DNA from: Ardenticatenaceae bacterium
Lineage (GTDB): Bacteria > Chloroflexota > Anaerolineae > Promineifilales > Promineifilaceae
DNA: 64,000 bases
Direction: 5' to 3'
Assembly (NCBI GenBank): GCA_011525915.1
Contig: WYBM01000015.1
Coordinates: forward strand, 1-64,000
Shown here piece by piece: positions 1 to 64,000 of the stretch. The position numbers and the translations under genes are program-made. The notes below the pieces were generated by a model. The model ran no database searches, was not told where the DNA came from, and was given only the letters and a program-made list of their open reading frames with translations. Position 1 is the stretch's first letter, and every line of letters starts with the position of its first letter.

Positions 1-2
1 AG

Positions 3-335
3 AGCCAGGGGCTGGAGCCACTGCCTCTCAGTGGGCAGGATGCGACAGCCGCAGGCATCCAGAACATCCTGGCTGGCTGGCAGACGATGACGGTGTACAA
101 ACCGATTAAGCTAGAGGCTGAAGCGGCTGGGGCAGCAGCACTCTCTTTGTTGTGTGGTGAGGATGTATCTGCATTGACCAGCGACACTATCAACAACGGG
201 ACCAATGACATCCCGTTCATGAAGCTGACACCAATAGCGGTGACCAAGGAGAACATCGCCGAGACGGTGATTGCCGACGGTTTCCGCACCTGGGAAGAAG
301 TTTGTGTCGGTGAGTTTGAGCAGTATTGTCCGTAG
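3..335 (+). CDS. Sugar ABC transporter substrate-binding protein, C-terminal part (XylF-like)
   Basis: The reading frame is already open at the left edge of the window, so only the last ~110 residues are present. The segment SGQDATAAGIQNILAGWQ followed by TMTVYKP is characteristic of the C-terminal lobe of D-xylose-type periplasmic binding proteins. In XylF the corresponding stretch is SGQDA...QTMTVYKPI, as recalled. The protein would capture a sugar outside the membrane and hand it to the permease. An ATPase and a XylH-like permease follow in the usual order. A long inverted repeat separates this gene from the ATPase, which is common after highly expressed binding-protein genes. Substrate assignment to xylose is by family resemblance only. 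Confidence 0.85.
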   Translation, partial: SQGLEPLPLSGQDATAAGIQNILAGWQTMTVYKPIKLEAEAAGAAALSLLCGEDVSALTSDTINNGTNDIPFMKLTPIAVTKENIAETVIADGFRTWEEVCVGEFEQYCP

Positions 336-345
336 TTGACATGAA

Positions 346-376
346 GACCTGGCAGGTTTTGAAAACTTGCCAGGTC
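346..376 (+). terminator. Inverted repeat after binding-protein gene
   Basis: GACCTGGCA at the left pairs with TGCCAGGTC at the right around an AT-rich GTTTTGAAAAC centre, itself largely self-complementary. It lies 10 nt after the stop of the binding-protein gene and before the ATPase. No long T-run follows, so it may act as an attenuator or mRNA-stabilising hairpin rather than a full terminator. Confidence 0.6.
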
Positions 377-442
377 ATATATAATTGCACCCAGACGCAC
401 TAGATGGCGGCGTATCCTACAGGTGGAAGAGAAGGAGGATTC

Positions 443-1216
443 ATGACAGAAAATGGCACACCCTTACTGCACTTAAAAGGCGTGTCTAAACACTTTGGTG
501 CCGTGCAGGCACTCAATAAGGTGGATTTTGAATCCTGCGAGGGAGAAGTTATGGCCTTGGTAGGGGATAACGGCGCGGGCAAATCTACCTTGATCAAGGG
601 GATTGCTGGTATTTATCGGTTTGACGAAGGGGAGGTTCATTTTGATGGGAAACTGGTACATATCCATGGTCCCCGTGATGCAGCCCATCTGGGTATTGAA
701 GTAGTGTATCAGGATCTGGCTTTGGCAGACAATCTGGATGTGGTCGCTAATATGTTTTTAGGGCGCGAGATGGTGCAACGGCCGTTTCGCCTGGACGAAG
801 CCAGTATGGAACGGTCAGCTCTGCAAACACTTGACTCTCTTTCGGTAACCACAGTGCGTTCTGTGCGGCAGGCAGTGGCTGAACTTTCTGGTGGCCAGCG
901 ACAGGCGATTGCTGTCGCCAAAGCTGTGATGTGGAATTCACGCCTGGTGATTTTGGATGAGCCGACAGCCGCCTTGGGCGTAGCCCAGACGCGGCAGGTA
1001 TTGGACCTGGTACGCCGCCTGGCAGGGAGGGGGCTGGCCGTTGTAATTATTTCCCATAATTTACACGATATTTTTGAAGTGGCTGACCGTATTACGGTGC
1101 TGCGTTTAGGCCAACAAGTGAACGTATTTAAAACCAAAGAGACCACACAACAGGAAGTAGTCCACGCGATTACGGCCGGTAAACTAGAACTAGTACCAGG
1201 AATGGTGTCACCATGA
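443..1216 (+). CDS. Sugar ABC transporter ATP-binding protein (single ABC domain)
   Basis: A 257-residue ABC ATPase energising sugar import. It shows a Walker A motif GDNGAGKS, signature LSGGQRQ, Walker B LVILDEPTAALG and a switch histidine in IISHNLHD. Unlike E. coli XylG or RbsA (~500 residues, two fused ABC domains), it has a single domain, as in the FrcA group. The start at 443 is chosen over an in-frame ATG at 404 because AAGGAGG lies 5 nt upstream. The stop overlaps the permease start in an ATGA, so the two are translationally coupled. Confidence 0.93.
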   Translation: MTENGTPLLHLKGVSKHFGAVQALNKVDFESCEGEVMALVGDNGAGKSTLIKGIAGIYRFDEGEVHFDGKLVHIHGPRDAAHLGIEVVYQDLALADNLDVVANMFLGREMVQRPFRLDEASMERSALQTLDSLSVTTVRSVRQAVAELSGGQRQAIAVAKAVMWNSRLVILDEPTAALGVAQTRQVLDLVRRLAGRGLAVVIISHNLHDIFEVADRITVLRLGQQVNVFKTKETTQQEVVHAITAGKLELVPGMVSP

Positions 1217-2535
1217 GCGAGACACAGTTAACACCCACATCAGAAAGATCTATTTTAAAAGAAGCTCAGTCGCAATCTCTTGGGCAGTATGTGAGTGCTT
1301 ACATAAAGCGGTTACGGTCCGGTGATATCGGCTCGCTGCCTATTATTTTAGGGCTGATAGTTATTACCATTATCTTCCAATCATTGAATGAAAATTTCCT
1401 GACGCCGCGCAATTTTGTCAACCTGATCGTGCAAATGGCTGGTATTACGGTCATTGCCATTGGCGTGGTGTTTGTACTGCTGCTGGGGGAGATTGATCTG
1501 TCTATTGGTTACGTAAGTGCGGTGGCGGCGGTGATGGTAGCCTTGCTGCTGCGGGGTCCTGCGGGGATTTCCGGGGTAGGAGCGCTGATGACGCGGCTGG
1601 GTCTTGTGGAGCCGTGGCCCTGGTTTGCGGCCGTTTTAATGGCCATGTTATTGGTTGCTTTGATTGGTATGGTGCAGGGTTTAATTATTACCCGTTTTCA
1701 ACTGCCGTCATTTGTGGTGACGCTGGCCGGCTTGCTGGTGTGGAATGGTGTCGTATTGATTTTGATCGGCGCCGGCGGCACGGTGATCATTCAAGACAGC
1801 GTGATCATAAGCATTGCCAACTATTTCTTACCGCGAGAACTGGTCGTGAATGGCACAACGCTGCCCCTAAATTTTGGCTGGTTAGTTGGTATTGTCGTGG
1901 TGGGCATTTTTGCTATCGGTCAGGCCTCGCGTTGGGTGTCGCGGCGTAAGCGGCAGGTTTCTACCACACCTTTGGTGATCATTATATTGCAGATTGCTGC
2001 TGTGGCGGTGGTTACGGCCGTGCTGGTTTACGTTTGCAATTTGGACCGCGGTGTGCCATTGGTGGGCGTTATTATGCTCATTTTGCTCACCTTCTTTTCG
2101 TTCCTGGCCACACGTACCCGTTTTGGCCGCTATGTGTACGCCATTGGTGGCAATATGGAAGCGGCGCGCCGGGCCGGTATTAACGTCACCCGCATTCGAG
2201 TGACGGTTTTTATGCTTTCCAGCCTGATGGCGGGGTTGGGAGGGGTGGTCCTGGCCTCGCGGCTGCGTTCCGTGGACACGGCCGCAGGCGGCGGTGATCT
2301 GCTGCTGATCTCCATTGCCGCGCCTGTGATCGGTGGTACTAGTCTGTTTGGCGGCCGTGGCCGGGTGCTGAGTGCCTTGTTGGGCGCTCTGGTTATCGCT
2401 GGGGTCAATAATGGCATGGGCTTGTTAGGGCTTAGTGCAGGCGTCAAGTTTGTGGTAACTGGCCTGGTGTTATTGGCCGCCGTGCTGGTAGACGCTATAT
2501 CCCGGCGTGGTCGGGCTCAGTCAGGCATTGCCTAA
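1213..2535 (+). CDS. xylH: Sugar ABC transporter permease (XylH-like)
   Basis: A 440-residue polytopic inner-membrane protein with about ten hydrophobic segments. The N-terminal cytoplasmic stretch (~45 residues) is followed by NENFLTPRNFVNLIVQMAG and LLGEIDLSIGYVSA, both typical of the XylH/RbsC permease family (BPD_transp_2). The EAA-like region GGNMEAARRAGIN near residue 315 is the site where the ATPase docks. It begins within the ATPase stop codon (ATGA). It ends the import operon; no xylose isomerase or kinase follows in this window, so the sugar remains a family-level inference. Confidence 0.9.
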   Translation: MSETQLTPTSERSILKEAQSQSLGQYVSAYIKRLRSGDIGSLPIILGLIVITIIFQSLNENFLTPRNFVNLIVQMAGITVIAIGVVFVLLLGEIDLSIGYVSAVAAVMVALLLRGPAGISGVGALMTRLGLVEPWPWFAAVLMAMLLVALIGMVQGLIITRFQLPSFVVTLAGLLVWNGVVLILIGAGGTVIIQDSVIISIANYFLPRELVVNGTTLPLNFGWLVGIVVVGIFAIGQASRWVSRRKRQVSTTPLVIIILQIAAVAVVTAVLVYVCNLDRGVPLVGVIMLILLTFFSFLATRTRFGRYVYAIGGNMEAARRAGINVTRIRVTVFMLSSLMAGLGGVVLASRLRSVDTAAGGGDLLLISIAAPVIGGTSLFGGRGRVLSALLGALVIAGVNNGMGLLGLSAGVKFVVTGLVLLAAVLVDAISRRGRAQSGIA

Positions 2536-2625
2536 GGGCTCACCCATCAATCTGAAGAGACAACATGAGCACAAGCGCAGCACCATGAGTGTGCAATGCT
2601 GTTGGGCATGACGGCTAACTTTAGA

Positions 2626-3231
2626 TTAACTGGATGAGAGGGAAATACTGTCCAGTAGCAATTGATTCATTCTTACGCAAGTTAAAGGCCAAGATTCGTC
2701 GGTCGGTTCAGTAAACCGTAACACGTTTACGCCTTCATAAACAGCGAGAATGGCAGTGGCAACAAGTGCGGCGTCAACCCGGCCAAATTCTCCATTTTCT
2801 ATACCTTTTTCAATCATTGAGCTCAGCAGTTTACGGTACTTAACAAAGTAGTCATGCAAACATTGTCTGACTGCTTCTTTTCGTCCTGCTAATGCATAAA
2901 ACTCATAAACAATGCTCAAATATACGGCGGTATCTTCCATTTGGGTGGCAAGTTTCTGTATCCAATCTAGCAAGCTGTCCTTGATGGATCTGTCTGTTTC
3001 TAGAATCCCCTCTAAATTCCCGTAACCTTGATCTAAGGATGCTTGCAGCACGGAAAAAACCAATGCCTCTTTGTCCGTGAAATACAGGTACAAAGTTCCT
3101 TTGCTCAAACCAACTTCTTGAGCAACATCCGCCATGGTGGCTTGATGTAATCCCTTTTCAGCAAAAACGAGCATGGCCGCATTTAATATTTGAGGTATGC
3201 GTTCGGCGCTTACGTTGGGTCGTGGTGACAA
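2626..3231 (-). CDS. TetR/AcrR family transcriptional regulator
   Basis: A 201-residue DNA-binding regulator. The N-terminal helix-turn-helix is clear (ERIPQILNAAMLVFAEKG then VGLSKGTLYLYFTDKEALV, residues ~11-59); the C-terminal ligand-binding part is helical and unassigned. The likely start is a TTG at 3231 preceded by GGGGA. It is the last gene of a three-gene minus-strand unit (membrane protein, acetyltransferase, TetR). The promoter of that unit carries a perfect 28-bp palindrome at 4561-4588, the likely operator, so it probably represses its own operon. The ligand is unknown. Confidence 0.9.
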   Translation of the reverse strand: MSPRPNVSAERIPQILNAAMLVFAEKGLHQATMADVAQEVGLSKGTLYLYFTDKEALVFSVLQASLDQGYGNLEGILETDRSIKDSLLDWIQKLATQMEDTAVYLSIVYEFYALAGRKEAVRQCLHDYFVKYRKLLSSMIEKGIENGEFGRVDAALVATAILAVYEGVNVLRFTEPTDESWPLTCVRMNQLLLDSISLSSS

Positions 3232-3257
3232 AGCTTTCCCCTTTTACTTCAAGTTCA

Positions 3258-3890
3258 TTATTTTGGTCTGAACATACTATAAATTGTTACAGGCTCCATA
3301 AATTCTGTACCAATTAGTTTATAACCAAAACGTTCATAAAGTGGTATATTTTTGGCATTCTCCGTATCCAGTCCAATACCAGATGAATGTGGCGATTGTT
3401 CCACCAGGGAATGAATATGATCTAGCAGCATGCGGCCTACCCCTTTTCCTTGGTGTTTTGGTGCTATGCTTATAAATATGAGGTAATGGTTTGGGTTCTC
3501 TGGCCGTAAGGAACTGGTGAGCTTCATGTAGTTGTTTATAAAAATAAAGTTCCGAAAGGAAATTCTGAAAGCAAAGCGCAGAGATTGGTAGATTAGCTTT
3601 CCTATCTGAAAGATGCCAACCCTATTTCTTACAGACCTTTCTACATTGGCTATTCCAATAAGTTCCCCATTGCACTCTATGCCAAGCAATAACTCGTTGA
3701 GCAATATGCTTTTCGCCAGTAAAAAGCTAAAAAATGGCTGGCTTTCCTCTTTTGTATTCGCAGGAAACATATGCCTGATCAAAGGATCATCTTGAAATGC
3801 ATCTGTTAGTACATCTAGGGCCCTTGGAAAACAGGAGTCATCAAGCTGTACAATTGTAAACATTTGTGGTGAATCAACCTGTACACCCAT
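3258..3890 (-). CDS. GNAT family N-acetyltransferase
   Basis: About 210 residues with the GNAT fold. The acetyl-CoA-binding segment is visible as HQGKGVGRMLLDHIHSL (Q/RxxGxG/A pattern), preceded by a beta strand NHYLIFISIAPK and followed by LDTENAKNIPLYERFGYKLIG, typical of small-molecule or antibiotic-type acetyltransferases. The start at 3890 falls just after the stop of the upstream membrane-protein gene (3892); a longer start at 3926 would overlap it. It is probably co-transcribed with the neighbouring TetR gene and under its control. The acceptor substrate cannot be deduced. Confidence 0.85.
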   Translation of the reverse strand: MGVQVDSPQMFTIVQLDDSCFPRALDVLTDAFQDDPLIRHMFPANTKEESQPFFSFLLAKSILLNELLLGIECNGELIGIANVERSVRNRVGIFQIGKLIYQSLRFAFRISFRNFIFINNYMKLTSSLRPENPNHYLIFISIAPKHQGKGVGRMLLDHIHSLVEQSPHSSGIGLDTENAKNIPLYERFGYKLIGTEFMEPVTIYSMFRPK

Positions 3891-3891
3891 T

Positions 3892-4509
3892 TTATATATC
3901 TCTTGAAGCATAGTGTTCAACAGCAAAGCTGTAAATCACCTTGAGCTGATAAAAAGTTAGGGCAACGAGCAGTATGAGCGGGAGTTCAGTAGAACTCAAT
4001 AGCAAACCGATGAGTCCAATGGCCAGGAAACTGCCAGCGACGGGTTTTTGAGCAGGGTAACTTTGCAATGCATTGATGACAAAGGCGGACACGGCCGTAT
4101 ACCCCCAAACCAATAGGCAGATTAAGGTAAAATCACCAAACAAAAACGAGAATATCAAAGGCTGAATATGGAGTGCGATAAATACCAATCGTGCTTTTGG
4201 TGACGCTTTGTAGAATTTATTGGTGGAGAATGTCAGGTTAGCAATAAATCCTGCAAAAATATCGAATACGAGTAAGAGTAATATCGCAGTCTGCCAGTTT
4301 GCAAGAATGGACCACTCGGGATGCGTGATGCCAAATAATGTCAGAGTGGCTATTGGACTGACAGTGAATACCAGCAGTAACTCCATCAAAGTGGACTCGG
4401 TACCAAGAACTTCATGCCATAGGGAAGGAATACGAATAGTTTTCATGATCATTTTATTGTGTGGTTTTACAGTACATTTTGTTGGCGGAGCAATCTTGCC
4501 ATCACGCAC
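3892..4509 (-). CDS. Integral membrane protein of unknown function
   Basis: A 205-residue protein with about six hydrophobic segments, e.g. LMELLLVFTVSPIATLTLFG, ILLLLVFDIFAGFIANLTF, LVFIALHIQPLIFSFLFG and LAIGLIGLLLSSTELPLILL. I do not recognise a named family. The likely start is a GTG at 4509 with AAGG/GGAG upstream; an internal ATG at the MIMKTIRIP segment is an alternative. It is the first gene of the TetR-controlled operon, placed directly behind the promoter and operator at 4561-4613, so it may be an exporter or resistance-type membrane protein. That role is inference. Confidence 0.75.
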   Translation of the reverse strand: MRDGKIAPPTKCTVKPHNKMIMKTIRIPSLWHEVLGTESTLMELLLVFTVSPIATLTLFGITHPEWSILANWQTAILLLLVFDIFAGFIANLTFSTNKFYKASPKARLVFIALHIQPLIFSFLFGDFTLICLLVWGYTAVSAFVINALQSYPAQKPVAGSFLAIGLIGLLLSSTELPLILLVALTFYQLKVIYSFAVEHYASRDI

Positions 4510-4560
4510 GCTTAACCCTTAACTCCTTACTTGATCTTTTAGGTTGATACAGTCAGAACA

Positions 4561-4588
4561 ATAAATAACTGACCGGTCAGTTATTTAT
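4561..4588. promoter_or_regulatory. Perfect 28-bp palindrome, likely TetR operator
   Basis: The half-site ATAAATAACTGACC is followed immediately by its exact reverse complement, with no spacer and no mismatch. The core TGACCGGTCA resembles known TetR-family operators. It overlaps the -10 element of the minus-strand promoter that reads into the membrane protein/acetyltransferase/TetR operon. Confidence 0.85.
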
Positions 4589-4613
4589 ATACTAAAAAGG
4601 TCTATCCTGTCAA
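4585..4613 (-). promoter_or_regulatory. Sigma-70 type promoter of the TetR operon
   Basis: On the minus strand TTGACA (4613-4608) is followed after 17 nt by ATATAA (4590-4585). Both boxes are near consensus. The -10 box is shared with the right end of the 28-bp palindrome, so regulator binding would occlude polymerase. Confidence 0.75.
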
Positions 4614-4664
4614 TAGTTATTTCTGCTTGCACTATCCCACTAACCCCCACTGCATCCAAAGCCC

Positions 4665-4768
4665 CTAGTACCAGTTTTCAGTAATCCGTGTACAGTTTTC
4701 AGTACTGGCCTACCTCTGGAAATAGCCTGCTGAAAACTGATGACAGACTTCTGGTTACTGGCACTAGA
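4665..4768 (-). repeat. 103-bp intergenic element, copy A
   Basis: The reverse complement of this segment aligns almost base for base with 19601-19703 and clearly with 53412-53513. It starts with CTAGTGCCAGTAACC and ends with AACTGGTACTAG, so the termini are near-perfect inverted repeats. It contains internal CTGAAAACTG repeats. It is non-coding and lies between the TetR operon promoter and the secreted-protein gene. Confidence 0.85.
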
Positions 4769-4987
4769 CTTTTATTGATATTAAGCGCCACGGCCGTTTG
4801 CCCTGCGCCATTGCCAGCGGCCGCAAAAGCAATATCCCCCAGGCCAACATAGAGATGGATACCCTTCGGACGGATTTCGGACGGCCGTGCCGTATTATGA
4901 CTGGGTGTTGAAAGTATGACAGTTTGTGCAAAATGTAAGCCGTGGTTCCCGGCACTTTACGTTTTACGTTTTGCCAAAGGAGATAGT
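4769..4987. other. Intergenic stretch with no recognised gene
   Basis: About 220 bases between repeat copy A and the secreted-protein start. It contains two ACGGCCGT palindromes and a Shine-Dalgarno sequence AAAGGAGAT just before 4988. Short open frames exist on the minus strand but none has a ribosome-binding site or a recognisable product. Confidence 0.5.
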
Positions 4988-7900
4988 ATGTATCGCTATT
5001 TACGTTCCCTACTTTTTTGCAGCCTATTCTGGCGGCTGACAGCCATGTGCCTGTTAGCCCTGGTGATTAGCTTTGCCCTGGCCGGGTCAGCCCCGGTGAA
5101 AGCACTTTCGACGACGACGGTCAACACGACGGCCGTGGCCAATAATGCCAACGACAACAATTGTGACTTGTGGGAAGCTTTGCAAGCCATTGCCGACTTT
5201 AACAATAACACCGACTCTGACAACAATGGCAGCACCGCCTCTTACCACGAGTGTGCCACCGGCGCTGGCCCCCATGTTATCATCTTTGCTGGCCCGGCCG
5301 CTGGTGGCACCATCACCTTAAATCCGGCGCTGACCACCGTGCTGCCCTGGGTCACGGACGATGTCACCCTCACGGGCCCGGTGGTGATAGACGGCAATGG
5401 TGGCTCAGGCCAAAACCAGGTGAATTCCTCTATCTTCCATGTGAATGCTGGTGGTAAATTGACCCTGCTTAACCTGGTCGTGCAAAATGGCTATACCAGT
5501 GGGGCGGGCGGGGCCATCCTCAGCCTGGGCAGCCAGGATGAAATTAACATTATTGGTTCCAGTATTCAGAACAACAAGGCCGACGGCCGTGGGGGGGCTA
5601 TCAGCGCCTCTGGAAAGGTCAACATCCTGGCTTCTAACTTCTCTGGTAACAAAGCTCTGGGTACAGACGGCCCCTGGGGTGATGCCGAAGGTCAAGGCGG
5701 GGCCATCTACAAATCTGGTTACACGTCCCTGAATATCTCGCTCAGTAACTTTGCCGGGAACATTGCCACCGAAGGCGGTGGTGCCATTTACACCGGGGCC
5801 GACAATGGTGAAATCTCTGACACTGTCTTTAATGGCAATATTGTGGATGACAACGCCCCTACCGATGACACCGACGGCGGCGGTGCGATCTACAACTTCG
5901 GCAACAATTCTGATGGCGGCCTGACCATCATCCGGTCTGTGTTTAACGGCAACCTGAGCTTTGAAGGCCCTGGCGGCGCCATCCAAAACGCTTCCGATGG
6001 CTACCTGCACGTTTACGATAGTTCCTTTAACGGTAACATTGCCGGTGATTTGACCAATGAAGAGATGGGCGGGGCCATTTATAATTGGGAAGTGTTAGAT
6101 ATTCGCCGTGTGACTTTTATGGCCAATGTCTCGGCGCGGGGTAATGGCGGTGCGGTGGCCAATGACCGTACTGGTGATGCCACCTTTGCCAATGTCACCT
6201 TCACCGGTAACGGCGCTCCAGACGGCGACGGCGGCGCTATCTGGAATGGCAACACCCAACAGGGTGGCCCGGCATCTGACGTTTTTCTCTACAACGTTAC
6301 ACTTTCTTATAATGCTTCCCCCAATGCCGGCGCGGCTATCTTTAACCAGACGGCCGGTAATCATACCGTCACCCTGGCCAACACCATTATTGACGGCCTG
6401 GGCGTTCCCGGCGCTGGGGACAACTGCAATGAGGCGCTGACGTCGCAGGGGTATAACATTGACAGCGCCAATACCTGTGGCCTGAACCAGAGCAGTGATC
6501 AGCATGATACTGACCCAGACCTGGATACACCCGGTTTTAACGGTGGTCCGCTGGCTTCGCTGTTCACCCAGGCGCTTAACGCCGGCAGCCCGGCCATTGA
6601 TGCCGGCAGCAACAGTGTCTGCGCCAACAGCTATGTGGAAAACCTGGATCAGCGCAGCGACCCGCGCCCCAAAGGCATTACCTGTGACATCGGCGCCTTT
6701 GAGACCGACCCTCTGGTGGCTGGTTACGGTTCTAACCCGGTGCAGCCGGGTCCGGTGGTGGTGGGCAGCACCAGTGTTGGTGTGCCTGTTACCAACACCT
6801 TCACCATTCTCTCGGTCGGCAACACCACGCTGCAGGTGAGTAACCCCACCTTGGGCGGCGCCAATGCCGCTGAGTTTGCCGTACTCACGTCCTTCCCACA
6901 AAACATAAACGCCGGCAGCAGCCGAGCCGTGGAACTTGAGTGCGCCGGCAGTACTGTTGGGGATTTTACTGCCACCCTGACACTGGATACCAATGCCCCG
7001 GCGACGCCTTCAGTTACCTATAACCTGCAGTGCCACGTAGAGGCGGCGCCCACGCCGGGCTACGGCTCTAACCCGGGTGCGCCCGGCCCGTTGGACTTTG
7101 GCCAGGTATACGTGGGCCAGTCAGCGGGGCGGACGTTGACCTTTTTTGAAACGGGCAACGCTACATTAAACGTGCCCACGGCTGATCTTTCGGGCGCAAA
7201 TCCCTCTGACTTTAACTTTAACGCCTATGACAGTTCGATCAATGATGGCGAACCCCCCGTGAATATACCTATTACGTGTACACCCTCTGATTTTGGGGTG
7301 CGCACGGCCGTGCTCACCCTGACCACCAATGATCCTCTGCGTCCAAGTGTCAGCTATAACCTGGTGTGTGAGGGCATGCCGCTGCCGCCGGCGCCGCTGG
7401 AATGGCCGGGCCTCAGCTATATCAATGGGCAGGGCGGCCTGAACTCATTAGATGGGGCCTATGACGTGGCTATCAGCCCAGACGGGCTGCACGCCTACGT
7501 CACCAGCTTTAATAGTGACTCCCTAACCGTTTTCAGCCGTCATGCAGCCACAGGGGCGTTAACGTTTGTCATGTCCACCAGTAACCTGGATATGGATGGG
7601 CCGCAAAAGGTAGCCATCAGCCCAGACGGCACTCAGGTGTTTGTCACGGCCCGTGCCACAGATGCCTTTCTGGTGTTTAATCGGAATGCCAGTTCGGGTA
7701 TCGTGACATTGGCCGATGTGTTTATCAATGGTCAGGGTGGGGTGACGGGGCTGGATTATCCCTATGGGATTGCGGTGAGCCCTGACGGCCGTTACCTGTA
7801 CGTCACTGGTTTCCTCTCCAATTCCCTGGTCACTTTTTCCCGTGATAGTAATGGCAATGTGGCCTATGAAACTACTCTGGTGGATGGTGTCAATCTGGAT

Positions 7901-9436
7901 CGCCCCTATGATGTCATTATCAGCCCGGACGGGCAGCATCTTTACATCACCGGTGGGCACAACAGCGGAAATGAAGGTTACGTTTCGGTTTATGCGCGTG
8001 ACGCACTGGCCGGCTCTCTTACCTTTGTGCAGCGGCGCTATGAGGGAGAATTGATCGGCTGCTACATTATCTGCTTGTATATCAATGGGCTGGGGGGCGC
8101 GTGGGGGAGTGCCATCAGCCCTGATGGCCAAAACCTGTACGTGACTGGCTACTATGATGATGCCGTGGTGCGGTTTATTCGTAACCCCTTTGATGGCAAG
8201 CTGACGTATGGGGGACGTGTGGCCAATACCCTGGTGCAGGCCGCCCCCCCCGCTGAGGGTATCGAAGCTGTCGATGGGGTTGATGCCGTCAGCGCCGAAG
8301 GGCTGGATGGCGCCCGAGACGTTAAGGTCAGCCCCGATGGTCAATATGTCTATGTTACCGGGTCTCTTTCTGATGCCCTGGCCGTGTTTGGGCGCAACCC
8401 GGCCAACGGGGTTCTGACCCAGGTGCAGGTACTTTACCCGTTTTTTGGCTTGCCGGCTTTAGATAGTGCCTGGGAAATGAGCATCAGCCCTGACGGCACG
8501 GCCGTGTACGTGACTGGCAGCATGGATGACTCCGTGGTCGTTTTCCATACGGCCAACCCTGTACCTACATTGGACAGCCTGCTGCCAGCTTCTATTCAGG
8601 CGGGCAGCGGCGGCCCTACCATACGTGTGTTAGGCCAAAACTTTGTGCCTGGTGCGGTGGGGCGGGTGAATGCGGCTGATCGGCCCACCACTTACATCAG
8701 CCCCAGCGAAATTGAGGTTAAACTGACCAACGGCGATGTAGCCAGCGCCGGTTCCCTGACCATCAGTGCCTTTAATCCTACACCTGGCGGCGGCGATTCG
8801 CTCAACAGCCTGGTCTTCACCGTGACCGCGCCAGGGCAAAATCCTATTCCTTCCGTGGATTATCTACTGCCTGGCGGCACCAAGGCCGGTGACCCGGCCT
8901 TCACGCTGACGGTGTTTGGCGCCAACTTTGTCAGCGGGGCCACAGCCCAATGGAATGGTGTTGACCGGACAACAACGTTTGTCAGCAGCACAGAAGTGCA
9001 GATGGCCGTGACGGCGCAAGACTTGCTGTCACCTGGTGGGGCAGTTGTGATGGTGGTCAATCCTGGCCCTGGTGGCGGCGCCTCTAACGCCGTGGTGTTT
9101 GATGTGGCGGCGCCCGGCCAAAATCCGGTGCCTACCATCACCGGCCTGGCCCCCTACCATACCGTGGCCCGCGGTGCAGCCAGCGGCCCCAGAGTGGTGC
9201 GGGTCACCGGGCAGAACTTTATTCTGGGGGTACAGGCCCAGTGGAACGGCCAAAACCGGCCCACCCAGTTCATCAGCCAGACAGAAGTGCGGGTGACGTT
9301 AAACAGTTTTGATGTTGCTTTTGGCGGTTCCGGAGCGATCACCGTGGTCAACCCCGGCCCCGGTGGCGGCCCGTCTAACCCGGCCACCTTCACCATCTAT
9401 CCTTACGCCGTTTACCTGCCGATGCTTGTCAAATAG
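4988..9436 (+). CDS. Large secreted beta-helix/beta-propeller/IPT surface protein
   Basis: A 1482-residue exported protein. The start at 4988 has AAAGGAG 6 nt upstream; an in-frame ATG at 4916 would put charged residues before the signal peptide. Order of parts: signal peptide (1-~40, CLLALVISFALAGSAPVKA); a right-handed beta-helix (~45-550) with recurrent GGAIYN/GGGAIY turns, like polymorphic outer-membrane proteins; two immunoglobulin-like choice-of-anchor repeats (~578-683 and ~691-796) opening with GYGSNP; a beta-propeller (~804-1186) with repeated AISPDG...YVTG blades; three IPT/TIG repeats (~1191-1470) with NPGPGGG loops. The C-terminus is YAVYLPMLVK. No enzyme active site is evident; adhesion or surface display is the likely role. 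Confidence 0.85.
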   Translation: MYRYLRSLLFCSLFWRLTAMCLLALVISFALAGSAPVKALSTTTVNTTAVANNANDNNCDLWEALQAIADFNNNTDSDNNGSTASYHECATGAGPHVIIFAGPAAGGTITLNPALTTVLPWVTDDVTLTGPVVIDGNGGSGQNQVNSSIFHVNAGGKLTLLNLVVQNGYTSGAGGAILSLGSQDEINIIGSSIQNNKADGRGGAISASGKVNILASNFSGNKALGTDGPWGDAEGQGGAIYKSGYTSLNISLSNFAGNIATEGGGAIYTGADNGEISDTVFNGNIVDDNAPTDDTDGGGAIYNFGNNSDGGLTIIRSVFNGNLSFEGPGGAIQNASDGYLHVYDSSFNGNIAGDLTNEEMGGAIYNWEVLDIRRVTFMANVSARGNGGAVANDRTGDATFANVTFTGNGAPDGDGGAIWNGNTQQGGPASDVFLYNVTLSYNASPNAGAAIFNQTAGNHTVTLANTIIDGLGVPGAGDNCNEALTSQGYNIDSANTCGLNQSSDQHDTDPDLDTPGFNGGPLASLFTQALNAGSPAIDAGSNSVCANSYVENLDQRSDPRPKGITCDIGAFETDPLVAGYGSNPVQPGPVVVGSTSVGVPVTNTFTILSVGNTTLQVSNPTLGGANAAEFAVLTSFPQNINAGSSRAVELECAGSTVGDFTATLTLDTNAPATPSVTYNLQCHVEAAPTPGYGSNPGAPGPLDFGQVYVGQSAGRTLTFFETGNATLNVPTADLSGANPSDFNFNAYDSSINDGEPPVNIPITCTPSDFGVRTAVLTLTTNDPLRPSVSYNLVCEGMPLPPAPLEWPGLSYINGQGGLNSLDGAYDVAISPDGLHAYVTSFNSDSLTVFSRHAATGALTFVMSTSNLDMDGPQKVAISPDGTQVFVTARATDAFLVFNRNASSGIVTLADVFINGQGGVTGLDYPYGIAVSPDGRYLYVTGFLSNSLVTFSRDSNGNVAYETTLVDGVNLDRPYDVIISPDGQHLYITGGHNSGNEGYVSVYARDALAGSLTFVQRRYEGELIGCYIICLYINGLGGAWGSAISPDGQNLYVTGYYDDAVVRFIRNPFDGKLTYGGRVANTLVQAAPPAEGIEAVDGVDAVSAEGLDGARDVKVSPDGQYVYVTGSLSDALAVFGRNPANGVLTQVQVLYPFFGLPALDSAWEMSISPDGTAVYVTGSMDDSVVVFHTANPVPTLDSLLPASIQAGSGGPTIRVLGQNFVPGAVGRVNAADRPTTYISPSEIEVKLTNGDVASAGSLTISAFNPTPGGGDSLNSLVFTVTAPGQNPIPSVDYLLPGGTKAGDPAFTLTVFGANFVSGATAQWNGVDRTTTFVSSTEVQMAVTAQDLLSPGGAVVMVVNPGPGGGASNAVVFDVAAPGQNPVPTITGLAPYHTVARGAASGPRVVRVTGQNFILGVQAQWNGQNRPTQFISQTEVRVTLNSFDVAFGGSGAITVVNPGPGGGPSNPATFTIYPYAVYLPMLVK

Positions 9437-9447
9437 GCATGGCTCTG

Positions 9448-9479
9448 AGGTTGGCGCAGTTGGAAAACTGCGCCAACCT
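9448..9479 (+). terminator. Long hairpin between convergent genes
   Basis: A perfect 14-bp stem (AGGTTGGCGCAGTT with its complement AACTGCGCCAACCT) around a GGAA loop. It sits 12 nt after the stop of the secreted-protein gene and before the convergent peptidase gene, so it can terminate from either side. Confidence 0.8.
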
Positions 9480-9499
9480 TACACATTTATGCTGTCGGC

Positions 9500-10660
9500 T
9501 TAAAACGCCTGCAATAAGGCCACATGACCACGCAGGCTTTCGGCCATTTTGGCGATGCTGATGCTTTCATCTACTACGTGAGCCTGGTTTTCTTCACTGG
9601 CGGCGTAGCCGATCATGGTCAGGTTGTAGGGCACAAAGTGACGGCCGTCTGTGGCAAACTGGTAGCGGGTAAACGGTACTTCGTGCGCTACCGCTGCCTG
9701 TAAAATGGCCTGTGCCCGTACCGCCTTCTCATCATCTGGTGGGGTGTAAAAGCCGAAGATAGGTGCATCGGAATCAGGGTAGGGTGTGGGAGGCGCACAC
9801 CAGGCATCGCTGATGTCATGTGGCCAGTCGCCTGCCAGTTGGTGCACAAAGGTTTGCAGGCTGTTGATGCTTTCCACGGCCGTACGGAAATCCAACAGCA
9901 CCCGCGTCCAGGCAGGGGTGACGTTGCTGCTTTTGGTGTCTACCTCGATGATGGTGGGGGCGACTGTGGTGGGCCCTAAGACGGGGTGGCTGGGCCATGT
10001 ACCCTGAGCCGTCTGCAGCCGCTGTAGGAAGCCGGCCAGGGCATAATTGGGATTTTGCGCTTTGTCGGGCACGCTGGCATGAACGGAACGGCCGTGAAAT
10101 GTCAGCCACATCTGGATAACGCCGCGATGCCCCAGGGCGATCTGGTTATCTGACGGTTCACCCAGCACGACCAGGTCTACGGCATAATCAAGGTTTTTTA
10201 CCCAGTGTTCGGCCCCGGCACCGCCAATTTCTTCCTGAACGACGCCGGTAAAAACAACGTCGCGGCGGGGGCGGGCGCCGGCCCGCCGCAAGGCGGCCAT
10301 GCTGTACACCTGCACGGCCAGCGGTCCTTTGATGTCACAGGCACCCCGGCCGATCAGCCGGCCGTCCACAATTTGCCCGCTGTATGGCGGCACTCGCCAC
10401 AAGGTTGGCTCGCCGGGGTCTACATGATCCAGGTGTGTGTTGAGGACAATAGCTCCCAGCGAAGGATCGGTGCCTCGTACACGGCCGTTCACGTTTCCTA
10501 TCTCATCCAACCACACCTCATCAAACCCAAGTTTCCGGCATTCGGCCGCCACCACGGCGGCAATCTCCGCTTCAGCAAACGGCATGCTTGGCGTCTGAAT
10601 CAGCCGCTGCGTAAACGCTACACAATCGTCTAACAGTTCCTCAAAATCAATCGTTGACAT
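9500..10660 (-). CDS. M20 family metallopeptidase (ArgE/DapE/YgeY-like)
   Basis: A 386-residue zinc-dependent amidohydrolase. Metal ligands are visible: NTHLDHVDPGEP (His and catalytic Asp), GRGACDIKG (bridging Asp), VQEEIGGAG (general-base Glu and ligand), and a C-terminal ATDGRHF segment; the dimerisation lid contains GRSVHAS. It fits peptidases that remove acyl or aminoacyl groups. AGGAGG lies 14 nt before 10660. An alternative start at 10699 overlaps the upstream stop as TAATG. It ends a three-gene operon with a SanA-like protein and a second M20 enzyme. Confidence 0.88.
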   Translation of the reverse strand: MSTIDFEELLDDCVAFTQRLIQTPSMPFAEAEIAAVVAAECRKLGFDEVWLDEIGNVNGRVRGTDPSLGAIVLNTHLDHVDPGEPTLWRVPPYSGQIVDGRLIGRGACDIKGPLAVQVYSMAALRRAGARPRRDVVFTGVVQEEIGGAGAEHWVKNLDYAVDLVVLGEPSDNQIALGHRGVIQMWLTFHGRSVHASVPDKAQNPNYALAGFLQRLQTAQGTWPSHPVLGPTTVAPTIIEVDTKSSNVTPAWTRVLLDFRTAVESINSLQTFVHQLAGDWPHDISDAWCAPPTPYPDSDAPIFGFYTPPDDEKAVRAQAILQAAVAHEVPFTRYQFATDGRHFVPYNLTMIGYAASEENQAHVVDESISIAKMAESLRGHVALLQAF

Positions 10661-10698
10661 TAGTAATGATTTGTCCTCCTGTGGAAATTTCTTTGTCA

Positions 10699-11319
10699 TT
10701 ATTCGATCAGGTATACCCCATAAGCCACAACCTCGCGGGCAAAGGCCCGTGATTGGGTGAACCAGCTGATCCAGTGGATTGTGCGGGTGGGAGAAGAGGT
10801 GGCATCCATGTGCAGGTCATGGGCCAGGGAGAGGGCGCGGCGCATGTGGTAAGGAGTGCTGACGATGAGAAAGCTGTGCAGCCCATTTTCATGGGCTACA
10901 GCCCGGGCATTTGCCAGATTTTCCCGTGTGTTGGTGGAATCGGTTTCGATGAGAATAGCCGCTGCCGGTACACCCTGCGCCAGCGCATAGCTGCGCCCCA
11001 CTTCCGCTTCTGCCAGCCTATCACGCCGCCCCACGCCGCCGGTAAAGATGATGGCCTGTACGGTCCCCTGGTGGTACAGGTGAACGGCGTGGTTGATGCG
11101 CTCACGGAAGACGGGCGACGGCCGTTCACCATACACGGCCGCTCCCAACACGATGGCTGCGTCAGCCGGGCGGGTTTCGTCGCGCAAACTGAAGCGGTAT
11201 ACGTCACTCGCAATACCTGCTAATAGCAGCCCCAGCATGGCAAAGGCAGCCAGGATAAGCTGCTTAAGTCGTTTGCCCATCGACAAAAAATAAGTGGCAT
11301 GTACTCGTTTACCGTTCAC
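10699..11319 (-). CDS. SanA/YdcF family (DUF218) membrane-anchored protein
   Basis: About 206 residues. An N-terminal membrane anchor (LILAAFAMLGLLLAGIAS, ~20-37) precedes a DUF218 domain with DAAIVLGAAVYGERPSP, IIFTGGVGRRDRLAEAEVG, and IETDSTNTRENLANA followed by FLIVSTPYHMRRA. These are the conserved blocks of SanA/YdcF proteins, linked to envelope integrity, whose chemistry is poorly defined. The start is a GTG at 11319 overlapping the last codons of the upstream peptidase; an internal ATG at 11280 is possible. The stop overlaps the next frame as TAATG. Confidence 0.85.
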   Translation of the reverse strand: MNGKRVHATYFLSMGKRLKQLILAAFAMLGLLLAGIASDVYRFSLRDETRPADAAIVLGAAVYGERPSPVFRERINHAVHLYHQGTVQAIIFTGGVGRRDRLAEAEVGRSYALAQGVPAAAILIETDSTNTRENLANARAVAHENGLHSFLIVSTPYHMRRALSLAHDLHMDATSSPTRTIHWISWFTQSRAFAREVVAYGVYLIE

Positions 11320-12547
11320 CGATTAGCCTCAGGATGGCCATGACATTTAACAGGGCTTTGGGCCCAAAAGAGGGTGCATACACATACTCTTGCTCCTTGC
11401 TGCCGTCAGGACTGCGTTCCGAACAATGGGCGTTGCCACCTGACGGCCCCAGGCCGTCAAGGGTAGGCACATGCGCCCAAAGGTGGTTGCCGTCACTCAA
11501 ACCGCCGCGTTCCTCACGATGAACCACAAAGCCCAACTCGGCCCCGGCTGCCTGCCAGATAGCCAACAACCCCTCGGTCGCCTCATTGACCGGCCAGGGT
11601 TGGGTCTGGTTGACAAGGGAGATAGTAACACGACAGGTGAAATCACCGTTGGCGCTGCCCACAGTGGCCAGGTTGTTCAGCGCCAGCATATGCGTGATGC
11701 CTTGTTGGTAGACGGCCGTGTCAAATGCCCGCATCTCGACCGTGGCTACTGCCAGGTGGGGCACCCGGTTGGTGACGGTGCCTCCGGCGATGGTGCCCAC
11801 GTTAAATGTCAGGTCCTTCGCATAATCAGTAAGATCGTGAATGTGGCGGATAACTTCCGCCATCTGTACAATGGCGTTGGCGCCCCGGTCATGCGCGGAA
11901 CCGGCATGGGCTGCTTTACCTTCTACGGCCACGTGGTAGGAAGCCATGCCTTTACGCCCGGTCACTACCTGAAAGGCATGGCGGCGCATCATACCGGCTT
12001 CAAACACCAGGCAGGCCAGCGCCTCTGTGCCCAATCGCTCCAGGCATAACCCGCCAAAATCATCTTCGGCCACCTCTTCACAGGCATTAAGCATCACCAG
12101 CCAGGTGATCTCCTCAAACACAGCGGGCAAGACGGCCTGGAGCGCAGACAGCACCATGTAAATCATCACTGTGCCCCCTTTAATGTCTACCGTGCCTGGC
12201 CCATAAATGCGTTTGCCCTCACGCCGCCAGCGAAAATTATGCCGCGCTTCTTCATCGGGCGGAAAGACCGTATCCAGGTGAGAAACCAGGCCGATTTTAC
12301 GCCCACTGCGGCCGGGCCGGGTTAGCACCAGATGTTTACCGTAAAGTGGATTTCTCGCTTGCATGGTTTCGGCATGAAACCCCAAACCGGCAAAGGCCAC
12401 GGCCGTCGCTTCTACTAAGTGATTAACGCCCTCGGCGTTGGCGGTAAAACTATTGATGGCTACCAACTGCTTAAGTAACTTTAAATGTTCAGTTTCGTGT
12501 GCCCGTAAGTGTGCTTTTAACTTTTCTACCGTGTCTACATTTGCCAT
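11309..12547 (-). CDS. M20 family metallopeptidase (carboxypeptidase G2-like)
   Basis: A 412-residue zinc peptidase. Active-site blocks are VSHLDTVFPPDEE, GPGTVDIKGGTVM, NACEEVAEDDFG (general-base Glu) and a lid segment GKAAHAGSAHDRGANAI, the arrangement seen in glutamate carboxypeptidase/CPG2. No signal peptide is visible, so it is probably cytoplasmic. The start at 12547 has AGAGG 8 nt upstream; the longer frame to 12607 lacks one. It is the first gene of the operon with the SanA-like and second M20 genes, divergent from a WYL regulator that may control it. Confidence 0.88.
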   Translation of the reverse strand: MANVDTVEKLKAHLRAHETEHLKLLKQLVAINSFTANAEGVNHLVEATAVAFAGLGFHAETMQARNPLYGKHLVLTRPGRSGRKIGLVSHLDTVFPPDEEARHNFRWRREGKRIYGPGTVDIKGGTVMIYMVLSALQAVLPAVFEEITWLVMLNACEEVAEDDFGGLCLERLGTEALACLVFEAGMMRRHAFQVVTGRKGMASYHVAVEGKAAHAGSAHDRGANAIVQMAEVIRHIHDLTDYAKDLTFNVGTIAGGTVTNRVPHLAVATVEMRAFDTAVYQQGITHMLALNNLATVGSANGDFTCRVTISLVNQTQPWPVNEATEGLLAIWQAAGAELGFVVHREERGGLSDGNHLWAHVPTLDGLGPSGGNAHCSERSPDGSKEQEYVYAPSFGPKALLNVMAILRLIGER

Positions 12548-12654
12548 GTAAGAACCTCTAATGAAAGGGATGTGTGTATTTATAACACTCAGTAGAAGGA
12601 GGCACAAACAAGGGTGGCCTTACGCCTCGGCTCATGCGCTCATCCGCAAAGGAC

Positions 12655-12683
12655 TTGACAATAACTGGTTTTTCGCGTAAAAA
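12655..12683 (+). promoter_or_regulatory. Promoter of the WYL regulator gene
   Basis: TTGACA at 12655-12660 followed after 17 nt by TAAAAA at 12678-12683. It points to the regulator gene, with transcription expected to start at about 12690, inside an inverted repeat. Confidence 0.6.
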
Positions 12684-12688
12684 TAGAA

Positions 12689-12721
12689 CATATGGTCTGT
12701 AATGAAGAGCAGCAGACATAT
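12689..12721. promoter_or_regulatory. Inverted repeat, possible WYL-regulator operator
   Basis: ACATATGGTCTG and CAGACATATG form an inverted repeat (one base bulged in the left arm) separated by about 11 nt. It lies at the expected transcription start between the divergent regulator and peptidase genes. Confidence 0.5.
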
Positions 12722-12737
12722 GATAGTTATTTTGTAA

Positions 12738-13739
12738 ATGACAGCTCTCCTATTTCCTATGACACGATTAGCTTCCCGTACCTCACGCCTACGGCAGATT
12801 GAAGAGATGCTGGTGCTGCATCCGGAAGGGATGCGGGCTGTTGACCTGGCAGAAAGGCTAGATGTTGACCGGCGTACGGTTTATCGGGATGTGGAGTTTT
12901 TATGTGAACAGGGTATCCCTGTCTGGCAAAAAGACGGCCGTTTTGGTATCAACCGCACCAGCTACCTGAGCACCGTGCACCTGACTTTCCATGAAGCCAT
13001 TGCCCTGATGCTGGCCGGGCTGCTGCTCAGCCGCACCATTGACGAGCGCAATCCACACGCTATGACGGCCTTACGCAAATTGGCCATGACACTGCCACGG
13101 CCGTTTACACCCCATCTCAAACGGGCGGCTGACCGGGTGTCCGCCAACAGCGAAGGGCAGCGGCAAATTGCCGTGCTGGAAGCGCTGGCGGAAGGATGGG
13201 GTACTGGCTACAAAGTGAAGATTGGTTACCGATCACCGCGCAGCGGCCAACTACGAGAGCGTCTGCTGGCGCCCTATGCCCTGGAGCCCACGCCTTCGGG
13301 TATTTATGTCATTGGTTATGATGATTGGGCCAGTGATATTCGCACGTTTAAATTAGATAGGCTGGAAACGGCCGTGGTTACCGCCCGCAAATTCAGCATA
13401 CCGGAAACATTTGACCTGGAGGCACATCTGGCTTCTGGCTGGCGCATTATGGCCGGGGATACCATTAGTGAAGTGGCCTTAAAATTTACGCCGGAAGTAA
13501 CCCCCCACATTCATGAACGGCAGTGGCATCCTACGCAAACATTAGAAAACCTGAGTGGCGGGGGTTGTATACTTAAAGTGTATGTGGCCCAACCTCAAGA
13601 AATGCAGCCTTTCATTCGCAGTTGGGGGGCGCAGGTGCGGGTATTGGCGCCTGAATGGCTGCGTGACCAGATTGCCGCGGAACTGCACCTGGCCGCTGCC
13701 CAGTATGTGCTGCCCGATGATCAGCCACCGACCCACTGA
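12738..13739 (+). CDS. HTH/WYL-domain transcriptional regulator (YafY-like)
   Basis: A 333-residue regulator. The N-terminal winged helix (~14-68) reads RLRQIEEMLVLHPEGMRAVD then LDVDRRTVYRDVEFLCEQG. The middle holds the WYL ligand-sensing domain (~155-225), where YRSPRSGQLRERLLAPYAL leads to the conserved strand YVIGYDDW and a characteristic IRTFKLDRLE segment. A C-terminal extension (~240-325) is the WCX-type part. WYL domains sense nucleotides or nucleic acid in some systems. It is divergent to the peptidase operon. Its last codons (PPTH) lie in an ACTG-rich tandem repeat. The start could also be ATG 12759; no strong ribosome-binding site separates them. Confidence 0.87.
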   Translation: MTALLFPMTRLASRTSRLRQIEEMLVLHPEGMRAVDLAERLDVDRRTVYRDVEFLCEQGIPVWQKDGRFGINRTSYLSTVHLTFHEAIALMLAGLLLSRTIDERNPHAMTALRKLAMTLPRPFTPHLKRAADRVSANSEGQRQIAVLEALAEGWGTGYKVKIGYRSPRSGQLRERLLAPYALEPTPSGIYVIGYDDWASDIRTFKLDRLETAVVTARKFSIPETFDLEAHLASGWRIMAGDTISEVALKFTPEVTPHIHERQWHPTQTLENLSGGGCILKVYVAQPQEMQPFIRSWGAQVRVLAPEWLRDQIAAELHLAAAQYVLPDDQPPTH

Positions 13740-13777
13740 ACACTGACCACTGACCCACTGACCACTGACCCACTGAT
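13730..13777. repeat. ACTG-rich short tandem repeat
   Basis: The 15-base unit ACCACTGACCCACTG occurs twice in tandem, flanked by further CACTGA copies. It overlaps the stop codon of the WYL regulator gene and ends just before the convergent gene at 13782. It resembles the tandem array at 21475-21570 in composition. Confidence 0.8.
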
Positions 13778-13781
13778 TAAA

Positions 13782-14816
13782 TCACCGCATCAAAAACCCC
13801 ATCATCATATTTTTAGCTGCTTCCAGTTCTGGTAATGTATCTACCAGGTTAATTTGGCAACCAATTCTTTGGGCTACTGGTTCTAGAAATGAAGCCAGCG
13901 GGGGAGATAACACACGGATAGCTTGGGGCTTGGTTTTGGTGCGGGCCAACAACTGCACCACTTTCTTGGGCACAGATGCCCACATATCTTCTGGTGTAGG
14001 GTCGGCGATCAGGGTGTCTGCGCCTAGTATCATGCCACTTTGGGGATCAACCATAAACAGGGTGTAGGGGTAATACGGCCGTTCCCCTCGTTCACCCACC
14101 GGCGCCGGCGTCCAGAAGAAGTCGACATCCACCCTGGCCGTGGTGGGTCTGGCCTTTTCTAGAATGGCCAGGGCATGCAGGTCCATAAGCAGGTGATATT
14201 CTTTGGGCCCTGGCGGCGGGATTTTTTGCAGTTCATCATGCCATTGCCAACGGCCGTTTTTCTGGCGGGGCACCCGTACCAGGTACTTGGTGTCATCATC
14301 GGTGTCAAGCAGGCCAGCATCCTCCTTATAACGTGCGGCTACATCCAATGCCTGTTCCAGAGCATGGTGCATAAAACGCGCTTCAGCGGCCGTAAGCTGC
14401 CAGGGAACCATGCCTGGCGTAAAGTTTTGAAACAGAGGCCATGCCTGCTGGCCACGGTACTTTCGGCCGAGCTGCTTGATGATGTCCCGATCTTTGGCCG
14501 GCACATCGTTACGGTTTTCAAACGACGCCTGAATTTGTGGTGTGTTCAGGATCATTTCTGGCTGCAGGTAAGGCCCGGCATTCTGAATTTCCCAAAAGCG
14601 GTACAGCCCTTCTGCGCCCAGATACAGCGTAAGGGCATAATGTTCACCCAGTTGTCCCATCACGCTGACAAACCCTGGTTCACCTGTTTCGGGGTCTAAG
14701 ACGCCAAAGACATCAGTCTCTGTCATCCATTCCCAGGGGGCTGCCTCTTTCACTCGATCCATCACTTCATAAAGGGGGCGCCATTCTTCTAAACTAGGCG
14801 GGGCATCATGCTTCAT
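13782..14816 (-). CDS. DUF7309/DUF6930-type protein of unknown function
   Basis: A 344-residue soluble protein. The N-terminal half (APWEWMTETDVFGVLDPETG, then GEHYALTLYLGAEGLYRFWE) and the C-terminal half (LFMVDPQSGMILGADTLIAD, then VLSPPLASFLEPVAQRIG) match a two-domain family that I recall as DUF7309 plus DUF6930; this family call is from memory. No catalytic motif is evident. It starts inside the stop of the upstream aminotransferase gene (ATGA, 14813-14816), so the two are translationally coupled. Confidence 0.7.
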   Translation of the reverse strand: MKHDAPPSLEEWRPLYEVMDRVKEAAPWEWMTETDVFGVLDPETGEPGFVSVMGQLGEHYALTLYLGAEGLYRFWEIQNAGPYLQPEMILNTPQIQASFENRNDVPAKDRDIIKQLGRKYRGQQAWPLFQNFTPGMVPWQLTAAEARFMHHALEQALDVAARYKEDAGLLDTDDDTKYLVRVPRQKNGRWQWHDELQKIPPPGPKEYHLLMDLHALAILEKARPTTARVDVDFFWTPAPVGERGERPYYPYTLFMVDPQSGMILGADTLIADPTPEDMWASVPKKVVQLLARTKTKPQAIRVLSPPLASFLEPVAQRIGCQINLVDTLPELEAAKNMMMGFLMR

Positions 14817-15976
14817 TTTGCACTCCTTAATCTTTGCAGCCGTGCGGCTGCCTCTGCCAGCACTGGCTGTGATTTGCAGAAAGTAAAGCGCGCCAGCTGC
14901 GCGCCGTCAGCAGGGTGGTGGAAGAAGGCGCTGGGGGGGATGGCGGCCACGCCGATTTCTGTGGTCAGGTAGCGGCAAAAGGCCACGTCATCTGAAAAGC
15001 CCAGATCGCTAATATCTACCATCACGAAGTAGGTGCCGGCAGGCGTGATCGGCGGCAGGCCGGCGTCTTGTAATGCCTTGACAAGGAAGTCTCGTTTTTG
15101 TTGGTAATCATGGGTTAGTGCCATGTAGTAGTCATCATGGGTAGATAGAGCGGTGACTGCGGCTTCTTGCAATGGCGCAGCCCCACAAAAGGTCATAAAC
15201 TGGTGTGCCCGAAAAGCGGCGGCCAGCAAATCTGGAGGGGCCATGATCCAGCCAATCTTCCAGCCGGTGACGCTAAACGTTTTGCCCAGGCTGGAAATGG
15301 TGAGCGTGCGGTGGGCCATGCCTGGAAATTGCGCCAGCAGGTGGTGCTTACGGCCGTCAAACACTATATGTTCATACACTTCATCTGTGAGCGCCAAGAC
15401 GTCATGTTCCTGGCACAGATCCGCTATCATGCCCAGCTCATCATGTGTAAATACTTTGCCGGTAGGGTTGTGTGGTGTGTTGACGACAATGAGCTTCGTT
15501 TTGTGGTTAAATAGTGCGGCCAATTCTGCCCGGTCAACAGCCCAATCAGGCTGGCGCAGGGTATAAAAACGGGGGACACCGCCAGCCAACAACACATCAG
15601 GCACATAGGAATCATAAAACGGCTCAAAGAGGATCACCTCATCACCAGGGTTCACCAGGCCTAACACGGCGGCGCACAGGGCTTCAGTGGCCCCATGGGT
15701 CACCAGAATGTCGTGGTTAGGGTCTACCTCCAAACCGTAGTGGCGTTTAACTTTAGCGGCGATAGCTTGTTTAAGCGCCGGACGGCCGTAACTGGGGGCA
15801 TACTGATTCAGGTCTGCTGCTATGGCTGCGTGGGCCGCCTCTTTGAGGAACGTGGGCGCGGCAAAGTCAGGGAAGCCCTGCCCCAGATTGACGGCGTCAT
15901 GGGCCACGGCCAGCGCTGTCATCTCTGCAAATATAGTGGTGCCAAAACCTTGTACCCGGTTTGCCAGATAAGTCAT
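14813..15976 (-). CDS. Class I/II PLP-dependent aminotransferase
   Basis: A 387-residue fold-type I aminotransferase. Visible blocks are NLGQGFPDF near the N-terminus, VTHGATEALCAAVLGLVNPG, the cofactor-contacting NTPHNPTGK, LTDEVYEHIVFDG, and the PLP lysine in SSLGKTFSVTGWKIGW. The closest family type is the methionine/kynurenine aminotransferase group (YbdL-like), which moves amino groups from bulky amino acids to 2-oxo acids. No signal peptide is present. It is the first gene of a two-gene unit with the DUF protein. Substrate is not certain. Confidence 0.92.
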   Translation of the reverse strand: MTYLANRVQGFGTTIFAEMTALAVAHDAVNLGQGFPDFAAPTFLKEAAHAAIAADLNQYAPSYGRPALKQAIAAKVKRHYGLEVDPNHDILVTHGATEALCAAVLGLVNPGDEVILFEPFYDSYVPDVLLAGGVPRFYTLRQPDWAVDRAELAALFNHKTKLIVVNTPHNPTGKVFTHDELGMIADLCQEHDVLALTDEVYEHIVFDGRKHHLLAQFPGMAHRTLTISSLGKTFSVTGWKIGWIMAPPDLLAAAFRAHQFMTFCGAAPLQEAAVTALSTHDDYYMALTHDYQQKRDFLVKALQDAGLPPITPAGTYFVMVDISDLGFSDDVAFCRYLTTEIGVAAIPPSAFFHHPADGAQLARFTFCKSQPVLAEAAARLQRLRSAK

Positions 15977-16157
15977 CTTCCCTCCATGTGGGGCAGTCTG
16001 TAACCCATGAATCGCTGCAGGCAGTATGATGCATAGGACAGCGTGATTGTGGCAGAGATACGGCCGTTGTGCAAGAAAGTTCTACGCTACCTTAGCGGTT
16101 TCTGATGCCGGGCCTCAAATTCTGGAACGTTCGTTTCAGATAGAGTACACTACCAGT

Positions 16158-16739
16158 ATGGCTCGCCTCAAAGCATTTGATCAAGATGATGTATTAGACC
16201 GTGCAATGCACCTTTTCTGGCAGCAAGGGTACGAAGCAACTTCCATACGAGATATGCTGGCTCATGTGGGTATTAGCAGCAGCAGTCTGTATGAAACTTA
16301 TGGTGATAAACATGCGCTCTACCTGGCGGCGCTGGCCCACTTCCGCCAGATAGAATATGACCTGATACAAACCCAGTTGACCAAATCTTCATCGGCAAAA
16401 GAGGTGATCCGGCATTGGTACACCCGGTTAATTGATGACTTGCTAACAGATCCTTGCCATTGGGGATCGTTTACGGTGAATGCTGCCATTGAAATGGGCA
16501 CACGTGATCCCGAAGTGGCTGCCGAGCTTCAAGGCCATTTTGATGAAGTGACGGCATTATTGGCCGCGTTTTTACGGGCTGGGCAGCAACGAGGGGACGT
16601 CCGGCCAGGGCTAGACCCGGTGGCGCTGGCCCAGTTTTTTCTTAGTACCTTGTTTGGCATTGCTGTGCAGGTGAAAATTTACCCCAGCCGACCGCTGTTG
16701 GAAAATATTGCCGCCACGGCGCTGGGCATTTTAGACTGA
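16158..16739 (+). CDS. TetR/AcrR family regulator
   Basis: A 193-residue regulator with a typical helix-turn-helix (DVLDRAMHLFWQQGYEATS then GISSSSLYETYGDKHALYL, ~7-50). The C-terminal half matches the TetR_C type found with AcuR/NemR-like regulators. The start at 16158 puts the short basic segment MARLKAFDQDD ahead of the HTH, as in relatives; an in-frame ATG at 16047 would add 37 unlikely residues. It precedes the P450/selenoprotein/nitrilase genes and probably controls them. No clear palindrome was found nearby. Confidence 0.88.
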   Translation: MARLKAFDQDDVLDRAMHLFWQQGYEATSIRDMLAHVGISSSSLYETYGDKHALYLAALAHFRQIEYDLIQTQLTKSSSAKEVIRHWYTRLIDDLLTDPCHWGSFTVNAAIEMGTRDPEVAAELQGHFDEVTALLAAFLRAGQQRGDVRPGLDPVALAQFFLSTLFGIAVQVKIYPSRPLLENIAATALGILD

Positions 16740-16788
16740 CTATTTTTTGGGGTCTTTGGGATCTCACAGACAAGAAGAAGGAGCGTCC

Positions 16789-18192
16789 ATGGAAAAGTTA
16801 ACACCCCCTGTTGCATCAGGCGCCAAGCCCCTGCTGGGCCATGCGCTGGAATTTCAGAAAAACCGGTTCACCCTGTTGCAGCGTGGCTATCGGGAACATG
16901 GGCCCGTGTTTAGCTTGCGGCTGTTTAAGCAAAACGTGGCTGTGTTGGTGGGGCCTGATTTGCAAAAGACATTTTATATGGAAACAGACAAAAAGTTGGG
17001 CATAGACAAGGTATATAAGTCATTGCGGGCCATGTTTGGGGAAGTGTTGTTTATTGCTCCGCATGAGACCTATTTGCAGCAACGGCCGTTTGTTGTGCAG
17101 GCATTCCGGCGGCAAAAGATGCTGCATTATATTAAAGTCATGCAAAGTGAAACCCAAAAATGGCTTGACTCCCTGGCTGACGAAGGTGAAATGGAAATAA
17201 CCGCCGAAGTGGGGCGGTTGGTGCAAGAAGTGGCCGGGCACGCGTTGATGGGACAGGACTTTCAAGCAAAAGTAGGGCGGGAATTCTGGGAATTGTATCT
17301 GGACGTGGGCAAATCTCTGGACCAGGTGTTGCCACCCAACTTGCCCCTGCCCAAATTCCGCCGCCGTGATAAGGCTAAAGCGCGTATGCGTGACATCTTG
17401 CAGCCCATTATTGCTGAACGCCGGCGCCACCCACAGCAATATGATGACTTCTTACAGGATTTTGTGAATGCCCAGTATGAAGACGGCCGTGTCATCGAAG
17501 ATGATCTCTTGTTGGGTCTGGTCATGGCGCTGATGTTTGCCGGGCATGAAACCACGGCCGGGCAGGCAGCCTGGACGGTCATTATGCTGCTGCAGCACCC
17601 CACCTATCAGCAGCAAGTGCAGGCAGAAATTGCCACCCACCTGCCTTATGGCCACCCCTTAGAGCCGCAGGTGATGGCCCAGCTAAAACATATCGGTTGG
17701 GCTATTACAGAGGTAGAGCGGCTGTACCCTTCGGCGGACCTGAACATGCGTACCGTGGAAGAAGATGTAACCGTAGGTGACTACCTGATTCCCAAAGGCT
17801 GGCTGGTGCAAACAGCAGCGGAATTGGCGCATAAACTGCCGGCGTTGTGGACGGCTCCGGAAAAGTTTGACCCGCTGCGTTATGCCCCGGGACGCGAAGA
17901 AGATAAACAACATCGCTTTGCGCTTATTGGTTTTGGCGGTGGTGTCCATAAATGCACCGGCATGAACTTTGCCAATAATGAGATGATGGTGATAACCGCT
18001 TTGCTCTACCAACAGTTCGATCTAGAACTGGTAACAGAAGAGACAGGCATCGAGCGCAGCCTGGGGGCCAACCGGCCCACTAAAACCATCGTCCGCTACC
18101 GGCGCAAACCACTGGACCAGTTGGTTTCACCGACCCCCGCAGCTTCAGCCGGCTGTCCGCATATTGCTGGTGCACAGGTGGCACCATCATGA
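16789..18192 (+). CDS. Cytochrome P450
   Basis: A 467-residue heme monooxygenase. The I-helix oxygen-activation motif AGHETTAGQ, the K-helix ExxR in EVERLYP, and the heme-binding loop FGGGVHKCTGMNF with Cys389 (codon 17953-17955) are all intact. Overall it resembles the CYP51-like clan of bacterial P450s. There is no N-terminal membrane anchor, so it should be soluble. The start at 16789 has AAGGAG upstream. No ferredoxin or reductase lies next to it. It is followed by a redox protein (selenoprotein) and a nitrilase; an oxidative detoxification role is inference. Confidence 0.93.
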   Translation: MEKLTPPVASGAKPLLGHALEFQKNRFTLLQRGYREHGPVFSLRLFKQNVAVLVGPDLQKTFYMETDKKLGIDKVYKSLRAMFGEVLFIAPHETYLQQRPFVVQAFRRQKMLHYIKVMQSETQKWLDSLADEGEMEITAEVGRLVQEVAGHALMGQDFQAKVGREFWELYLDVGKSLDQVLPPNLPLPKFRRRDKAKARMRDILQPIIAERRRHPQQYDDFLQDFVNAQYEDGRVIEDDLLLGLVMALMFAGHETTAGQAAWTVIMLLQHPTYQQQVQAEIATHLPYGHPLEPQVMAQLKHIGWAITEVERLYPSADLNMRTVEEDVTVGDYLIPKGWLVQTAAELAHKLPALWTAPEKFDPLRYAPGREEDKQHRFALIGFGGGVHKCTGMNFANNEMMVITALLYQQFDLELVTEETGIERSLGANRPTKTIVRYRRKPLDQLVSPTPAASAGCPHIAGAQVAPS

Positions 18193-18239
18193 GCGCCGTT
18201 TTTGAGCATACCAAGGAGGTATCATGGCTAAAAAAGTAA
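18189..18239 (+). CDS. Possible 16-residue coupling ORF
   Basis: An ATG overlapping the P450 stop (ATGA) opens a 16-codon frame that runs over the ribosome-binding site and start of the selenoprotein gene and ends at TAA 18237-18239. It could couple translation of the two genes. There is no evidence that the peptide is functional. Confidence 0.25.
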   Translation: MSAVFEHTKEVSWLKK

Positions 18240-18805
18240 AGATCAATCAACCTGCCCCTGATTTCGAACTGGAAGACTTCCACGGGAAAAGCACAAGACT
18301 CTCAGAGTATCGTGGCCAAAAGCATGTGCTTTTGATTTTTAACCGCGGCTTTGCGTGACCATTCTGCCGCGCGCACATGGCACAGTTGTGCCGTGATTAT
18401 GATGAATTTGTAAACCAACAGGCGGAAGTGGTGGTCATTGGCCCGGATGATGCTCAGGCATTTCAGGAGTATTGGCAGCAGGAAGAAATACCTTACATAG
18501 GGCTGCCAGATCCTGACCATGCTGTCTTAAAGCTCTATGGCCAAGAAGTAAAGCTGTTTAAGTTTGGCCGGATGCCTGCCCAGGTCATCATTGATAAAGA
18601 TGGTATCGCCCGCTATGTTCATTATGGGCATTCGATGAGCGATATTCCTGAAAACGAAGACATTCTGGCCATTTTGGCAGAGCTTAACGATGAAGAAGAC
18701 GCCCCTGATTTGTCTGAATCCGGCAAAAAAAGTATAGTGCCGGCCACAGAATCAGCTGAGATGGAGGCGCATGATGAAACTGAGCATTTCTCTGGGGCAA
18801 ATTGA
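18224..18805 (+). CDS. Peroxiredoxin-like selenoprotein with in-frame UGA (Sec45)
   Basis: The frame opens at ATG 18224 behind AAGGAGG and reads through one UGA at 18356-18358 (codon 45) to TGA 18803-18805, giving 193 residues. The N-terminus, NQPAPDFELEDF then GQKHVLLIFNRGFA, is an AhpC/TSA thioredoxin fold. The residues after the UGA are PFCRAHMAQL. Relatives read RGFWCPFCRAH, so the UGA replaces the first, catalytic Cys of the CxxC. A strong hairpin follows 17 nt later (18376-18395), as expected for a bacterial SECIS. The protein would reduce peroxides or act as a thiol oxidoreductase with selenocysteine. It follows the P450 and overlaps the nitrilase start. A nonsense mutation or sequencing error is the alternative. 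Confidence 0.83.
18376..18395 (+). promoter_or_regulatory. Candidate bacterial SECIS hairpin
   Basis: CATGGCAC pairs with GTGCCGTG (eight pairs, one U-G wobble) around the loop AGTT, which carries a G near its 5' side. The loop begins 25 nt after the UGA codon, inside the coding region. Stem, loop and distance fit the known bacterial SECIS pattern that binds SelB. Confidence 0.75.
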
Positions 18806-19559
18806 TGTCAAGTTGGGAGAACCTCATAGTAACCTGACGGCCGTGCAAACGATGACGGCTGAAGCAGCCCGGCGTGGTTCTGATATCATTGTCTTCCCAG
18901 AATTATGGTCAACGGGGTATGACCTGGAACATGGGGCGCGTTACGCCACGCCCACAGATGCCGGTATGTTTGCGACGGTGGCGGCACTGGCAAAGGAGCA
19001 CCACATTAGCATTTTAGGCTCCTGCCTGTCAGATTTGGGTAACGGGCGCATTGGCAACACGGCCGTCTACTTTGACAAATCCGGTCATCCCCTGGGCAGC
19101 TACAGCAAAACCCACCTGTTCCGCCTGATGGATGAAGACCGCTACCTGTCGCCTGGTGACGGCCGTACCCTGGTTAAAACCGAATGGGGCCTGATGGGGT
19201 TGGCGATCTGTTATGACCTGCGCTTTCCGGAATTGTTTAGAGCCTATGCCCTGGCTGGAGCCCAGCTTGTTTTTTTGCCGTCTGAGTGGCCGCATCCCCG
19301 GCTGGCTCACTGGCAAACGCTGCTGCGGGCGCGGGCCATTGAAAACCAGATGTTCCTGGTGGCTTGTAACCGTGTGGGCCATTCCCAGGGGACCGACTTT
19401 TTTGGGCACTCTTGCATGATTGATCCCTGGGGGGAAGTGGTGGTTGAAGGTGGGGAAGGCGAGATGCTGTTGACGGCTATGATTGACCTGGCCAGAGTCA
19501 ACGACGTTCGCGCCAAAATCCCCATCTTCAAAGATCGCCGCCCGGATGTGTATGCCTGA
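18774..19559 (+). CDS. Nitrilase-superfamily carbon-nitrogen hydrolase
   Basis: A 261-residue amidase-type enzyme. The catalytic triad is visible: Glu in IIVFPELWSTGYD, Lys in YSKTHLF, and Cys in GLAICYDLRFPELFR. The length and motifs fit omega-amidase/YafV or related small nitrilase-branch amidases rather than true nitrilases. GGAGG lies 6 nt before ATG 18774 (a second ATG at 18771 is closer). The first codons overlap the end of the selenoprotein gene by ~32 nt, so the genes are co-translated. Omega-amidases hydrolyse the oxo-amides made by glutamine transaminases, and an aminotransferase lies upstream, but a link is speculative. Confidence 0.9.
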   Translation: MKLSISLGQIDVKLGEPHSNLTAVQTMTAEAARRGSDIIVFPELWSTGYDLEHGARYATPTDAGMFATVAALAKEHHISILGSCLSDLGNGRIGNTAVYFDKSGHPLGSYSKTHLFRLMDEDRYLSPGDGRTLVKTEWGLMGLAICYDLRFPELFRAYALAGAQLVFLPSEWPHPRLAHWQTLLRARAIENQMFLVACNRVGHSQGTDFFGHSCMIDPWGEVVVEGGEGEMLLTAMIDLARVNDVRAKIPIFKDRRPDVYA

Positions 19560-19600
19560 GTAAACGATGGCGGGCCATGTTGCCGGCCACGTCTTTCTCA

Positions 19601-19703
19601 CTAGTACCAGTAACCGGAAGTCCGTCATCCGTTTTCAGCAGACTATTTCCGGAGGTAGGCCAGCACTGAAAACTGGTCACTGATGACTGAAAACTGGTAC
19701 TAG
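19601..19703 (+). repeat. 103-bp intergenic element, copy B
   Basis: Begins CTAGTACCAGT and ends ACTGGTACTAG, a perfect 11-bp terminal inverted repeat. It is almost identical to the reverse complement of copy A (4665-4768). Its terminal CTAG supplies the TAG stop of the minus-strand PPOX gene (19700-19702). Confidence 0.9.
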
Positions 19704-20179
19704 GTGACAGCCGCTCGGCCTCGTGCCTTTTCGGGTATGCGCATATCCATAAGCGAGACGCCCACACCATAGGTAATAAATTCGCCGATGGGCGTGACCT
19801 TAATAACGGCCGTATCTTGCAGCAGCCCCGCATCTGTTTCTAGCCCCCGATACAGCTTATGCAAAATCTCGGCCGAAAGGTCACCTGGTGCCAAAATTTG
19901 GGCCTGGCCGGTAAAGGTAATGGTGGCCGCCGGAATTTTGATCCAGGGCATCAGGGGGATGCGCTTGTGAATGGGTACAGTCAGCGAAACATGTGGATTT
20001 TGGGCGATGTGGCGCGTTTTCCAGGCCGATTTTTGTGAGCTGATGTAAATTGTACGGCCGTCAACCACATACACGATGCCCACGGTGCGTGCCTGTCCCT
20101 CGGCTGTGACCATACCCAATACGGCAAACATCTGTTTTTCTACTTTTTGCCAAACCTGTTCTGACTTAAGCTGTGTCAT
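19700..20179 (-). CDS. PPOX-class pyridoxamine 5'-phosphate oxidase-like flavoprotein
   Basis: A 159-residue split-barrel FMN/F420-type protein. The typical strands are visible: FAVLGMVTAEGQARTVGIVY, DGRTIYISSQKSAWKTRHI (the conserved K..K..NL-like region) and NPHVSLTVPI. Such small proteins reduce or bind flavin/deazaflavin-linked substrates; the specific reaction is unknown. AAGGAG precedes the start at 20179, which is preferred over 20272 because the latter would overlap the DUF4188 gene. It is the last gene of the TetR/DUF4188/PPOX unit. Its stop codon lies in repeat copy B. Confidence 0.83.
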   Translation of the reverse strand: MTQLKSEQVWQKVEKQMFAVLGMVTAEGQARTVGIVYVVDGRTIYISSQKSAWKTRHIAQNPHVSLTVPIHKRIPLMPWIKIPAATITFTGQAQILAPGDLSAEILHKLYRGLETDAGLLQDTAVIKVTPIGEFITYGVGVSLMDMRIPEKARGRAAVT

Positions 20180-20195
20180 GTCCCTCTCTCCTTTC

Positions 20196-20693
20196 TCAAA
20201 CAGGGGTAGCCATCGGCTCTTGTTTACCAAGCCGGGTGCGGGCCGTGTGACGGCGGCCAATGGCTGGTTCATGGGCCATCACCGCACCCAGGCCAAAACG
20301 TGGCATGTTGCCGTAGACACATTCATAATGATCTGGTTCAACCAGGTACGTCTCATGCCAGATACCCACTGTACCATCATCACCAATAGATTGATTGAAC
20401 TTTTTCCAGGATTCCAGGTGTGGGTCACCAGGATTGCGGGCGAATGCCTCCAAATCTGCAAATGACCGCCAATATTGCACCGACATGATCATGCGCCCCC
20501 CTAAGAAGTATTGCCCCCCCAAGAAGCCTTTTTCCGGCTGCTCATAGAGCGTTTTTAGCATAGGTCCCATGGCTCTGGCCACGGGCAGCCATTTGCGGAC
20601 AGCCAGCAGTTTGTTGATCCTCATGCCGATGAGAAAAACAACAAAGGGTTCCTCAGTTACGGCCGTAAACCGGCCCGGATGAAGTTGTGTCAT
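20196..20693 (-). CDS. DUF4188 family protein (monooxygenase-like)
   Basis: A 165-residue protein of the DUF4188 type, with a ferredoxin-like alpha/beta barrel related to small heme-independent monooxygenases and phenylacetaldoxime dehydratase-like proteins. Characteristic parts are PFVVFLIGMRINKL, GGRMIMSVQYWRSFADLEAF and GTVGIWHETYLV. The family reaction is not firmly established. A 15-bp near-palindrome (20722-20736) identical in core to the one in front of the TetR gene lies 29 nt upstream, so this gene is probably repressed by that TetR. The PPOX gene follows after 16 nt. Confidence 0.85.
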   Translation of the reverse strand: MTQLHPGRFTAVTEEPFVVFLIGMRINKLLAVRKWLPVARAMGPMLKTLYEQPEKGFLGGQYFLGGRMIMSVQYWRSFADLEAFARNPGDPHLESWKKFNQSIGDDGTVGIWHETYLVEPDHYECVYGNMPRFGLGAVMAHEPAIGRRHTARTRLGKQEPMATPV

Positions 20694-20721
20694 AGGTTAT
20701 CTCCAAAACATGTGTCAGATT

Positions 20722-20736
20722 CCGAACATTGTTCGG
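20722..20736. promoter_or_regulatory. TetR operator, site 1
   Basis: CCGAACA-T-TGTTCGG is a perfect palindrome around a central base. It lies between the TetR gene and DUF4188, just upstream of the DUF4188 ribosome-binding site. Confidence 0.8.
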
Positions 20737-20749
20737 TATATTGTAAAAA

Positions 20750-21355
20750 TTACTTCTTTAAGCCGCTGGTAAACGAGCGTAAAGCTTCACGATCAGCGGT
20801 GTCGAAGTCAAATGGATCATAATTTGTCAGATAGGTCAACCGCAGCATGGCAATGCCATGCACAATGGCCCAAGCGGTATAGGCCATTTGCATCAAACCA
20901 TACGTTGGGCGTTCCTTGAAGGCTCCTTCATCAAGGCCACGTTGAACCGCCGCCAGCAAAAGTGTGAAGGAAGAGTCACTGGCACCAATATCTTCCGGCG
21001 AACCGGCAAAAGCCGGGTTGGTAAACATTAACAAGTAATGTTCCGGATTTTGCATGGCAAAAGCGATATACGCCTGGCCAATGGCCATCAGGTATTCAGG
21101 GGCGGGCAGTGTGGGGTCTACGGCCGTCATGGCTTGTGTCAGCCGTTCATGACCTTGTCCGCATACCGCCGCCATAATTTCTTCCTTGCTGCCAAAGTAC
21201 TCGTACAAGGCGGCCGGACTGTACTCAATCCGTTCAGCAATGGCCCGAATGGAGAGGCCATCCGCCCCCTGTTCGCGGATAATTTGCCGGGCAGCATCTA
21301 AAATGGCGTCTTTGGTGCGCAAATGTCGTCGCTCGCGTGGTGACAAAGTTGTCAT
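20750..21355 (-). CDS. TetR/AcrR family regulator
   Basis: A 201-residue regulator. The helix-turn-helix is clear (KDAILDAARQIIREQGADG then RIEYSPAALYEYFGSKEEIM, residues ~14-57). The C-terminal part fits TetR_C_33/WHG-type domains: a conserved GQAYIAFAMQNPEHYLLMF precedes TAWAIVHGIAMLRL. Matching palindromes lie in front of its own promoter (21374-21388) and in front of DUF4188 (20722-20736), so it probably represses both itself and the DUF4188/PPOX pair. The inducer is unknown. Confidence 0.92.
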   Translation of the reverse strand: MTTLSPRERRHLRTKDAILDAARQIIREQGADGLSIRAIAERIEYSPAALYEYFGSKEEIMAAVCGQGHERLTQAMTAVDPTLPAPEYLMAIGQAYIAFAMQNPEHYLLMFTNPAFAGSPEDIGASDSSFTLLLAAVQRGLDEGAFKERPTYGLMQMAYTAWAIVHGIAMLRLTYLTNYDPFDFDTADREALRSFTSGLKK

Positions 21356-21373
21356 ACGAATACCGTTTGAATA

Positions 21374-21388
21374 CTGAACATTGTTCGG
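21374..21388. promoter_or_regulatory. TetR operator, site 2
   Basis: CTGAACATTGTTCGG matches site 1 in 14 of 15 bases. It directly abuts the -10 box of the TetR promoter, on the transcription-start side, where bound repressor would block initiation. Confidence 0.8.
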
Positions 21389-21417
21389 ATTTTAATGCAA
21401 AAAAAGCACGTTGTCAA
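21389..21417 (-). promoter_or_regulatory. Promoter of the TetR gene
   Basis: On the minus strand TTGACA (21417-21412), a 17-nt spacer, and TAAAAT (21394-21389). Both boxes are close to consensus. Confidence 0.75.
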
Positions 21418-21474
21418 CCCCCTTGGTAAAGTGATCACTGTTCAGTTGTCTGTATTCAATTGGTGTCTTTCCGA

Positions 21475-21570
21475 ACTGATAACTGGCACTGATTACTGAT
21501 AACTGGGCACTGATTACTGATAACTGGCACTGATTACTGATAACTGGGCACTGATTACTGATAACTGATT
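21475..21570. repeat. Tandem ACTG-rich array, 20/21-bp unit
   Basis: Four consecutive copies of CACTGATTACTGATAACTGG, alternately with and without an extra G, preceded by a partial copy. There are no spacers, so it is not a CRISPR. The unit shares the words CTGATTACTGA and AACTGG with the 103-bp elements. It lies downstream of the response-regulator gene end. Confidence 0.9.
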
Positions 21571-21605
21571 ACCTGACAAAAGTCCAAAGTTGTTTTTGAA
21601 CGAAC

Positions 21606-22025
21606 TTAAGTAGGCGCCCACACCGTTTCCCCCGCTAACACACGCAGAATCTGGTCACCAAAGAGGGGGCCATTGATCGGTTTACCTAAAAAGCCGTTAA
21701 AGCCTGCCTCCTGAGCGCGCTGTACATCTTCGCGCATGACATTGGCGGTAATGGCAATGACAGGCACATGCGCAAATGCTTTATGCTGGCGAAGCTCAGC
21801 CAAAATCTCATAGCCATCTTTACCCGGCAGCTGCAAATCCAGCAGAATGAGGTCAACGCCGCGTGGTAGAAGTGACTGCAAAAAAGGCATAGGGTCTTCG
21901 GCTTGCAAAAAAATATTTTCCTGGCATGCACCTTCTACTTGCAGCAGTTTCCGGGTTACCATGCGGTTATTTTCATCGTCTTCCACAATGAGAATGCGCG
22001 TGTCCACTAAAGAGCGATCATTCAT
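21606..22025 (-). CDS. Single-domain response regulator (CheY-like)
   Basis: A 139-residue receiver domain without output domain. The acidic pair is in ILIVEDDENN, the phosphorylated Asp in LILLDLQLPGKDG, the Thr in VIAITANVM, and the Lys in GFLGKPI. It starts one base after the stop of the upstream histidine kinase, so it is almost certainly its cognate receiver. With no output domain it must act by protein contact. It is the last gene of the ParA/coiled-coil/kinase/receiver operon. Confidence 0.93.
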   Translation of the reverse strand: MNDRSLVDTRILIVEDDENNRMVTRKLLQVEGACQENIFLQAEDPMPFLQSLLPRGVDLILLDLQLPGKDGYEILAELRQHKAFAHVPVIAITANVMREDVQRAQEAGFNGFLGKPINGPLFGDQILRVLAGETVWAPT

Positions 22026-22026
22026 A

Positions 22027-24489
22027 TCAATGTCCTTCTTCTTGGATAATGGCCGGTATTTCTTTGGTGATGTGTTGCGCGTCTGGTGGTGTAGGGCCAG
22101 ATTCGTGCTGGGGCAGTGTAAAATAGAATATTGAACCTTCGTTTAATGCCGATTCCACCCAAATTTGCCCACCGTGCATTTCAATAAATTTTTTGGTAAT
22201 GGGTAGGCCCAGGCCGGTACCACCTACACGCCGGGCCATATCCCCATCAAGCTGTACAAATTCACTAAAGGCTTTAGACACATCTTCAATGCGCATACCA
22301 ATGCCGGTGTCAGTTACGCTGATGGTCACCCACTGTGACCCATTGGCTTCGGCACGCACGGTGATATGCCCGGCGTCAGTGAACTTAACAGCATTAGAGA
22401 CAAGGTTGAGCAAAACCTGGCGTACCCGGTTGCCATCGGCCTGCACCAGGGGCAGGTCATCGGGCACTTCAGTGCGTAGTTCAATGGGTTTACCACGGGC
22501 CAGGCCCACGGCCGTAGACATGACCCCATGAATGAGCTCCGGCAGGTATACCCTCTCCAAAAATAGATCAATACGGCCGGCTTCTATCTTGGCCAGGTCC
22601 AGGATATTATTGATCAACCCCAGCAGGTGACGGCCAGAATCACCAATGCGGTTAAGCATGTCTTCTTGCTCTTTTGTCAGCGGGCCGTCTACACCCAGGG
22701 ACATCAGGTAGGCGAAGTTGATGATGGCATTAAGCGGCGTGCGCAGCTCATGAGACATATTGGCCAGGAACTGTGACTTCATCCAATTGGCTTCTTCGGC
22801 GTCAGTACGGGCTGCTTCCACCGCCTGGAATAGTTCAGCATTGTGAATAGCTACCGCCAACTGGTCTGATAGGGTTTGCAGCACCTGCACATCTTCCGGA
22901 CTGAAAGCATGCAATTCTGTATGTTGGATTTCCAGAACACCGATGACCGCCTCACCTACTTTCAGAGGCAGCCCTAGTTCTGACTTTACACGCGGCAATC
23001 TTTCGTCTGACAGGTAATAGGGGTTTTGGGTAACGTCATTGGCTACCAGAGGTTTACCTGTCTTTACCACCTGGGTAATGATGCTGGGGCTTTCAATTTT
23101 GATGGCAAACCCACCGGTTTCAATGGGCAGGTTTTCAACCGTGTCGGCGGCAGACAGATACACTTCTTGCCGTTCGCGGTCCACCAGCAAAATGCCTACG
23201 GCGTAAAAGTCAAAGCTCTGGCGAATAAGTTTCACAACCTCTGGCAGCAGGGCTTGTAGTGCCAGGTGAGAGATGGCCCGACGGCCTACCTGATTGATAA
23301 GATCAAGCTGCTGCACCCGTTCAGCCAGCTCAGCGGTACGGCTGTTAACCTGGGCCTCCAGGCTGATATACAGGCGGCGTAACTGCTCTGTCATCTGGTT
23401 AAAGGTACGGGCCAGAACGCCAATTTCATCTTCGGTTTGGACCATGGCTGTGGCCGTCAGGTCGCCCTCTGCCACACGCACGGCCGTGTAGGTCAAATCT
23501 ACAATTGGCTGGCTGATGCTGCGCGAAAACCACAGAATAAAGATGCCCAGAACAAGAGCGCCGGCCAGCGCTGTGCCAGTGATGGCATACCCCATTTGCC
23601 GGGCCGGCCCAAAGGCTTCTTCTTCGGGCAGCTCTACCAACAGCCCAAGCTGCAAACCATCCAGCCAGCGGTAAACGCCCAGGACGGGGGTATTATTATA
23701 GTTAAGGTATTGGTCACGGCCGTTTTCCCCGGCCACCACCCTCTTGATACCGGCCGACTCCATGGCTTCTGCCTCAGAGGGATATTGTAACTGCACGTAA
23801 GGGTCTATGACCTTCACCAGGTGACGCTCATTGTCTACCAGGTAAATCTCTCCCAAGGCTTCCTGACCAGCTTGTTCCAGAACAATACGTTCTAACCCTT
23901 CCAGGTTTATGTGGGCTGCCAGTACCCCTTTGACATCGCCTTCAATGGTCCGCAGCGGAGTGGCAATGGTCATGCGTGATTGGCGCCCCGTGGCGTCCTG
24001 GTAGATGCTTTGCAGATAGGTGCCTGATTTGCCCTGGGTGAAATAGGGGGCGGTAATGATGTCCCCTTCATGCCGGTCATTGGTAGCATAGATGACCCGG
24101 CCGTTTTCAGGGGAGATGATTAAGATTTCCTGTAAATCTGCCCGGCGGGTGAGCACATCAGTAAGGATACGATCCAGACTTTCATAGGCCTGCTGGGAAG
24201 CGTCTTCACCCCCAGGAGCATCAATGACAAATGTGCTTAAAGAGCGGATTTCTGGAGAGCGCGCCAGCAGTACCACATCAGCCCGCTGATCTTCCAACCA
24301 CCGGTTTAACGCCTGTTCCTTAACAGCGGCTACCACTTCCAGCCGGGCAAAGATAGATTGTTCCAACGCTCGCTGCGCCAGGTTGCTGGCCACCACCCCC
24401 ACCAGGGCGACTGTGATTAAAGATACTAACAAGAAGGAGGTTACAAGCCGCGCTTGCAGGCTTTTCTTCCAAAAACGCATAGCCACCAT
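22027..24489 (-). CDS. Membrane sensor histidine kinase (Cache-HAMP-GAF-HisKA-HATPase)
   Basis: An 820-residue hybrid-free sensor kinase. Order: TM1 (~14-36), an extracytoplasmic dCache-type sensor (~40-305), TM2 (~308-330), HAMP (~330-385), a coiled coil, a GAF domain (~400-560), HisKA with H-box NMSHELRTPLNAIINF (His near residue 578), and HATPase_c with N-box NLVSNAVKFTDAG and G-box DTGIGMRIEDV, ending ~800. All catalytic boxes are intact. The start may be 24489 or the internal ATG at 24480. The receiver gene follows after 1 nt; coiled-coil and ParA-like genes lie upstream in the same direction. Confidence 0.93.
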   Translation of the reverse strand: MVAMRFWKKSLQARLVTSFLLVSLITVALVGVVASNLAQRALEQSIFARLEVVAAVKEQALNRWLEDQRADVVLLARSPEIRSLSTFVIDAPGGEDASQQAYESLDRILTDVLTRRADLQEILIISPENGRVIYATNDRHEGDIITAPYFTQGKSGTYLQSIYQDATGRQSRMTIATPLRTIEGDVKGVLAAHINLEGLERIVLEQAGQEALGEIYLVDNERHLVKVIDPYVQLQYPSEAEAMESAGIKRVVAGENGRDQYLNYNNTPVLGVYRWLDGLQLGLLVELPEEEAFGPARQMGYAITGTALAGALVLGIFILWFSRSISQPIVDLTYTAVRVAEGDLTATAMVQTEDEIGVLARTFNQMTEQLRRLYISLEAQVNSRTAELAERVQQLDLINQVGRRAISHLALQALLPEVVKLIRQSFDFYAVGILLVDRERQEVYLSAADTVENLPIETGGFAIKIESPSIITQVVKTGKPLVANDVTQNPYYLSDERLPRVKSELGLPLKVGEAVIGVLEIQHTELHAFSPEDVQVLQTLSDQLAVAIHNAELFQAVEAARTDAEEANWMKSQFLANMSHELRTPLNAIINFAYLMSLGVDGPLTKEQEDMLNRIGDSGRHLLGLINNILDLAKIEAGRIDLFLERVYLPELIHGVMSTAVGLARGKPIELRTEVPDDLPLVQADGNRVRQVLLNLVSNAVKFTDAGHITVRAEANGSQWVTISVTDTGIGMRIEDVSKAFSEFVQLDGDMARRVGGTGLGLPITKKFIEMHGGQIWVESALNEGSIFYFTLPQHESGPTPPDAQHITKEIPAIIQEEGH

Positions 24490-24569
24490 GTTAACGCATT
24501 TTGGGCCAAGATGCTGCGGGTGATGGGTAGTATTCTGGTAAGGGGTAGCCGGTTGGGCACACCACTTAC

Positions 24570-25331
24570 CTAACGGCCACGCCGCCGACCAAAAAATGAG
24601 GAAGTGCTGCCTGATTCTTGTTGAGTTAACTCGCCTTGCAAGCGAGCCAGTTGGGCTTCTGCTGAGGCCGCACGAGATTGGGCGTTCATTCGTGCCTGGC
24701 GCTCTTCAGTGAGCAACGCTTCTAACTTTTGCATACCGCTTATTTGTACTTCCAGGGTAGCTTTTTCCCGCTCCAGCCGAATGCGTGCTTCTCTTTCAAC
24801 TACAAGTTGTTCAGTTATCTGTTCTGTGCGTTCGGCGCGTACTTCTAGCGTAGCCATCTTACGTTCTAAATCCAGCCGAATGGTCCGCTCCTGTTCCAGA
24901 TTCCCGACGGCCTGGCTGGTTTGCCGCACTTCTACCTCCAGCGCTGCCAGTTCCCGCTCCAGGGCCAGACGTACATCTCGTTCTCTTCGCAGTTCCTCGG
25001 TTGCTTCCTGATACTGGTTTACGGCCGTTTCCAGCATGTAGATGCGCCGCTCCTGTTCCCGAATAGCTGCCTCGCGGGCCGCCAGTTCTTGCTTTAAGCT
25101 TTGTACTTGCTGTTCAGCGTGTTGCAGCTGGTTAGCAAAAGGTAGTGGGGTTGAAGGTAAAACTGGCACAGGCGGGCCTAAAGGGGAGATGGGTACACTG
25201 ATGGCGGTTTCCCCGGCCACGGCCGTACTCTTTTGTAATGGTTCTTTAGGGTCATAGTTTTCTATAGTGGCCAGGGGATCGTTGCTCGATTCGAGGCCTT
25301 CCACCTGTTCTGCTTTTGTTTTCCTAGGCAT
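24570..25331 (-). CDS. Coiled-coil protein of unknown function
   Basis: A 253-residue protein. Residues ~1-65 are Pro/Ser-rich and probably disordered. Residues ~66-235 form a long heptad-rich coiled coil with recurring blocks such as RDVRLALERELAALEVEV, EQERTIRLDLERKMATLEV and VEREARIRLEREKATLEV, spaced ~35 residues apart, suggesting internal duplication. The tail ends FFGRRRGR. No enzyme motif is seen. Its start overlaps the end of the ParA-like gene by 8 nt. Such pairs usually form a ParA effector/adaptor set, so a positioning scaffold for the downstream kinase is plausible, but that is inference. Confidence 0.8.
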   Translation of the reverse strand: MPRKTKAEQVEGLESSNDPLATIENYDPKEPLQKSTAVAGETAISVPISPLGPPVPVLPSTPLPFANQLQHAEQQVQSLKQELAAREAAIREQERRIYMLETAVNQYQEATEELRRERDVRLALERELAALEVEVRQTSQAVGNLEQERTIRLDLERKMATLEVRAERTEQITEQLVVEREARIRLEREKATLEVQISGMQKLEALLTEERQARMNAQSRAASAEAQLARLQGELTQQESGSTSSFFGRRRGR

Positions 25332-26232
25332 AATACACTCTGTCTACCAATTCCTGATACGCTACCGTTGCCGGGTTTAAATAACGTGGGTCAAACTCAA
25401 AGATCGTTTGCTGCACAGATGGCGCTTCGGCGACTGCCTGGCTGCGTGGGATCGGTGTGCTGACGATGTTTCCATACTTGCTTTTTAACTCGTCCACCAT
25501 TTGTTTATCCAATACCTGCCGCCCCACGTTAAAGGTGGGCACGATGGTGTTAATATTAATATCAATCCCCCGAACCTGCGCTTCAAAAATGTTCGTGATA
25601 TGCTGCCCGGTGCCGGCCATACTGAAGTAATCCGGCTTTACCGGTACGATGGCTGCATCCGCAAACTGGTATACGGCCTGCGTGAAAGCGTCAAGCGCCG
25701 GCGGACAGTCCATAATGATAAACGTAAATCGCTCAATAGCCAGCCCCAACCGGTCAGACAAAATGCGCAGCAGCCCATAATTCCGTTTCGTAGAAAGGGA
25801 CATGGTTTGCAGGCGCAAAATGTCTTTGGCGTTTTCCAGGTTATCAGATGAGGGTAACAACCACAAATTGGGGCGTGGATAACCGTCCTCGGAACGGTCG
25901 GCAGAAATAACCGCTTCTGTCAGGTGTTGTTGTTCCAACAAGACATCACCAATATCTGCCTGGCTGGGGTCAATGCCCAGGCCGCGGGCACAGTGCCCCT
26001 GTGGGTCGAAGTCAATCAACAAGACATGACCCAACAAATAGTAGATGCGATCATGGTAATGGAACAGGCTGTTGGGGTCTTGTACTTTGGCCACATCTTC
26101 AGAAGCTACACGGCGCATGAGCTTGCGTGACAGGCCGTGTGCCAGGTTGATGGCCGTGGTGGTTTTGGCCACACCCCCTTTACGGTTGACAACAGCCAAC
26201 ACTTTATGACGATGATGTATTCCCTCTGTCAT
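25324..26232 (-). CDS. ParA/Soj-like AAA_31 ATPase
   Basis: A 302-residue deviant-Walker ATPase. The P-loop is NRKGGVAKTTTAINLAH (signature lysine in KGGVAKTT), the second motif is VLLIDFDPQGHCARGLG, and FIIMDCPPALDAF gives Walker B. A central ~50-residue insertion (DVAKVQDPNSLFHYHDRI) follows the P-loop helix. It is not next to parB or an origin, so it is probably one of the ParA paralogs that position cytoplasmic or membrane complexes. It is the first gene of the operon with a coiled-coil partner, a sensor kinase and a receiver. Confidence 0.9.
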   Translation of the reverse strand: MTEGIHHRHKVLAVVNRKGGVAKTTTAINLAHGLSRKLMRRVASEDVAKVQDPNSLFHYHDRIYYLLGHVLLIDFDPQGHCARGLGIDPSQADIGDVLLEQQHLTEAVISADRSEDGYPRPNLWLLPSSDNLENAKDILRLQTMSLSTKRNYGLLRILSDRLGLAIERFTFIIMDCPPALDAFTQAVYQFADAAIVPVKPDYFSMAGTGQHITNIFEAQVRGIDININTIVPTFNVGRQVLDKQMVDELKSKYGNIVSTPIPRSQAVAEAPSVQQTIFEFDPRYLNPATVAYQELVDRVYYA

Positions 26233-26433
26233 GACCAGGTCGCCTTATAATTATCTTTTTAGAGCAAAATGACGTTACCTTACATAACGAAGCATTACCA
26301 TTGTACCATATGCCGGGAGATTGCAAACCGGAGGCAGGGACTTGCGTATACATGACATCTTAAGATTGTCGGCATACAATGTCATCCATAATAGGTGTGG
26401 CACAGCCACAAAACATCAGGGGATTACGCCAAA

Positions 26434-27915
26434 ATGAGTAACAACAACTGCCCTCAATGTGGCCGGGGACAACTGTTCTTTTCGGGCGACGGCCGTGCGC
26501 GTGAGTGTGAACAGTGTGGCTACCGTACGGCCGTCACGCCCCCGCCTCGCTCTCTTCTGGAACTAAGAGACTTAGCCACTTACCGCATGAGTGGCAGCCA
26601 AACCGTAGACACCTTTGGCCGGGCCGGTATTCGCATGCTGCTGGCCCAAGGTGTGGCCGCCGCCAAAGCGGGTGATATGGATGAGGCGTATTATTGCCTG
26701 AGCCGGGTGCTGCGTACAGAGGCCGCTGATGAGGAGCGGGCCAGAGCCTGGTTGTGGCTGAGCCAGACACTGCCTGAGCCGGCAGAAAAGCGGTATTGCC
26801 TGGAGCAGGTATTAATCGTAAACCCCTCACATGGGGCGGCGCGGCGTGGCCTGGCGGTGTTAGACGGCCGTCTGAACCCCAATGATATTGTGAATCCAGA
26901 CCAAATGACCCATGAAATTGATGAAGTGCCCCTGGCTGCCGCCGTTGAACAATTTACCTGCCCACGCTGCGCCGGGCCCATGAATTACACGCCAGACGGC
27001 CGTGCCCTGTTATGTGAATTCTGCCATTATCATCAGCTATTAGCCGAAGACGGCCGTCCCTCACAAGAAAGCCAGTTTGGCCAGGGTGCGTTTGAACAGG
27101 AATTTACGCTGGCCATGGCCACGGCCAGGGGGCATCTATCACCGGTACAAATGCGGGCTTTTCAATGTTATAGCTGTGCGGTGGAATTTGTGTTAGCCCC
27201 GGAAACTATCTCTGTTACCTGTCCCTACTGCGATGCCGTTTATGTTACAGAAACCGCCGAGTCACAGGATATCTTGCCTCCCCATGCCCTTGTCCCCTTT
27301 GCCGTCTCGCTGCACGATGCGCAGGCCGGGCTGCGCCGCTGGTTCAAACAACACGCCATCGAACGGCCGCGTGTCTCCCCCATTATTGGCATTTACCTGC
27401 CGGTCTGGACCTTTGACATTGGTGGGGAGATTAAATGGCATGGCCTGGTGAAACGGGGTGATGACTGGGTGCCGGTAAACGGTAACCATCTACCGTTTTA
27501 TGATGATGTGCTCGCCCCCGCAAACCAGAAACTGGCCGACACCCTGACAAAGGGTTTTGCTGAATTTGACCTGGGGGGGCTGACGGCGTATGACGGCCGT
27601 TACCTGGCCGATTGGCCGGCCGAACGTTACCAGATTCCCCTGTCTGACGCGTCACTGTTAGCGCGTAAAAGAGTGCTGAAGGACATTCGCCGTCATGCCC
27701 ACCGCTTTACGCCCGGCGAGATACGGGATCTGCGGCTTAACACGGCTGGCCTGATCATCGAATCCTTCAAACTCATCCTCCTGCCGATGTGGGTAGCCCA
27801 TTACAAGGTAGAGGGTGTGGTCTATGACGTGATCATCAATGGCCAAACCGGCATCGTTCATGGCGACCGGCCTCAGGGCACAATCCGCAAATTTTTCTCA
27901 CGTTTATTGGGGTAG
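26434..27915 (+). CDS. Zinc-ribbon protein of unknown function
   Basis: A 493-residue soluble protein with three zinc ribbons: NCPQCGRGQL then ECEQCGY (residues ~4-30), FTCPRCAGPMNY then LLCEFCHY (~172-200), and CYSCAVEFVL then VTCPYCDAVYV (~246-272). Between the first two lies a short helical TPR-like segment (AKAGDMDEAYYCLSRVLR). The C-terminal half includes strands ending YKVEGVVYDVIINGQTGIVHG, reminiscent of proteins found with membrane zinc-ribbon families. I cannot assign a function. The start at 26434 avoids an unlikely upstream extension. It is divergent to the ParA operon. Confidence 0.75.
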   Translation: MSNNNCPQCGRGQLFFSGDGRARECEQCGYRTAVTPPPRSLLELRDLATYRMSGSQTVDTFGRAGIRMLLAQGVAAAKAGDMDEAYYCLSRVLRTEAADEERARAWLWLSQTLPEPAEKRYCLEQVLIVNPSHGAARRGLAVLDGRLNPNDIVNPDQMTHEIDEVPLAAAVEQFTCPRCAGPMNYTPDGRALLCEFCHYHQLLAEDGRPSQESQFGQGAFEQEFTLAMATARGHLSPVQMRAFQCYSCAVEFVLAPETISVTCPYCDAVYVTETAESQDILPPHALVPFAVSLHDAQAGLRRWFKQHAIERPRVSPIIGIYLPVWTFDIGGEIKWHGLVKRGDDWVPVNGNHLPFYDDVLAPANQKLADTLTKGFAEFDLGGLTAYDGRYLADWPAERYQIPLSDASLLARKRVLKDIRRHAHRFTPGEIRDLRLNTAGLIIESFKLILLPMWVAHYKVEGVVYDVIINGQTGIVHGDRPQGTIRKFFSRLLG

Positions 27916-27995
27916 CCAGCAGCTTTGCGTTTTTCACTCTTCTGGGCATAATCAGACAGGGCATAGCAACAACGGTTATTTACCCGGCTGGCAGT

Positions 27996-30900
27996 ATGGA
28001 CAAACGTGATTGGCTAGGGCTTGAAGGCAAGAGCAGCCAGACCATACGCACACACGCACGGCGTTTGGCTGCCTATGTGCCCATGACGGTAACACGGCAA
28101 ATTTTACGAGGCGAACAGCCGTCTCCGGGCACGGCCGTCTGGCTGAATGTAGCCACCTTGTTTTCAGATATCTCGGGCTTTACCCGCATGGCGGAAGCCC
28201 TGGCGGTAGACGGCCCGCGTGGCGCCGAGGAACTCAACCAGGCGCTGCTCATTACCTTTACCGGCCTCATCAATACCATTCATGATGCTGGCGGCGAAGT
28301 TGCTCACTTTTACGGTGACGCCATGCTGGTCTATTTTACCGATGAAGACGGCCGTGCCGCCGCCCGGGCCCTGGCTTGTGCCAGCTTTATGCAGCGGCTC
28401 ATGCACACCAGCCTGGCCCACATGACACCGTCGCCCCCTATCGATGTACCAGAAGCCTTTGAATTGGGCATTAAGATCGGCGTAGGGTATGGTCGCTGCT
28501 TGCAAGCCATCGTTGGGCAATTGGGTGAGAGCCTGGAGTTTGTCTTGGCGGGCATGGCCGTCGATGAAGCTGTCACCGCCCAACAAGAAGCGAGCCCGGG
28601 CCAGGTGATTGCCAGCCAGACCGTTTTAACCCGGGTGGGCCTGCCTGGTGCTGAACCTTTCCGCCCCGTAGAGGCGGCGGCTCCTGTACCTCATGCCCGC
28701 GAAGAACTACACTGGCACGCTTACGATGTCACCGACCTGGCACGGCTGCTAGAAGTGGCCCCAGCCTTTGTGCCCCCCGCTTTGTATGACCGGCTGCAGC
28801 ATCAGACAACCCGGTTTATTGCCGAGCATCGTTCTGTGACCACGTTTTTTGTACAGTTTGAGGGCATCGATCTGAATGCCCCTGACGCCGGCGAAAAATT
28901 GCAGGTTTATTACGAGTGGGCCAGAGCTGTTGTCGCTCGTTTTGGGCCGCGCAACGGCCGGGTGAACCGGTTGCTCACCGGCGACAAGGGCAACCAGCTT
29001 CACATCCTCTTTGGTGCGCCGGTGGCCCCAGACGCCCCCGAACAGGCCATTCGGTGTGCCCTGGCTTTGCAGCATGAAAAGCCCCCCTTTATTACCGGCC
29101 AGCGCATTGGGCTGGCGTTGGGGCCGGTTTTTGCCACGGCCGTAGGGGCCCAAAACCGCCGAGAGTACACGGCCGTGGGCCGTGTTGTGAATCTATCTGC
29201 TCACCTCACCGGGTTGTGCCCCGTGGGCAGCGTGTTGGTAGATGCCCACGCGGCCAACCGCGCCTGGGCGCAGTTCCACTTTCAGAGCCTGTCGCCGGTT
29301 TTGCTCAAGGGGCATACGGAGCCTGTGCCTGTTTACCAGGTTATGGAGGAGCAGGTCACGCCTACCCAGTTTGCCGCCCGTTTTGCCCGGTGGCATAGGC
29401 CGCCGCCAGGTCGTGAAGAAGAGCTGGCCCAACTGCAGCAGCGCCTGCAGCAGGCGCTGCACGGCCAGGGGGGGGTGGTCGTATTGTCAGGCCCATTTGG
29501 CGGCGGTGTACGCCCTTTGTTAGCCACGGCCGTTCGTGCATGGCTGGCGGCGGGCGGGCGCGGGGCTTCTGGCACATGTCAGCCGCATACCAGCGATGTC
29601 CCCTTTGCCCCCTGGCAGGCCATTTGGGCCGATTTTTTTGGGCTTTCGCCGGATATGGCCTCTCAAGCCCGAGCCGAGGCAGTAACCGCCAGGGTTCGTG
29701 ATCTGGCCCCTGCTTGGGCAGATGAAGCTGCATTATGGTTAGCGGCTATGGGGTTGCCCGTTGCGGAACGGGAAGCGGCGGTGGCCCAAGTGGTAGCCGT
29801 TGGCGTGCGCCAGCTGTGGTTATTTTCTTTGGTACAGCGCTGCCTGGCGCAGGCCGCCCGCTCACGGCCGCTGCTCATTTTATTGGAAGATGTGCAGTGG
29901 GCCGATGAAGCCAGCCTGGAGCTGCTGTCAGAAGTGGCGGCGGCTGCTGGGGAACTGCCTTTGCTGCTGTTGTTGACCTTTCGACCGGTAGCACCGTTTT
30001 ATCTCCCATTGTTAAATGCGTCGGCCAGCCTGCATATCCCGCTAACGGATTGGACGGCGGCCCAGGCGCGAACGGTGGTGCAGCGGCGCCTGGGCACAGG
30101 GGAGTTGCCGCCCCTGGTAGAGCAGCGGTTGGGTTTGCGTGATGCCCACGGCCGTGAGGCTGACCAGGTGAACCCACTTTATCTGGAAGAATCGCTGAAG
30201 ATGATGCTGTCATTAGATGTGCTGCAATTTGAGGCAACGGGGAACGGCCGTGTACGGGTAGATGAGGCCCGCCTGGCACAGTTACCCATTCCAGATACGA
30301 TTGCGGCGCTTTTGCAGACCCGGCTGGATGCGCTGCCGGCAGAAGCATATACCCTCTTGCAGGTAGCGGCCGTGATCGGCCGTGAGTTTGCACTCACCTT
30401 GTTGGTGGACGTTGCGCCGGGCCTGACGGCTGCGGCGGCGCTTGCTCGTTTGCATGAGCTGGTAGCAGCAGAGCTGGTGCAAACGATCGCGGCCGGGCCG
30501 GAGCCGGTTTTTATGTTCCAGCACACATTGTTACAAGAGGTGGCTTACCGCAGTCTGCCCTACGCACGGCGGCAGGCGCTGCACCTGGCGGTGGCCGAAA
30601 AGCTGGCCGCCAGGCAGCCAGAGCATCGGGCGATTTATGCCTTGTTAGCCCATCATTATGGGCAGGCAGACGAACATGAGGCTGGTTTACGTTATGCACT
30701 GGCTGCGGCTCAAGATGCGGCCGCTGTGAATGCCAATCGTGCGGCTGTGGACCTGTATCGTCAGGCGCTGCGGCATTTACAGGCCGTGGGGGTAACGGGG
30801 CGGGCAGACACGGCCGTCACCATTCTTATGGCCCAGGCCCAGGCCTGCTTTTTGATGGGCGAATTGGAAGAGGCGGCCAAAGCCGTGGCCAGCGCGCTGG

Positions 30901-32126
30901 AATTTTGTGACGCGTCTGCAGATAAAACCGCCTGGTTGACGGCCGTTAATCTGTTGGCCGAAATTGGGGTGGCCCAATGCCGCTATCGTGAGGCAGCCAC
31001 ACTGACCCAGCAGGCGCTTACCCAGACCACCCCTCACACCGCACCGACCATAACAGCCCGCGCCGCATACCTGGCCGGCTGGGCCGCCGCCGGCCACAGC
31101 CATTTGTCTCAAGCAGAAGCTTATCTGCGGCAGGCCCGTGTGGTGGCGAAAACGAGCCGCCAGATAGGGCTGCTGCCGGCAGTGTTGGCGGCATTAGGCT
31201 GGGTGCGCTGCCGGCAAGGGGCATGGCGGCACGGCGCCGAGTTATGCCAGCAGGCCATCGATGTGGCCCAGCAACATGAATTAGCACTGCCGGCGGCGGA
31301 GGCTATGCGGTTGTTGGCGCAGGTGCGGCTGCGGCAGGGTCGGGCGCGGGAAGCCGTGCAAACGGTAACAGAGGCGGCCGAACTAACACGCGCAGCTGCC
31401 CCTCGCCTGCTGGCCCATTTGCTCATTTTGCGGGCGGTGGCGCTGGTTTATGACGGCCGTTTCCCAGAGGCGCTGGCTGATTTAAAGCAGGCAGAATCGC
31501 TGCTGGGCATGATGGATGATACCTCAGGCAGGCTGCGACTCTACCTGGCGTGGAGCAGGTATTGTACCGGGCTGGCTGATTGGGCGGCGGCGTTGGGCCG
31601 GCTGGATCAGGCGCGGGAGCAACTGGCACTGTTAGGTAAAATGGGAGGTACGGCCGTCTCAGAATCTATTGGGCTGCGAGTGGGACTGGCGCAAATTGCG
31701 CTCCATACCAGGCAGTGGTCGCAGGCGGCCTCTTTGTTGGCCGCGGCGCAAGGCGAAGTAACGGCCAGTGGTCTGACCTGGTGGCAGCCAGCAGTCGCTT
31801 ACTGGCAGGGCATGGTGCACGTGGCGGTGGCGGATGAGACAGCGGCAAAACTGGCTTATCGCCAGGCATTGATGGCCGTGACCCGGGGCGGCAATCCTGA
31901 CGACCTGCCGCTGATCTTGCTGCGACTGGGGCAGTTGACGCCCGCCGAAGATGCCCGTCATTGGGAGTACCTGGAGCGGTGTGTGACGGCCGTGTATGAC
32001 CGGGTACGGTATGCCGACAAACTTGTTTGTTTACAAGAGGCGGGGGCACTGTTGGTGCATGCGCCAGACGGCCGTTTGCGCCGCATTGGCGCTGGCTGCC
32101 TGGCAGCCTTGCCCCGGCATGCCTAA
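27996..32126 (+). CDS. Tandem class III cyclase + NTPase + TPR protein (soluble adenylyl cyclase-like), degenerate
   Basis: A 1376-residue protein with the order of animal soluble adenylyl cyclase: cyclase C1 (~45-215), cyclase C2 (~285-455), STAND/AAA-type NTPase (~470-860), helical TPR-like repeats (~880-1370). C1 keeps the two metal-binding Asp (FSDISGFT, YGDAMLVYF) but lacks the Asn-Arg pair. C2 lacks the first Asp (FVQFEG) and supplies the other half site, NLSAHL, where the transition-state Arg is His403. The NTPase P-loop is GPFGGGVRP, without the Lys-Ser/Thr. Its paralog at 34472 keeps both Arg and P-loop. This copy may be a regulatory pseudoenzyme. It contains many ACGGCCGT sites. Confidence 0.9.
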   Translation: MDKRDWLGLEGKSSQTIRTHARRLAAYVPMTVTRQILRGEQPSPGTAVWLNVATLFSDISGFTRMAEALAVDGPRGAEELNQALLITFTGLINTIHDAGGEVAHFYGDAMLVYFTDEDGRAAARALACASFMQRLMHTSLAHMTPSPPIDVPEAFELGIKIGVGYGRCLQAIVGQLGESLEFVLAGMAVDEAVTAQQEASPGQVIASQTVLTRVGLPGAEPFRPVEAAAPVPHAREELHWHAYDVTDLARLLEVAPAFVPPALYDRLQHQTTRFIAEHRSVTTFFVQFEGIDLNAPDAGEKLQVYYEWARAVVARFGPRNGRVNRLLTGDKGNQLHILFGAPVAPDAPEQAIRCALALQHEKPPFITGQRIGLALGPVFATAVGAQNRREYTAVGRVVNLSAHLTGLCPVGSVLVDAHAANRAWAQFHFQSLSPVLLKGHTEPVPVYQVMEEQVTPTQFAARFARWHRPPPGREEELAQLQQRLQQALHGQGGVVVLSGPFGGGVRPLLATAVRAWLAAGGRGASGTCQPHTSDVPFAPWQAIWADFFGLSPDMASQARAEAVTARVRDLAPAWADEAALWLAAMGLPVAEREAAVAQVVAVGVRQLWLFSLVQRCLAQAARSRPLLILLEDVQWADEASLELLSEVAAAAGELPLLLLLTFRPVAPFYLPLLNASASLHIPLTDWTAAQARTVVQRRLGTGELPPLVEQRLGLRDAHGREADQVNPLYLEESLKMMLSLDVLQFEATGNGRVRVDEARLAQLPIPDTIAALLQTRLDALPAEAYTLLQVAAVIGREFALTLLVDVAPGLTAAAALARLHELVAAELVQTIAAGPEPVFMFQHTLLQEVAYRSLPYARRQALHLAVAEKLAARQPEHRAIYALLAHHYGQADEHEAGLRYALAAAQDAAAVNANRAAVDLYRQALRHLQAVGVTGRADTAVTILMAQAQACFLMGELEEAAKAVASALEFCDASADKTAWLTAVNLLAEIGVAQCRYREAATLTQQALTQTTPHTAPTITARAAYLAGWAAAGHSHLSQAEAYLRQARVVAKTSRQIGLLPAVLAALGWVRCRQGAWRHGAELCQQAIDVAQQHELALPAAEAMRLLAQVRLRQGRAREAVQTVTEAAELTRAAAPRLLAHLLILRAVALVYDGRFPEALADLKQAESLLGMMDDTSGRLRLYLAWSRYCTGLADWAAALGRLDQAREQLALLGKMGGTAVSESIGLRVGLAQIALHTRQWSQAASLLAAAQGEVTASGLTWWQPAVAYWQGMVHVAVADETAAKLAYRQALMAVTRGGNPDDLPLILLRLGQLTPAEDARHWEYLERCVTAVYDRVRYADKLVCLQEAGALLVHAPDGRLRRIGAGCLAALPRHA

Positions 32127-32170
32127 GCTGTCCTGTCCACTGGTTGTTTCTATCCGTTTACCAGCATGGA

Positions 32171-33715
32171 TCATAGGCTTAAAGATCGAACGACCTCTAT
32201 GGGATCGGGTGTATAAGGCTTGTTAAATGGTATGGTCATTTCACCAATGCATCGCCAGAAAGTTCGATAAGCATAATGGACTGCCGAAGCACGAGAGGCC
32301 GTAAAGGATATGGGCGGTATGGAGATAGATTGCTGGACGCCTGTTAACAGCATGGGCAGCCCGTGACTGTAATCAAACATCTTGCCAATGGTGATATGGG
32401 GTGGAAATTTGTTGTATTTGGGCCTAAAGCGAAAATCCGGGCTGTTGACGACATGTTGGTTCCACCGCTCATGGGGAAACTGTTGGTTGTACCGCTCCGC
32501 CAGCTCTATTAAACAATCATGGAAAGTACTGACAGCCTTGGTAGAGGGGGTTTCAGAGTTCTGCTGAGTTGCCAGAACAATGCTGCTACTTTTGTCTAAC
32601 ATAAGCGTGTCAAACGTGAGTGTGAAGTGATCTTCAATGATGTCCACCAATGATTTAATGGCGTCAGTCATAAATTCTGCAAAATGAGCTGGTAACCCAT
32701 TAACCGGATCCTCGCTGCCAATTTGTAAAGGGGCGCCGGTCACCTTTTTTTGGGTCCGGCATAACGAAGCAATAGTTAAATGAAGTTGATGTGGTAAAAA
32801 CAGCTTGTGGGCAGTTGCTTGTATGCCAGTTTGTACCCGAAGTTCTTGTGTCCGCTGCTCCAATTCATCCATGAGTGATGCTGCATCTGGCCAGCGAACA
32901 ACGACACTGATGCCATGCCCTGGTGGGTTGGCCAGGGCTGTCTCCCATATGTCCAACAACTCGCTGCGATAGTAAGAGTAAGCTCCAGGGTGATCAGCCG
33001 GTGTTAGCGAGATGAAAAAGCCGGCGTTCATTCCCCGCTGATGGGATGACGTGATAATATACACGGTAGATTGCATGGTTTTTTTACCGTAGCCAATGTC
33101 TACCCCTCTGGCTGAGTAACGGTAGGGTCCGTCATAAATAGCTGGCACAAAACGCTGATTGCTTCCGTTTTCCTGGTAAGCATGTTCAATCGCTGACATT
33201 ATTTTGTCTTTCCCGGAACGCAAGACACCTTTTCTTTCTCTGGCAGCAGCATGAGGACTGTGGGGATTTAAGAAGAGCAGCCCTATAATGCGTTCGGTAC
33301 CCTTATTTAACCAATCATAAAAGGGAAATAGATCGCCAAAAACAATTCTAAAGTTTGAAGTGCCCAGCATAAGCACAGAATTTTCTGGTGACTCTAAGAT
33401 ATTTTCGGCTACTGGGCCACGCGCCCCCCACGTTGTACTAATAAGCTCAGCCACTGAGGGTTGTGAAGATGAAGGAGCATTCAGAGAGGGCCAAACAATG
33501 TCAGGACGCTGTTGGCGCCCAATATGCACAAGATCGGCCAGGCGGTTTCGACGATCAAGAAAAGAAACCAGTTCTCTGGCCTTGCTGGCTTTTCCTTCAC
33601 CTGGCAGATCGTCATAATCAACAGACAGATCAAAACAACAGTTTCGGAGTTCATCTGTACTGTATCTCTCAACAAGGATGTTTCGTAAAACGCTTAAGAT
33701 TTTTTGATCTGTCAT
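32171..33715 (-). CDS. Effector-associated/death-like domain fused to a 2H phosphoesterase-like domain
   Basis: A 514-residue protein. Residues ~1-75 (LRNILVERYSTDELRNCCFD, DYDDLPGEGKASKARELV, RQQRPDIVWP) are a bacterial death-like/effector-associated adaptor domain, usually N-terminal to TIR, caspase-like or STAND proteins in conflict systems. Residues ~110-290 form an unassigned alpha/beta domain with NFRIVFGDLFPFYDW and IIGLLFLNPHSPHAAARERK, recalling PLD-like sensor/effector modules. Residues ~300-500 contain H312-L-T314 and H440-I-T442, the paired HxT signature of 2H (LigT/2',5'-phosphodiesterase) enzymes acting on RNA or cyclic nucleotide phosphodiesters. It lies between two cyclase genes on the opposite strand. 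A defence effector role is inference. Confidence 0.72.
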   Translation of the reverse strand: MTDQKILSVLRNILVERYSTDELRNCCFDLSVDYDDLPGEGKASKARELVSFLDRRNRLADLVHIGRQQRPDIVWPSLNAPSSSQPSVAELISTTWGARGPVAENILESPENSVLMLGTSNFRIVFGDLFPFYDWLNKGTERIIGLLFLNPHSPHAAARERKGVLRSGKDKIMSAIEHAYQENGSNQRFVPAIYDGPYRYSARGVDIGYGKKTMQSTVYIITSSHQRGMNAGFFISLTPADHPGAYSYYRSELLDIWETALANPPGHGISVVVRWPDAASLMDELEQRTQELRVQTGIQATAHKLFLPHQLHLTIASLCRTQKKVTGAPLQIGSEDPVNGLPAHFAEFMTDAIKSLVDIIEDHFTLTFDTLMLDKSSSIVLATQQNSETPSTKAVSTFHDCLIELAERYNQQFPHERWNQHVVNSPDFRFRPKYNKFPPHITIGKMFDYSHGLPMLLTGVQQSISIPPISFTASRASAVHYAYRTFWRCIGEMTIPFNKPYTPDPIEVVRSLSL

Positions 33716-33857
33716 CCCTCTATGCCTACATATTGTGTCGTTTCTTCCTGGGCAGCCAGTACTATTATATGACGTATCTGCGTGTTTTGAAGGGGTTTAG
33801 GGGATGAAATCTGTGTATAGCGTGCCGGAGAGGGGGCATGTGGGTTAAAATTACCCC

Positions 33858-34409
33858 ATGATTGCATTAAACATCCCCGGCATCACAGTTGAAGAAAGTA
33901 CGGAACGGCTAAAAATTGTGCTGCCGATCCGGCGCAGCCGGGTGTATCTGGGCACCTATTCGATACTGCTGCTGGTCTGGATAGGTATGCTTCTCTATGG
34001 GCTGATGTTTACCTGGCAGATAGCCCTTTCCGGGGCGCGCTTTGCTTTTGTTTTCACCTTGCTGTTGCTGGTTTTTTTGTTTGTCCTTTACCGGCTGGGG
34101 CGAATCATCTGGCGGCAGTGGCAGTTTTACGTAGCGAACCGGGAAGTTTTATTTTTGTTTAAGGATCACCTGATCATCCGCCGGCCGGTTTCGTTGTTAG
34201 GCATTACACACGCCTATGACCGGCAATATATGCGGCCGTTTACCTATGACCATGCCAAACACAGCCCGGCCTTTGAATATGGCAGCCTGTACATCTTATT
34301 TGGCGGGAGCCTACCCGGGCCAGATGGCGAAGCACTGGTGGTTTTTTTAAACGGCCGTTACTTTCCACACGATGATAATGAGGATGAGAGATGGGATATT
34401 AAAGATTGA
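33858..34409 (+). CDS. Two-TM membrane protein of unknown function
   Basis: A 183-residue protein. After a short N-terminal segment come two adjacent membrane helices (~30-52 and ~58-83: VYLGTYSILLLVWIGMLLYG and FAFVFTLLLLVFLFVLY). A cytoplasmic beta-rich part follows (~95-175), with FYVANREVLFLFKDHLIIRR resembling PH-like/YcxB-type domains. It lies 62 nt before the second cyclase-NTPase gene in the same direction and may be co-transcribed with it. No function is evident. Confidence 0.7.
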   Translation: MIALNIPGITVEESTERLKIVLPIRRSRVYLGTYSILLLVWIGMLLYGLMFTWQIALSGARFAFVFTLLLLVFLFVLYRLGRIIWRQWQFYVANREVLFLFKDHLIIRRPVSLLGITHAYDRQYMRPFTYDHAKHSPAFEYGSLYILFGGSLPGPDGEALVVFLNGRYFPHDDNEDERWDIKD

Positions 34410-34471
34410 GCAAACCTGCCAATCGCTAATTTCCCCACGACAGGTTGGCCACAGCTAACCTCCCCTTTTTC

Positions 34472-37400
34472 ATGACTGAAGTAAGCTCTGCTTTTCTGAC
34501 TCCCGAACAGGTACGCCGCCTGGCCGCTTACCTGCCTGTAACCCTGGCTCGCCGTGTGTTGGATGATGGCCTGCCTGAGCCAGGCATACCGCGGCAGCTG
34601 CCTGCCGCGGCGCTCTTTTCTGACATCTCTGGCTTTACCACAATGTCTGAAGAATTGGCCTCAGACGGGCCGCGCGGTGCAGAGGAGTTGAACCGTGTCT
34701 TGCTGATGACGTTTACGGCCATGATTGATGTCATTCACCAGATGGGTGGCGCTGTCAGCCATTTTTACGGGGATGCCATGTCTGTTTATTTCCCAGATAG
34801 TGATGGCCTGGCTACACGGCGCGCCCTGGCTTGTGCCCAGATGATGCAGCGGTTGATGTTGACAAGCTTTAACCGTGTGGTTACAAATCGGCCGCCGGGC
34901 AAAGACCCATTCTTTGAGCTGACCATCAAGATTGGCGTGGGGTATGGGTTGTGCCAGGAGCTGGTGGTTGGTCACCCGGAGCGTAACCTGGAATTTGTGC
35001 TGACAGGCACGGCCGTGGATGAAGCCGCTGCTGCCGAGAAAAAGGCAAAATCTGGCCAGGTGATTGCCAGCCGCAAAGTGTTGGCCAGGGCCGGCTTTGA
35101 CACCGCTGCGGCGTTACCGGCGGCTGCAGATGGTCCGGCAGAGCATGACTTTGCCCCCTTTGATCAGGCTGAATTTGTGCTGCCTGCAGCGACACCAATT
35201 CTCGATTGGCAGGAGGTTGAGCCGGCACGACGCCAGCGGTTGGCGCCCGTAGCCCTGGCTTTTGTGCATCGTGCCCTGGCCCGCCGATTGCTGACCAGTG
35301 GCACCGAGAGCCTGGCCGAACATCGCCCGGTAACGAGCCTTTTTGTACAGTTTGATTTTGTAGGTGATGAAGACGAGTCGTCGGCTATTGACACTGTCTT
35401 GATGGGGCGTCAGCTGCAGCAATATTATGAATGGGCGTGCCGTGTGGTGGCCCGTTTTGGCCAGGAAAATGCCCGGGTGAACCGGGTGCTGACCGGCGAC
35501 AAGGGCAATCAACTGCACATCATGTTTGGTGCCCCGGTGGCTCCCGATGGCCCCGACCAGGCTATACGCTGTGCCCTGGCCTTACAGCGTGAAAAGCCAG
35601 CTTTTATTGCCCGGCAGCGTATTGGGCTGACGGTGGGCAAGGTGTTTGCCGGCCCGGTGGGTTCGGCGGCGCGGCAGGAGTATACGGTGGTGGGGGATGT
35701 GGTGAATTTGTCGGCCCGGCTGATGCAAATTTGTGAGGATGGCCAGATTTTTACTGACCGGGCCACGGCCGAGCGTACCCGCCAATGGTTCGAGTTTGAG
35801 TCGCTGCCCGTGGTGTACTTAAAGGGCAAACAAACGGCCGTCACTCCGCATATCCCCATTGGGGAACGGACAACAACGCCCCAATTACATGCCTTTATCA
35901 ACCGTTGGGAACGGCCGTTGGTGGGGCGCCAGGTAGAATTAGACGAGCTGCGGGTGGGGATGAACCGCTCGTTAGAAGGGCAGGGTGGGGTGCTGGCGCT
36001 CTCCGGTGCTACCGGTGTAGGCAAATCACGCCTGATAGCGGCCGCGGCTCAATATTGGTTGGATGCAGGTGGTTTGGGGTTGTTGGGTGTGGGCTACCCG
36101 CACACATCAGAAACGCCGTACAGCCTGTGGCGGGGCATCTGGCAGGCCTTCTTGGGGTTGACGCCGGGCATGGATGTACACGCCCAGGCGGCTGCCGTGG
36201 TGGCCCACACGCAGGCATTATTACCAGAGGTCGGTGATGATGTAGGGTTGTGGGGTGAGGTGTTGGGCTTGCCCATGCCTCAGGCGGCCGCGCTGGCCGG
36301 GCTGACGGCTGAAGCGCGTCAGGCACGGCTTTTTGCCCTGGTGCGGCGCTGCTTTTGGAAACAGGCAGGGCAGCGGCCCTTGCTGCTGATTTTGGAAGGA
36401 CTGCACTGGGCTGACCAGGCCAGCCTGGCGTTGTTAGATGATCTGACAGCCCATGTAGCCAATGTGCCTGTGTTTGTGTGTGTCACATTCCGGCCAGATG
36501 CCCAGTTGGCCCTGGCGACCCTGAACCGTCCCCTATGCACGGTGGTGAACGTGGCGGAGCTGGCGCCCCAGCCGGCGCGGCAGCTGCTGGCGGAATTGGT
36601 GGGGGTGACAGAGCTGCCGCCAGCGGTGGAACAACACCTGGGCCTGCGTGATCGTGACGGCCGTGACAGCCCGGTTAACCCCCTGTTTCTGGAAGAAGCC
36701 GTGCGCATGATGGAAGGGATTGGCGTATTACAGCGTAACGGCCGTGTGTATGTAAACGAATCATTGCTGGCTCAAGTGCAGGTGCCCGATACCATTCACG
36801 GTTTGCTTTTGGCTCGTTTAGACCGCCTGCCGGTAGCGGAGCGAGAGCTGCTGCAGGTGGCTTCGGTCATTGGCCGCCAGTTTGCCGCCGAACCGCTGGC
36901 AGCCCTGCTGGCAGAGCCATCGACACAGCTCATCATTGGCATGTTGGTGAACCTGTCAACCGTAGAGATGACCCGGCTGATAGAGGCAGACCCGGAATGG
37001 ATTTACCTTTTCCAACATGCCATGACCCATGAGGTAGCCTATGAGAGCCTGCCCTATGCCCGTCGCCAGATGCTTCATACCCTGGTTGCTGACTGGCTGA
37101 TTAAGACGAATGAGGAAAATTTAAAGCCCTTGTTTCCGGTGTTGGCCTACCATTACGGCCGGGCAGCCAACAATGAGAAAGGGTTAGAATATGCCTTAAA
37201 AGCGGCCGATGCGGCCCGTGACATCTTTGCTAACCAGGAAGCGGTAGACCTGTACACGCAAGCAGAAGGGCATTTACGGGCGCTAGGCGAAGCAGATCAT
37301 TGGGCCACGGCCGTGGAAATATACCTTTCCCGCAGCAATTCTCTGATCAGGTTAGGGCACCTGGACGCGGCTTTTAAGGACGCTGCAAACTCCCTGGCTC

Positions 37401-38626
37401 TGGCTGAGCGCTACGAAGTGAACACCTCCATCGCCCAATCCTGCAATTTGATGGCCCAGATTCGGTATCGACAGGGAGATTATGAAACGGTGTCTGAGCT
37501 GACGAACCGGGTCATAAACACCTCATACCCGGACATTCCCGCAGACCTGTTAGCCAGCGCCTATACCTGGGCCGGTTGGGCTGCCAGTTCGCAGATGAAT
37601 TATGATCTGGCTCTTTCCCATCTTCGTAAAGCCGAGAAGATTTGTGTAGATGAGAATAACAACTTTCATCTGGCTCTGGTCATGGAAGCCCTGAGTTATA
37701 CCCATTACCTGTGCAAAGACATGGAATTGTCACTGGAGGCCATGCAAAGGAGTGTGGCGCTGTCACGCGAGTTTAGTACGCCTATTAATTTAGGCATTGC
37801 TCTAAATAATATTGGCTTTGTGCAATATATGTTGGGCCGCTATGAGGAAGCAGTTCACACCTTCGATGAAGCTGTGGTTATAGGCCGTGATAGTGGACGC
37901 AACCTGCTGGTTCCGGCTCTCTCAAACCGGGGCGCGGCGCGGTGTGGCATGGGTTGGTTTTCATTGGCTTTGTTAGATTTTCAGGAAGCTATGAGCTTGT
38001 TAACCACCATGAATTACCCCAGTTTACAGGTGGAAACCCATCTCTTTTGGGGGTTTGAATATTATTGTGCCCTGGCGGAATGGGAACAAGCCAGGCACCA
38101 GTTTGAAAGGGCCAGTGCATTGATTGATCTGCAGCCGGAAAGTTACGGAGAAGAAAAAGTACGTTTATTACTGGGGTTGGGTCAGGTTGAGTTGATGAAA
38201 GGGTCTTTAGCAGTGGCTAGAACCAGGCTTAAAGAAGCAGATCGGCTCATAAATGAAAAAGGGTTTGCCTGGTGGCGCCCTGTTGCCGATTATTTCCTGG
38301 GGCTGCTCAATTTGCACAGCCACACGCCGGAAAAGGCCCTAAAGCATTTTGAGAATGGGCTGAAAGCTGGTGACGACGCTGGCTGCCCTGATTACAAACC
38401 TTTGATCTTGTGGCAGTTGGCTTTATTGGAAACGGGTGATAAACGGGCAGACTATTTTGAACAATGTGTAGCAGCGGCTAATAAACGTTCCCGATATCAA
38501 GACCGTGTTACCTGTTTAAAAGAAGCGGGCACATGGATGCTGGCCCAAGCTTCCCCGCGCTTACAAGCACTAGGGCACACCTGCCTTAAGCAAGTCAACG
38601 AAATGTCTCACCGCCGCCCCGAATAA
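34472..38626 (+). CDS. Tandem class III cyclase + NTPase + TPR protein (soluble adenylyl cyclase-like)
   Basis: About 1384 residues, paralogous along its full length to 27996-32126. C1 has the metal-binding Asp residues in FSDISGFT and FYGDAMSVYF. C2 has GDKGNQLHIMFGAP and the complete GDVVNLSARL with Asn and Arg. One composite active site can therefore form, as in mammalian C1/C2 cyclases. At the adenine-recognition Lys position both paralogs have His (HFYGD); the EYTVVG Thr is as in human sAC (from memory). The NTPase P-loop SGATGVGKSRL is intact; Walker B-like LLLILEGLHWADQ follows. C-terminal TPR-like helices. A TTG at 34445 is an alternative start. It would make cyclic nucleotide under control of the NTPase/TPR sensor. 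Confidence 0.9.
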   Translation: MTEVSSAFLTPEQVRRLAAYLPVTLARRVLDDGLPEPGIPRQLPAAALFSDISGFTTMSEELASDGPRGAEELNRVLLMTFTAMIDVIHQMGGAVSHFYGDAMSVYFPDSDGLATRRALACAQMMQRLMLTSFNRVVTNRPPGKDPFFELTIKIGVGYGLCQELVVGHPERNLEFVLTGTAVDEAAAAEKKAKSGQVIASRKVLARAGFDTAAALPAAADGPAEHDFAPFDQAEFVLPAATPILDWQEVEPARRQRLAPVALAFVHRALARRLLTSGTESLAEHRPVTSLFVQFDFVGDEDESSAIDTVLMGRQLQQYYEWACRVVARFGQENARVNRVLTGDKGNQLHIMFGAPVAPDGPDQAIRCALALQREKPAFIARQRIGLTVGKVFAGPVGSAARQEYTVVGDVVNLSARLMQICEDGQIFTDRATAERTRQWFEFESLPVVYLKGKQTAVTPHIPIGERTTTPQLHAFINRWERPLVGRQVELDELRVGMNRSLEGQGGVLALSGATGVGKSRLIAAAAQYWLDAGGLGLLGVGYPHTSETPYSLWRGIWQAFLGLTPGMDVHAQAAAVVAHTQALLPEVGDDVGLWGEVLGLPMPQAAALAGLTAEARQARLFALVRRCFWKQAGQRPLLLILEGLHWADQASLALLDDLTAHVANVPVFVCVTFRPDAQLALATLNRPLCTVVNVAELAPQPARQLLAELVGVTELPPAVEQHLGLRDRDGRDSPVNPLFLEEAVRMMEGIGVLQRNGRVYVNESLLAQVQVPDTIHGLLLARLDRLPVAERELLQVASVIGRQFAAEPLAALLAEPSTQLIIGMLVNLSTVEMTRLIEADPEWIYLFQHAMTHEVAYESLPYARRQMLHTLVADWLIKTNEENLKPLFPVLAYHYGRAANNEKGLEYALKAADAARDIFANQEAVDLYTQAEGHLRALGEADHWATAVEIYLSRSNSLIRLGHLDAAFKDAANSLALAERYEVNTSIAQSCNLMAQIRYRQGDYETVSELTNRVINTSYPDIPADLLASAYTWAGWAASSQMNYDLALSHLRKAEKICVDENNNFHLALVMEALSYTHYLCKDMELSLEAMQRSVALSREFSTPINLGIALNNIGFVQYMLGRYEEAVHTFDEAVVIGRDSGRNLLVPALSNRGAARCGMGWFSLALLDFQEAMSLLTTMNYPSLQVETHLFWGFEYYCALAEWEQARHQFERASALIDLQPESYGEEKVRLLLGLGQVELMKGSLAVARTRLKEADRLINEKGFAWWRPVADYFLGLLNLHSHTPEKALKHFENGLKAGDDAGCPDYKPLILWQLALLETGDKRADYFEQCVAAANKRSRYQDRVTCLKEAGTWMLAQASPRLQALGHTCLKQVNEMSHRRPE

Positions 38627-38628
38627 GC

Positions 38629-38691
38629 TAGGTAATCGGCAACGCCTCAAGCGATTTTATTTCTTTCTGAATTATTGTTGCCGATTACCTA
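38629..38691 (+). terminator. Long inverted repeat after cyclase gene
   Basis: TAGGTAATCGGCAAC and GTTGCCGATTACCTA form a perfect 15-bp inverted repeat around a 33-nt AT-rich loop, right after the cyclase stop codon. There is no T-run after it, but a second hairpin follows. Confidence 0.65.
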
Positions 38692-38696
38692 ATAAG

Positions 38697-38726
38697 AAAA
38701 AACCCAGGCAGGCAACCTGAGTTTTA
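38697..38726. terminator. Bidirectional hairpin terminator
   Basis: ACCCAGG and CCTGAGT pair (one mismatch) around CAGGCAA, flanked by AAAAA on the left and TTTT on the right. It can terminate both the plus-strand cyclase gene and the minus-strand NHLP peptide operon. Confidence 0.6.
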
Positions 38727-38793
38727 AAAGAATGTAGGGGGACCCTCTAAAAACCATGTCCCAATTCGCTGAAGGGCCAAAGACCGCTACAAG

Positions 38794-39009
38794 TCAGCCC
38801 ATGCCGGGTACAAACCCTTTGGTGGTACGGCCGCCGAGGCCGCCGGCAAATTCGTCAAAGGTGTCTTCAGTAAGACCTTTTAACATCTGACGTTCTTCGC
38901 TGGTGATAGGGTAGCCTTTTAAGGCTTCATCTGGGTTGCTCAACAATAGCTGGCGGTAACTGGCGTCTTTAACAGCGCGCTCTACGACCTGTTCTAAAGC
39001 TTCTGACAC
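38794..39009 (-). CDS. NHLP/Os1348-like leader peptide, possible RiPP precursor
   Basis: A 71-residue protein starting at GTG 39009, which has AAGGAGG 6 nt upstream; the ATG at 39054 has none. Residues ~3-50 (LEQVVERAVKDASYRQLLLS, NPDEALKGYPITSEERQMLK) match nitrile-hydratase-alpha-like leader peptides, where a phenylalanine/tyrosine, an LLxNPxxAL block and an LTxEE block recur. The C-terminal ~18 residues (FAGGLGGRTTKGFVPGMG) are glycine-rich and would be the core, with Thr but no Cys. It is encoded behind an ABC exporter and a zinc-finger protein in the same direction. No modifying enzyme is visible in this window. It could instead be a small regulatory protein of the same fold. Confidence 0.72.
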   Translation of the reverse strand: MSEALEQVVERAVKDASYRQLLLSNPDEALKGYPITSEERQMLKGLTEDTFDEFAGGLGGRTTKGFVPGMG

Positions 39010-39165
39010 TTTTGCCTCCTTAAATTTGGGGCTACAGATACTGCTTGTGGCCATCCGTAAGATTTTTACCTATTGTTTATCAATATAGTACGGCCGTCAA
39101 GTTGATTGCTTTACATTTTTGCATTTTTAGGGCACTTTCTGGGCATACATATGTACCCTGTAGGG

Positions 39166-39378
39166 TTAATCCAGGTTTTGCAGTGTCACCGGGTCTTGTT
39201 GTGGGTGACACACGCCGCACCAAACAGCCCCAGCCACCACAAGGGCTTTATAGGTTTCTGTGGTGGTGCGGTATGTATGAATGATATATGGCTTTTCCTG
39301 CGTATGTGTTTTACAAACGGCGCGCCCACAAAATTTACAATTGGCATGGGACGGCCGTTCACAGTGCCAGCATTCCAT
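39166..39378 (-). CDS. Small zinc-finger protein
   Basis: A 70-residue protein. Putative zinc ligands are C3-x2-C6 (MECWHCERP), C14-x2-C17 (NCKFCGR), C22-x2-H25 (AVCKTHT), and a later C54-x2-C57 (VWCGVCHP), a cross-brace pattern like B-box or AN1-type fingers. The start lies 4 nt after the permease stop (39383), with a GGAG 8 nt upstream, so it is translationally coupled to the exporter. The NHLP peptide gene follows 156 nt later. Function unknown; it may act as adaptor or regulator. Confidence 0.7.
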   Translation of the reverse strand: MECWHCERPSHANCKFCGRAVCKTHTQEKPYIIHTYRTTTETYKALVVAGAVWCGVCHPQQDPVTLQNLD

Positions 39379-39382
39379 TTTA

Positions 39383-40201
39383 CTACTCCACGAACGTCAA
39401 ATCTTTATTGGCAAACAGATCGGCAGCCAGCATAAACAAAATCGTGGCGTACAACAGCAGTATGGCCGGGGCCAATGCCTGAGCGGCCGTAAAGTAGCCA
39501 TTTACGGTAGCGTCTGCGATCGCCCGGAACGGCCAGAAAACCAGCCCAAACAGCCGGCTGACGGCGCTGGGGTCATTGCTATTGAGCGTAACCGCATAAT
39601 TGGCCAGGGTGTCGTTTACCGACGTCCATCCCTGGCTGACAGCCACCCGATTTAAACTGGTGATAAGGCTTCGCAGGGCTGAATTGCGGATGCCCTGGGC
39701 GAAGAGCAGAATGGCCAACACGCCAAAAATATAGACACGTGACCATCCATTCGTGACCAGGTCTGAAGCATGTAACCCTAACACTTCAGCCAAGATCATT
39801 AAAGAAACCCATACCGGCGGAATTTCCAGCAGTTGTCTGAGGGGAATATCTGGCCCATTGGTCAGTGCCAGCAGGGCCAGCAGCAGCTGTAAGAGTGTGG
39901 TGACAATAAAAGCACCCAGGAGCACGGCCGTGACATACTCCACCCGGCTGGGCAGCCGTACTACCCAGGGATACAAATTGGCGTGGTTAGCCCGCGCGGC
40001 CATGGTCACGGTGATCACAAACCCCATGCCCGCACCAAAAATGCCAATAACCAGCCTATAATACGCTATTTCTGGCGTTTGCTGTTGGGGGCTAAAGAGC
40101 ACCAGCCAGTACACCAGAGTGGCAATAACCAAGGCCACACCCGTTAAAGACCAAAGCAGACTGCGCACAAAGTAGCCCGTTAACGCCCAAATTCGCTGCA
40201 T
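39383..40201 (-). CDS. ABC-2 type transporter permease
   Basis: A 272-residue polytopic membrane protein with about six hydrophobic segments, e.g. LLWSLTGVALVIATLVYWLV near the N-terminus, FGAGMGFVITVTMAA, LLGAFIVTTLLQLLLALLAL and LAPAILLLYATILFMLAADL. It lacks a peptidase domain. Its start overlaps the ATPase stop as TAATG (40201), so the two form one exporter. The substrate may be the peptide encoded downstream, but that is inference. Confidence 0.85.
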   Translation of the reverse strand: MQRIWALTGYFVRSLLWSLTGVALVIATLVYWLVLFSPQQQTPEIAYYRLVIGIFGAGMGFVITVTMAARANHANLYPWVVRLPSRVEYVTAVLLGAFIVTTLLQLLLALLALTNGPDIPLRQLLEIPPVWVSLMILAEVLGLHASDLVTNGWSRVYIFGVLAILLFAQGIRNSALRSLITSLNRVAVSQGWTSVNDTLANYAVTLNSNDPSAVSRLFGLVFWPFRAIADATVNGYFTAAQALAPAILLLYATILFMLAADLFANKDLTFVE

Positions 40202-41079
40202 TATCGCACCGCCTCTGCATAGATTTCTGCTAACGTGGTGTGTTTTTGCTCTACATGCAGTACGTCATAACCCGCGCGCAGGACCATTGCCAGAACATCA
40301 CGGCGCAGCCGCATCGCTTCCGCGTGTAAAAATATTTTTGTGCCTTCTACCTGTATGTCAGGATGAAACGCATGCAGCTCGGCTAACAAGATAGGGTTCA
40401 TCAGAGGACGATCTGTTTGAATTAAAGAATGAGGACTCATGGTCAAGGCATTCACCATGCTGTTCTGATAATGAATTTGGCCCCGATTTAAGATGATTAA
40501 CTGGGTGCAAACCTGGGTTACTTCGTGTAGTTGATGGGAACTCATGACAATGGTTTTACCTGCTGCATGCAGCTTCTGGATACGCTGGTGCATTTCTATC
40601 TGGCCAGTGGGGTCTAAACCATTAGAGGGTTCATCAATTAACAGCAGCGCGGGATCACCAATTAAAATTTGGGCCAGCCCTATGCGCTGGCGCATGCCTT
40701 TGGAACAGGCGCCAATTTTTTTGTGGGCCGCGTCCAACAGATCTACCTGGGCCAACGCCTCTATAACAGTTTGTTTCACCTGGTGTCGGGGGACTTCACT
40801 CAGTTGGGCCACCACTTCTAGATATTGCCTGATGCGCAGCTGGTTGGGAAACAACAGCCGGTCAGTTTTAAAGCCCACGGCTGGCCAGGCGCCAGCAATG
40901 GGGTAGATCTTTCCCTTATCCGGCTTTAGGATGCCGGCGATGAGCTTAAATAGGGTGGTTTTACCAGCGCCATTGGGCCCCAATAAACCAACCACTTCGC
41001 CTCTGGGAATCGTGAAGGAAACATTATCAATGGCTTTGAAGTTGTAGTATTGTTTGGTGACGCCCTTGATTTCTATCAC
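40201..41079 (-). CDS. ABC transporter ATP-binding protein
   Basis: A 292-residue ATPase of the CcmA/YtrB exporter type. Walker A is GLLGPNGAGKTTLFK, the signature is the divergent CSKGMRQR, Walker B is LLLIDEPSNGLDPTG, and the switch His is in VMSSHQLHEV. The C-terminal ~80 residues form the usual regulatory extension. It is the first gene of the exporter/zinc-finger/NHLP operon. No peptidase (C39) domain is present, so leader removal, if any, would need another enzyme. Confidence 0.92.
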   Translation of the reverse strand: MIEIKGVTKQYYNFKAIDNVSFTIPRGEVVGLLGPNGAGKTTLFKLIAGILKPDKGKIYPIAGAWPAVGFKTDRLLFPNQLRIRQYLEVVAQLSEVPRHQVKQTVIEALAQVDLLDAAHKKIGACSKGMRQRIGLAQILIGDPALLLIDEPSNGLDPTGQIEMHQRIQKLHAAGKTIVMSSHQLHEVTQVCTQLIILNRGQIHYQNSMVNALTMSPHSLIQTDRPLMNPILLAELHAFHPDIQVEGTKIFLHAEAMRLRRDVLAMVLRAGYDVLHVEQKHTTLAEIYAEAVR

Positions 41080-41190
41080 ACAAAAATCCTGTTTGTTTAG
41101 AGATTGCTTTTCAGCAGGCGGTAGTTTACCACAGCCGTATCTGTGAGCAATTTACCTAACACACTGTTTCACAAAAAATCACACGTTGAT

Positions 41191-41226
41191 AGGGGCGAGG
41201 CAGGCACAAGACCTGCCCTTACAATA
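41191..41226. repeat. REP-like hairpin
   Basis: GGCAGG and CCTGCC form a stem around CACAAGA, with flanking AGGGGCG...CCCTTAC. The sequence word GGCAGGCACAAGACCTGCCC is a type I recall from intergenic repeats in related phyla. It lies between the cyclase-receiver gene end and the ABC operon promoter region; it may terminate the run of genes downstream of 57.9 kb or insulate the two units. Confidence 0.4.
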
Positions 41227-41252
41227 GGTCATAAAACTTCTGGAACAGTGTA

Positions 41253-42296
41253 CTAACTGCGCAACGGCCGTACCTGGTAAATTTCCATCCCCCCCTTACC
41301 CTTGACTTCGATCATGCCTAGCGACTCCCCGTCTGTATCGCCGATGACGTGCTGCCAGGCTGCATAACTGAGATTTACGGCATTTGGTGCGCCGTGGCTT
41401 TCAATGCGCTGGGCTGTATTCACTGTGTCCCCCCATACGTCAAACAGATATTGCCGGTGGCCTAAAATAGCGCCCAATACCGGCCCTACATGAATGCCCA
41501 CCCGTACCAGCCAGGGATCAGGCAACAGGTTGGCCAGCCTGATCATTTCCCAGCCGCAGCGTACGCTGTTGAGGATGGGATTTTCCAGATTATCAAACAT
41601 GCCAGCAACAGCCATAAAGGAATCGCCGTCGGTCTTGATTTTTTGCAGGCCGTGCTGCAGGGCGGCCGTTTCATAGGCGGCAATCATTTCCTGTAAATTA
41701 CGGACCACGTCAGCCAAAGGATGTGTGTCACAATAGGGCGTAAAATCGACCACGTCGGTGAATAATACGGCCACGTTCTCAAACAGACGGGGCCGCACCC
41801 GGTTGGTGCGTTTGAGTTCGTCAATGATCGCTTCTGGCAAGATGACACGCAGTAGTTCATCGGCCCGCGCTTTTTCCCGCTCAATCTGCTGAATATACAT
41901 TTTTTCGCGGTCATGCCACTGCTTCTTTTCCAGGCTGGCATTGATCCGGGCCCGCAGCAGAACAGGGTCAAAGGGTTTGGGTAAAAAATCTTCGGCCCCC
42001 ATCTCAATACCCCTGACCACGCTCTGCAAATCATTGGCGGCGCTGATGACAATGACCGGAATGTCACGTGTGTAAGGGTCAGACTTTAAATGGTTAAGCA
42101 CCTCAAACCCGTCCATGATGGGCATCATAATGTCCAACAGGATGACATCAGGTGACTCGGTCATCACCTTGGCCAACGCTTCCTGGCCATCGGTAGCCGC
42201 CACCGTCTCGAAAGCCAGGTCTTCCAGCTCCTGTTCCAGATAATCTACATTGAATGGTTCGTCGTCAACGATGAGGATTTTGGCTAATTTTTCCAT
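41253..42296 (-). CDS. Response regulator fused to class III adenylate cyclase
   Basis: A 347-residue protein. Receiver (~5-125): ILIVDDEPFN acidic pair, VILLDIMMPIMDG phospho-Asp, and LPKPFDP Lys. After a coiled linker (~130-160) comes one cyclase domain (~170-345) with every canonical residue: metal Asp in FTDVVDFT, adenine Lys and second metal Asp in KIKTDGDSF, Asp/Asn/Arg in FDVWGDTVNTAQRI. It should be an active, homodimeric adenylate cyclase gated by phosphorylation. It ends a minus-strand run of histidine-kinase genes, probable phosphodonors. Confidence 0.94.
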   Translation of the reverse strand: MEKLAKILIVDDEPFNVDYLEQELEDLAFETVAATDGQEALAKVMTESPDVILLDIMMPIMDGFEVLNHLKSDPYTRDIPVIVISAANDLQSVVRGIEMGAEDFLPKPFDPVLLRARINASLEKKQWHDREKMYIQQIEREKARADELLRVILPEAIIDELKRTNRVRPRLFENVAVLFTDVVDFTPYCDTHPLADVVRNLQEMIAAYETAALQHGLQKIKTDGDSFMAVAGMFDNLENPILNSVRCGWEMIRLANLLPDPWLVRVGIHVGPVLGAILGHRQYLFDVWGDTVNTAQRIESHGAPNAVNLSYAAWQHVIGDTDGESLGMIEVKGKGGMEIYQVRPLRS

Positions 42297-42344
42297 GGTT
42301 TGTTATCCATCATGTGTGAGCTTAATCGAATTAGGGGTCGTGAT

Positions 42345-45300
42345 TTACGCATTATGGTAGTGAATGGGTATGATCAACGTAAACGTGGAGCCTGTGCCCG
42401 GTTTGCTGGTGACGGTGATGTGGCCGCCCAACAGATGTGCCAGGCTGCGGCTGACAGCCAGACCCAACCCGGTGCCACCATATTTCTGGCGGGTGGTTGT
42501 TTCGGCCTGTTCAAATTCTTCAAATATACGCGTCAGCGCCTCTTCGGCTATCCCTATGCCCGTATCGTGAACGGCGATAGCTACATGATCGTCTTGGGCG
42601 GCAGCGTCAATGGCGATATGGCCCACGGCCGTAAATCTGGCGGCATTGCCCAACAAGTTTATCAAAATTTGCCGAACTTTGTCCTGATCTGACGTAAGAA
42701 GGGGCAGTTCATGGTCTATTCTCCGGTTCAGGGTGACACCAGGCCGCGTCAGCGGCTGCACTGCCGTCAGGCAAATGTCTATCACCGTGGCCAGGTTAAA
42801 TTGGGCGGTTTGTACCTCCATACGGCCCGCTTCGATCTTCGCAATATCCAGAATTGTGTTAATGAGGCTGAGCAGATGTTCAGCACTGATCAGGGCTTTG
42901 TCCAGATTATGCACCTGTTTTTCGGGCAGCACATCACTGCTGCGGCGGCGAACAATGCGGGTGAAGCCAATAATGGCGTTGAGTGGGGTGCGCAGCTCGT
43001 GGCTCATGTTTGCCAGGAAGGCACTTTTGGCTTGGTTGGCTTTCTCGGCGGCGGTGCGGGCAGCCTGGGCTTCGCGAGTAGCCTGGGCCAGTTCGGCGGT
43101 GCGCCGTGTCACTTTTTCTTCCAGGGTGCGATTGTATTCCGCCAGACGGCCGTATAACTGGGCGTTCTCAAGGGATATCGTTGCCTGAGAGGCCAGCATA
43201 TTGAGCACAGCCAGGTGCTTTTCCGTAAACGCGCCCGCTGCCAGGTTGTTTTCCAGGTACAGAATGCCGGCCAGGCTTGCCTGATGCCGCAGCGGCATAC
43301 ATAAGACCGATTTTGGTTGGCGGCGGCGAATGGCCGGGTCTAGAGCAAACTGGCCTTTTGCAGCGTCATTTAATACCACGGCCGTTTGCACCCGGGCCAC
43401 ATAGTTGATGAGGGAAGCGGGCAGGGGCACATCTGGCCCGGCGCCCTCACCGCCATACGCGGCCACCTGCCAGCGGCCGTCAGCATCATGGCCGCCATTC
43501 TGGTCACCAGCCCGCGTTGTCAGCAGGTAGCCCACTTGGGCCCCGGCATTTTCAATAACCACCGCCATTAACCGATGTTGCAAGCGGTCTAAAACAATTT
43601 CACCGGAAAGTGTTTGGGATGCTTTGATGATACTGGTCAGGTCTAACACGGCCGTGGTGCTTATGGCGGTTGAGGTGACGGCCGTGGTGGTCATTAAGGA
43701 ACTGCTGTCTGGCCGTCGGGAAGATTCTGCGAGCGCCAGGAAAGGGTAACATTCGATGAGGTGCTGCGCTTTGCCCCTGGCCCCCCAGGCGATATAAGCA
43801 TCGTGTGCCTGCTGCAGGTAGTGGTGTGCCAGACGGCCGTTGCCCTGTGCCTGATGGTGCCCGGCGGCCAGCTCCAATGCCAGGGCTTCTTCGTGGGGAT
43901 AACGGTGGGCTGCTGCCAGTTGAATAGCCTGGTCATACAGTTCGCTGGCTGCCAGGTGGTGGCCCTGCACCCGCGCCGCTTCGGCGGCTACCAGTGCCCG
44001 CTTGTGGCTGACATTGACCGGCACGTATTGTTCCCAGGTTTGCAGCTTCTTTTGATTGGCAGCCACCTTTTTTAAGGTTGCTTTTTGCCCGGCCCGGTCA
44101 GCCGTAGGGCAGAGCGCCAGCCGGATCAGAGAATCATACATAGCAAATAGCAAGACAAGGTATGAGGCGGTAATGCTGGGCAGCAGGGGTTCGGCAGCCG
44201 ACATATGGCTAAGGGCCAGTGTGGGCTGCCCAAAGTGGTAGCTTAGCATCGCTTTGATCAGATGGTAGGTGCACAGTGCGCTGCGGTCATCAGCTGCCTG
44301 GTATTGAGCTACAACCACATCTTCATCATAAAACTCTCCCTGCAAGTGATAGGGGGTCTCCCCAGGCTGGTGTAAATTAACGGCCGTTTGCATAAACAGG
44401 CGGTGCACGTAGTGAATTTTTTCCTTTTTGAAGTAGGCCATCACCTGACTGTACTGCTTCATTTCGGCGATAAGCTGGTGTAAATTTCTGCCGGTGTACA
44501 GTGCATGTGTTGCGTACCCGTAAGCACAGTAAGTGGCAAACTCCGGATCGCCAGCCGCCAAGGCCGCCTGGTACCCTTCTTGCAGCGCGGGTAATGTCGC
44601 GTGCAGTTCATCTTTCCAGTGGCGCACGAAGTTGTTAACGATCATCAAGGTGGCCCCCTTAACCTCAGCGGCGTGCAGCTTTTCCACCAGGGCAATGGCC
44701 GTTTCACCAAAGCGATAGCCGCCGTTAATGTCCCCTAAAGCGCCGCATAACATCAGGCCATAGGAAGCGTAGGCCCGGCAGGCCAGCGGGGTGTTACCAT
44801 GGGTGGCATAAAGTTGTGTCAGGTGCAGCACGATCAGCGCAAACAGCTCTGGTGACGCAAAATAGGCGGTGACCCCTGTCGTTGACAGAATGTTGGTGGT
44901 GGCCAGGTATTTGGGGTTGGTCATCGGCGGCAGATTAAGAAGATGCTCTGGAGATTTGCCGCGTAGGGTGAGGCGCGTTTTGAGTACGGCCGTTAACAGA
45001 TGCCGCCGGGTAGGATGGCGTGGTAATGCCACGCCCAACTGCCGCAGCAGGGGCAAGGCCACATCCAGGGCTTTGTTTAGCTGATTGCGGTGCGTGTGTG
45101 CCCGAATGATGGTTTCGTAAACGGGCACTTGATGCAGAATGTCACGACCGTGTTTAAGCACGGCCGTGGCCCATTGGTCCATCTGAGCATAATGGCCACT
45201 GAGATAGGCCGCCATAGCTGCCTGTGTGTGCAGCGCCAACACCAGATCATACTGCCGTGCCCAAGCCGTTTCGTCCCCTACCAGCCTGATGCCGGTTTGT

Positions 45301-47621
45301 AAATAATCTAATGCTGGCAGGAATGCCGCCGAAGCGAGCGCCTTTTGCCCTGCTTCCAGGTTTAACTGGGCCAGATTATCTCGTTCGGCCTGGCTGGTAT
45401 AGGCCGCCTGGGCCAGATTCAGATGATTAAGTATGGTAAAGATTTTACTTTCGCGGGCCTCTGCGGGCACACGCCGCAGCAGATGTTCCCCAATTTGCCG
45501 GTGAATGTGCTGTTTTTGCGGCGTCTCTATCAGGGCGTAGGCGGCTTGTTGAATGCGGTCATGGGCAAATTTATAGGCAGCGTTGGCTGGCACGTCAACC
45601 AGCGCCAGCTTGTACGCATCGTTCAGGGGGATAACCAGACCGGCAACAATAGCTTCCCACAGGTCTACGGCCGTTGGCGGCAGCGGCTGACCATAAGCCA
45701 GGGCCAAGGTTGCCAGGTCAAACTGGCTGCCAATACAGGCCGCCAGGTGCAATACTGTTTGGGCAGCCGGCGTCAGTTTTTGGATTTTACCCATCATCAG
45801 CGCTACCACGTTATCGGTAATATCGGCGGTTTGAATGCGGGCCAGCTCCCACTGCCAGCGGCCACGAGCATACTCAAAAACGATCAACCCCTCGCCATGC
45901 AGTGACTTCATGAACTCGCCCATAAAAAAGGGGTTACCGTCTGTTTTGGCCAGCACCAGTTCGGCCAGCAGGTGTGTTTCGGCCGTGGTTGTATGCAGCG
46001 TGTCGGCCACGAACTGGTTGATGGTGGGCAGGGTAAGTGATGGCAGTGCAATGGTGTTGACATAAACGCCCGCGTCACGGACAGCATGCACCATTTGCCA
46101 GACGGGGTGGGTTTCCCCTACTTCGGCGTCACGGTGAGCGCCGATAATTAACAGATGGCGTGTATTGGGGGCGGTGATGAGGTGCTGCAAAAGCTGGCGT
46201 GATCCAGCATCCATCCACTGCCAATCATCCAGAAATAAAACTACCGGATGGTCTGCCTGAGCAAAGACGCGCATAAAGTTTTGAAACGCCAAGGTAAAGC
46301 GGTTTTCGGCTTCGGCTGGGGGTAGGAGCGGCAGAGAGGGCTGCGGGCCGGTGATGAATGCCACCCCTGGAATAACGTCTATGATCACCTGGGCATTGCC
46401 TTCCAGGGCCGCTAACAGCTTCTCTTTCCAGGCAGCAACCCGGCGCTCATTTTCAGTCAATATCTGGTCAATAAGTTCCTGGAAGGCGTGAATCAGAGCA
46501 GCATAAGGGGTACGGTGCAGCTGGTCAAACTTGCCGGCAATAAAGTAGCCACGGTAGGTGGTGATCGGTTTGTGAATTTCGCGTACCAGGGAGGATTTAC
46601 CAATGCCGCCACTGCCGGTGACAAGGATCAGTTCTACATTTCCCTGATGTGGGTCGGCCATGCGGTGGAAGGCATCTAATAGGGTATGTGTTTCGACTTC
46701 ACGGCCGTAGAGCTTTTGCGGTAGTTGAAAACGTGTGGCCACATCTTGCTGACGCAGGGGGAAAGGGGCAATGCTTTCTGTTTCTTGCCATTGGCGCTGG
46801 CAAACTTCCAGATCTACCTTCAGACCAAACGCCGATTGGTAGCGGTCTTCAGCATTTTTGGCTAACAGCTGCTGCACGATCTCGCTCACTGGCAGGGGAA
46901 TGGCCCCGTTTAGTTCATGAACAGGGTGGGGTTGGCGGGCGATGTGCGCGTGTACCAGTTCAATGGGGTCTTCGCCAATGAAAGGCGGGTGGCCGGTGAG
47001 CAGTTGGTAAAGGGTAGCGCCCAAAGAATAAAGGTCAGAACGATAATCTATGGTCCGGTTCATACGCCCGGTTTGTTCCGGAGAAATGTAGGCCAGGGTG
47101 CCTTCCAAACGATGGGGATTACTGGTTTCCAGGTCTTCATGCGTGAGCGTGGTGGCCAGGCCAAAATCTATGATCTTGATCACGCCAGTTTCTTGGTTCC
47201 AGATAATGTTGGCGGGGTTAATGTCTTTATGAATGAGCCCTTGTTGGTGAATGTTTGCCATGTGCTGGCTGAGGCAGATGGCCAGGTTCAAGAATTCAGG
47301 CAGCTCCAGGGGACGGCCGTTGAGCAGCTGGGTAAGCGACTGACCACCAAAATCTTCTAGCACCATCACCAGCGTGTTCTGAAAAGATTCCAACGCATAT
47401 ACCTGGATGACGTCATCCCCCGTCAGGTGGCGGGTAATATCATACTCACGGCGAAAATGGCCCAGCCCTTCTGGCGTGGCCTGGCCGGGTTGCAGCACCT
47501 TAAGGATAACGGGGCGGCCGTCGGCCAACCAACCACGGTAAACCACTGAGTGGCTGCTTTCGTAAACCTTTTTGGCTATCTGGTAACCGTGTGGCGTCAT
47601 GGGTGATGGGTTATCAATCAT
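42345..47621 (-). CDS. Ser/Thr kinase-AAA-GAF-histidine kinase multi-sensor protein
   Basis: A 1758-residue signalling protein. Ser/Thr kinase (~10-265): HKDINPANIIW catalytic loop, IIDFGLAT (DFG), and YISPEQTGRMNR activation segment. AAA/STAND NTPase (~295-560): P-loop VTGSGGIGKSS near residue 339 and VLFLDDWQWMD Walker B. Helical TPR-like region (~650-1290). GAF (~1330-1490). HisKA with H-box NMSHELRTPL (His1541) and HATPase_c with NLLGNAARFTAVG and DTGIGI. All catalytic residues are intact. It resembles the large bacterial PknB-AAA-HK family found in cyanobacteria and Chloroflexota. It follows its paralog by 38 nt. Confidence 0.94.
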   Translation of the reverse strand: MIDNPSPMTPHGYQIAKKVYESSHSVVYRGWLADGRPVILKVLQPGQATPEGLGHFRREYDITRHLTGDDVIQVYALESFQNTLVMVLEDFGGQSLTQLLNGRPLELPEFLNLAICLSQHMANIHQQGLIHKDINPANIIWNQETGVIKIIDFGLATTLTHEDLETSNPHRLEGTLAYISPEQTGRMNRTIDYRSDLYSLGATLYQLLTGHPPFIGEDPIELVHAHIARQPHPVHELNGAIPLPVSEIVQQLLAKNAEDRYQSAFGLKVDLEVCQRQWQETESIAPFPLRQQDVATRFQLPQKLYGREVETHTLLDAFHRMADPHQGNVELILVTGSGGIGKSSLVREIHKPITTYRGYFIAGKFDQLHRTPYAALIHAFQELIDQILTENERRVAAWKEKLLAALEGNAQVIIDVIPGVAFITGPQPSLPLLPPAEAENRFTLAFQNFMRVFAQADHPVVLFLDDWQWMDAGSRQLLQHLITAPNTRHLLIIGAHRDAEVGETHPVWQMVHAVRDAGVYVNTIALPSLTLPTINQFVADTLHTTTAETHLLAELVLAKTDGNPFFMGEFMKSLHGEGLIVFEYARGRWQWELARIQTADITDNVVALMMGKIQKLTPAAQTVLHLAACIGSQFDLATLALAYGQPLPPTAVDLWEAIVAGLVIPLNDAYKLALVDVPANAAYKFAHDRIQQAAYALIETPQKQHIHRQIGEHLLRRVPAEARESKIFTILNHLNLAQAAYTSQAERDNLAQLNLEAGQKALASAAFLPALDYLQTGIRLVGDETAWARQYDLVLALHTQAAMAAYLSGHYAQMDQWATAVLKHGRDILHQVPVYETIIRAHTHRNQLNKALDVALPLLRQLGVALPRHPTRRHLLTAVLKTRLTLRGKSPEHLLNLPPMTNPKYLATTNILSTTGVTAYFASPELFALIVLHLTQLYATHGNTPLACRAYASYGLMLCGALGDINGGYRFGETAIALVEKLHAAEVKGATLMIVNNFVRHWKDELHATLPALQEGYQAALAAGDPEFATYCAYGYATHALYTGRNLHQLIAEMKQYSQVMAYFKKEKIHYVHRLFMQTAVNLHQPGETPYHLQGEFYDEDVVVAQYQAADDRSALCTYHLIKAMLSYHFGQPTLALSHMSAAEPLLPSITASYLVLLFAMYDSLIRLALCPTADRAGQKATLKKVAANQKKLQTWEQYVPVNVSHKRALVAAEAARVQGHHLAASELYDQAIQLAAAHRYPHEEALALELAAGHHQAQGNGRLAHHYLQQAHDAYIAWGARGKAQHLIECYPFLALAESSRRPDSSSLMTTTAVTSTAISTTAVLDLTSIIKASQTLSGEIVLDRLQHRLMAVVIENAGAQVGYLLTTRAGDQNGGHDADGRWQVAAYGGEGAGPDVPLPASLINYVARVQTAVVLNDAAKGQFALDPAIRRRQPKSVLCMPLRHQASLAGILYLENNLAAGAFTEKHLAVLNMLASQATISLENAQLYGRLAEYNRTLEEKVTRRTAELAQATREAQAARTAAEKANQAKSAFLANMSHELRTPLNAIIGFTRIVRRRSSDVLPEKQVHNLDKALISAEHLLSLINTILDIAKIEAGRMEVQTAQFNLATVIDICLTAVQPLTRPGVTLNRRIDHELPLLTSDQDKVRQILINLLGNAARFTAVGHIAIDAAAQDDHVAIAVHDTGIGIAEEALTRIFEEFEQAETTTRQKYGGTGLGLAVSRSLAHLLGGHITVTSKPGTGSTFTLIIPIHYHNA

Positions 47622-47659
47622 TGGTAGTTGGTCATCGGTAAAAGTTGACCGATGCCCGA

Positions 47660-50600
47660 TTACCGCTGACGGTAGTGAATGGGTATGGTTAACGTAAATG
47701 TAGAGCCGGCATCTAAGGTGCTGACGGCCGTCAGGTCTCCACCCAACAGGCGCGCTAGGCCCCGGCTGATAGGCAGACCCAAACCCGTGCCGCCATACTG
47801 CTGCCGGGTTGTGCTTTCTGCCTGTTCAAACTCTTCAAAAATCCGGGGCAGTGCCGCCGCGGAAATACCAATCCCTGTATCAGCGACAGCAATGGTCAGC
47901 AGCGTCTCATGGCAGAACATTCTGACGGTAATCTGCCCTTTGTGCGTAAATTTGGCTGCATTACTGAGCAAGTTAATAATGATCTGTTTTATCTTTGCCG
48001 GGTCAGAATAGAGGGGCGGTATCAGGCCGGGGCCGAAATCATGATGCAGCTTTACGCCTTCTTTTAACAATGGGTGGGCGGTGGCCATGCAGCTTCTTAC
48101 CAGTTCAGCCGGGTCAAACGAAACGGATAACACATCCATGTGGCCCGTTTCAATTTTAGCAATATCAATGACGGTGTTGATCAGGCTGAGCAGATGATCG
48201 GCACTGACCAGGACTTTATCCAGATTTTCCACTTGCTTTTCTGGCAGTTGACCCTGCCCGTTTTGCCGCACCAGCTGGGTAAAGCCGATAATGGTGTGCA
48301 GCGGTGTGCGTAGTTCCCGGCTCATGTTAGACAGGAAGGCGCTCTTCGTTTCGTTTGCCTGTTCGGCGACAGTACGTGCCGCTTGCGCTTCCTGGTTGAC
48401 CTGTGCCAGCGCTGCAGTACGTTGTGCCACTTGCTGAGCCAGGGTACGGCCGTGTGCCTCTAACTGTTCTACCAGCTGGGCATTTTCTAATGAGATGGCT
48501 GCCTGAGAAGCCAGCAGGTTTAGCACTGTCAGCCGCTCTGGTGTGAACGCGCCAGGCGCCAGGTTGTTCTCCAGGTACAAGATGCCGGTCAGGTGGCCAT
48601 GATGTAACAGTGGCAGGCATAACACGGAACGCGCCTGCCGTTGGCGGATGATTGGGTCTTGGGTAAATGAACCCTCGTGGGCAGCGTCATCCAGCACCAC
48701 ACTTTCACGGGCACGTGTAACATAGTTAAGCACGGATGATGGCAGCATGGCCAGGTCATTCGCCTGGCCGCCGCTGGCGGCGATCTGCCATTTACCTTCT
48801 GCGGGCAGCAGCAGAAAACCAGCCTGTGCTCCGGCATTTTCAATGACCACGGCCATCAGCCGGTTGAGCAGGCTGCTTATTTTAATTTCACTGGAGAGCG
48901 CTTGTGATGCTTTGATGACGCTGCTGAGGTCCAGCACGGCCGTGGTGCTGACGCCTGTTGTACTGACCGTGGCGGCCAGCGTGTTAGATCGCTGCATGGG
49001 GTGGCCCTCGATGGCAAAATGGTGGGGGAAGCGGGCTTCCAGGTCATGGGCTTTGGTCACCGCGCCCCATAAATGGTACGCCTGGCGGGCGTGGTGCAGG
49101 TAGTGATGGGCCAGACGGCCGTAGCCCCGATCTTCATAAAAGCAGCCGGCCAATTCATAGGCCAGTGCTTCTTCCTGGATAAATTCATGATCATGAGCGT
49201 GGGTAATGGCTTGTTCATACAACGGCCGCGCCTGGGCAAAGCGCCCTAATACACGCGCCTCTTCGGCGGCCACCAAGTCTGCCTTGTGCTGGAAGTTCAT
49301 CGGCGCCTGGCTGGCCCATTGCGCCAGCATTTTGTGGTTGGCGGCCACCTGGCGCCGTATCTTTTTTTGCTGGCTGGCACCTGCCTGGGGGTAAAGCGCC
49401 AGCTGCACCAACGAATGATACATGGCCACAACGGCCACAATGTCTGTAGCTACCACACTATGTAACAGCGTTTGCACTTCAGCAAAAGCATCCCGTGCCT
49501 CCTGGTAACGGCCGAACAAATACAGCAGGGTGCCTTTTTGCGCCAGGTATGTGCATAAAGCTGGTTGGTCATTGGCTTCGCGGTAGCCTGGTTCACTAAC
49601 CGTCTGGTCATAGTAGCGCCCTTGTAACTGCCAGGGAGTATCATGGGGCTCATGCAAGTTAACGGCCGATTGCAAAAACATGGTCAGCACGTAATATAAT
49701 TTAAGCTGATTTGTCTGCCGCATCATGGCCGCATGTTCTGTCATTTCCTTGATCACCTGGTCAAGCGGTGCCCCTACCAGGAAAAGGTGTGTGGCGTACG
49801 TGTAAGAGCAGTTGCCGGCAAATTCCAGGTTCCCGGTTTCCAGGGCGATCTGGTAGCCAGCAAGGGTGGGGGCCAGCGAATGGCGTAAGTGTTCACGCCA
49901 ATGGGCCAGGTAATGGCTGAACAGCTGCACGGTGCCAGGATAAAATTCTCTGGCGTTTAACTTTTTGACCAGGTTTAGCCCCAGCTCGCCAAACGTATAA
50001 CCGCGTTCTATGTCATTCAGATAGCCGGCCAAAATAAGGCCATAGGCGGCGTAGACACGGGTAGCCTCCGGATGGTTGCCAAACTTTAAGAATAACTGCA
50101 GCAGCCGCAGCACCATCAGGGCAAACAGTTCTGGCGAAACAAAATAAGCGGCCGTACCCGCCCTGGTCATTGTTTCTACGGCGGCGATGGTGCCTGGGTC
50201 GGTCATGAGTGGCAGATTGAGCAAATCCTCCATGCTTTTGCCGCGCAGCATAAGCCGGGTTTGCACCAGGGCGATCAGCAGATGACGGCGGGTGGGTCTG
50301 GCTGGCAGGTCAACGCCTAACTGGCGCAAGAGGGGCAAAGCGATGGCAATGGCCTCGGCCATACGATTTTGCACGTGGTAGGCGCGCAGCATATTGCGGT
50401 AAATAGGCATTTTATCCAGCAAGGTGCGTGCCTGCAGCAGGGCCTCATGGGCCAGTTGTTCCATCTGTTGGAAACTGGCACTCTGGGCGGCCGCTTCCAC
50501 GGCCGTAACATACAGCCCCAGCGCCAGATCATAATGCTGCCAGGGCCCGGCTGCCTGGTTTAATAATTTGATGCCGGTCAGGGCATAATCCAACGATGTG

Positions 50601-52879
50601 GCAAAGGCGGCCGCTTCCCGGGCGGCCTGCGCACTTTGCAGGTTGAGTTGGGCCAGGTCATAGATGTTTTCTGGTTGGGTAAACAAAGCACTGCCCAGGT
50701 TCAGGTGGTTGACAATATCAAAGATGTTGCCGTCCGGTTGGGCCTGCCGCAGATGCTGCCCGATGTGCCAATGGATCTTTTGCCGGTCGGTTTCTGGAAT
50801 GAGGGCATACGCCGCTTGTTGAATGCGATCATGGGCAAATTTGTAGGTGGGGTTGACGGCCGTGTCAAACTCGGGCAGTTGGTAGCTGTCATTCAGGGGA
50901 ATCACCAACCCGGCGAGAATGGCGGGCCAGAGGGTGACGGCCGTGTCCGGCGCCCCATGTCCATGAGCCAGGGCCAATGTGTGCAGATCAAATCGGCTGC
51001 CAATGCAGGCGGCCAACGTCAACACCGTCTGGGTCTTTAGCGCCAATTTTTGAATGTTAGCCATCATCAGCGCCACGACATTGTCGGTGATGTCGGCGGC
51101 CTGAATGCGGGCCAGGTCCCATTGCCAACGGCCCTGGCTGTAGTCAAATGTCAGCAGGCCATCGGTGTGCAGGGATTTCATGAATTCGCCCAAGAAGAAG
51201 GGGTTGCCGCCTGTTTTGACCTGCACCAGTTCGGCCAGGGGGGCTGCCGCAGCCAGGTCAGTGTGCAGTGTATCGGCGATAAACTGGTTGATGTGGCCCG
51301 CCGCCAGCGGGCCCAGGGTGATGGTATGCACGGCCGTGCCCGCCGCCATGATTTTTTCAATGGTCAACCGCACTGGGTGAGCGGGGGGCATTTCATTATC
51401 GCGGTAGGCGCCCATAAGCAAAAGATGCCGGGCGCTGCTGCCGGTGAGTAAATTTTGCAGGAGCTGGCGTGAGGCACCGTCCATCCACTGCCAATCATCC
51501 AAAAACAGTGCCAGGGGGTGGCTGGCCTGGGCCAAAACGTGGATAAAGTTTTGGAAGGTCAGGTTAAAACGGTTTTCAGCTTCGGCGGGTGGCAGCTCAG
51601 GCACGGCCGTTGGTGGTCCTGTAATCAACGCCAACGCCGGCAGGACGTCTACTAAGACTTGCGCGTTTGCCCCCAGGGCGTCTACCAGCGCTTGCCGCCA
51701 GACCATGAGCGCTGTTTCCTCTTCGGTTAAAATCTGGTTGAGCAGGCCGTCAAAGGCGGCGATAAGCGCCGCATAAGGGGACCGATGAAGCTGGTCAAAC
51801 TTGCCGGCGGCAAAGTAACCGCGTCGGGCGGTCACTGGCTTATACAGCTCTTGCACCAGGGCAGACTTGCCAATGCCGGCGGGGCCGGCAACCAGCACAA
51901 GCTCTCCCTGGCCCTGGTCTGCGTTCGCTACCCGGTCAAAGGATTGCAATATGGCCTGGATTTCAGTTTCACGGCCGTAAAGCTGTTGTGATAATTGAAA
52001 GCGGGAGCTTGTATCTTTTTGCCCCAGGGCAAAGGGGTGCAGGGTGCCTGCGGTCTGCCATTGGTACCGGCATGCTTCCAGGTCTGCTTTCAGGCCATAA
52101 GCCGATTGGTAACGGTCTTCAGCGTTTTTGGCCAACAGGCGCATCACAATGTCTGAGAGCGGTTGGGGGATGGGGGGTGTTAAGTTATGGGGGGCAATGG
52201 GTTGGCGGGCAATATGGGCGTGGATCAATGCCAGAGGGTCAACGGCCGTGAACGGCAGCAACCCTGTTAATAGCTGGTAAAATGTCACGCCCAGTGAATA
52301 GAAATCAGAGCGATAATCCACGGCCCGGTTCATACGCCCGGTTTGTTCTGGCGAGATATACGCCAGGGTGCCCTCGATGACATTTGGGCTGCAAATTTCC
52401 GGGTTTTCATGGGGTAGGTTGGTTGCCAGCCCAAAATCAATGATTTTGACTACGTCCCCCTCCCGGTTCCAGACAATATTAGCGGGGTTAATGTCTTTGT
52501 GAATAAGGTTTTGCCGGTGAATGTTTGCCAGGGCGTCACTAATCTTAGCCGCCAGCGAAAGAAACGTGGGAACGTTCAGCCCTGTGCCATTGACATACTG
52601 GGGCAATGCCTGCCCGCCAAAATCCTCCAGTACTATGGCCAGGCGGTGGCTATCTTCCTCCAGACTTAAAGCCCGGATAATGCCATCCCCGCGCAGCGCG
52701 TGGGTGATTTCAAATTCGCGGCGAAAACGGCCGATAGCTTCAGGCGTAGCGTGCTCTGGCTGCAAGATTTTTAGAACCACCGGCTGCCGATCATGGCTGG
52801 CCCGACCGCGGTAGACGGCAGAACGATCGCTTTCGTATAGTTTCTCTTCGATCTGGTAGCCGGCAAATGTGGGAAACAT
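47660..52879 (-). CDS. Ser/Thr kinase-AAA-GAF-histidine kinase paralog with Arg in place of the H-box His
   Basis: A 1739-residue paralog of the 42345 gene. Kinase (~8-262): HKDINPANIVW, IIDFGLAT. NTPase: P-loop AGPAGIGKSAL near residue 333, Walker B LALFLDDWQWMDG. Helical repeats, then GAF (~1316-1475). The HisKA H-box reads NMSRELRTPL: the phospho-accepting His is Arg1521 (codon CGG, plus strand 48317-48319). HATPase_c keeps NLLSNAAKFTHKG and DTGIGI. It cannot autophosphorylate at the usual site; it may be a pseudo-histidine kinase or heterodimer partner of the downstream intact paralog. The Ser/Thr kinase part appears active. Confidence 0.93.
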   Translation of the reverse strand: MFPTFAGYQIEEKLYESDRSAVYRGRASHDRQPVVLKILQPEHATPEAIGRFRREFEITHALRGDGIIRALSLEEDSHRLAIVLEDFGGQALPQYVNGTGLNVPTFLSLAAKISDALANIHRQNLIHKDINPANIVWNREGDVVKIIDFGLATNLPHENPEICSPNVIEGTLAYISPEQTGRMNRAVDYRSDFYSLGVTFYQLLTGLLPFTAVDPLALIHAHIARQPIAPHNLTPPIPQPLSDIVMRLLAKNAEDRYQSAYGLKADLEACRYQWQTAGTLHPFALGQKDTSSRFQLSQQLYGRETEIQAILQSFDRVANADQGQGELVLVAGPAGIGKSALVQELYKPVTARRGYFAAGKFDQLHRSPYAALIAAFDGLLNQILTEEETALMVWRQALVDALGANAQVLVDVLPALALITGPPTAVPELPPAEAENRFNLTFQNFIHVLAQASHPLALFLDDWQWMDGASRQLLQNLLTGSSARHLLLMGAYRDNEMPPAHPVRLTIEKIMAAGTAVHTITLGPLAAGHINQFIADTLHTDLAAAAPLAELVQVKTGGNPFFLGEFMKSLHTDGLLTFDYSQGRWQWDLARIQAADITDNVVALMMANIQKLALKTQTVLTLAACIGSRFDLHTLALAHGHGAPDTAVTLWPAILAGLVIPLNDSYQLPEFDTAVNPTYKFAHDRIQQAAYALIPETDRQKIHWHIGQHLRQAQPDGNIFDIVNHLNLGSALFTQPENIYDLAQLNLQSAQAAREAAAFATSLDYALTGIKLLNQAAGPWQHYDLALGLYVTAVEAAAQSASFQQMEQLAHEALLQARTLLDKMPIYRNMLRAYHVQNRMAEAIAIALPLLRQLGVDLPARPTRRHLLIALVQTRLMLRGKSMEDLLNLPLMTDPGTIAAVETMTRAGTAAYFVSPELFALMVLRLLQLFLKFGNHPEATRVYAAYGLILAGYLNDIERGYTFGELGLNLVKKLNAREFYPGTVQLFSHYLAHWREHLRHSLAPTLAGYQIALETGNLEFAGNCSYTYATHLFLVGAPLDQVIKEMTEHAAMMRQTNQLKLYYVLTMFLQSAVNLHEPHDTPWQLQGRYYDQTVSEPGYREANDQPALCTYLAQKGTLLYLFGRYQEARDAFAEVQTLLHSVVATDIVAVVAMYHSLVQLALYPQAGASQQKKIRRQVAANHKMLAQWASQAPMNFQHKADLVAAEEARVLGRFAQARPLYEQAITHAHDHEFIQEEALAYELAGCFYEDRGYGRLAHHYLHHARQAYHLWGAVTKAHDLEARFPHHFAIEGHPMQRSNTLAATVSTTGVSTTAVLDLSSVIKASQALSSEIKISSLLNRLMAVVIENAGAQAGFLLLPAEGKWQIAASGGQANDLAMLPSSVLNYVTRARESVVLDDAAHEGSFTQDPIIRQRQARSVLCLPLLHHGHLTGILYLENNLAPGAFTPERLTVLNLLASQAAISLENAQLVEQLEAHGRTLAQQVAQRTAALAQVNQEAQAARTVAEQANETKSAFLSNMSRELRTPLHTIIGFTQLVRQNGQGQLPEKQVENLDKVLVSADHLLSLINTVIDIAKIETGHMDVLSVSFDPAELVRSCMATAHPLLKEGVKLHHDFGPGLIPPLYSDPAKIKQIIINLLSNAAKFTHKGQITVRMFCHETLLTIAVADTGIGISAAALPRIFEEFEQAESTTRQQYGGTGLGLPISRGLARLLGGDLTAVSTLDAGSTFTLTIPIHYRQR

Positions 52880-53001
52880 GACCTAAAGATGGCAGATTAG
52901 AGATAAGTACCTTACAAGCCATATGCTTGTTGGTTTTGGCCTGGCCAGATCAAAGATTGACCAACCTCCACTCTCTATGCTGCAAAGTCCGGAAATTAAT
53001 G

Positions 53002-53367
53002 TTATGCACTTCCTAAAAAACGATCTAAAACCTCAAATAACGATTCAAAATCTACCGGCTTGGTTAAATACTCATCACAGCCGGCATTGCGTGCTCTTTC
53101 ATCATCACCACTCATGGCATGGGCAGACAAGCCAATGACCGGGATATTTTGGGTAGCGGCATTGGCCTTAATGTGGCGCGTGGCTTCCCACCCATCCATG
53201 ACAGGCAAAGACATGTCCATCAAAACCAGGTCTGGTTGGGCAGATTGGGTCACTTCTACACCTGTGGCCCCATCGGTAGCAATCAGTAGTTCATAGTCAT
53301 CTTCCAGAAGTTGCACCAGTAATTCGGTATTAAGCTCCACGTCTTCTACAATTAATATTTTCTTCAT
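53002..53367 (-). CDS. Single-domain response regulator
   Basis: A 121-residue receiver domain: ILIVEDVELN (acidic pair), LVLMDMSLPVMDG (phospho-Asp), VIGLSAHAM, and YLTKPVD (Lys). This is the DivK/CheY type without output domain. AGAGGA precedes the start. It lies between the multi-GAF kinase and the two kinase paralogs, in the same direction. Repeat copy C lies just upstream (53412-53513), so its promoter is in or near that repeat. Confidence 0.93.
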   Translation of the reverse strand: MKKILIVEDVELNTELLVQLLEDDYELLIATDGATGVEVTQSAQPDLVLMDMSLPVMDGWEATRHIKANAATQNIPVIGLSAHAMSGDDERARNAGCDEYLTKPVDFESLFEVLDRFLGSA

Positions 53368-53411
53368 GGTATCCTCTTGGCATGGCTGGCGGGCACATTA
53401 GCCATTTTGCC

Positions 53412-53513
53412 CTAGTACCAGTAATCAGAAGTCAGTAACCAGTTTTCAGTGGATATTTACTAGCGGTAGGCCCTACTGAATACTGTACACTGATTACTGA
53501 AAACTGATACTAC
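53412..53513 (+). repeat. 103-bp intergenic element, copy C
   Basis: Same orientation as copy B and more diverged: starts CTAGTACCAGTAATC and ends CTGATTACTGAAAACTGATACTAC. The right terminus supplies the TAG stop of the minus-strand hybrid kinase (53510-53512), exactly as copy B does for the PPOX gene. Confidence 0.85.
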
Positions 53514-56500
53514 GAAGCTGATAGTTGTCGCAGTGCCTGTTGCAACTCATGGATCAAATGTTCTTCTTTTAGCCCCTGTTTGTGCATGACCTGGGTGACG
53601 CTGTGACGCAGGCTGGCAGCCTCATCCCGTGTCAAGGTTTTAGCCGTCAATACAATGACTGGTATTGTCCCGTACTGGGGATGCTGACGCAATTGTTCAA
53701 TGACCCCAAAGCCGTCCAGGTTGGGCATCATCAGGTCCAATAGAATAACGTCTGGTGGGCTTTGTTCAATGGCTTTGAGGGCGCTCAGGCCGTCTACGGC
53801 CGTGTTTATATGGTATGACCGTTCTTCCAACATTTGGGCCACCATATCAGCCACTTGTGGGTCATCATCTACGACCAGCAGGCGTACGGCCGTGTCGCTG
53901 CCATTGGGTGGCAACCGGTTGAGGACGGCCAGAACGTCCTCACTGCCAAAAGGCTTTACCAGGTAATCGGCGGCGCCCAGACGGTAGCCTAAATCCTTCT
54001 TATCGACAATGGTTAACATGACAACCGGAATATCACGGGTGGCGGGGTCGGTTTTTAGTTCGTGTAATACCTGCCAGCCGTCTTTGAAGGGCATCATAAT
54101 GTCCAGCACAATGGCATACGGCCGTAATGACCTTGCCTTGCGCAGCCCATCTTCGCCGCTTAATGCCCCAATGACCTGGTAACCTGCCTCGGCCAGATTT
54201 TCTTGCAGCAGATAGATGACATCAGGGTTATCATCGATGGCCAGCACAATTGGCCTGTTGCTGGTGGGTACGGCCGTTTCGGTGGTTAACTCCCTGTCGC
54301 TTGCTTCCAGGCGGCTCTGGTAGTGAAGCGGCAGGCGCAGCGTGAAGGTAGAGCCGACGCCAACCTGGCTTTCGGCCGCCAGGCTGCCACCAAGAAGCTG
54401 TGCCAGGTGCAGGCTGATGGACAGCCCCAGGCCGGTGCCCCCGTACTGGCGGGTGGTACTGCTGTCTGCTTGCTGGAACTCCTCAAATATGCGCCCTAAC
54501 GCTCTTTGGGGAATGCCAATGCCCGTATCACTGACAGCCACAACCAGGGTGTTGTTTTCATGATGAGCCTGAATGGTGATCTGCCCCTCATGGGTAAATT
54601 TGGCGGCGTTGCTTAACAAATTAAGCAATATCTGTTTTACTTTTTCCTGGTCCGTAAACAGGCGCGGTATCTCTGGGGCCAGCTCTTTGTACAGGGTCAC
54701 TTTACCTGGTTTGAGCAAAGGGTAAGTGGTTTGCAAGCACACATCCACAACCGACCCCAGGTCAAAGACGTGGCACTGTACGTCCATCCGGCCAGCTTCA
54801 ATTTTGGCGATGTCCAGGATAGTGTTGATCAACCCCAATAGATGCTCGGCACTGATCAGTACTTTGCTGAGGTTGTCTACCTGTTTTTCTGGCAAGTACT
54901 GCGCGCCGCGCCGCTGTACCAGCCGGGTGAAGCCGATAATGGCATTAAGCGGCGTGCGTAGTTCGTGGCTCATGTTGGCCAGGAAAGCACTTTTGGCTTT
55001 GTTGGCTTCTTCGGCGGCGGCACGGGCTTGTTGGGCCTCAGAAAAGAGGCGGGCGTTGTCTATGGCAATAGCCGCCTGTTGAGAGAGGTTCACCAGGAAG
55101 TTCAGCTCAACATCTGTAAAGCGTTCATCGTTGGCACCACGCCAGACGACCATAGCACCAACGGCTTTGTGTTGGAACATAAGGGGGGCCGCCAACAGCT
55201 TTTCACCGGCTTCAGTCTGTTTGGTCCCTTGAATGTGAAGGCGACGTGCATCCTGCGCCGTATCATGGATCACTTCGGCGACCCCGGTTTGGACCACGTG
55301 TCCCACAAACCCCAGGCCAACCTGGGTAGGAAAGGCGATCACCGCTTCAGAGATTTCGCCCACGGCGGCAATGGGGCTGAGGGTACGGCCGTCTTCCAGC
55401 AGCAAATAGACTGTGCTGGTGTGTGCCCCTAATAAATCGCGGGCATAGGCGACAATGCGCTTCATGACTGTTTGCAAATCCAACGTGGCTGAGATGTCCT
55501 GGCCAACGCCGGCCAGAACAGCCATCTCATTGGCGCGGCGCTGTGTTTCCAGGTAAAGACGGCCGCTTTCAATGGCATTGGCTACCTGACGGGCTACACT
55601 GCTGAGGAAATGAAGCTCCGCCTGGGTAAACAACCCCTCGGTATGTCTGCGCCACATCATCATGAGGCCCATCACCTCGCCGCGAATCACCAGTGGTGTG
55701 GCCATGATACCTTCATCATCCTCATCTGACTGGGGTGTGCCGACAATATGAATAGCCCGTGGGTCTTTGGTGGGGTAATTGACGATCTCGGCGCTGCCGC
55801 TTTGGGCAATGCTGCCGGTGATGCCCTGGCCCATGCGGATGGGGTTGGCTTTGAGGGCATCTACGTATTCGCCTCTGGCCACAAAAGTGCGGAATGTTTC
55901 ATTGTCTGGCTCCAAGAGCATCAAGGCAATATCATGGACACGCATAAGCTCCTGAATGCGGCCAATGATCTGTTCCAAAACCGGCTCCAGGTCCTGGGTC
56001 GTGGCAATTTCATTGCCAATCTCCGCCAGAGCGGCCATTTCATCGGCGTGGCGGCGTGTTTCTTCGTAAAGCTGGGCATTATGAATGGCCGCGCCGACGT
56101 TGGCGGCAATGGTAGTGAGCAGGTGTAAATCATCCCCGTTAAAGCGCCCTTCGATGGTGGTGCTTTGCACGCTGATGACACCAATGGCCTGGTTGTTCAC
56201 GGGGATGGGTACCCCCAGGTAAGACAGCGAATGGACGCCAATGCGTTCGGTTTTAAACTTGACATGTTGTTTGGCCATGTCCTTGTTGATCAACAGCGGG
56301 TCGCCCGTGGTGATAATGTGCTCGGTTAGGCCTTTGCCAAACGGCCGTGAGGGCATTCTATCCCCATACTGATACAAAAAGTTAATGGTATTGGTGTGCT
56401 GATCATGCAGGGCTACATACACCAGGTCTGCGTTAAATGTGGTGCGGACCTGCTCGCCTACCAGGTCAAGCAAGGCGTCTAGTTCCAGTTGGGTGGCCAG

Positions 56501-57883
56501 TGCCTGGCTGATGTTGTTGATGGTTGTTAATTCCGCGGCGCGCTGGCGTGTTTCTTCCAGCAAGGCTTGTGTCTGGGCAAACAGCCGGGCATTTTGGGCG
56601 GTTGTAGCCACTTGAAACACAATGGTTTCTGCCAGGCGCAGCTGACCCAGGCTGATGGTACGCCCTTTGTCCAAAATATCAACACCCAGAGTGCCAATAA
56701 CTTCGTGGCCGGCAAACATGGGCAGTACCGCCAGCGTTTGTATTTTTTGTACGCGCATTAAGTGATGAATGGGCTGGGTTTCCGGGGCGTGCTGGGCATC
56801 ATGAATCACAATTGAGCGGCGCGAATCTATGACCTTTTGGGTTAAGGGGTTATCTTTGACCGAAATTTGCACACCCAGTGCGCTGCTGGATTGAGTTTCA
56901 TCGAATTGTTCGGCCACGATGACCAGATTTTCACGCTCATCATCCAGCAAGGCAATGCGCACCTGGCTGACGTTGAGGGCCTTGGCCAGCTCCCGTACGA
57001 CTACTTGCATGACTTCATGCAGGTCCAGTGTGGCGGCGGCGGTCGAGACTACCTTGTTAATAACCGTCAGTTCAGCCATGCGCTGGCGACTTTCCCCCAA
57101 CACCCGGTTTGTTTCTTCAAACAGGCGTGCGTTTTCAATGGCCACAGCCACAGGAGCGGCAATGGATTGTAAAAATTCTATTTGGCGCTCGTTAAAAGAG
57201 ACTTTGTTTTCCACGGCCAGCACGCCGATCAATTTGTTAGCTACGATCAGCGGCAGCCCTAACCAGACAACGGGCGCTTCGCCTACGATGATGGTGCTGA
57301 CTTCTTGCCGCAGAGGGTCGTTTTCGTTGGTGACGTACAGCATTTGCCGGGTGCGGACGACGTGGCCGCTGTAACCAACGTTAAGCGGTTGTGGTGGGAT
57401 ATTGGAAAGGTCCACTTCATGGCCGAGTTCATAGCCGTAAATCCAGTCAAGCATATCATTGTTTTCGGTGAGCAGGAAGATAGACATGCCAGTGGCCGAG
57501 ACAATAGACATGATTTCACGCCGGGCACCTTCAAAGACATGCCGCAAATCCGGGGCTTCAGCCAGCAGTAAACCAATGCGGTTTGTGGCGGCGATCTCCG
57601 CTTCCCGCTGGCGGTTTTGGTCTTCCAAAAGACCAATTTCAAGCTGGGATAGTTGGATCACGGCCGTTAAGTCTGCTATTTGTGATTGGGAATCACCCAG
57701 GTTCCGGTAGCATTCAGCCCGGCTGCTAAGGAGGATGTATTGTTCTTCACGAGAGAGGTTTTCGGCGGCTAAAGCCTGGGTGTAGAGAGAAACGGCCGTC
57801 TGGTAATCTTGCTGTGCTTCGGCCTGGGTAACGGCCGTTTTTAAATCTGCCAGGGATTCTTCAGCATTGGTGGGGTTTGCCAT
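53510..57883 (-). CDS. Hybrid histidine kinase with TPR, five GAF and two receiver domains
   Basis: About 1457 residues, no membrane segment. Order: short TPR-like helices (~13-75), then five GAF domains (~95-255, 275-430, 455-605, 625-775, 795-945), HisKA with NMSHELRTPLNAIIGF (His973), HATPase_c (~1070-1185; NLLSNAAKFTHEG, DTGIGI), receiver 1 (~1210-1325, Asp in IVLDIMMPFKDG) and receiver 2 (~1335-1450, Asp in ILLDLMMPNLDG). Receiver 1 Lys is in YLVKPFG; receiver 2 has MHKQG. It is a cytosolic multi-input kinase with an internal phosphorelay. The ATG at 57883 is preferred to a GTG two codons earlier. Its stop codon lies in repeat copy C. Confidence 0.93.
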   Translation of the reverse strand: MANPTNAEESLADLKTAVTQAEAQQDYQTAVSLYTQALAAENLSREEQYILLSSRAECYRNLGDSQSQIADLTAVIQLSQLEIGLLEDQNRQREAEIAATNRIGLLLAEAPDLRHVFEGARREIMSIVSATGMSIFLLTENNDMLDWIYGYELGHEVDLSNIPPQPLNVGYSGHVVRTRQMLYVTNENDPLRQEVSTIIVGEAPVVWLGLPLIVANKLIGVLAVENKVSFNERQIEFLQSIAAPVAVAIENARLFEETNRVLGESRQRMAELTVINKVVSTAAATLDLHEVMQVVVRELAKALNVSQVRIALLDDERENLVIVAEQFDETQSSSALGVQISVKDNPLTQKVIDSRRSIVIHDAQHAPETQPIHHLMRVQKIQTLAVLPMFAGHEVIGTLGVDILDKGRTISLGQLRLAETIVFQVATTAQNARLFAQTQALLEETRQRAAELTTINNISQALATQLELDALLDLVGEQVRTTFNADLVYVALHDQHTNTINFLYQYGDRMPSRPFGKGLTEHIITTGDPLLINKDMAKQHVKFKTERIGVHSLSYLGVPIPVNNQAIGVISVQSTTIEGRFNGDDLHLLTTIAANVGAAIHNAQLYEETRRHADEMAALAEIGNEIATTQDLEPVLEQIIGRIQELMRVHDIALMLLEPDNETFRTFVARGEYVDALKANPIRMGQGITGSIAQSGSAEIVNYPTKDPRAIHIVGTPQSDEDDEGIMATPLVIRGEVMGLMMMWRRHTEGLFTQAELHFLSSVARQVANAIESGRLYLETQRRANEMAVLAGVGQDISATLDLQTVMKRIVAYARDLLGAHTSTVYLLLEDGRTLSPIAAVGEISEAVIAFPTQVGLGFVGHVVQTGVAEVIHDTAQDARRLHIQGTKQTEAGEKLLAAPLMFQHKAVGAMVVWRGANDERFTDVELNFLVNLSQQAAIAIDNARLFSEAQQARAAAEEANKAKSAFLANMSHELRTPLNAIIGFTRLVQRRGAQYLPEKQVDNLSKVLISAEHLLGLINTILDIAKIEAGRMDVQCHVFDLGSVVDVCLQTTYPLLKPGKVTLYKELAPEIPRLFTDQEKVKQILLNLLSNAAKFTHEGQITIQAHHENNTLVVAVSDTGIGIPQRALGRIFEEFQQADSSTTRQYGGTGLGLSISLHLAQLLGGSLAAESQVGVGSTFTLRLPLHYQSRLEASDRELTTETAVPTSNRPIVLAIDDNPDVIYLLQENLAEAGYQVIGALSGEDGLRKARSLRPYAIVLDIMMPFKDGWQVLHELKTDPATRDIPVVMLTIVDKKDLGYRLGAADYLVKPFGSEDVLAVLNRLPPNGSDTAVRLLVVDDDPQVADMVAQMLEERSYHINTAVDGLSALKAIEQSPPDVILLDLMMPNLDGFGVIEQLRQHPQYGTIPVIVLTAKTLTRDEAASLRHSVTQVMHKQGLKEEHLIHELQQALRQLSAS

Positions 57884-58005
57884 ATACACGTCACCATTAT
57901 AAAGGGATGTAAGGCATTTGCATCCTTACCTAAGTCATAACATCGGCTTCAGCCGCTGCGGGCACCTTACGATATCTTCCAAACCAAGGGTGTCTCTATG
58001 CGGAT

Positions 58006-58635
58006 TTATGACGCTCCCCCCAGTATGCGCAGGTACTCTATAATTGCCATCAGTAACGCAATCAGGCTTAACAGCGTAAATAGTGGCCGTTGCCGTGACT
58101 CCGCTGCTGCCAGGGACCCCCAGGCAGCAAAGGCCAGCCCCACGGCCAGAACAGTTGTCACGAGCCCCAGGCGGTCCCCCTTCAGATTAAATGTCACCGC
58201 CAGATCGTAAGCCGTCTCAGCCTCTGCTACCGTGGCAATGGCGTCAGCAAATAGGGCATTCTGATAGGTCAGATCAAACGGGTCTTGCGCCGAACGTGCC
58301 ACTGCGGCGGCGCCAGCTGCCGATAGCTGGTCTAAGTAATAATCAGCAATCTCTTTGTTGTCATTAAGTAGGGCCACCTGGTATTGATCATAGACACTTT
58401 GATCATAAAAGATTTCCTGTCCCTGTTCCACATAAAGCAGCGAAGCATCGGTTAGTTCTGACTGGGCAATAAAGAAATATTTGAGTGAGTCGCCCCCTGC
58501 CAATGAGGCTTGATAAGCGGCGACGGCCGTGAATATGGTCATCACTGTAATGAGTGTCGCCAACAACAACTCATTGCTCAAAATCTTCTGCATCCTTCCT
58601 GGTTGATGTTCAGCAGTTTCAGGTGAAGCTCCCAT
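58006..58635 (-). CDS. Membrane protein of unknown function
   Basis: A 209-residue protein with one N-terminal membrane helix (LLLATLITVMTIFTAVAAYQ, ~24-43), a helical extra-membrane part (~50-140) and two C-terminal membrane helices (LVTTVLAVGLAFAAWGSLAA and LFTLLSLIALLMAIIEYLR). The topology suggests a DUF4337-like family, but I am not certain. It is separated from the kinase genes by 116 bp and may not belong to that operon. Confidence 0.65.
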   Translation of the reverse strand: MGASPETAEHQPGRMQKILSNELLLATLITVMTIFTAVAAYQASLAGGDSLKYFFIAQSELTDASLLYVEQGQEIFYDQSVYDQYQVALLNDNKEIADYYLDQLSAAGAAAVARSAQDPFDLTYQNALFADAIATVAEAETAYDLAVTFNLKGDRLGLVTTVLAVGLAFAAWGSLAAAESRQRPLFTLLSLIALLMAIIEYLRILGGAS

Positions 58636-58816
58636 AGTAAATGCCCTCCTCGAGCATGGGATGTTTGACCAAAGCTAAGATTTTCGCTTGAAACTCTAGC
58701 CGTCTCACTAGAGATTAAATAGTATACCATTAAGCTCTATGAATTTTGCAAACGGCCAGCGATAGACGAAAATAGGGTAACAAGATACCGCCTGATCAGC
58801 AAAAAAGGAACATAGA

Positions 58817-59380
58817 ATGCCCCGATTAACAAAAATATACACCCGCCAGGGGGACGATGGCGGCACAGCCTTGGGCAGCCGCACCCGTGTGCCTAAGGAG
58901 TCGCTGCGTGTAGAAGCTTATGGCACGGTAGATGAGCTGAATTCCGTCATTGGTATGGCCCTGGCACATGGGCTGGCCGCCAGGTTGGCGGAAGCATTAA
59001 CGGCCGTGCAAAACGAACTTTTCCACCTCGGCTCTGATCTCTGTTTTACCGAGGAAGATAAACAGCATTATCAGATCCCCCATATTGAGCCCCGCCACGT
59101 GGCCAGCCTGGAAACATTAATTGATGAGCTTTCTGAGGTGGTAGGGCCGTTGGAAAACTTCATTTTACCGGGGGGCAGTGTGGGGGCGGCAAACCTGCAT
59201 GTGGCCCGGACCGTCTGCCGCCGTGCCGAGCGTCTTGCCGTAGCCCTCAGCCGCCAGGAAGCCATTGGGTCGCAGGTTATCCCTTATCTTAATCGTCTGT
59301 CTGATGCCCTGTTTGTGATGGCTCGTTATGAAAACCATAGACGTGGGCAGGCTGAACCTTTGTGGGATTCACATGCTTGA
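58817..59380 (+). CDS. PduO-type cob(I)yrinic acid a,c-diamide adenosyltransferase
   Basis: A 187-residue enzyme that transfers the adenosyl group of ATP to cob(I)alamin. Diagnostic parts: [17 protein letters not shown] (ATP loop), [23 protein letters not shown], and [12 protein letters not shown] (Arg/Glu active-site helix). Length is usual for the trimeric PduO/MMAB family. AAGGA precedes the start. No cobalamin riboswitch or other B12 genes were seen in the neighbourhood. Confidence 0.95.
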
Positions 59381-59476
59381 ACCGATGTGCTGGATTGAGA
59401 TTTTTTAGGTAAACTCTCTTAAATTAAGTCGGCAGCTGATGGCCAACCAGTGCCGGCTGTGAATGAGGAGATGATT

Positions 59477-59641
59477 GTGTTTGGGAACTTGTTAACCGTC
59501 GGTGTTATTATCGCCATATTTTGGATCGGGTGCTTTGTGTTTTATTTGTATACCTCGCGCCAGCAGCGGGCTATTGCGGACGAGATTGAAGCGCTGAAGA
59601 GCCGGTTGGATGAGCCGGCCCATGAATCAAGGTCGGAGTAA
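59477..59641 (+). CDS. CcmD-like single-TM small protein
   Basis: A 54-residue protein with one membrane helix (LLTVGVIIAIFWIGCFVFYL) followed by a basic, charged helix (RQQRAIADEIEALKSRLDE). This profile matches CcmD-like heme-exporter accessory peptides, but no other ccm genes are next to it, so the call is by shape only. A GTG at 59477 is best spaced from GAGGAG (6 nt); an ATG at 59471 and a GTG at 59450 are also in frame. A lipoprotein gene starts 2 nt after its stop. Confidence 0.6.
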   Translation: MFGNLLTVGVIIAIFWIGCFVFYLYTSRQQRAIADEIEALKSRLDEPAHESRSE

Positions 59642-59643
59642 CT

Positions 59644-60309
59644 ATGGGCTGCACAAAAAGGATGGGGTTGTTGCTGATAGGTTGTCTCTTGTTGGCCGGC
59701 TGTGCATTGGGAAGTTCCGATGTAGACGCTTGTGATGCCGGCGGTGCGCTGTTTTTTGATGATTTTAGCGGCCAGCAGCGTTGCGGCTGGCGAGAATATA
59801 ACCAGAGTGGGGCAGTGGCAGCGATAGACCAGGAGGCAGGGGTGCTGGCGATCAGCACCAGCCAGCCGGGGCAACTCTGGTGGACAAACCCAGGGCGTGA
59901 CTTTGATAACGTAATCATCACCACACGTGCGACCCAGGTTAGCGGCCCCAATAATAACGCACTTGGTGTCATTTGCCGCTACCAGGACGAAAACAATTTT
60001 TACATTTTCCTGATCAGCGGCGATGGGTATTATGCCATCGGCAAATACCAGACGGGCACGCCACAAATCATATACCTGACGGAAAACCAGGAATACATTC
60101 CATCGGAGGCCATTCAACAAGGGGTGGCGACCAATGAGATTCGGGCCAGTTGTGTGGGTAACGAGCTGGGCTTGCAGGTGAATGGGGTGCCCTTGGTGAC
60201 GGTGGTTGACCCCACCTTTGTGCGCGGTGACGTGGGTGTAGGCGTCAGTACACTGGATCCGGGTACGGCCGTGGTTCAATTTGATGATTTCCGTGTCTTG
60301 CAGCCGTAG
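59644..60309 (+). CDS. Lipoprotein with LamG-like beta-sandwich domain
   Basis: A 221-residue lipoprotein: signal peptide LLLIGCLLLAGC with lipobox LAGC (Cys22). The mature part has FFDDFSG, the jelly-roll strands IITTRATQVSGPNNNALGVI and YQDENNFYIFLISGDGYYAI, and FDDFRV near the end, as in 3-keto-disaccharide hydrolase/DUF1080-like or LamG-like domains that bind glycans. No catalytic residues are evident. It is followed by a second lipoprotein of the same fold, with a 10-nt gap. Confidence 0.82.
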   Translation: MGCTKRMGLLLIGCLLLAGCALGSSDVDACDAGGALFFDDFSGQQRCGWREYNQSGAVAAIDQEAGVLAISTSQPGQLWWTNPGRDFDNVIITTRATQVSGPNNNALGVICRYQDENNFYIFLISGDGYYAIGKYQTGTPQIIYLTENQEYIPSEAIQQGVATNEIRASCVGNELGLQVNGVPLVTVVDPTFVRGDVGVGVSTLDPGTAVVQFDDFRVLQP

Positions 60310-60319
60310 GCGATGGCCG

Positions 60320-60967
60320 ATGACGGGTGGCCGGCGGTCACTTTTGGCGCTTGTTCTCTCGCTGTTTCTGGCTGGTTGTTTCCAGGATGGGGTGGGCGTG
60401 TTAGGGGAAGATGTGCTGTTTCATGATGAATTTGTGGCCGGGCAGATTGGCCCCTGGCAAATGGAGGGTGATGCACTGGGACGCACGACCATCATCAACG
60501 AACAACTGGTGCTGGATTTGAGCGCGCCCAATATTATGCAGTTCTCTACCTTGCCACAGCCTATATTTCAGGATTTTATATTGGAGGTAGAGGCACGGCC
60601 GCTGCAGGGCGATCTGGCCAACAGTTATGGCGTGCTCTTTCGCATGCAGAGCCCCAACCAGTTTTACCGCTTTGAACTGACCGGGAATGGCACCTATATT
60701 CTGGAACGCCGCAATGCCGATGGTACCTGGTCTCGTTTTATTAAAGAGTGGACGGCACACCCGGCTATTCAGCAGGGGCACAACGTGACAAATCGCATTC
60801 GCATTGAAGCCGTTGGCCCGGCTATTTCTGTTTATGTGAATGATACCCTGGTGCAGCAGGCCAGCGATTCAGCGTATGCCAGCGGGCAGATTGCCCTGGA
60901 TGCCGGTACGTTTGGCGACCCCCTCATGCAGGTGGCCTTTGATAATGTGGTTGTGCGTGAACCTTGA
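60320..60967 (+). CDS. Second lipoprotein with LamG-like domain
   Basis: A 215-residue lipoprotein: LLALVLSLFLAGC gives the lipobox. The mature domain repeats the layout of its neighbour (LFHDEFVAGQIGPWQ, YGVLFRMQSPNQFYRFELTG, GTYILERR, and the ending FDNVVV), so the pair arose by tandem duplication. The frame opens further upstream (60284) but 60320 gives a normal signal peptide. It ends 2 nt before the kinase-like gene start. Confidence 0.8.
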   Translation: MTGGRRSLLALVLSLFLAGCFQDGVGVLGEDVLFHDEFVAGQIGPWQMEGDALGRTTIINEQLVLDLSAPNIMQFSTLPQPIFQDFILEVEARPLQGDLANSYGVLFRMQSPNQFYRFELTGNGTYILERRNADGTWSRFIKEWTAHPAIQQGHNVTNRIRIEAVGPAISVYVNDTLVQQASDSAYASGQIALDAGTFGDPLMQVAFDNVVVREP

Positions 60968-60969
60968 GT

Positions 60970-61824
60970 ATGTTGGATTTACGTCAGGAGGTTGAAACGG
61001 CCGTTAACCGGCGCCCCGTAGATATTGCCCCCCTTAGCGGCGGCTGCGTCGGGCAGGTGTACCGCGTTCACCTGGCGGGGGGTGAAACGGTGGTAGTGAA
61101 GTTTGATGACGGCCGTGCCCCTAAATTAGGGGTGGAAGCTATGATGCTGCGCTATCTGAAGCAGCACTCACCGCTGCCTGTACCAGCCGTCATCTACAGC
61201 GCAGATCACCTGCTCATCATGGAATACTTACCAGGAGAAAGCCGCTTTTCGGCGTTGGCGCAGGCACATGCGGCAGATCTGCTGGCGGCACTGCATGAGG
61301 TGAGCGTACCAGTTTATGGCTTTGAACAGGATACACTCATTGGTGGGTTGGCTCAGCCGAATCCCTGGATGAACACCTGGGTGGACTTTTTTCGGGAACA
61401 CCGGCTCATGAGTATGGCCACCGATGCAGCCGCGCTGGGGCGTTTGCCAGTCTCTTTTTTAGGGCGGCTGGAAAATTTATGTGCCCGGTTGGATGAATGG
61501 CTGGTGGAACCGGCCCGGCCGTCACTGCTGCACGGTGACGTATGGACGACCAACGTGCTGGCAGCGGGTGACCGCATCACCGGCTTTGTAGACCCGGCCA
61601 TCTACTACGGCCATCCAGAGGTTGAACTGGCTTTTACTACCTTGTTTGGCACGTTTGGTGAGCCGTTTTTTAGCCGGTACCAGGAAATACGGCCGTTACC
61701 CCCCGGTTTTTTTGAGACCCGACGTGACATTTACAACCTCTATCCTCTGCTTGTCCACGTCAATCTTTTTGGCGGTGGTTATGTCCACACTGTAGAGTCC
61801 ACCCTGCGTCGTTTTGGTTTTTGA
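60970..61824 (+). CDS. Fructosamine kinase family protein
   Basis: A 284-residue phosphotransferase. The N-lobe has SGGCVGQVYRVHL and VVVKFD (ATP-anchoring Lys), the catalytic loop is LLHGDVWTTNVL (HGDxxxxN), and the metal-binding Asp is in GFVDPAIYYGHPEVEL. These are the conserved blocks of FN3K/YniA enzymes, which phosphorylate ketosamines on proteins to drive deglycation. The start is ATG 60970, 2 nt after the previous stop. A TTG at 60964 overlaps it. Confidence 0.9.
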   Translation: MLDLRQEVETAVNRRPVDIAPLSGGCVGQVYRVHLAGGETVVVKFDDGRAPKLGVEAMMLRYLKQHSPLPVPAVIYSADHLLIMEYLPGESRFSALAQAHAADLLAALHEVSVPVYGFEQDTLIGGLAQPNPWMNTWVDFFREHRLMSMATDAAALGRLPVSFLGRLENLCARLDEWLVEPARPSLLHGDVWTTNVLAAGDRITGFVDPAIYYGHPEVELAFTTLFGTFGEPFFSRYQEIRPLPPGFFETRRDIYNLYPLLVHVNLFGGGYVHTVESTLRRFGF

Positions 61825-61843
61825 GCAAAGTGGAGAGCGTTTT

Positions 61844-61903
61844 ATGGCAGATAAGCCGGCGCGGCTGGCGCGCCTGAAAAAGCTGGCGGAAAGCGGGGAA
61901 TAA
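61844..61903 (+). CDS. Possible 19-residue small ORF
   Basis: ATG 61844 with GGAG 8 nt upstream encodes a very basic 19-residue peptide (MADKPARLARLKKLAESGE) and stops 3 nt before the next start. It sits between the fructosamine kinase and the 68-residue protein genes. It could be a translation-coupling leader or chance. Low support. Confidence 0.3.
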   Translation: MADKPARLARLKKLAESGE

Positions 61904-61906
61904 TAC

Positions 61907-62113
61907 ATGGCTCGGCGCTTATTTGAGCTGTTTCCGGTGGGTACGTCTGTGGAGATTTTGCTACACGACGCATGGTGGTCTGGCATTGTTGTGCGCCATG
62001 ATCATCCGGCAGTATGGGTAGAAACGGCTGACGGCCGTGCCTGGTTTGTCACCAATCGCCAACGGATAAGACGCGTAAAACCTGCGGGAAGTTCACAGCT
62101 TCCGGAAGGTTGA
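61907..62113 (+). CDS. Small SH3-like protein of unknown function
   Basis: A 68-residue protein. The pattern of strands (SVEILLHDAWWSGIVVRHDH then VWVETADGRAWFV) suggests a small SH3/Tudor-like barrel. No known family is recognised. Its stop overlaps the methyltransferase start as TGATG, so the two are coupled. Confidence 0.65.
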   Translation: MARRLFELFPVGTSVEILLHDAWWSGIVVRHDHPAVWVETADGRAWFVTNRQRIRRVKPAGSSQLPEG

Positions 62114-62826
62114 TGGCCATGCGTCTAGAAATTGTCCACAGGCTGCTCAATTTAAACCGGCGCTTTTATGACACCTATGCCGGAGATTTTGCGCAGACGC
62201 GCCAGGAAATCAACCCGGGGTTTGAGAAGCTGCTTGCCTATCTACCCCACCCCTGCCCTCTACTGCTAGATGTCGGCTGCGGCAACGGCCGTTTTGGCCA
62301 CTTCTTGCAGCAGCACCAGGCGATTGGCGCTTACGTGGGCGTAGATTTTAGCGAGAGCCTGCTGGCCATAGCGGCCACCCTGGCCACCGGTACATTTATA
62401 GCCCGCGACCTCAGCCAGCCCGGCTGCCTGGATGGGTTGGGGACGTTTACGGCCATTGCCTGCCTGGCAGCGCTGCACCACATCCCTGGCCGTGACAACC
62501 GGGTACGTTTGTTACAGGAAATGGGGGCGCATCTGGCACCGGCGGGCCTTATGTTCCTCTCTACCTGGCAATTTACTGGCAGTGACCGGCAGCAGCGTAA
62601 AATTCGTGACTGGGCCGAGGTTGAACTGGCACCAGAAGACGTAGAGCCAGGTGACTACCTGCTGACCTGGCAGCGTGGTGGTTTTGCTTACCGCTATGCC
62701 TGCCTGATTGACGAAACGGAAATGGTGGCGCTGGCCGCAGATGCCGGTCTGAAATGGGCACATCACTTTCGCAGCGACGGCCGTGAAGGTGACCTGGGTC
62801 TGTACTCAGTGCTCAGTAAGCAGTAA
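62113..62826 (+). CDS. Class I SAM-dependent methyltransferase (Trm9-like)
   Basis: A 237-residue methyltransferase. Near the N-terminus LNRRFYDTYAGDFAQTRQ matches the FYxxxAxxFxxTR block of Trm9/ALKBH8 tRNA wobble-uridine methyltransferases. Motif I is LLDVGCGNGRFGHF; motif IV region is CLAALHHIPGRDN. The bacterial homologs' substrate is not established, so the tRNA role is family inference. The start at 62113 overlaps the preceding stop. An ATG at 62119 is possible. Confidence 0.88.
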   Translation: MAMRLEIVHRLLNLNRRFYDTYAGDFAQTRQEINPGFEKLLAYLPHPCPLLLDVGCGNGRFGHFLQQHQAIGAYVGVDFSESLLAIAATLATGTFIARDLSQPGCLDGLGTFTAIACLAALHHIPGRDNRVRLLQEMGAHLAPAGLMFLSTWQFTGSDRQQRKIRDWAEVELAPEDVEPGDYLLTWQRGGFAYRYACLIDETEMVALAADAGLKWAHHFRSDGREGDLGLYSVLSKQ

Positions 62827-62936
62827 ATGGCATGGCATCATTAAAAGGTTAACCGTCCAGTGATTGCTGGTTGCCAGATTGACCGCGGTTGACACCCCCC
62901 CTGCCAATGTTACAATCTAAAGTGGAGGAAAAATAG

Positions 62937-63386
62937 ATGACTTTAAAGGAACAGTTAACCGCCGAATTAAAAACAGCGATGCGTGGCGGCGACGTGGAAC
63001 GACGGGACACTATTCGCCTGTTGCAGGCCGCGATTAAACAGGAAGAAATAGACAACCAGGTAACGCTGGATAATGAAGGCGTCACGGCCGTGTTACTAAA
63101 ACAGGCCAAACAGCGCCGTGAGAGCATTACGGATTATACTAAAGCTGGTCGTGAAGACCTGGCTGGCGAAGAACAACGCCAACTGGCCATCATCGAAACG
63201 TTTCTGCCGCAAATGATGAGCCGGGAAGAAGTGGAAAAGGTGGCCCGGCGGGTGATAACCGACCTGGGCGTAACCGATGCAAAAGGGATGGGGCAGGTGA
63301 TGGCCCGGTTGATGCCCCAAGTAAAAGGAAAGGCTGACGGCCGTATTGTAAATGAGGTGGTTCGTGATTTGCTGCAAAGCCCTTGA
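62937..63386 (+). CDS. yqeY: GatB/YqeY domain protein
   Basis: A 149-residue protein of the YqeY family, related to the tRNA-binding tail of GatB. Blocks include KEQLTAELKTAMRGGD, RLLQAAIKQEEID, IIETFLPQMMSREEVEKV and GQVMARLMPQVKGKADGRI, close to the family consensus throughout. GGAGG lies 9 nt upstream of the start. The PgpH-like HD gene follows after 20 nt, a frequent pairing near PhoH/YbeY-type genes, which here are presumably beyond the window. Confidence 0.93.
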   Translation: MTLKEQLTAELKTAMRGGDVERRDTIRLLQAAIKQEEIDNQVTLDNEGVTAVLLKQAKQRRESITDYTKAGREDLAGEEQRQLAIIETFLPQMMSREEVEKVARRVITDLGVTDAKGMGQVMARLMPQVKGKADGRIVNEVVRDLLQSP

Positions 63387-63406
63387 TCTTCCAGGTGAAC
63401 GTCCTT

Positions 63407-64000
63407 ATGGATGAGCAACCACGGTGGCGACGTGTCATCCAAGATTCGATCTTGGGAATTTTTATGGCTGTGCTCACCGTCAGCTTGACACTTATATTTT
63501 CCTTTAACTTGCTGGCTCCAGATGATGTGCGTGTGCAGGTGGGTTTACCCGCGCCTGAAGACATCTTTGCCCCACGGGCCATCGCTTACGAAAGCGCGGT
63601 AGACCTGCGCAAAGCCCAAGAGCAGGCCAGAGCCTCTGTGTTGGAACAGTACAAACGGATCGAAGGGGACATTGGCCGGTTTCAACTGAATCAGGTAGCG
63701 CAAACGTTTGCCTTTATTGAAGTGATTCGCGCCGATACGCAGGCTTCCAGGGAAGCTAAGATTGTTTATTTACAAGCGATTGAAAGGGTGAACATGGAAG
63801 AGCAAATAGCCCTGGATTTGCTCAACATGAACGACGCGGATTTCACGGAAGTAACCGCAGAGGTACAGCGCATTGTTAGTGTTGTGATGCGCCGGGAAAT
63901 TCGGGAAAATCAACTACGTGACGTGCAGCAGTCAGCCCAACGGGAAGTAAGCCTGCAATTAACACCCACCCAAGAACGGGTGGTCAGTGCGCTGGCGCCG
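63407..64000 (+). CDS. PgpH/YqfF-like 7TMR-HD hydrolase, N-terminal part
   Basis: The gene runs off the right edge; 198 codons are present. A single N-terminal membrane helix (ILGIFMAVLTVSLTLIFSFN, ~17-36) is followed by an extracytoplasmic helical domain with VGLPAPEDIFAPRAIAYES and a long coiled-coil stretch, as in 7TMR-HDED proteins such as PgpH. Full-length relatives have seven TM helices and a C-terminal HD domain that degrades cyclic-di-AMP. The HD part is outside the window. It lies 20 nt after yqeY. Confidence 0.85.
   Translation, partial: MDEQPRWRRVIQDSILGIFMAVLTVSLTLIFSFNLLAPDDVRVQVGLPAPEDIFAPRAIAYESAVDLRKAQEQARASVLEQYKRIEGDIGRFQLNQVAQTFAFIEVIRADTQASREAKIVYLQAIERVNMEEQIALDLLNMNDADFTEVTAEVQRIVSVVMRREIRENQLRDVQQSAQREVSLQLTPTQERVVSALAP

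Follow-up and report, generated by a model that had tools for sequence, protein, structure and literature searches.

Selenoproteins with a Prx-like fold are already known. A "Prx-like thiol:disulfide oxidoreductase" of the PF00578 family with a UxxC or UxxU motif is predicted with high confidence in a 2026 review (Table 1, PMC13188914), "Prx-like 1" with pfam00578 and UxxC is listed in PMC2398784, and a Prx-like selenoprotein of Asgard archaea, prxL, has been described whose SECIS is located in the 3'-UTR (PMC11227280). For bacterial SECIS elements the published constraints are a loop of 3-9 nt with G within its first two positions, a stem of 4-16 bp, a spacing of 16-37 nt from the UGA and a minimum free energy of <= -7.5 kcal/mol (PMC13188914).

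The window analysed here, the whole 64,000-nucleotide stretch of DNA, carries a gene that is better read as belonging to this already known UxxC Prx-like selenoprotein family; it stands out in that Sec is used almost exclusively and that the evolution of its SECIS can be read from the sequences. With the family of PMC13188914 and PMC2398784 it shares the Pfam family, the UxxC motif and a bacterial SECIS just 3' of the UGA. Compared with that family (representative WP_010940744.1, likened by description), the window's subclade is almost purely Sec (112/114 loci), has a near-invariant SECIS and comes under no NCBIfam cut-off, there being no NCBIfam model that accepts the window protein at its own cut-off. 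Among NCBIfam models the window protein comes nearest to the SelL-related NF040769, which all 55 members scanned match; the window protein reaches 86.9 of the 120 bits required by the cut-off, over residues 9-106 only. Unlike SelL, which has two Sec in UxxU, the window protein is UxxC, the codon at the second position being TGC. The Asgard prxL proteins (L066-L068) are 35-37% identical over the whole domain and have Sec at the same codon, with UPYC in most, but they differ from the window gene in that the in-frame hairpin is absent, as expected for archaea; a bacterial gene with an in-frame SECIS is thereby linked to an Asgard Prx-like selenoprotein with a 3'-UTR signal. One lokiarchaeal protein (L067) has UPYA, without the second Cys. 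Searching the literature for selenocysteine in Anaerolineae brought up no title or abstract describing the window's family there.

The features of the locus are the following, in window coordinates.

16747-18192, plus strand: cytochrome P450 gene, upstream of the Sec gene, a neighbor that is not conserved.
18213-18219, plus strand: Shine-Dalgarno sequence AAGGAGG, read directly from the sequence, 5' of the start ATG at 18224.
18224-18805, plus strand: predicted Sec-containing Prx-like gene of 193 residues, UGA being read as Sec, with its stop TGA at 18803-18805.
18356-18358, plus strand: predicted Sec codon UGA, residue 45, first position of UxxC.
18365-18367, plus strand: Cys48 codon TGC, second position of UxxC, aligned to the AhpE peroxidatic Cys.
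18376-18395, plus strand: putative SECIS hairpin with an 8-bp stem and the loop AGUU at 18384-18387, assigned from the constraints, conservation and covariation.
18377-18805, plus strand: short ORF of 142 aa from standard gene calling, its ATG lying within the SECIS stem.
18771-19559, plus strand: carbon-nitrogen hydrolase gene (nitrilase superfamily) overlapping the 3' end of the Sec gene, a neighbor conserved within the genus only.

With a probability of about 95%, the gene is predicted from its sequence to encode a full-length selenoprotein in which UGA is read as Sec with the aid of a SECIS. Translation of 18224-18805 gives MAKKVKINQPAPDF...FNRGFA-U-PFCRAHMAQLCRDY..., with the motif GFA-U-PFC, and apart from the in-frame UGA at codon 45, which the sequence-only reading had correctly located, the frame is intact from the ATG at 18224 to the terminal TGA. 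The PF00578 (AhpC-TSA) domain spans the UGA, covering residues 7-131 with an E-value of 3.8e-24 when Sec is read as Cys and a score of 85.4 bits, above the gathering score of 26. The same reading had the conserved frame extend to residue 193; this holds for the PF00578 domain but not for the last ~30 residues (about 160-193), which are unconserved. It had also foreseen that a short-frame annotation would hide the first 51 residues with the active site, and standard ORF calling does yield only the 142-aa frame from ATG 18377, with residues 1-51 lost. Standard annotation would give a truncated protein without the active site here, and probably also in ~100 related genomes.

The product has a Prx-like fold with a thioredoxin-style UxxC. 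An AlphaFold model built from a 55-sequence alignment (pLDDT 90.4, pTM 0.80, the C-terminal tail at low confidence) places residue 45 immediately before helix 46-57, so that U45-P-F-C48 stands at the start of helix alpha-1, and Foldseek ranks peroxiredoxins highest, Bcp and AhpE among them, with target-normalised TM-scores up to 0.91. The fold is that of the Bcp/PrxQ/AhpE peroxiredoxins (PDB 3drn, 3hjp, 4x1u), but the active site differs. In a profile alignment to AhpE and Bcp1, R41 takes the place of the signature Pro and U45 that of the signature Thr, so that of the Px3Tx2C peroxiredoxin signature only Cys48 is retained, at the position of the peroxidatic Cys in AhpE (Ser in the Bcp1 entry), and the Sec lies three residues before the peroxidatic position. 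Two columns are invariant in the family, R41 and residue 45 (Sec read as Cys). The label "peroxiredoxin-like" given in the sequence-only reading therefore stands for the fold, whereas for the active site the UxxC makes an oxidoreductase the better reading. Since U45 stands where peroxiredoxins have the Thr and Cys48 where they have the peroxidatic Cys, a Sec-based Prx-like thiol:disulfide oxidoreductase is, on the strength of these alignments, the probable function in preference to a dedicated peroxidase.

That the protein is instead a true Sec peroxiredoxin in vivo, reducing H2O2 or organic hydroperoxides and not acting mainly as a thiol:disulfide oxidoreductase, seems rather doubtful, even with its best structure and sequence matches among Bcp, AhpE and PrxQ-type peroxiredoxins and with Cys48 at the peroxidatic position. 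Besides the lost signature, the column of the peroxiredoxin active-site Arg falls on M117, with the near-invariant R116 adjoining; the UxxC resembles the thioredoxin/ResA type, which matches as well; and the near-invariant Pro118 appears to be like the thioredoxin cis-Pro. 

As a thiol:disulfide oxidoreductase, the protein would use its Sec45 selenol to attack the substrate, a disulfide or a peroxide. Cys48 would resolve the intermediate by forming a Sec-S-Cys bond, and the Sec45/Cys48 enzyme would be recycled by a reductant of the thioredoxin type; this full catalytic scheme is put forward as reasonably likely, and the Sec45 protein could reduce peroxide as well.

In a set of 148 near genomes, a match at E <= 1e-20 is present in 52 and has the TGA form in 51 of these. 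selA is found in 50 of the 51 genomes with the TGA form; the exception (G026) has no selA match but does have a tRNA-Sec at 71.9 bits. The co-occurrence of the TGA form and selA has a Fisher p of 0.001, a value that ignores relatedness and incomplete assemblies. A wider set of 114 related loci with a score over 200, a few of them duplicates (L062 and L082 share one protein sequence), comes from Chloroflexota, KSB1, Desulfatitalea and Lokiarchaeota, and codon 45 is TGA in 112 and TGC/TGT in two. Judging by the best named matches, the source of the window most likely belongs to the Anaerolineae, a class of Chloroflexota. The claim that relatives have Cys at the UGA site consequently needs to be divided: the close relatives have UGA, and it is distant forms, L101 (41% identity) and L119 (37%), that have Cys at the Sec position. 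In L101 the codon is TGC, CAACTT replaces CAGTTG, and there is no stable hairpin (-1.3 kcal/mol). L101 may be a Sec-to-Cys reversion or an outgroup, the AU test giving p 0.80 when the Sec rows are constrained to one group that excludes L101. In the genome of L101 (G367) the apparent break in selA is an artefact, the gene crossing a run of N, and the tRNA-Sec match is tRNA-Ser according to ARAGORN. Set aside as a locus without TGA was L065, a frame-disrupted copy located where a MAG contig ends (L065:3100-3160), which may be a decayed gene or an assembly error.

The hairpin is as the sequence-only reading described it, starting 17 nt past the UGA and made of an 8-bp stem with an AGUU loop, and it agrees with all of the published bacterial constraints: the loop is 4 nt with G second, the stem 8 bp, the spacing from UGA to loop 25 nt and the folding energy -11.8 kcal/mol. 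An Rfam search with the hairpin returned no family, only a chance match. Its conservation goes beyond the needs of the protein. In the 88 loci that share the same register, the two loop codons are CAG in 88/88 and TTG in 87/88, as against a background outside the loop of the same genes in which CAG makes up 64% of Gln codons and TTG 18% of Leu codons. The stem also covaries beyond both controls: within the 6 innermost pairs, pairing holds in 98.9% of cells and 12 are double-compensated, compared with 95.6% paired and a mean of 1.2 (maximum 5) double-compensated cells in shuffles, and with 18-65% paired when partners are slid. In the window and L131, GGCGC/GCGCC has become GGCAC/GUGCC, a G-C to A-U replacement with both sides changed, and the tree makes the A-U pair of the window and that of L131 separate changes in two lineages (2 changes). 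Other compensatory pairs are GGUGC/GCACC in L061, CGCGC/GCGCG in L107, L108, L126, L133 and L134, GACGC/GCGUC in L083 and L125, and CACGC/GCGUG in L135. Such double substitutions preserve RNA pairing while sacrificing protein sequence: Arg-to-Cys in the window and L131, where in the window the family-conserved Arg is given up (MAQLR to MAQLC), or Ala-to-Val together with Arg-to-His in L061.

These observations bear on the possibility that the UGA is a true stop, so that the locus would be either a pseudogene or misassembled, or would encode a short protein restarting at ATG 18377. Mechanical ORF calling does give the 142-aa frame from that ATG, but inspection of the sequence 5' of it reveals no Shine-Dalgarno, the ATG falls within the SECIS stem, and the short form would be without the active site; moreover, the N-terminal 44 residues are conserved among relatives, and TGA recurs at this codon in separately assembled genomes from different phyla. 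On the strength of that conservation a pseudogene or sequencing error was rejected, and a true stop in any form is very improbable.

The selenoprotein reading is supported by the genome (7.46 Mb in 106 contigs), in which a lack of selA, selB and selC would, as the sequence-only reading had laid down, have refuted it. A tRNA-Sec gene (69.2 bits), called tRNA-SeC by ARAGORN with anticodon TCA (DNA) or UCA (RNA), selA (568 bits) and selB (331 bits, on the window's own contig) are present, as is selD (380 bits). SelB with Sec-tRNA-Sec would read the codon-45 UGA as Sec, the hairpin that starts 17 nt past the UGA serving to recruit it. Genome-wide reassignment of UGA to Trp, Gly or another residue would equally have the in-frame UGA read through, but is negligibly probable and, as general recoding, rejected on account of the termination of both the Sec gene and the P450 gene at TGA, besides having against it the complete Sec machinery, the Cys at this position in Cys homologues and the coupling of the UGA to a hairpin. 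By its sequence the selD gene is a selenoprotein gene too, since its motif CAGUASK contains an in-frame UGA; it lies 5-6 kb from selB (G000:C6:304783-305715, L069) and is accompanied downstream by a hairpin whose loop is G-rich.

In one Anaerolineae clade the SECIS appears to have changed its place. A single supported clade (SH-aLRT 99) of 19 loci (L064, L084, L085, L087, L088, L091-L095, L097, L099, L121-L123, L136-L139) has UPYCRAQLARL in place of UPFCRRHMAQL, and a hairpin GCGCGC-AGUUG-GCGCGC with a median of -11.9 kcal/mol. The loop of most family members coincides with Q54-L55 and lies 25 nt from the UGA; that of the shifted loci begins 16 nt past the UGA, 9 nt nearer than elsewhere and at the shortest allowed spacing. 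The Gln-Leu encoded by the loop would thus have moved three residues along with the shifted SECIS, as judged from the aligned sequences. Four of the shifted loci have the loop CGUUG, which encodes Ser-Leu. It is plausible, and on balance expected, that the SECIS and not the enzyme function fixes several amino acids near the active site, and that the element can move. The family is a clean natural data set for the evolution of bacterial SECIS elements under the joint constraints of RNA pairing and protein sequence, one that includes convergent compensatory changes and a positional shift.

The sequence-only reading had combined the P450 and nitrilase genes under a TetR regulator into a detoxification operon. 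Within flanks of about 1.5-3 kb, however, P450 and TetR genes are beside none of the other loci, and a nitrilase-family gene adjoins the Sec gene in three loci of the same genus (81-82% identity) and in no other. The neighbors not being conserved, the detoxification operon is unsupported, and as a general context for the gene it was rejected. The Sec and nitrilase genes overlap by ~35 nt, by way of the unconserved C-terminal extension (window 18740-18805).

Matches in a promoter scan did not clearly exceed those in shuffled sequences. A terminator-like inverted repeat, CAAAAGCATGTGCTTTTG, is found at window 18317-18334, within the coding frame and 21 nt 5' of the UGA, and is probably due to chance. 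The same genome contains a second Sec-type paralogue of 182 aa (G000:C37:54655-54978; L021:1489-2037), which has TGA at codon 45 in the motif LAULPC and is 33% identical to the window protein.
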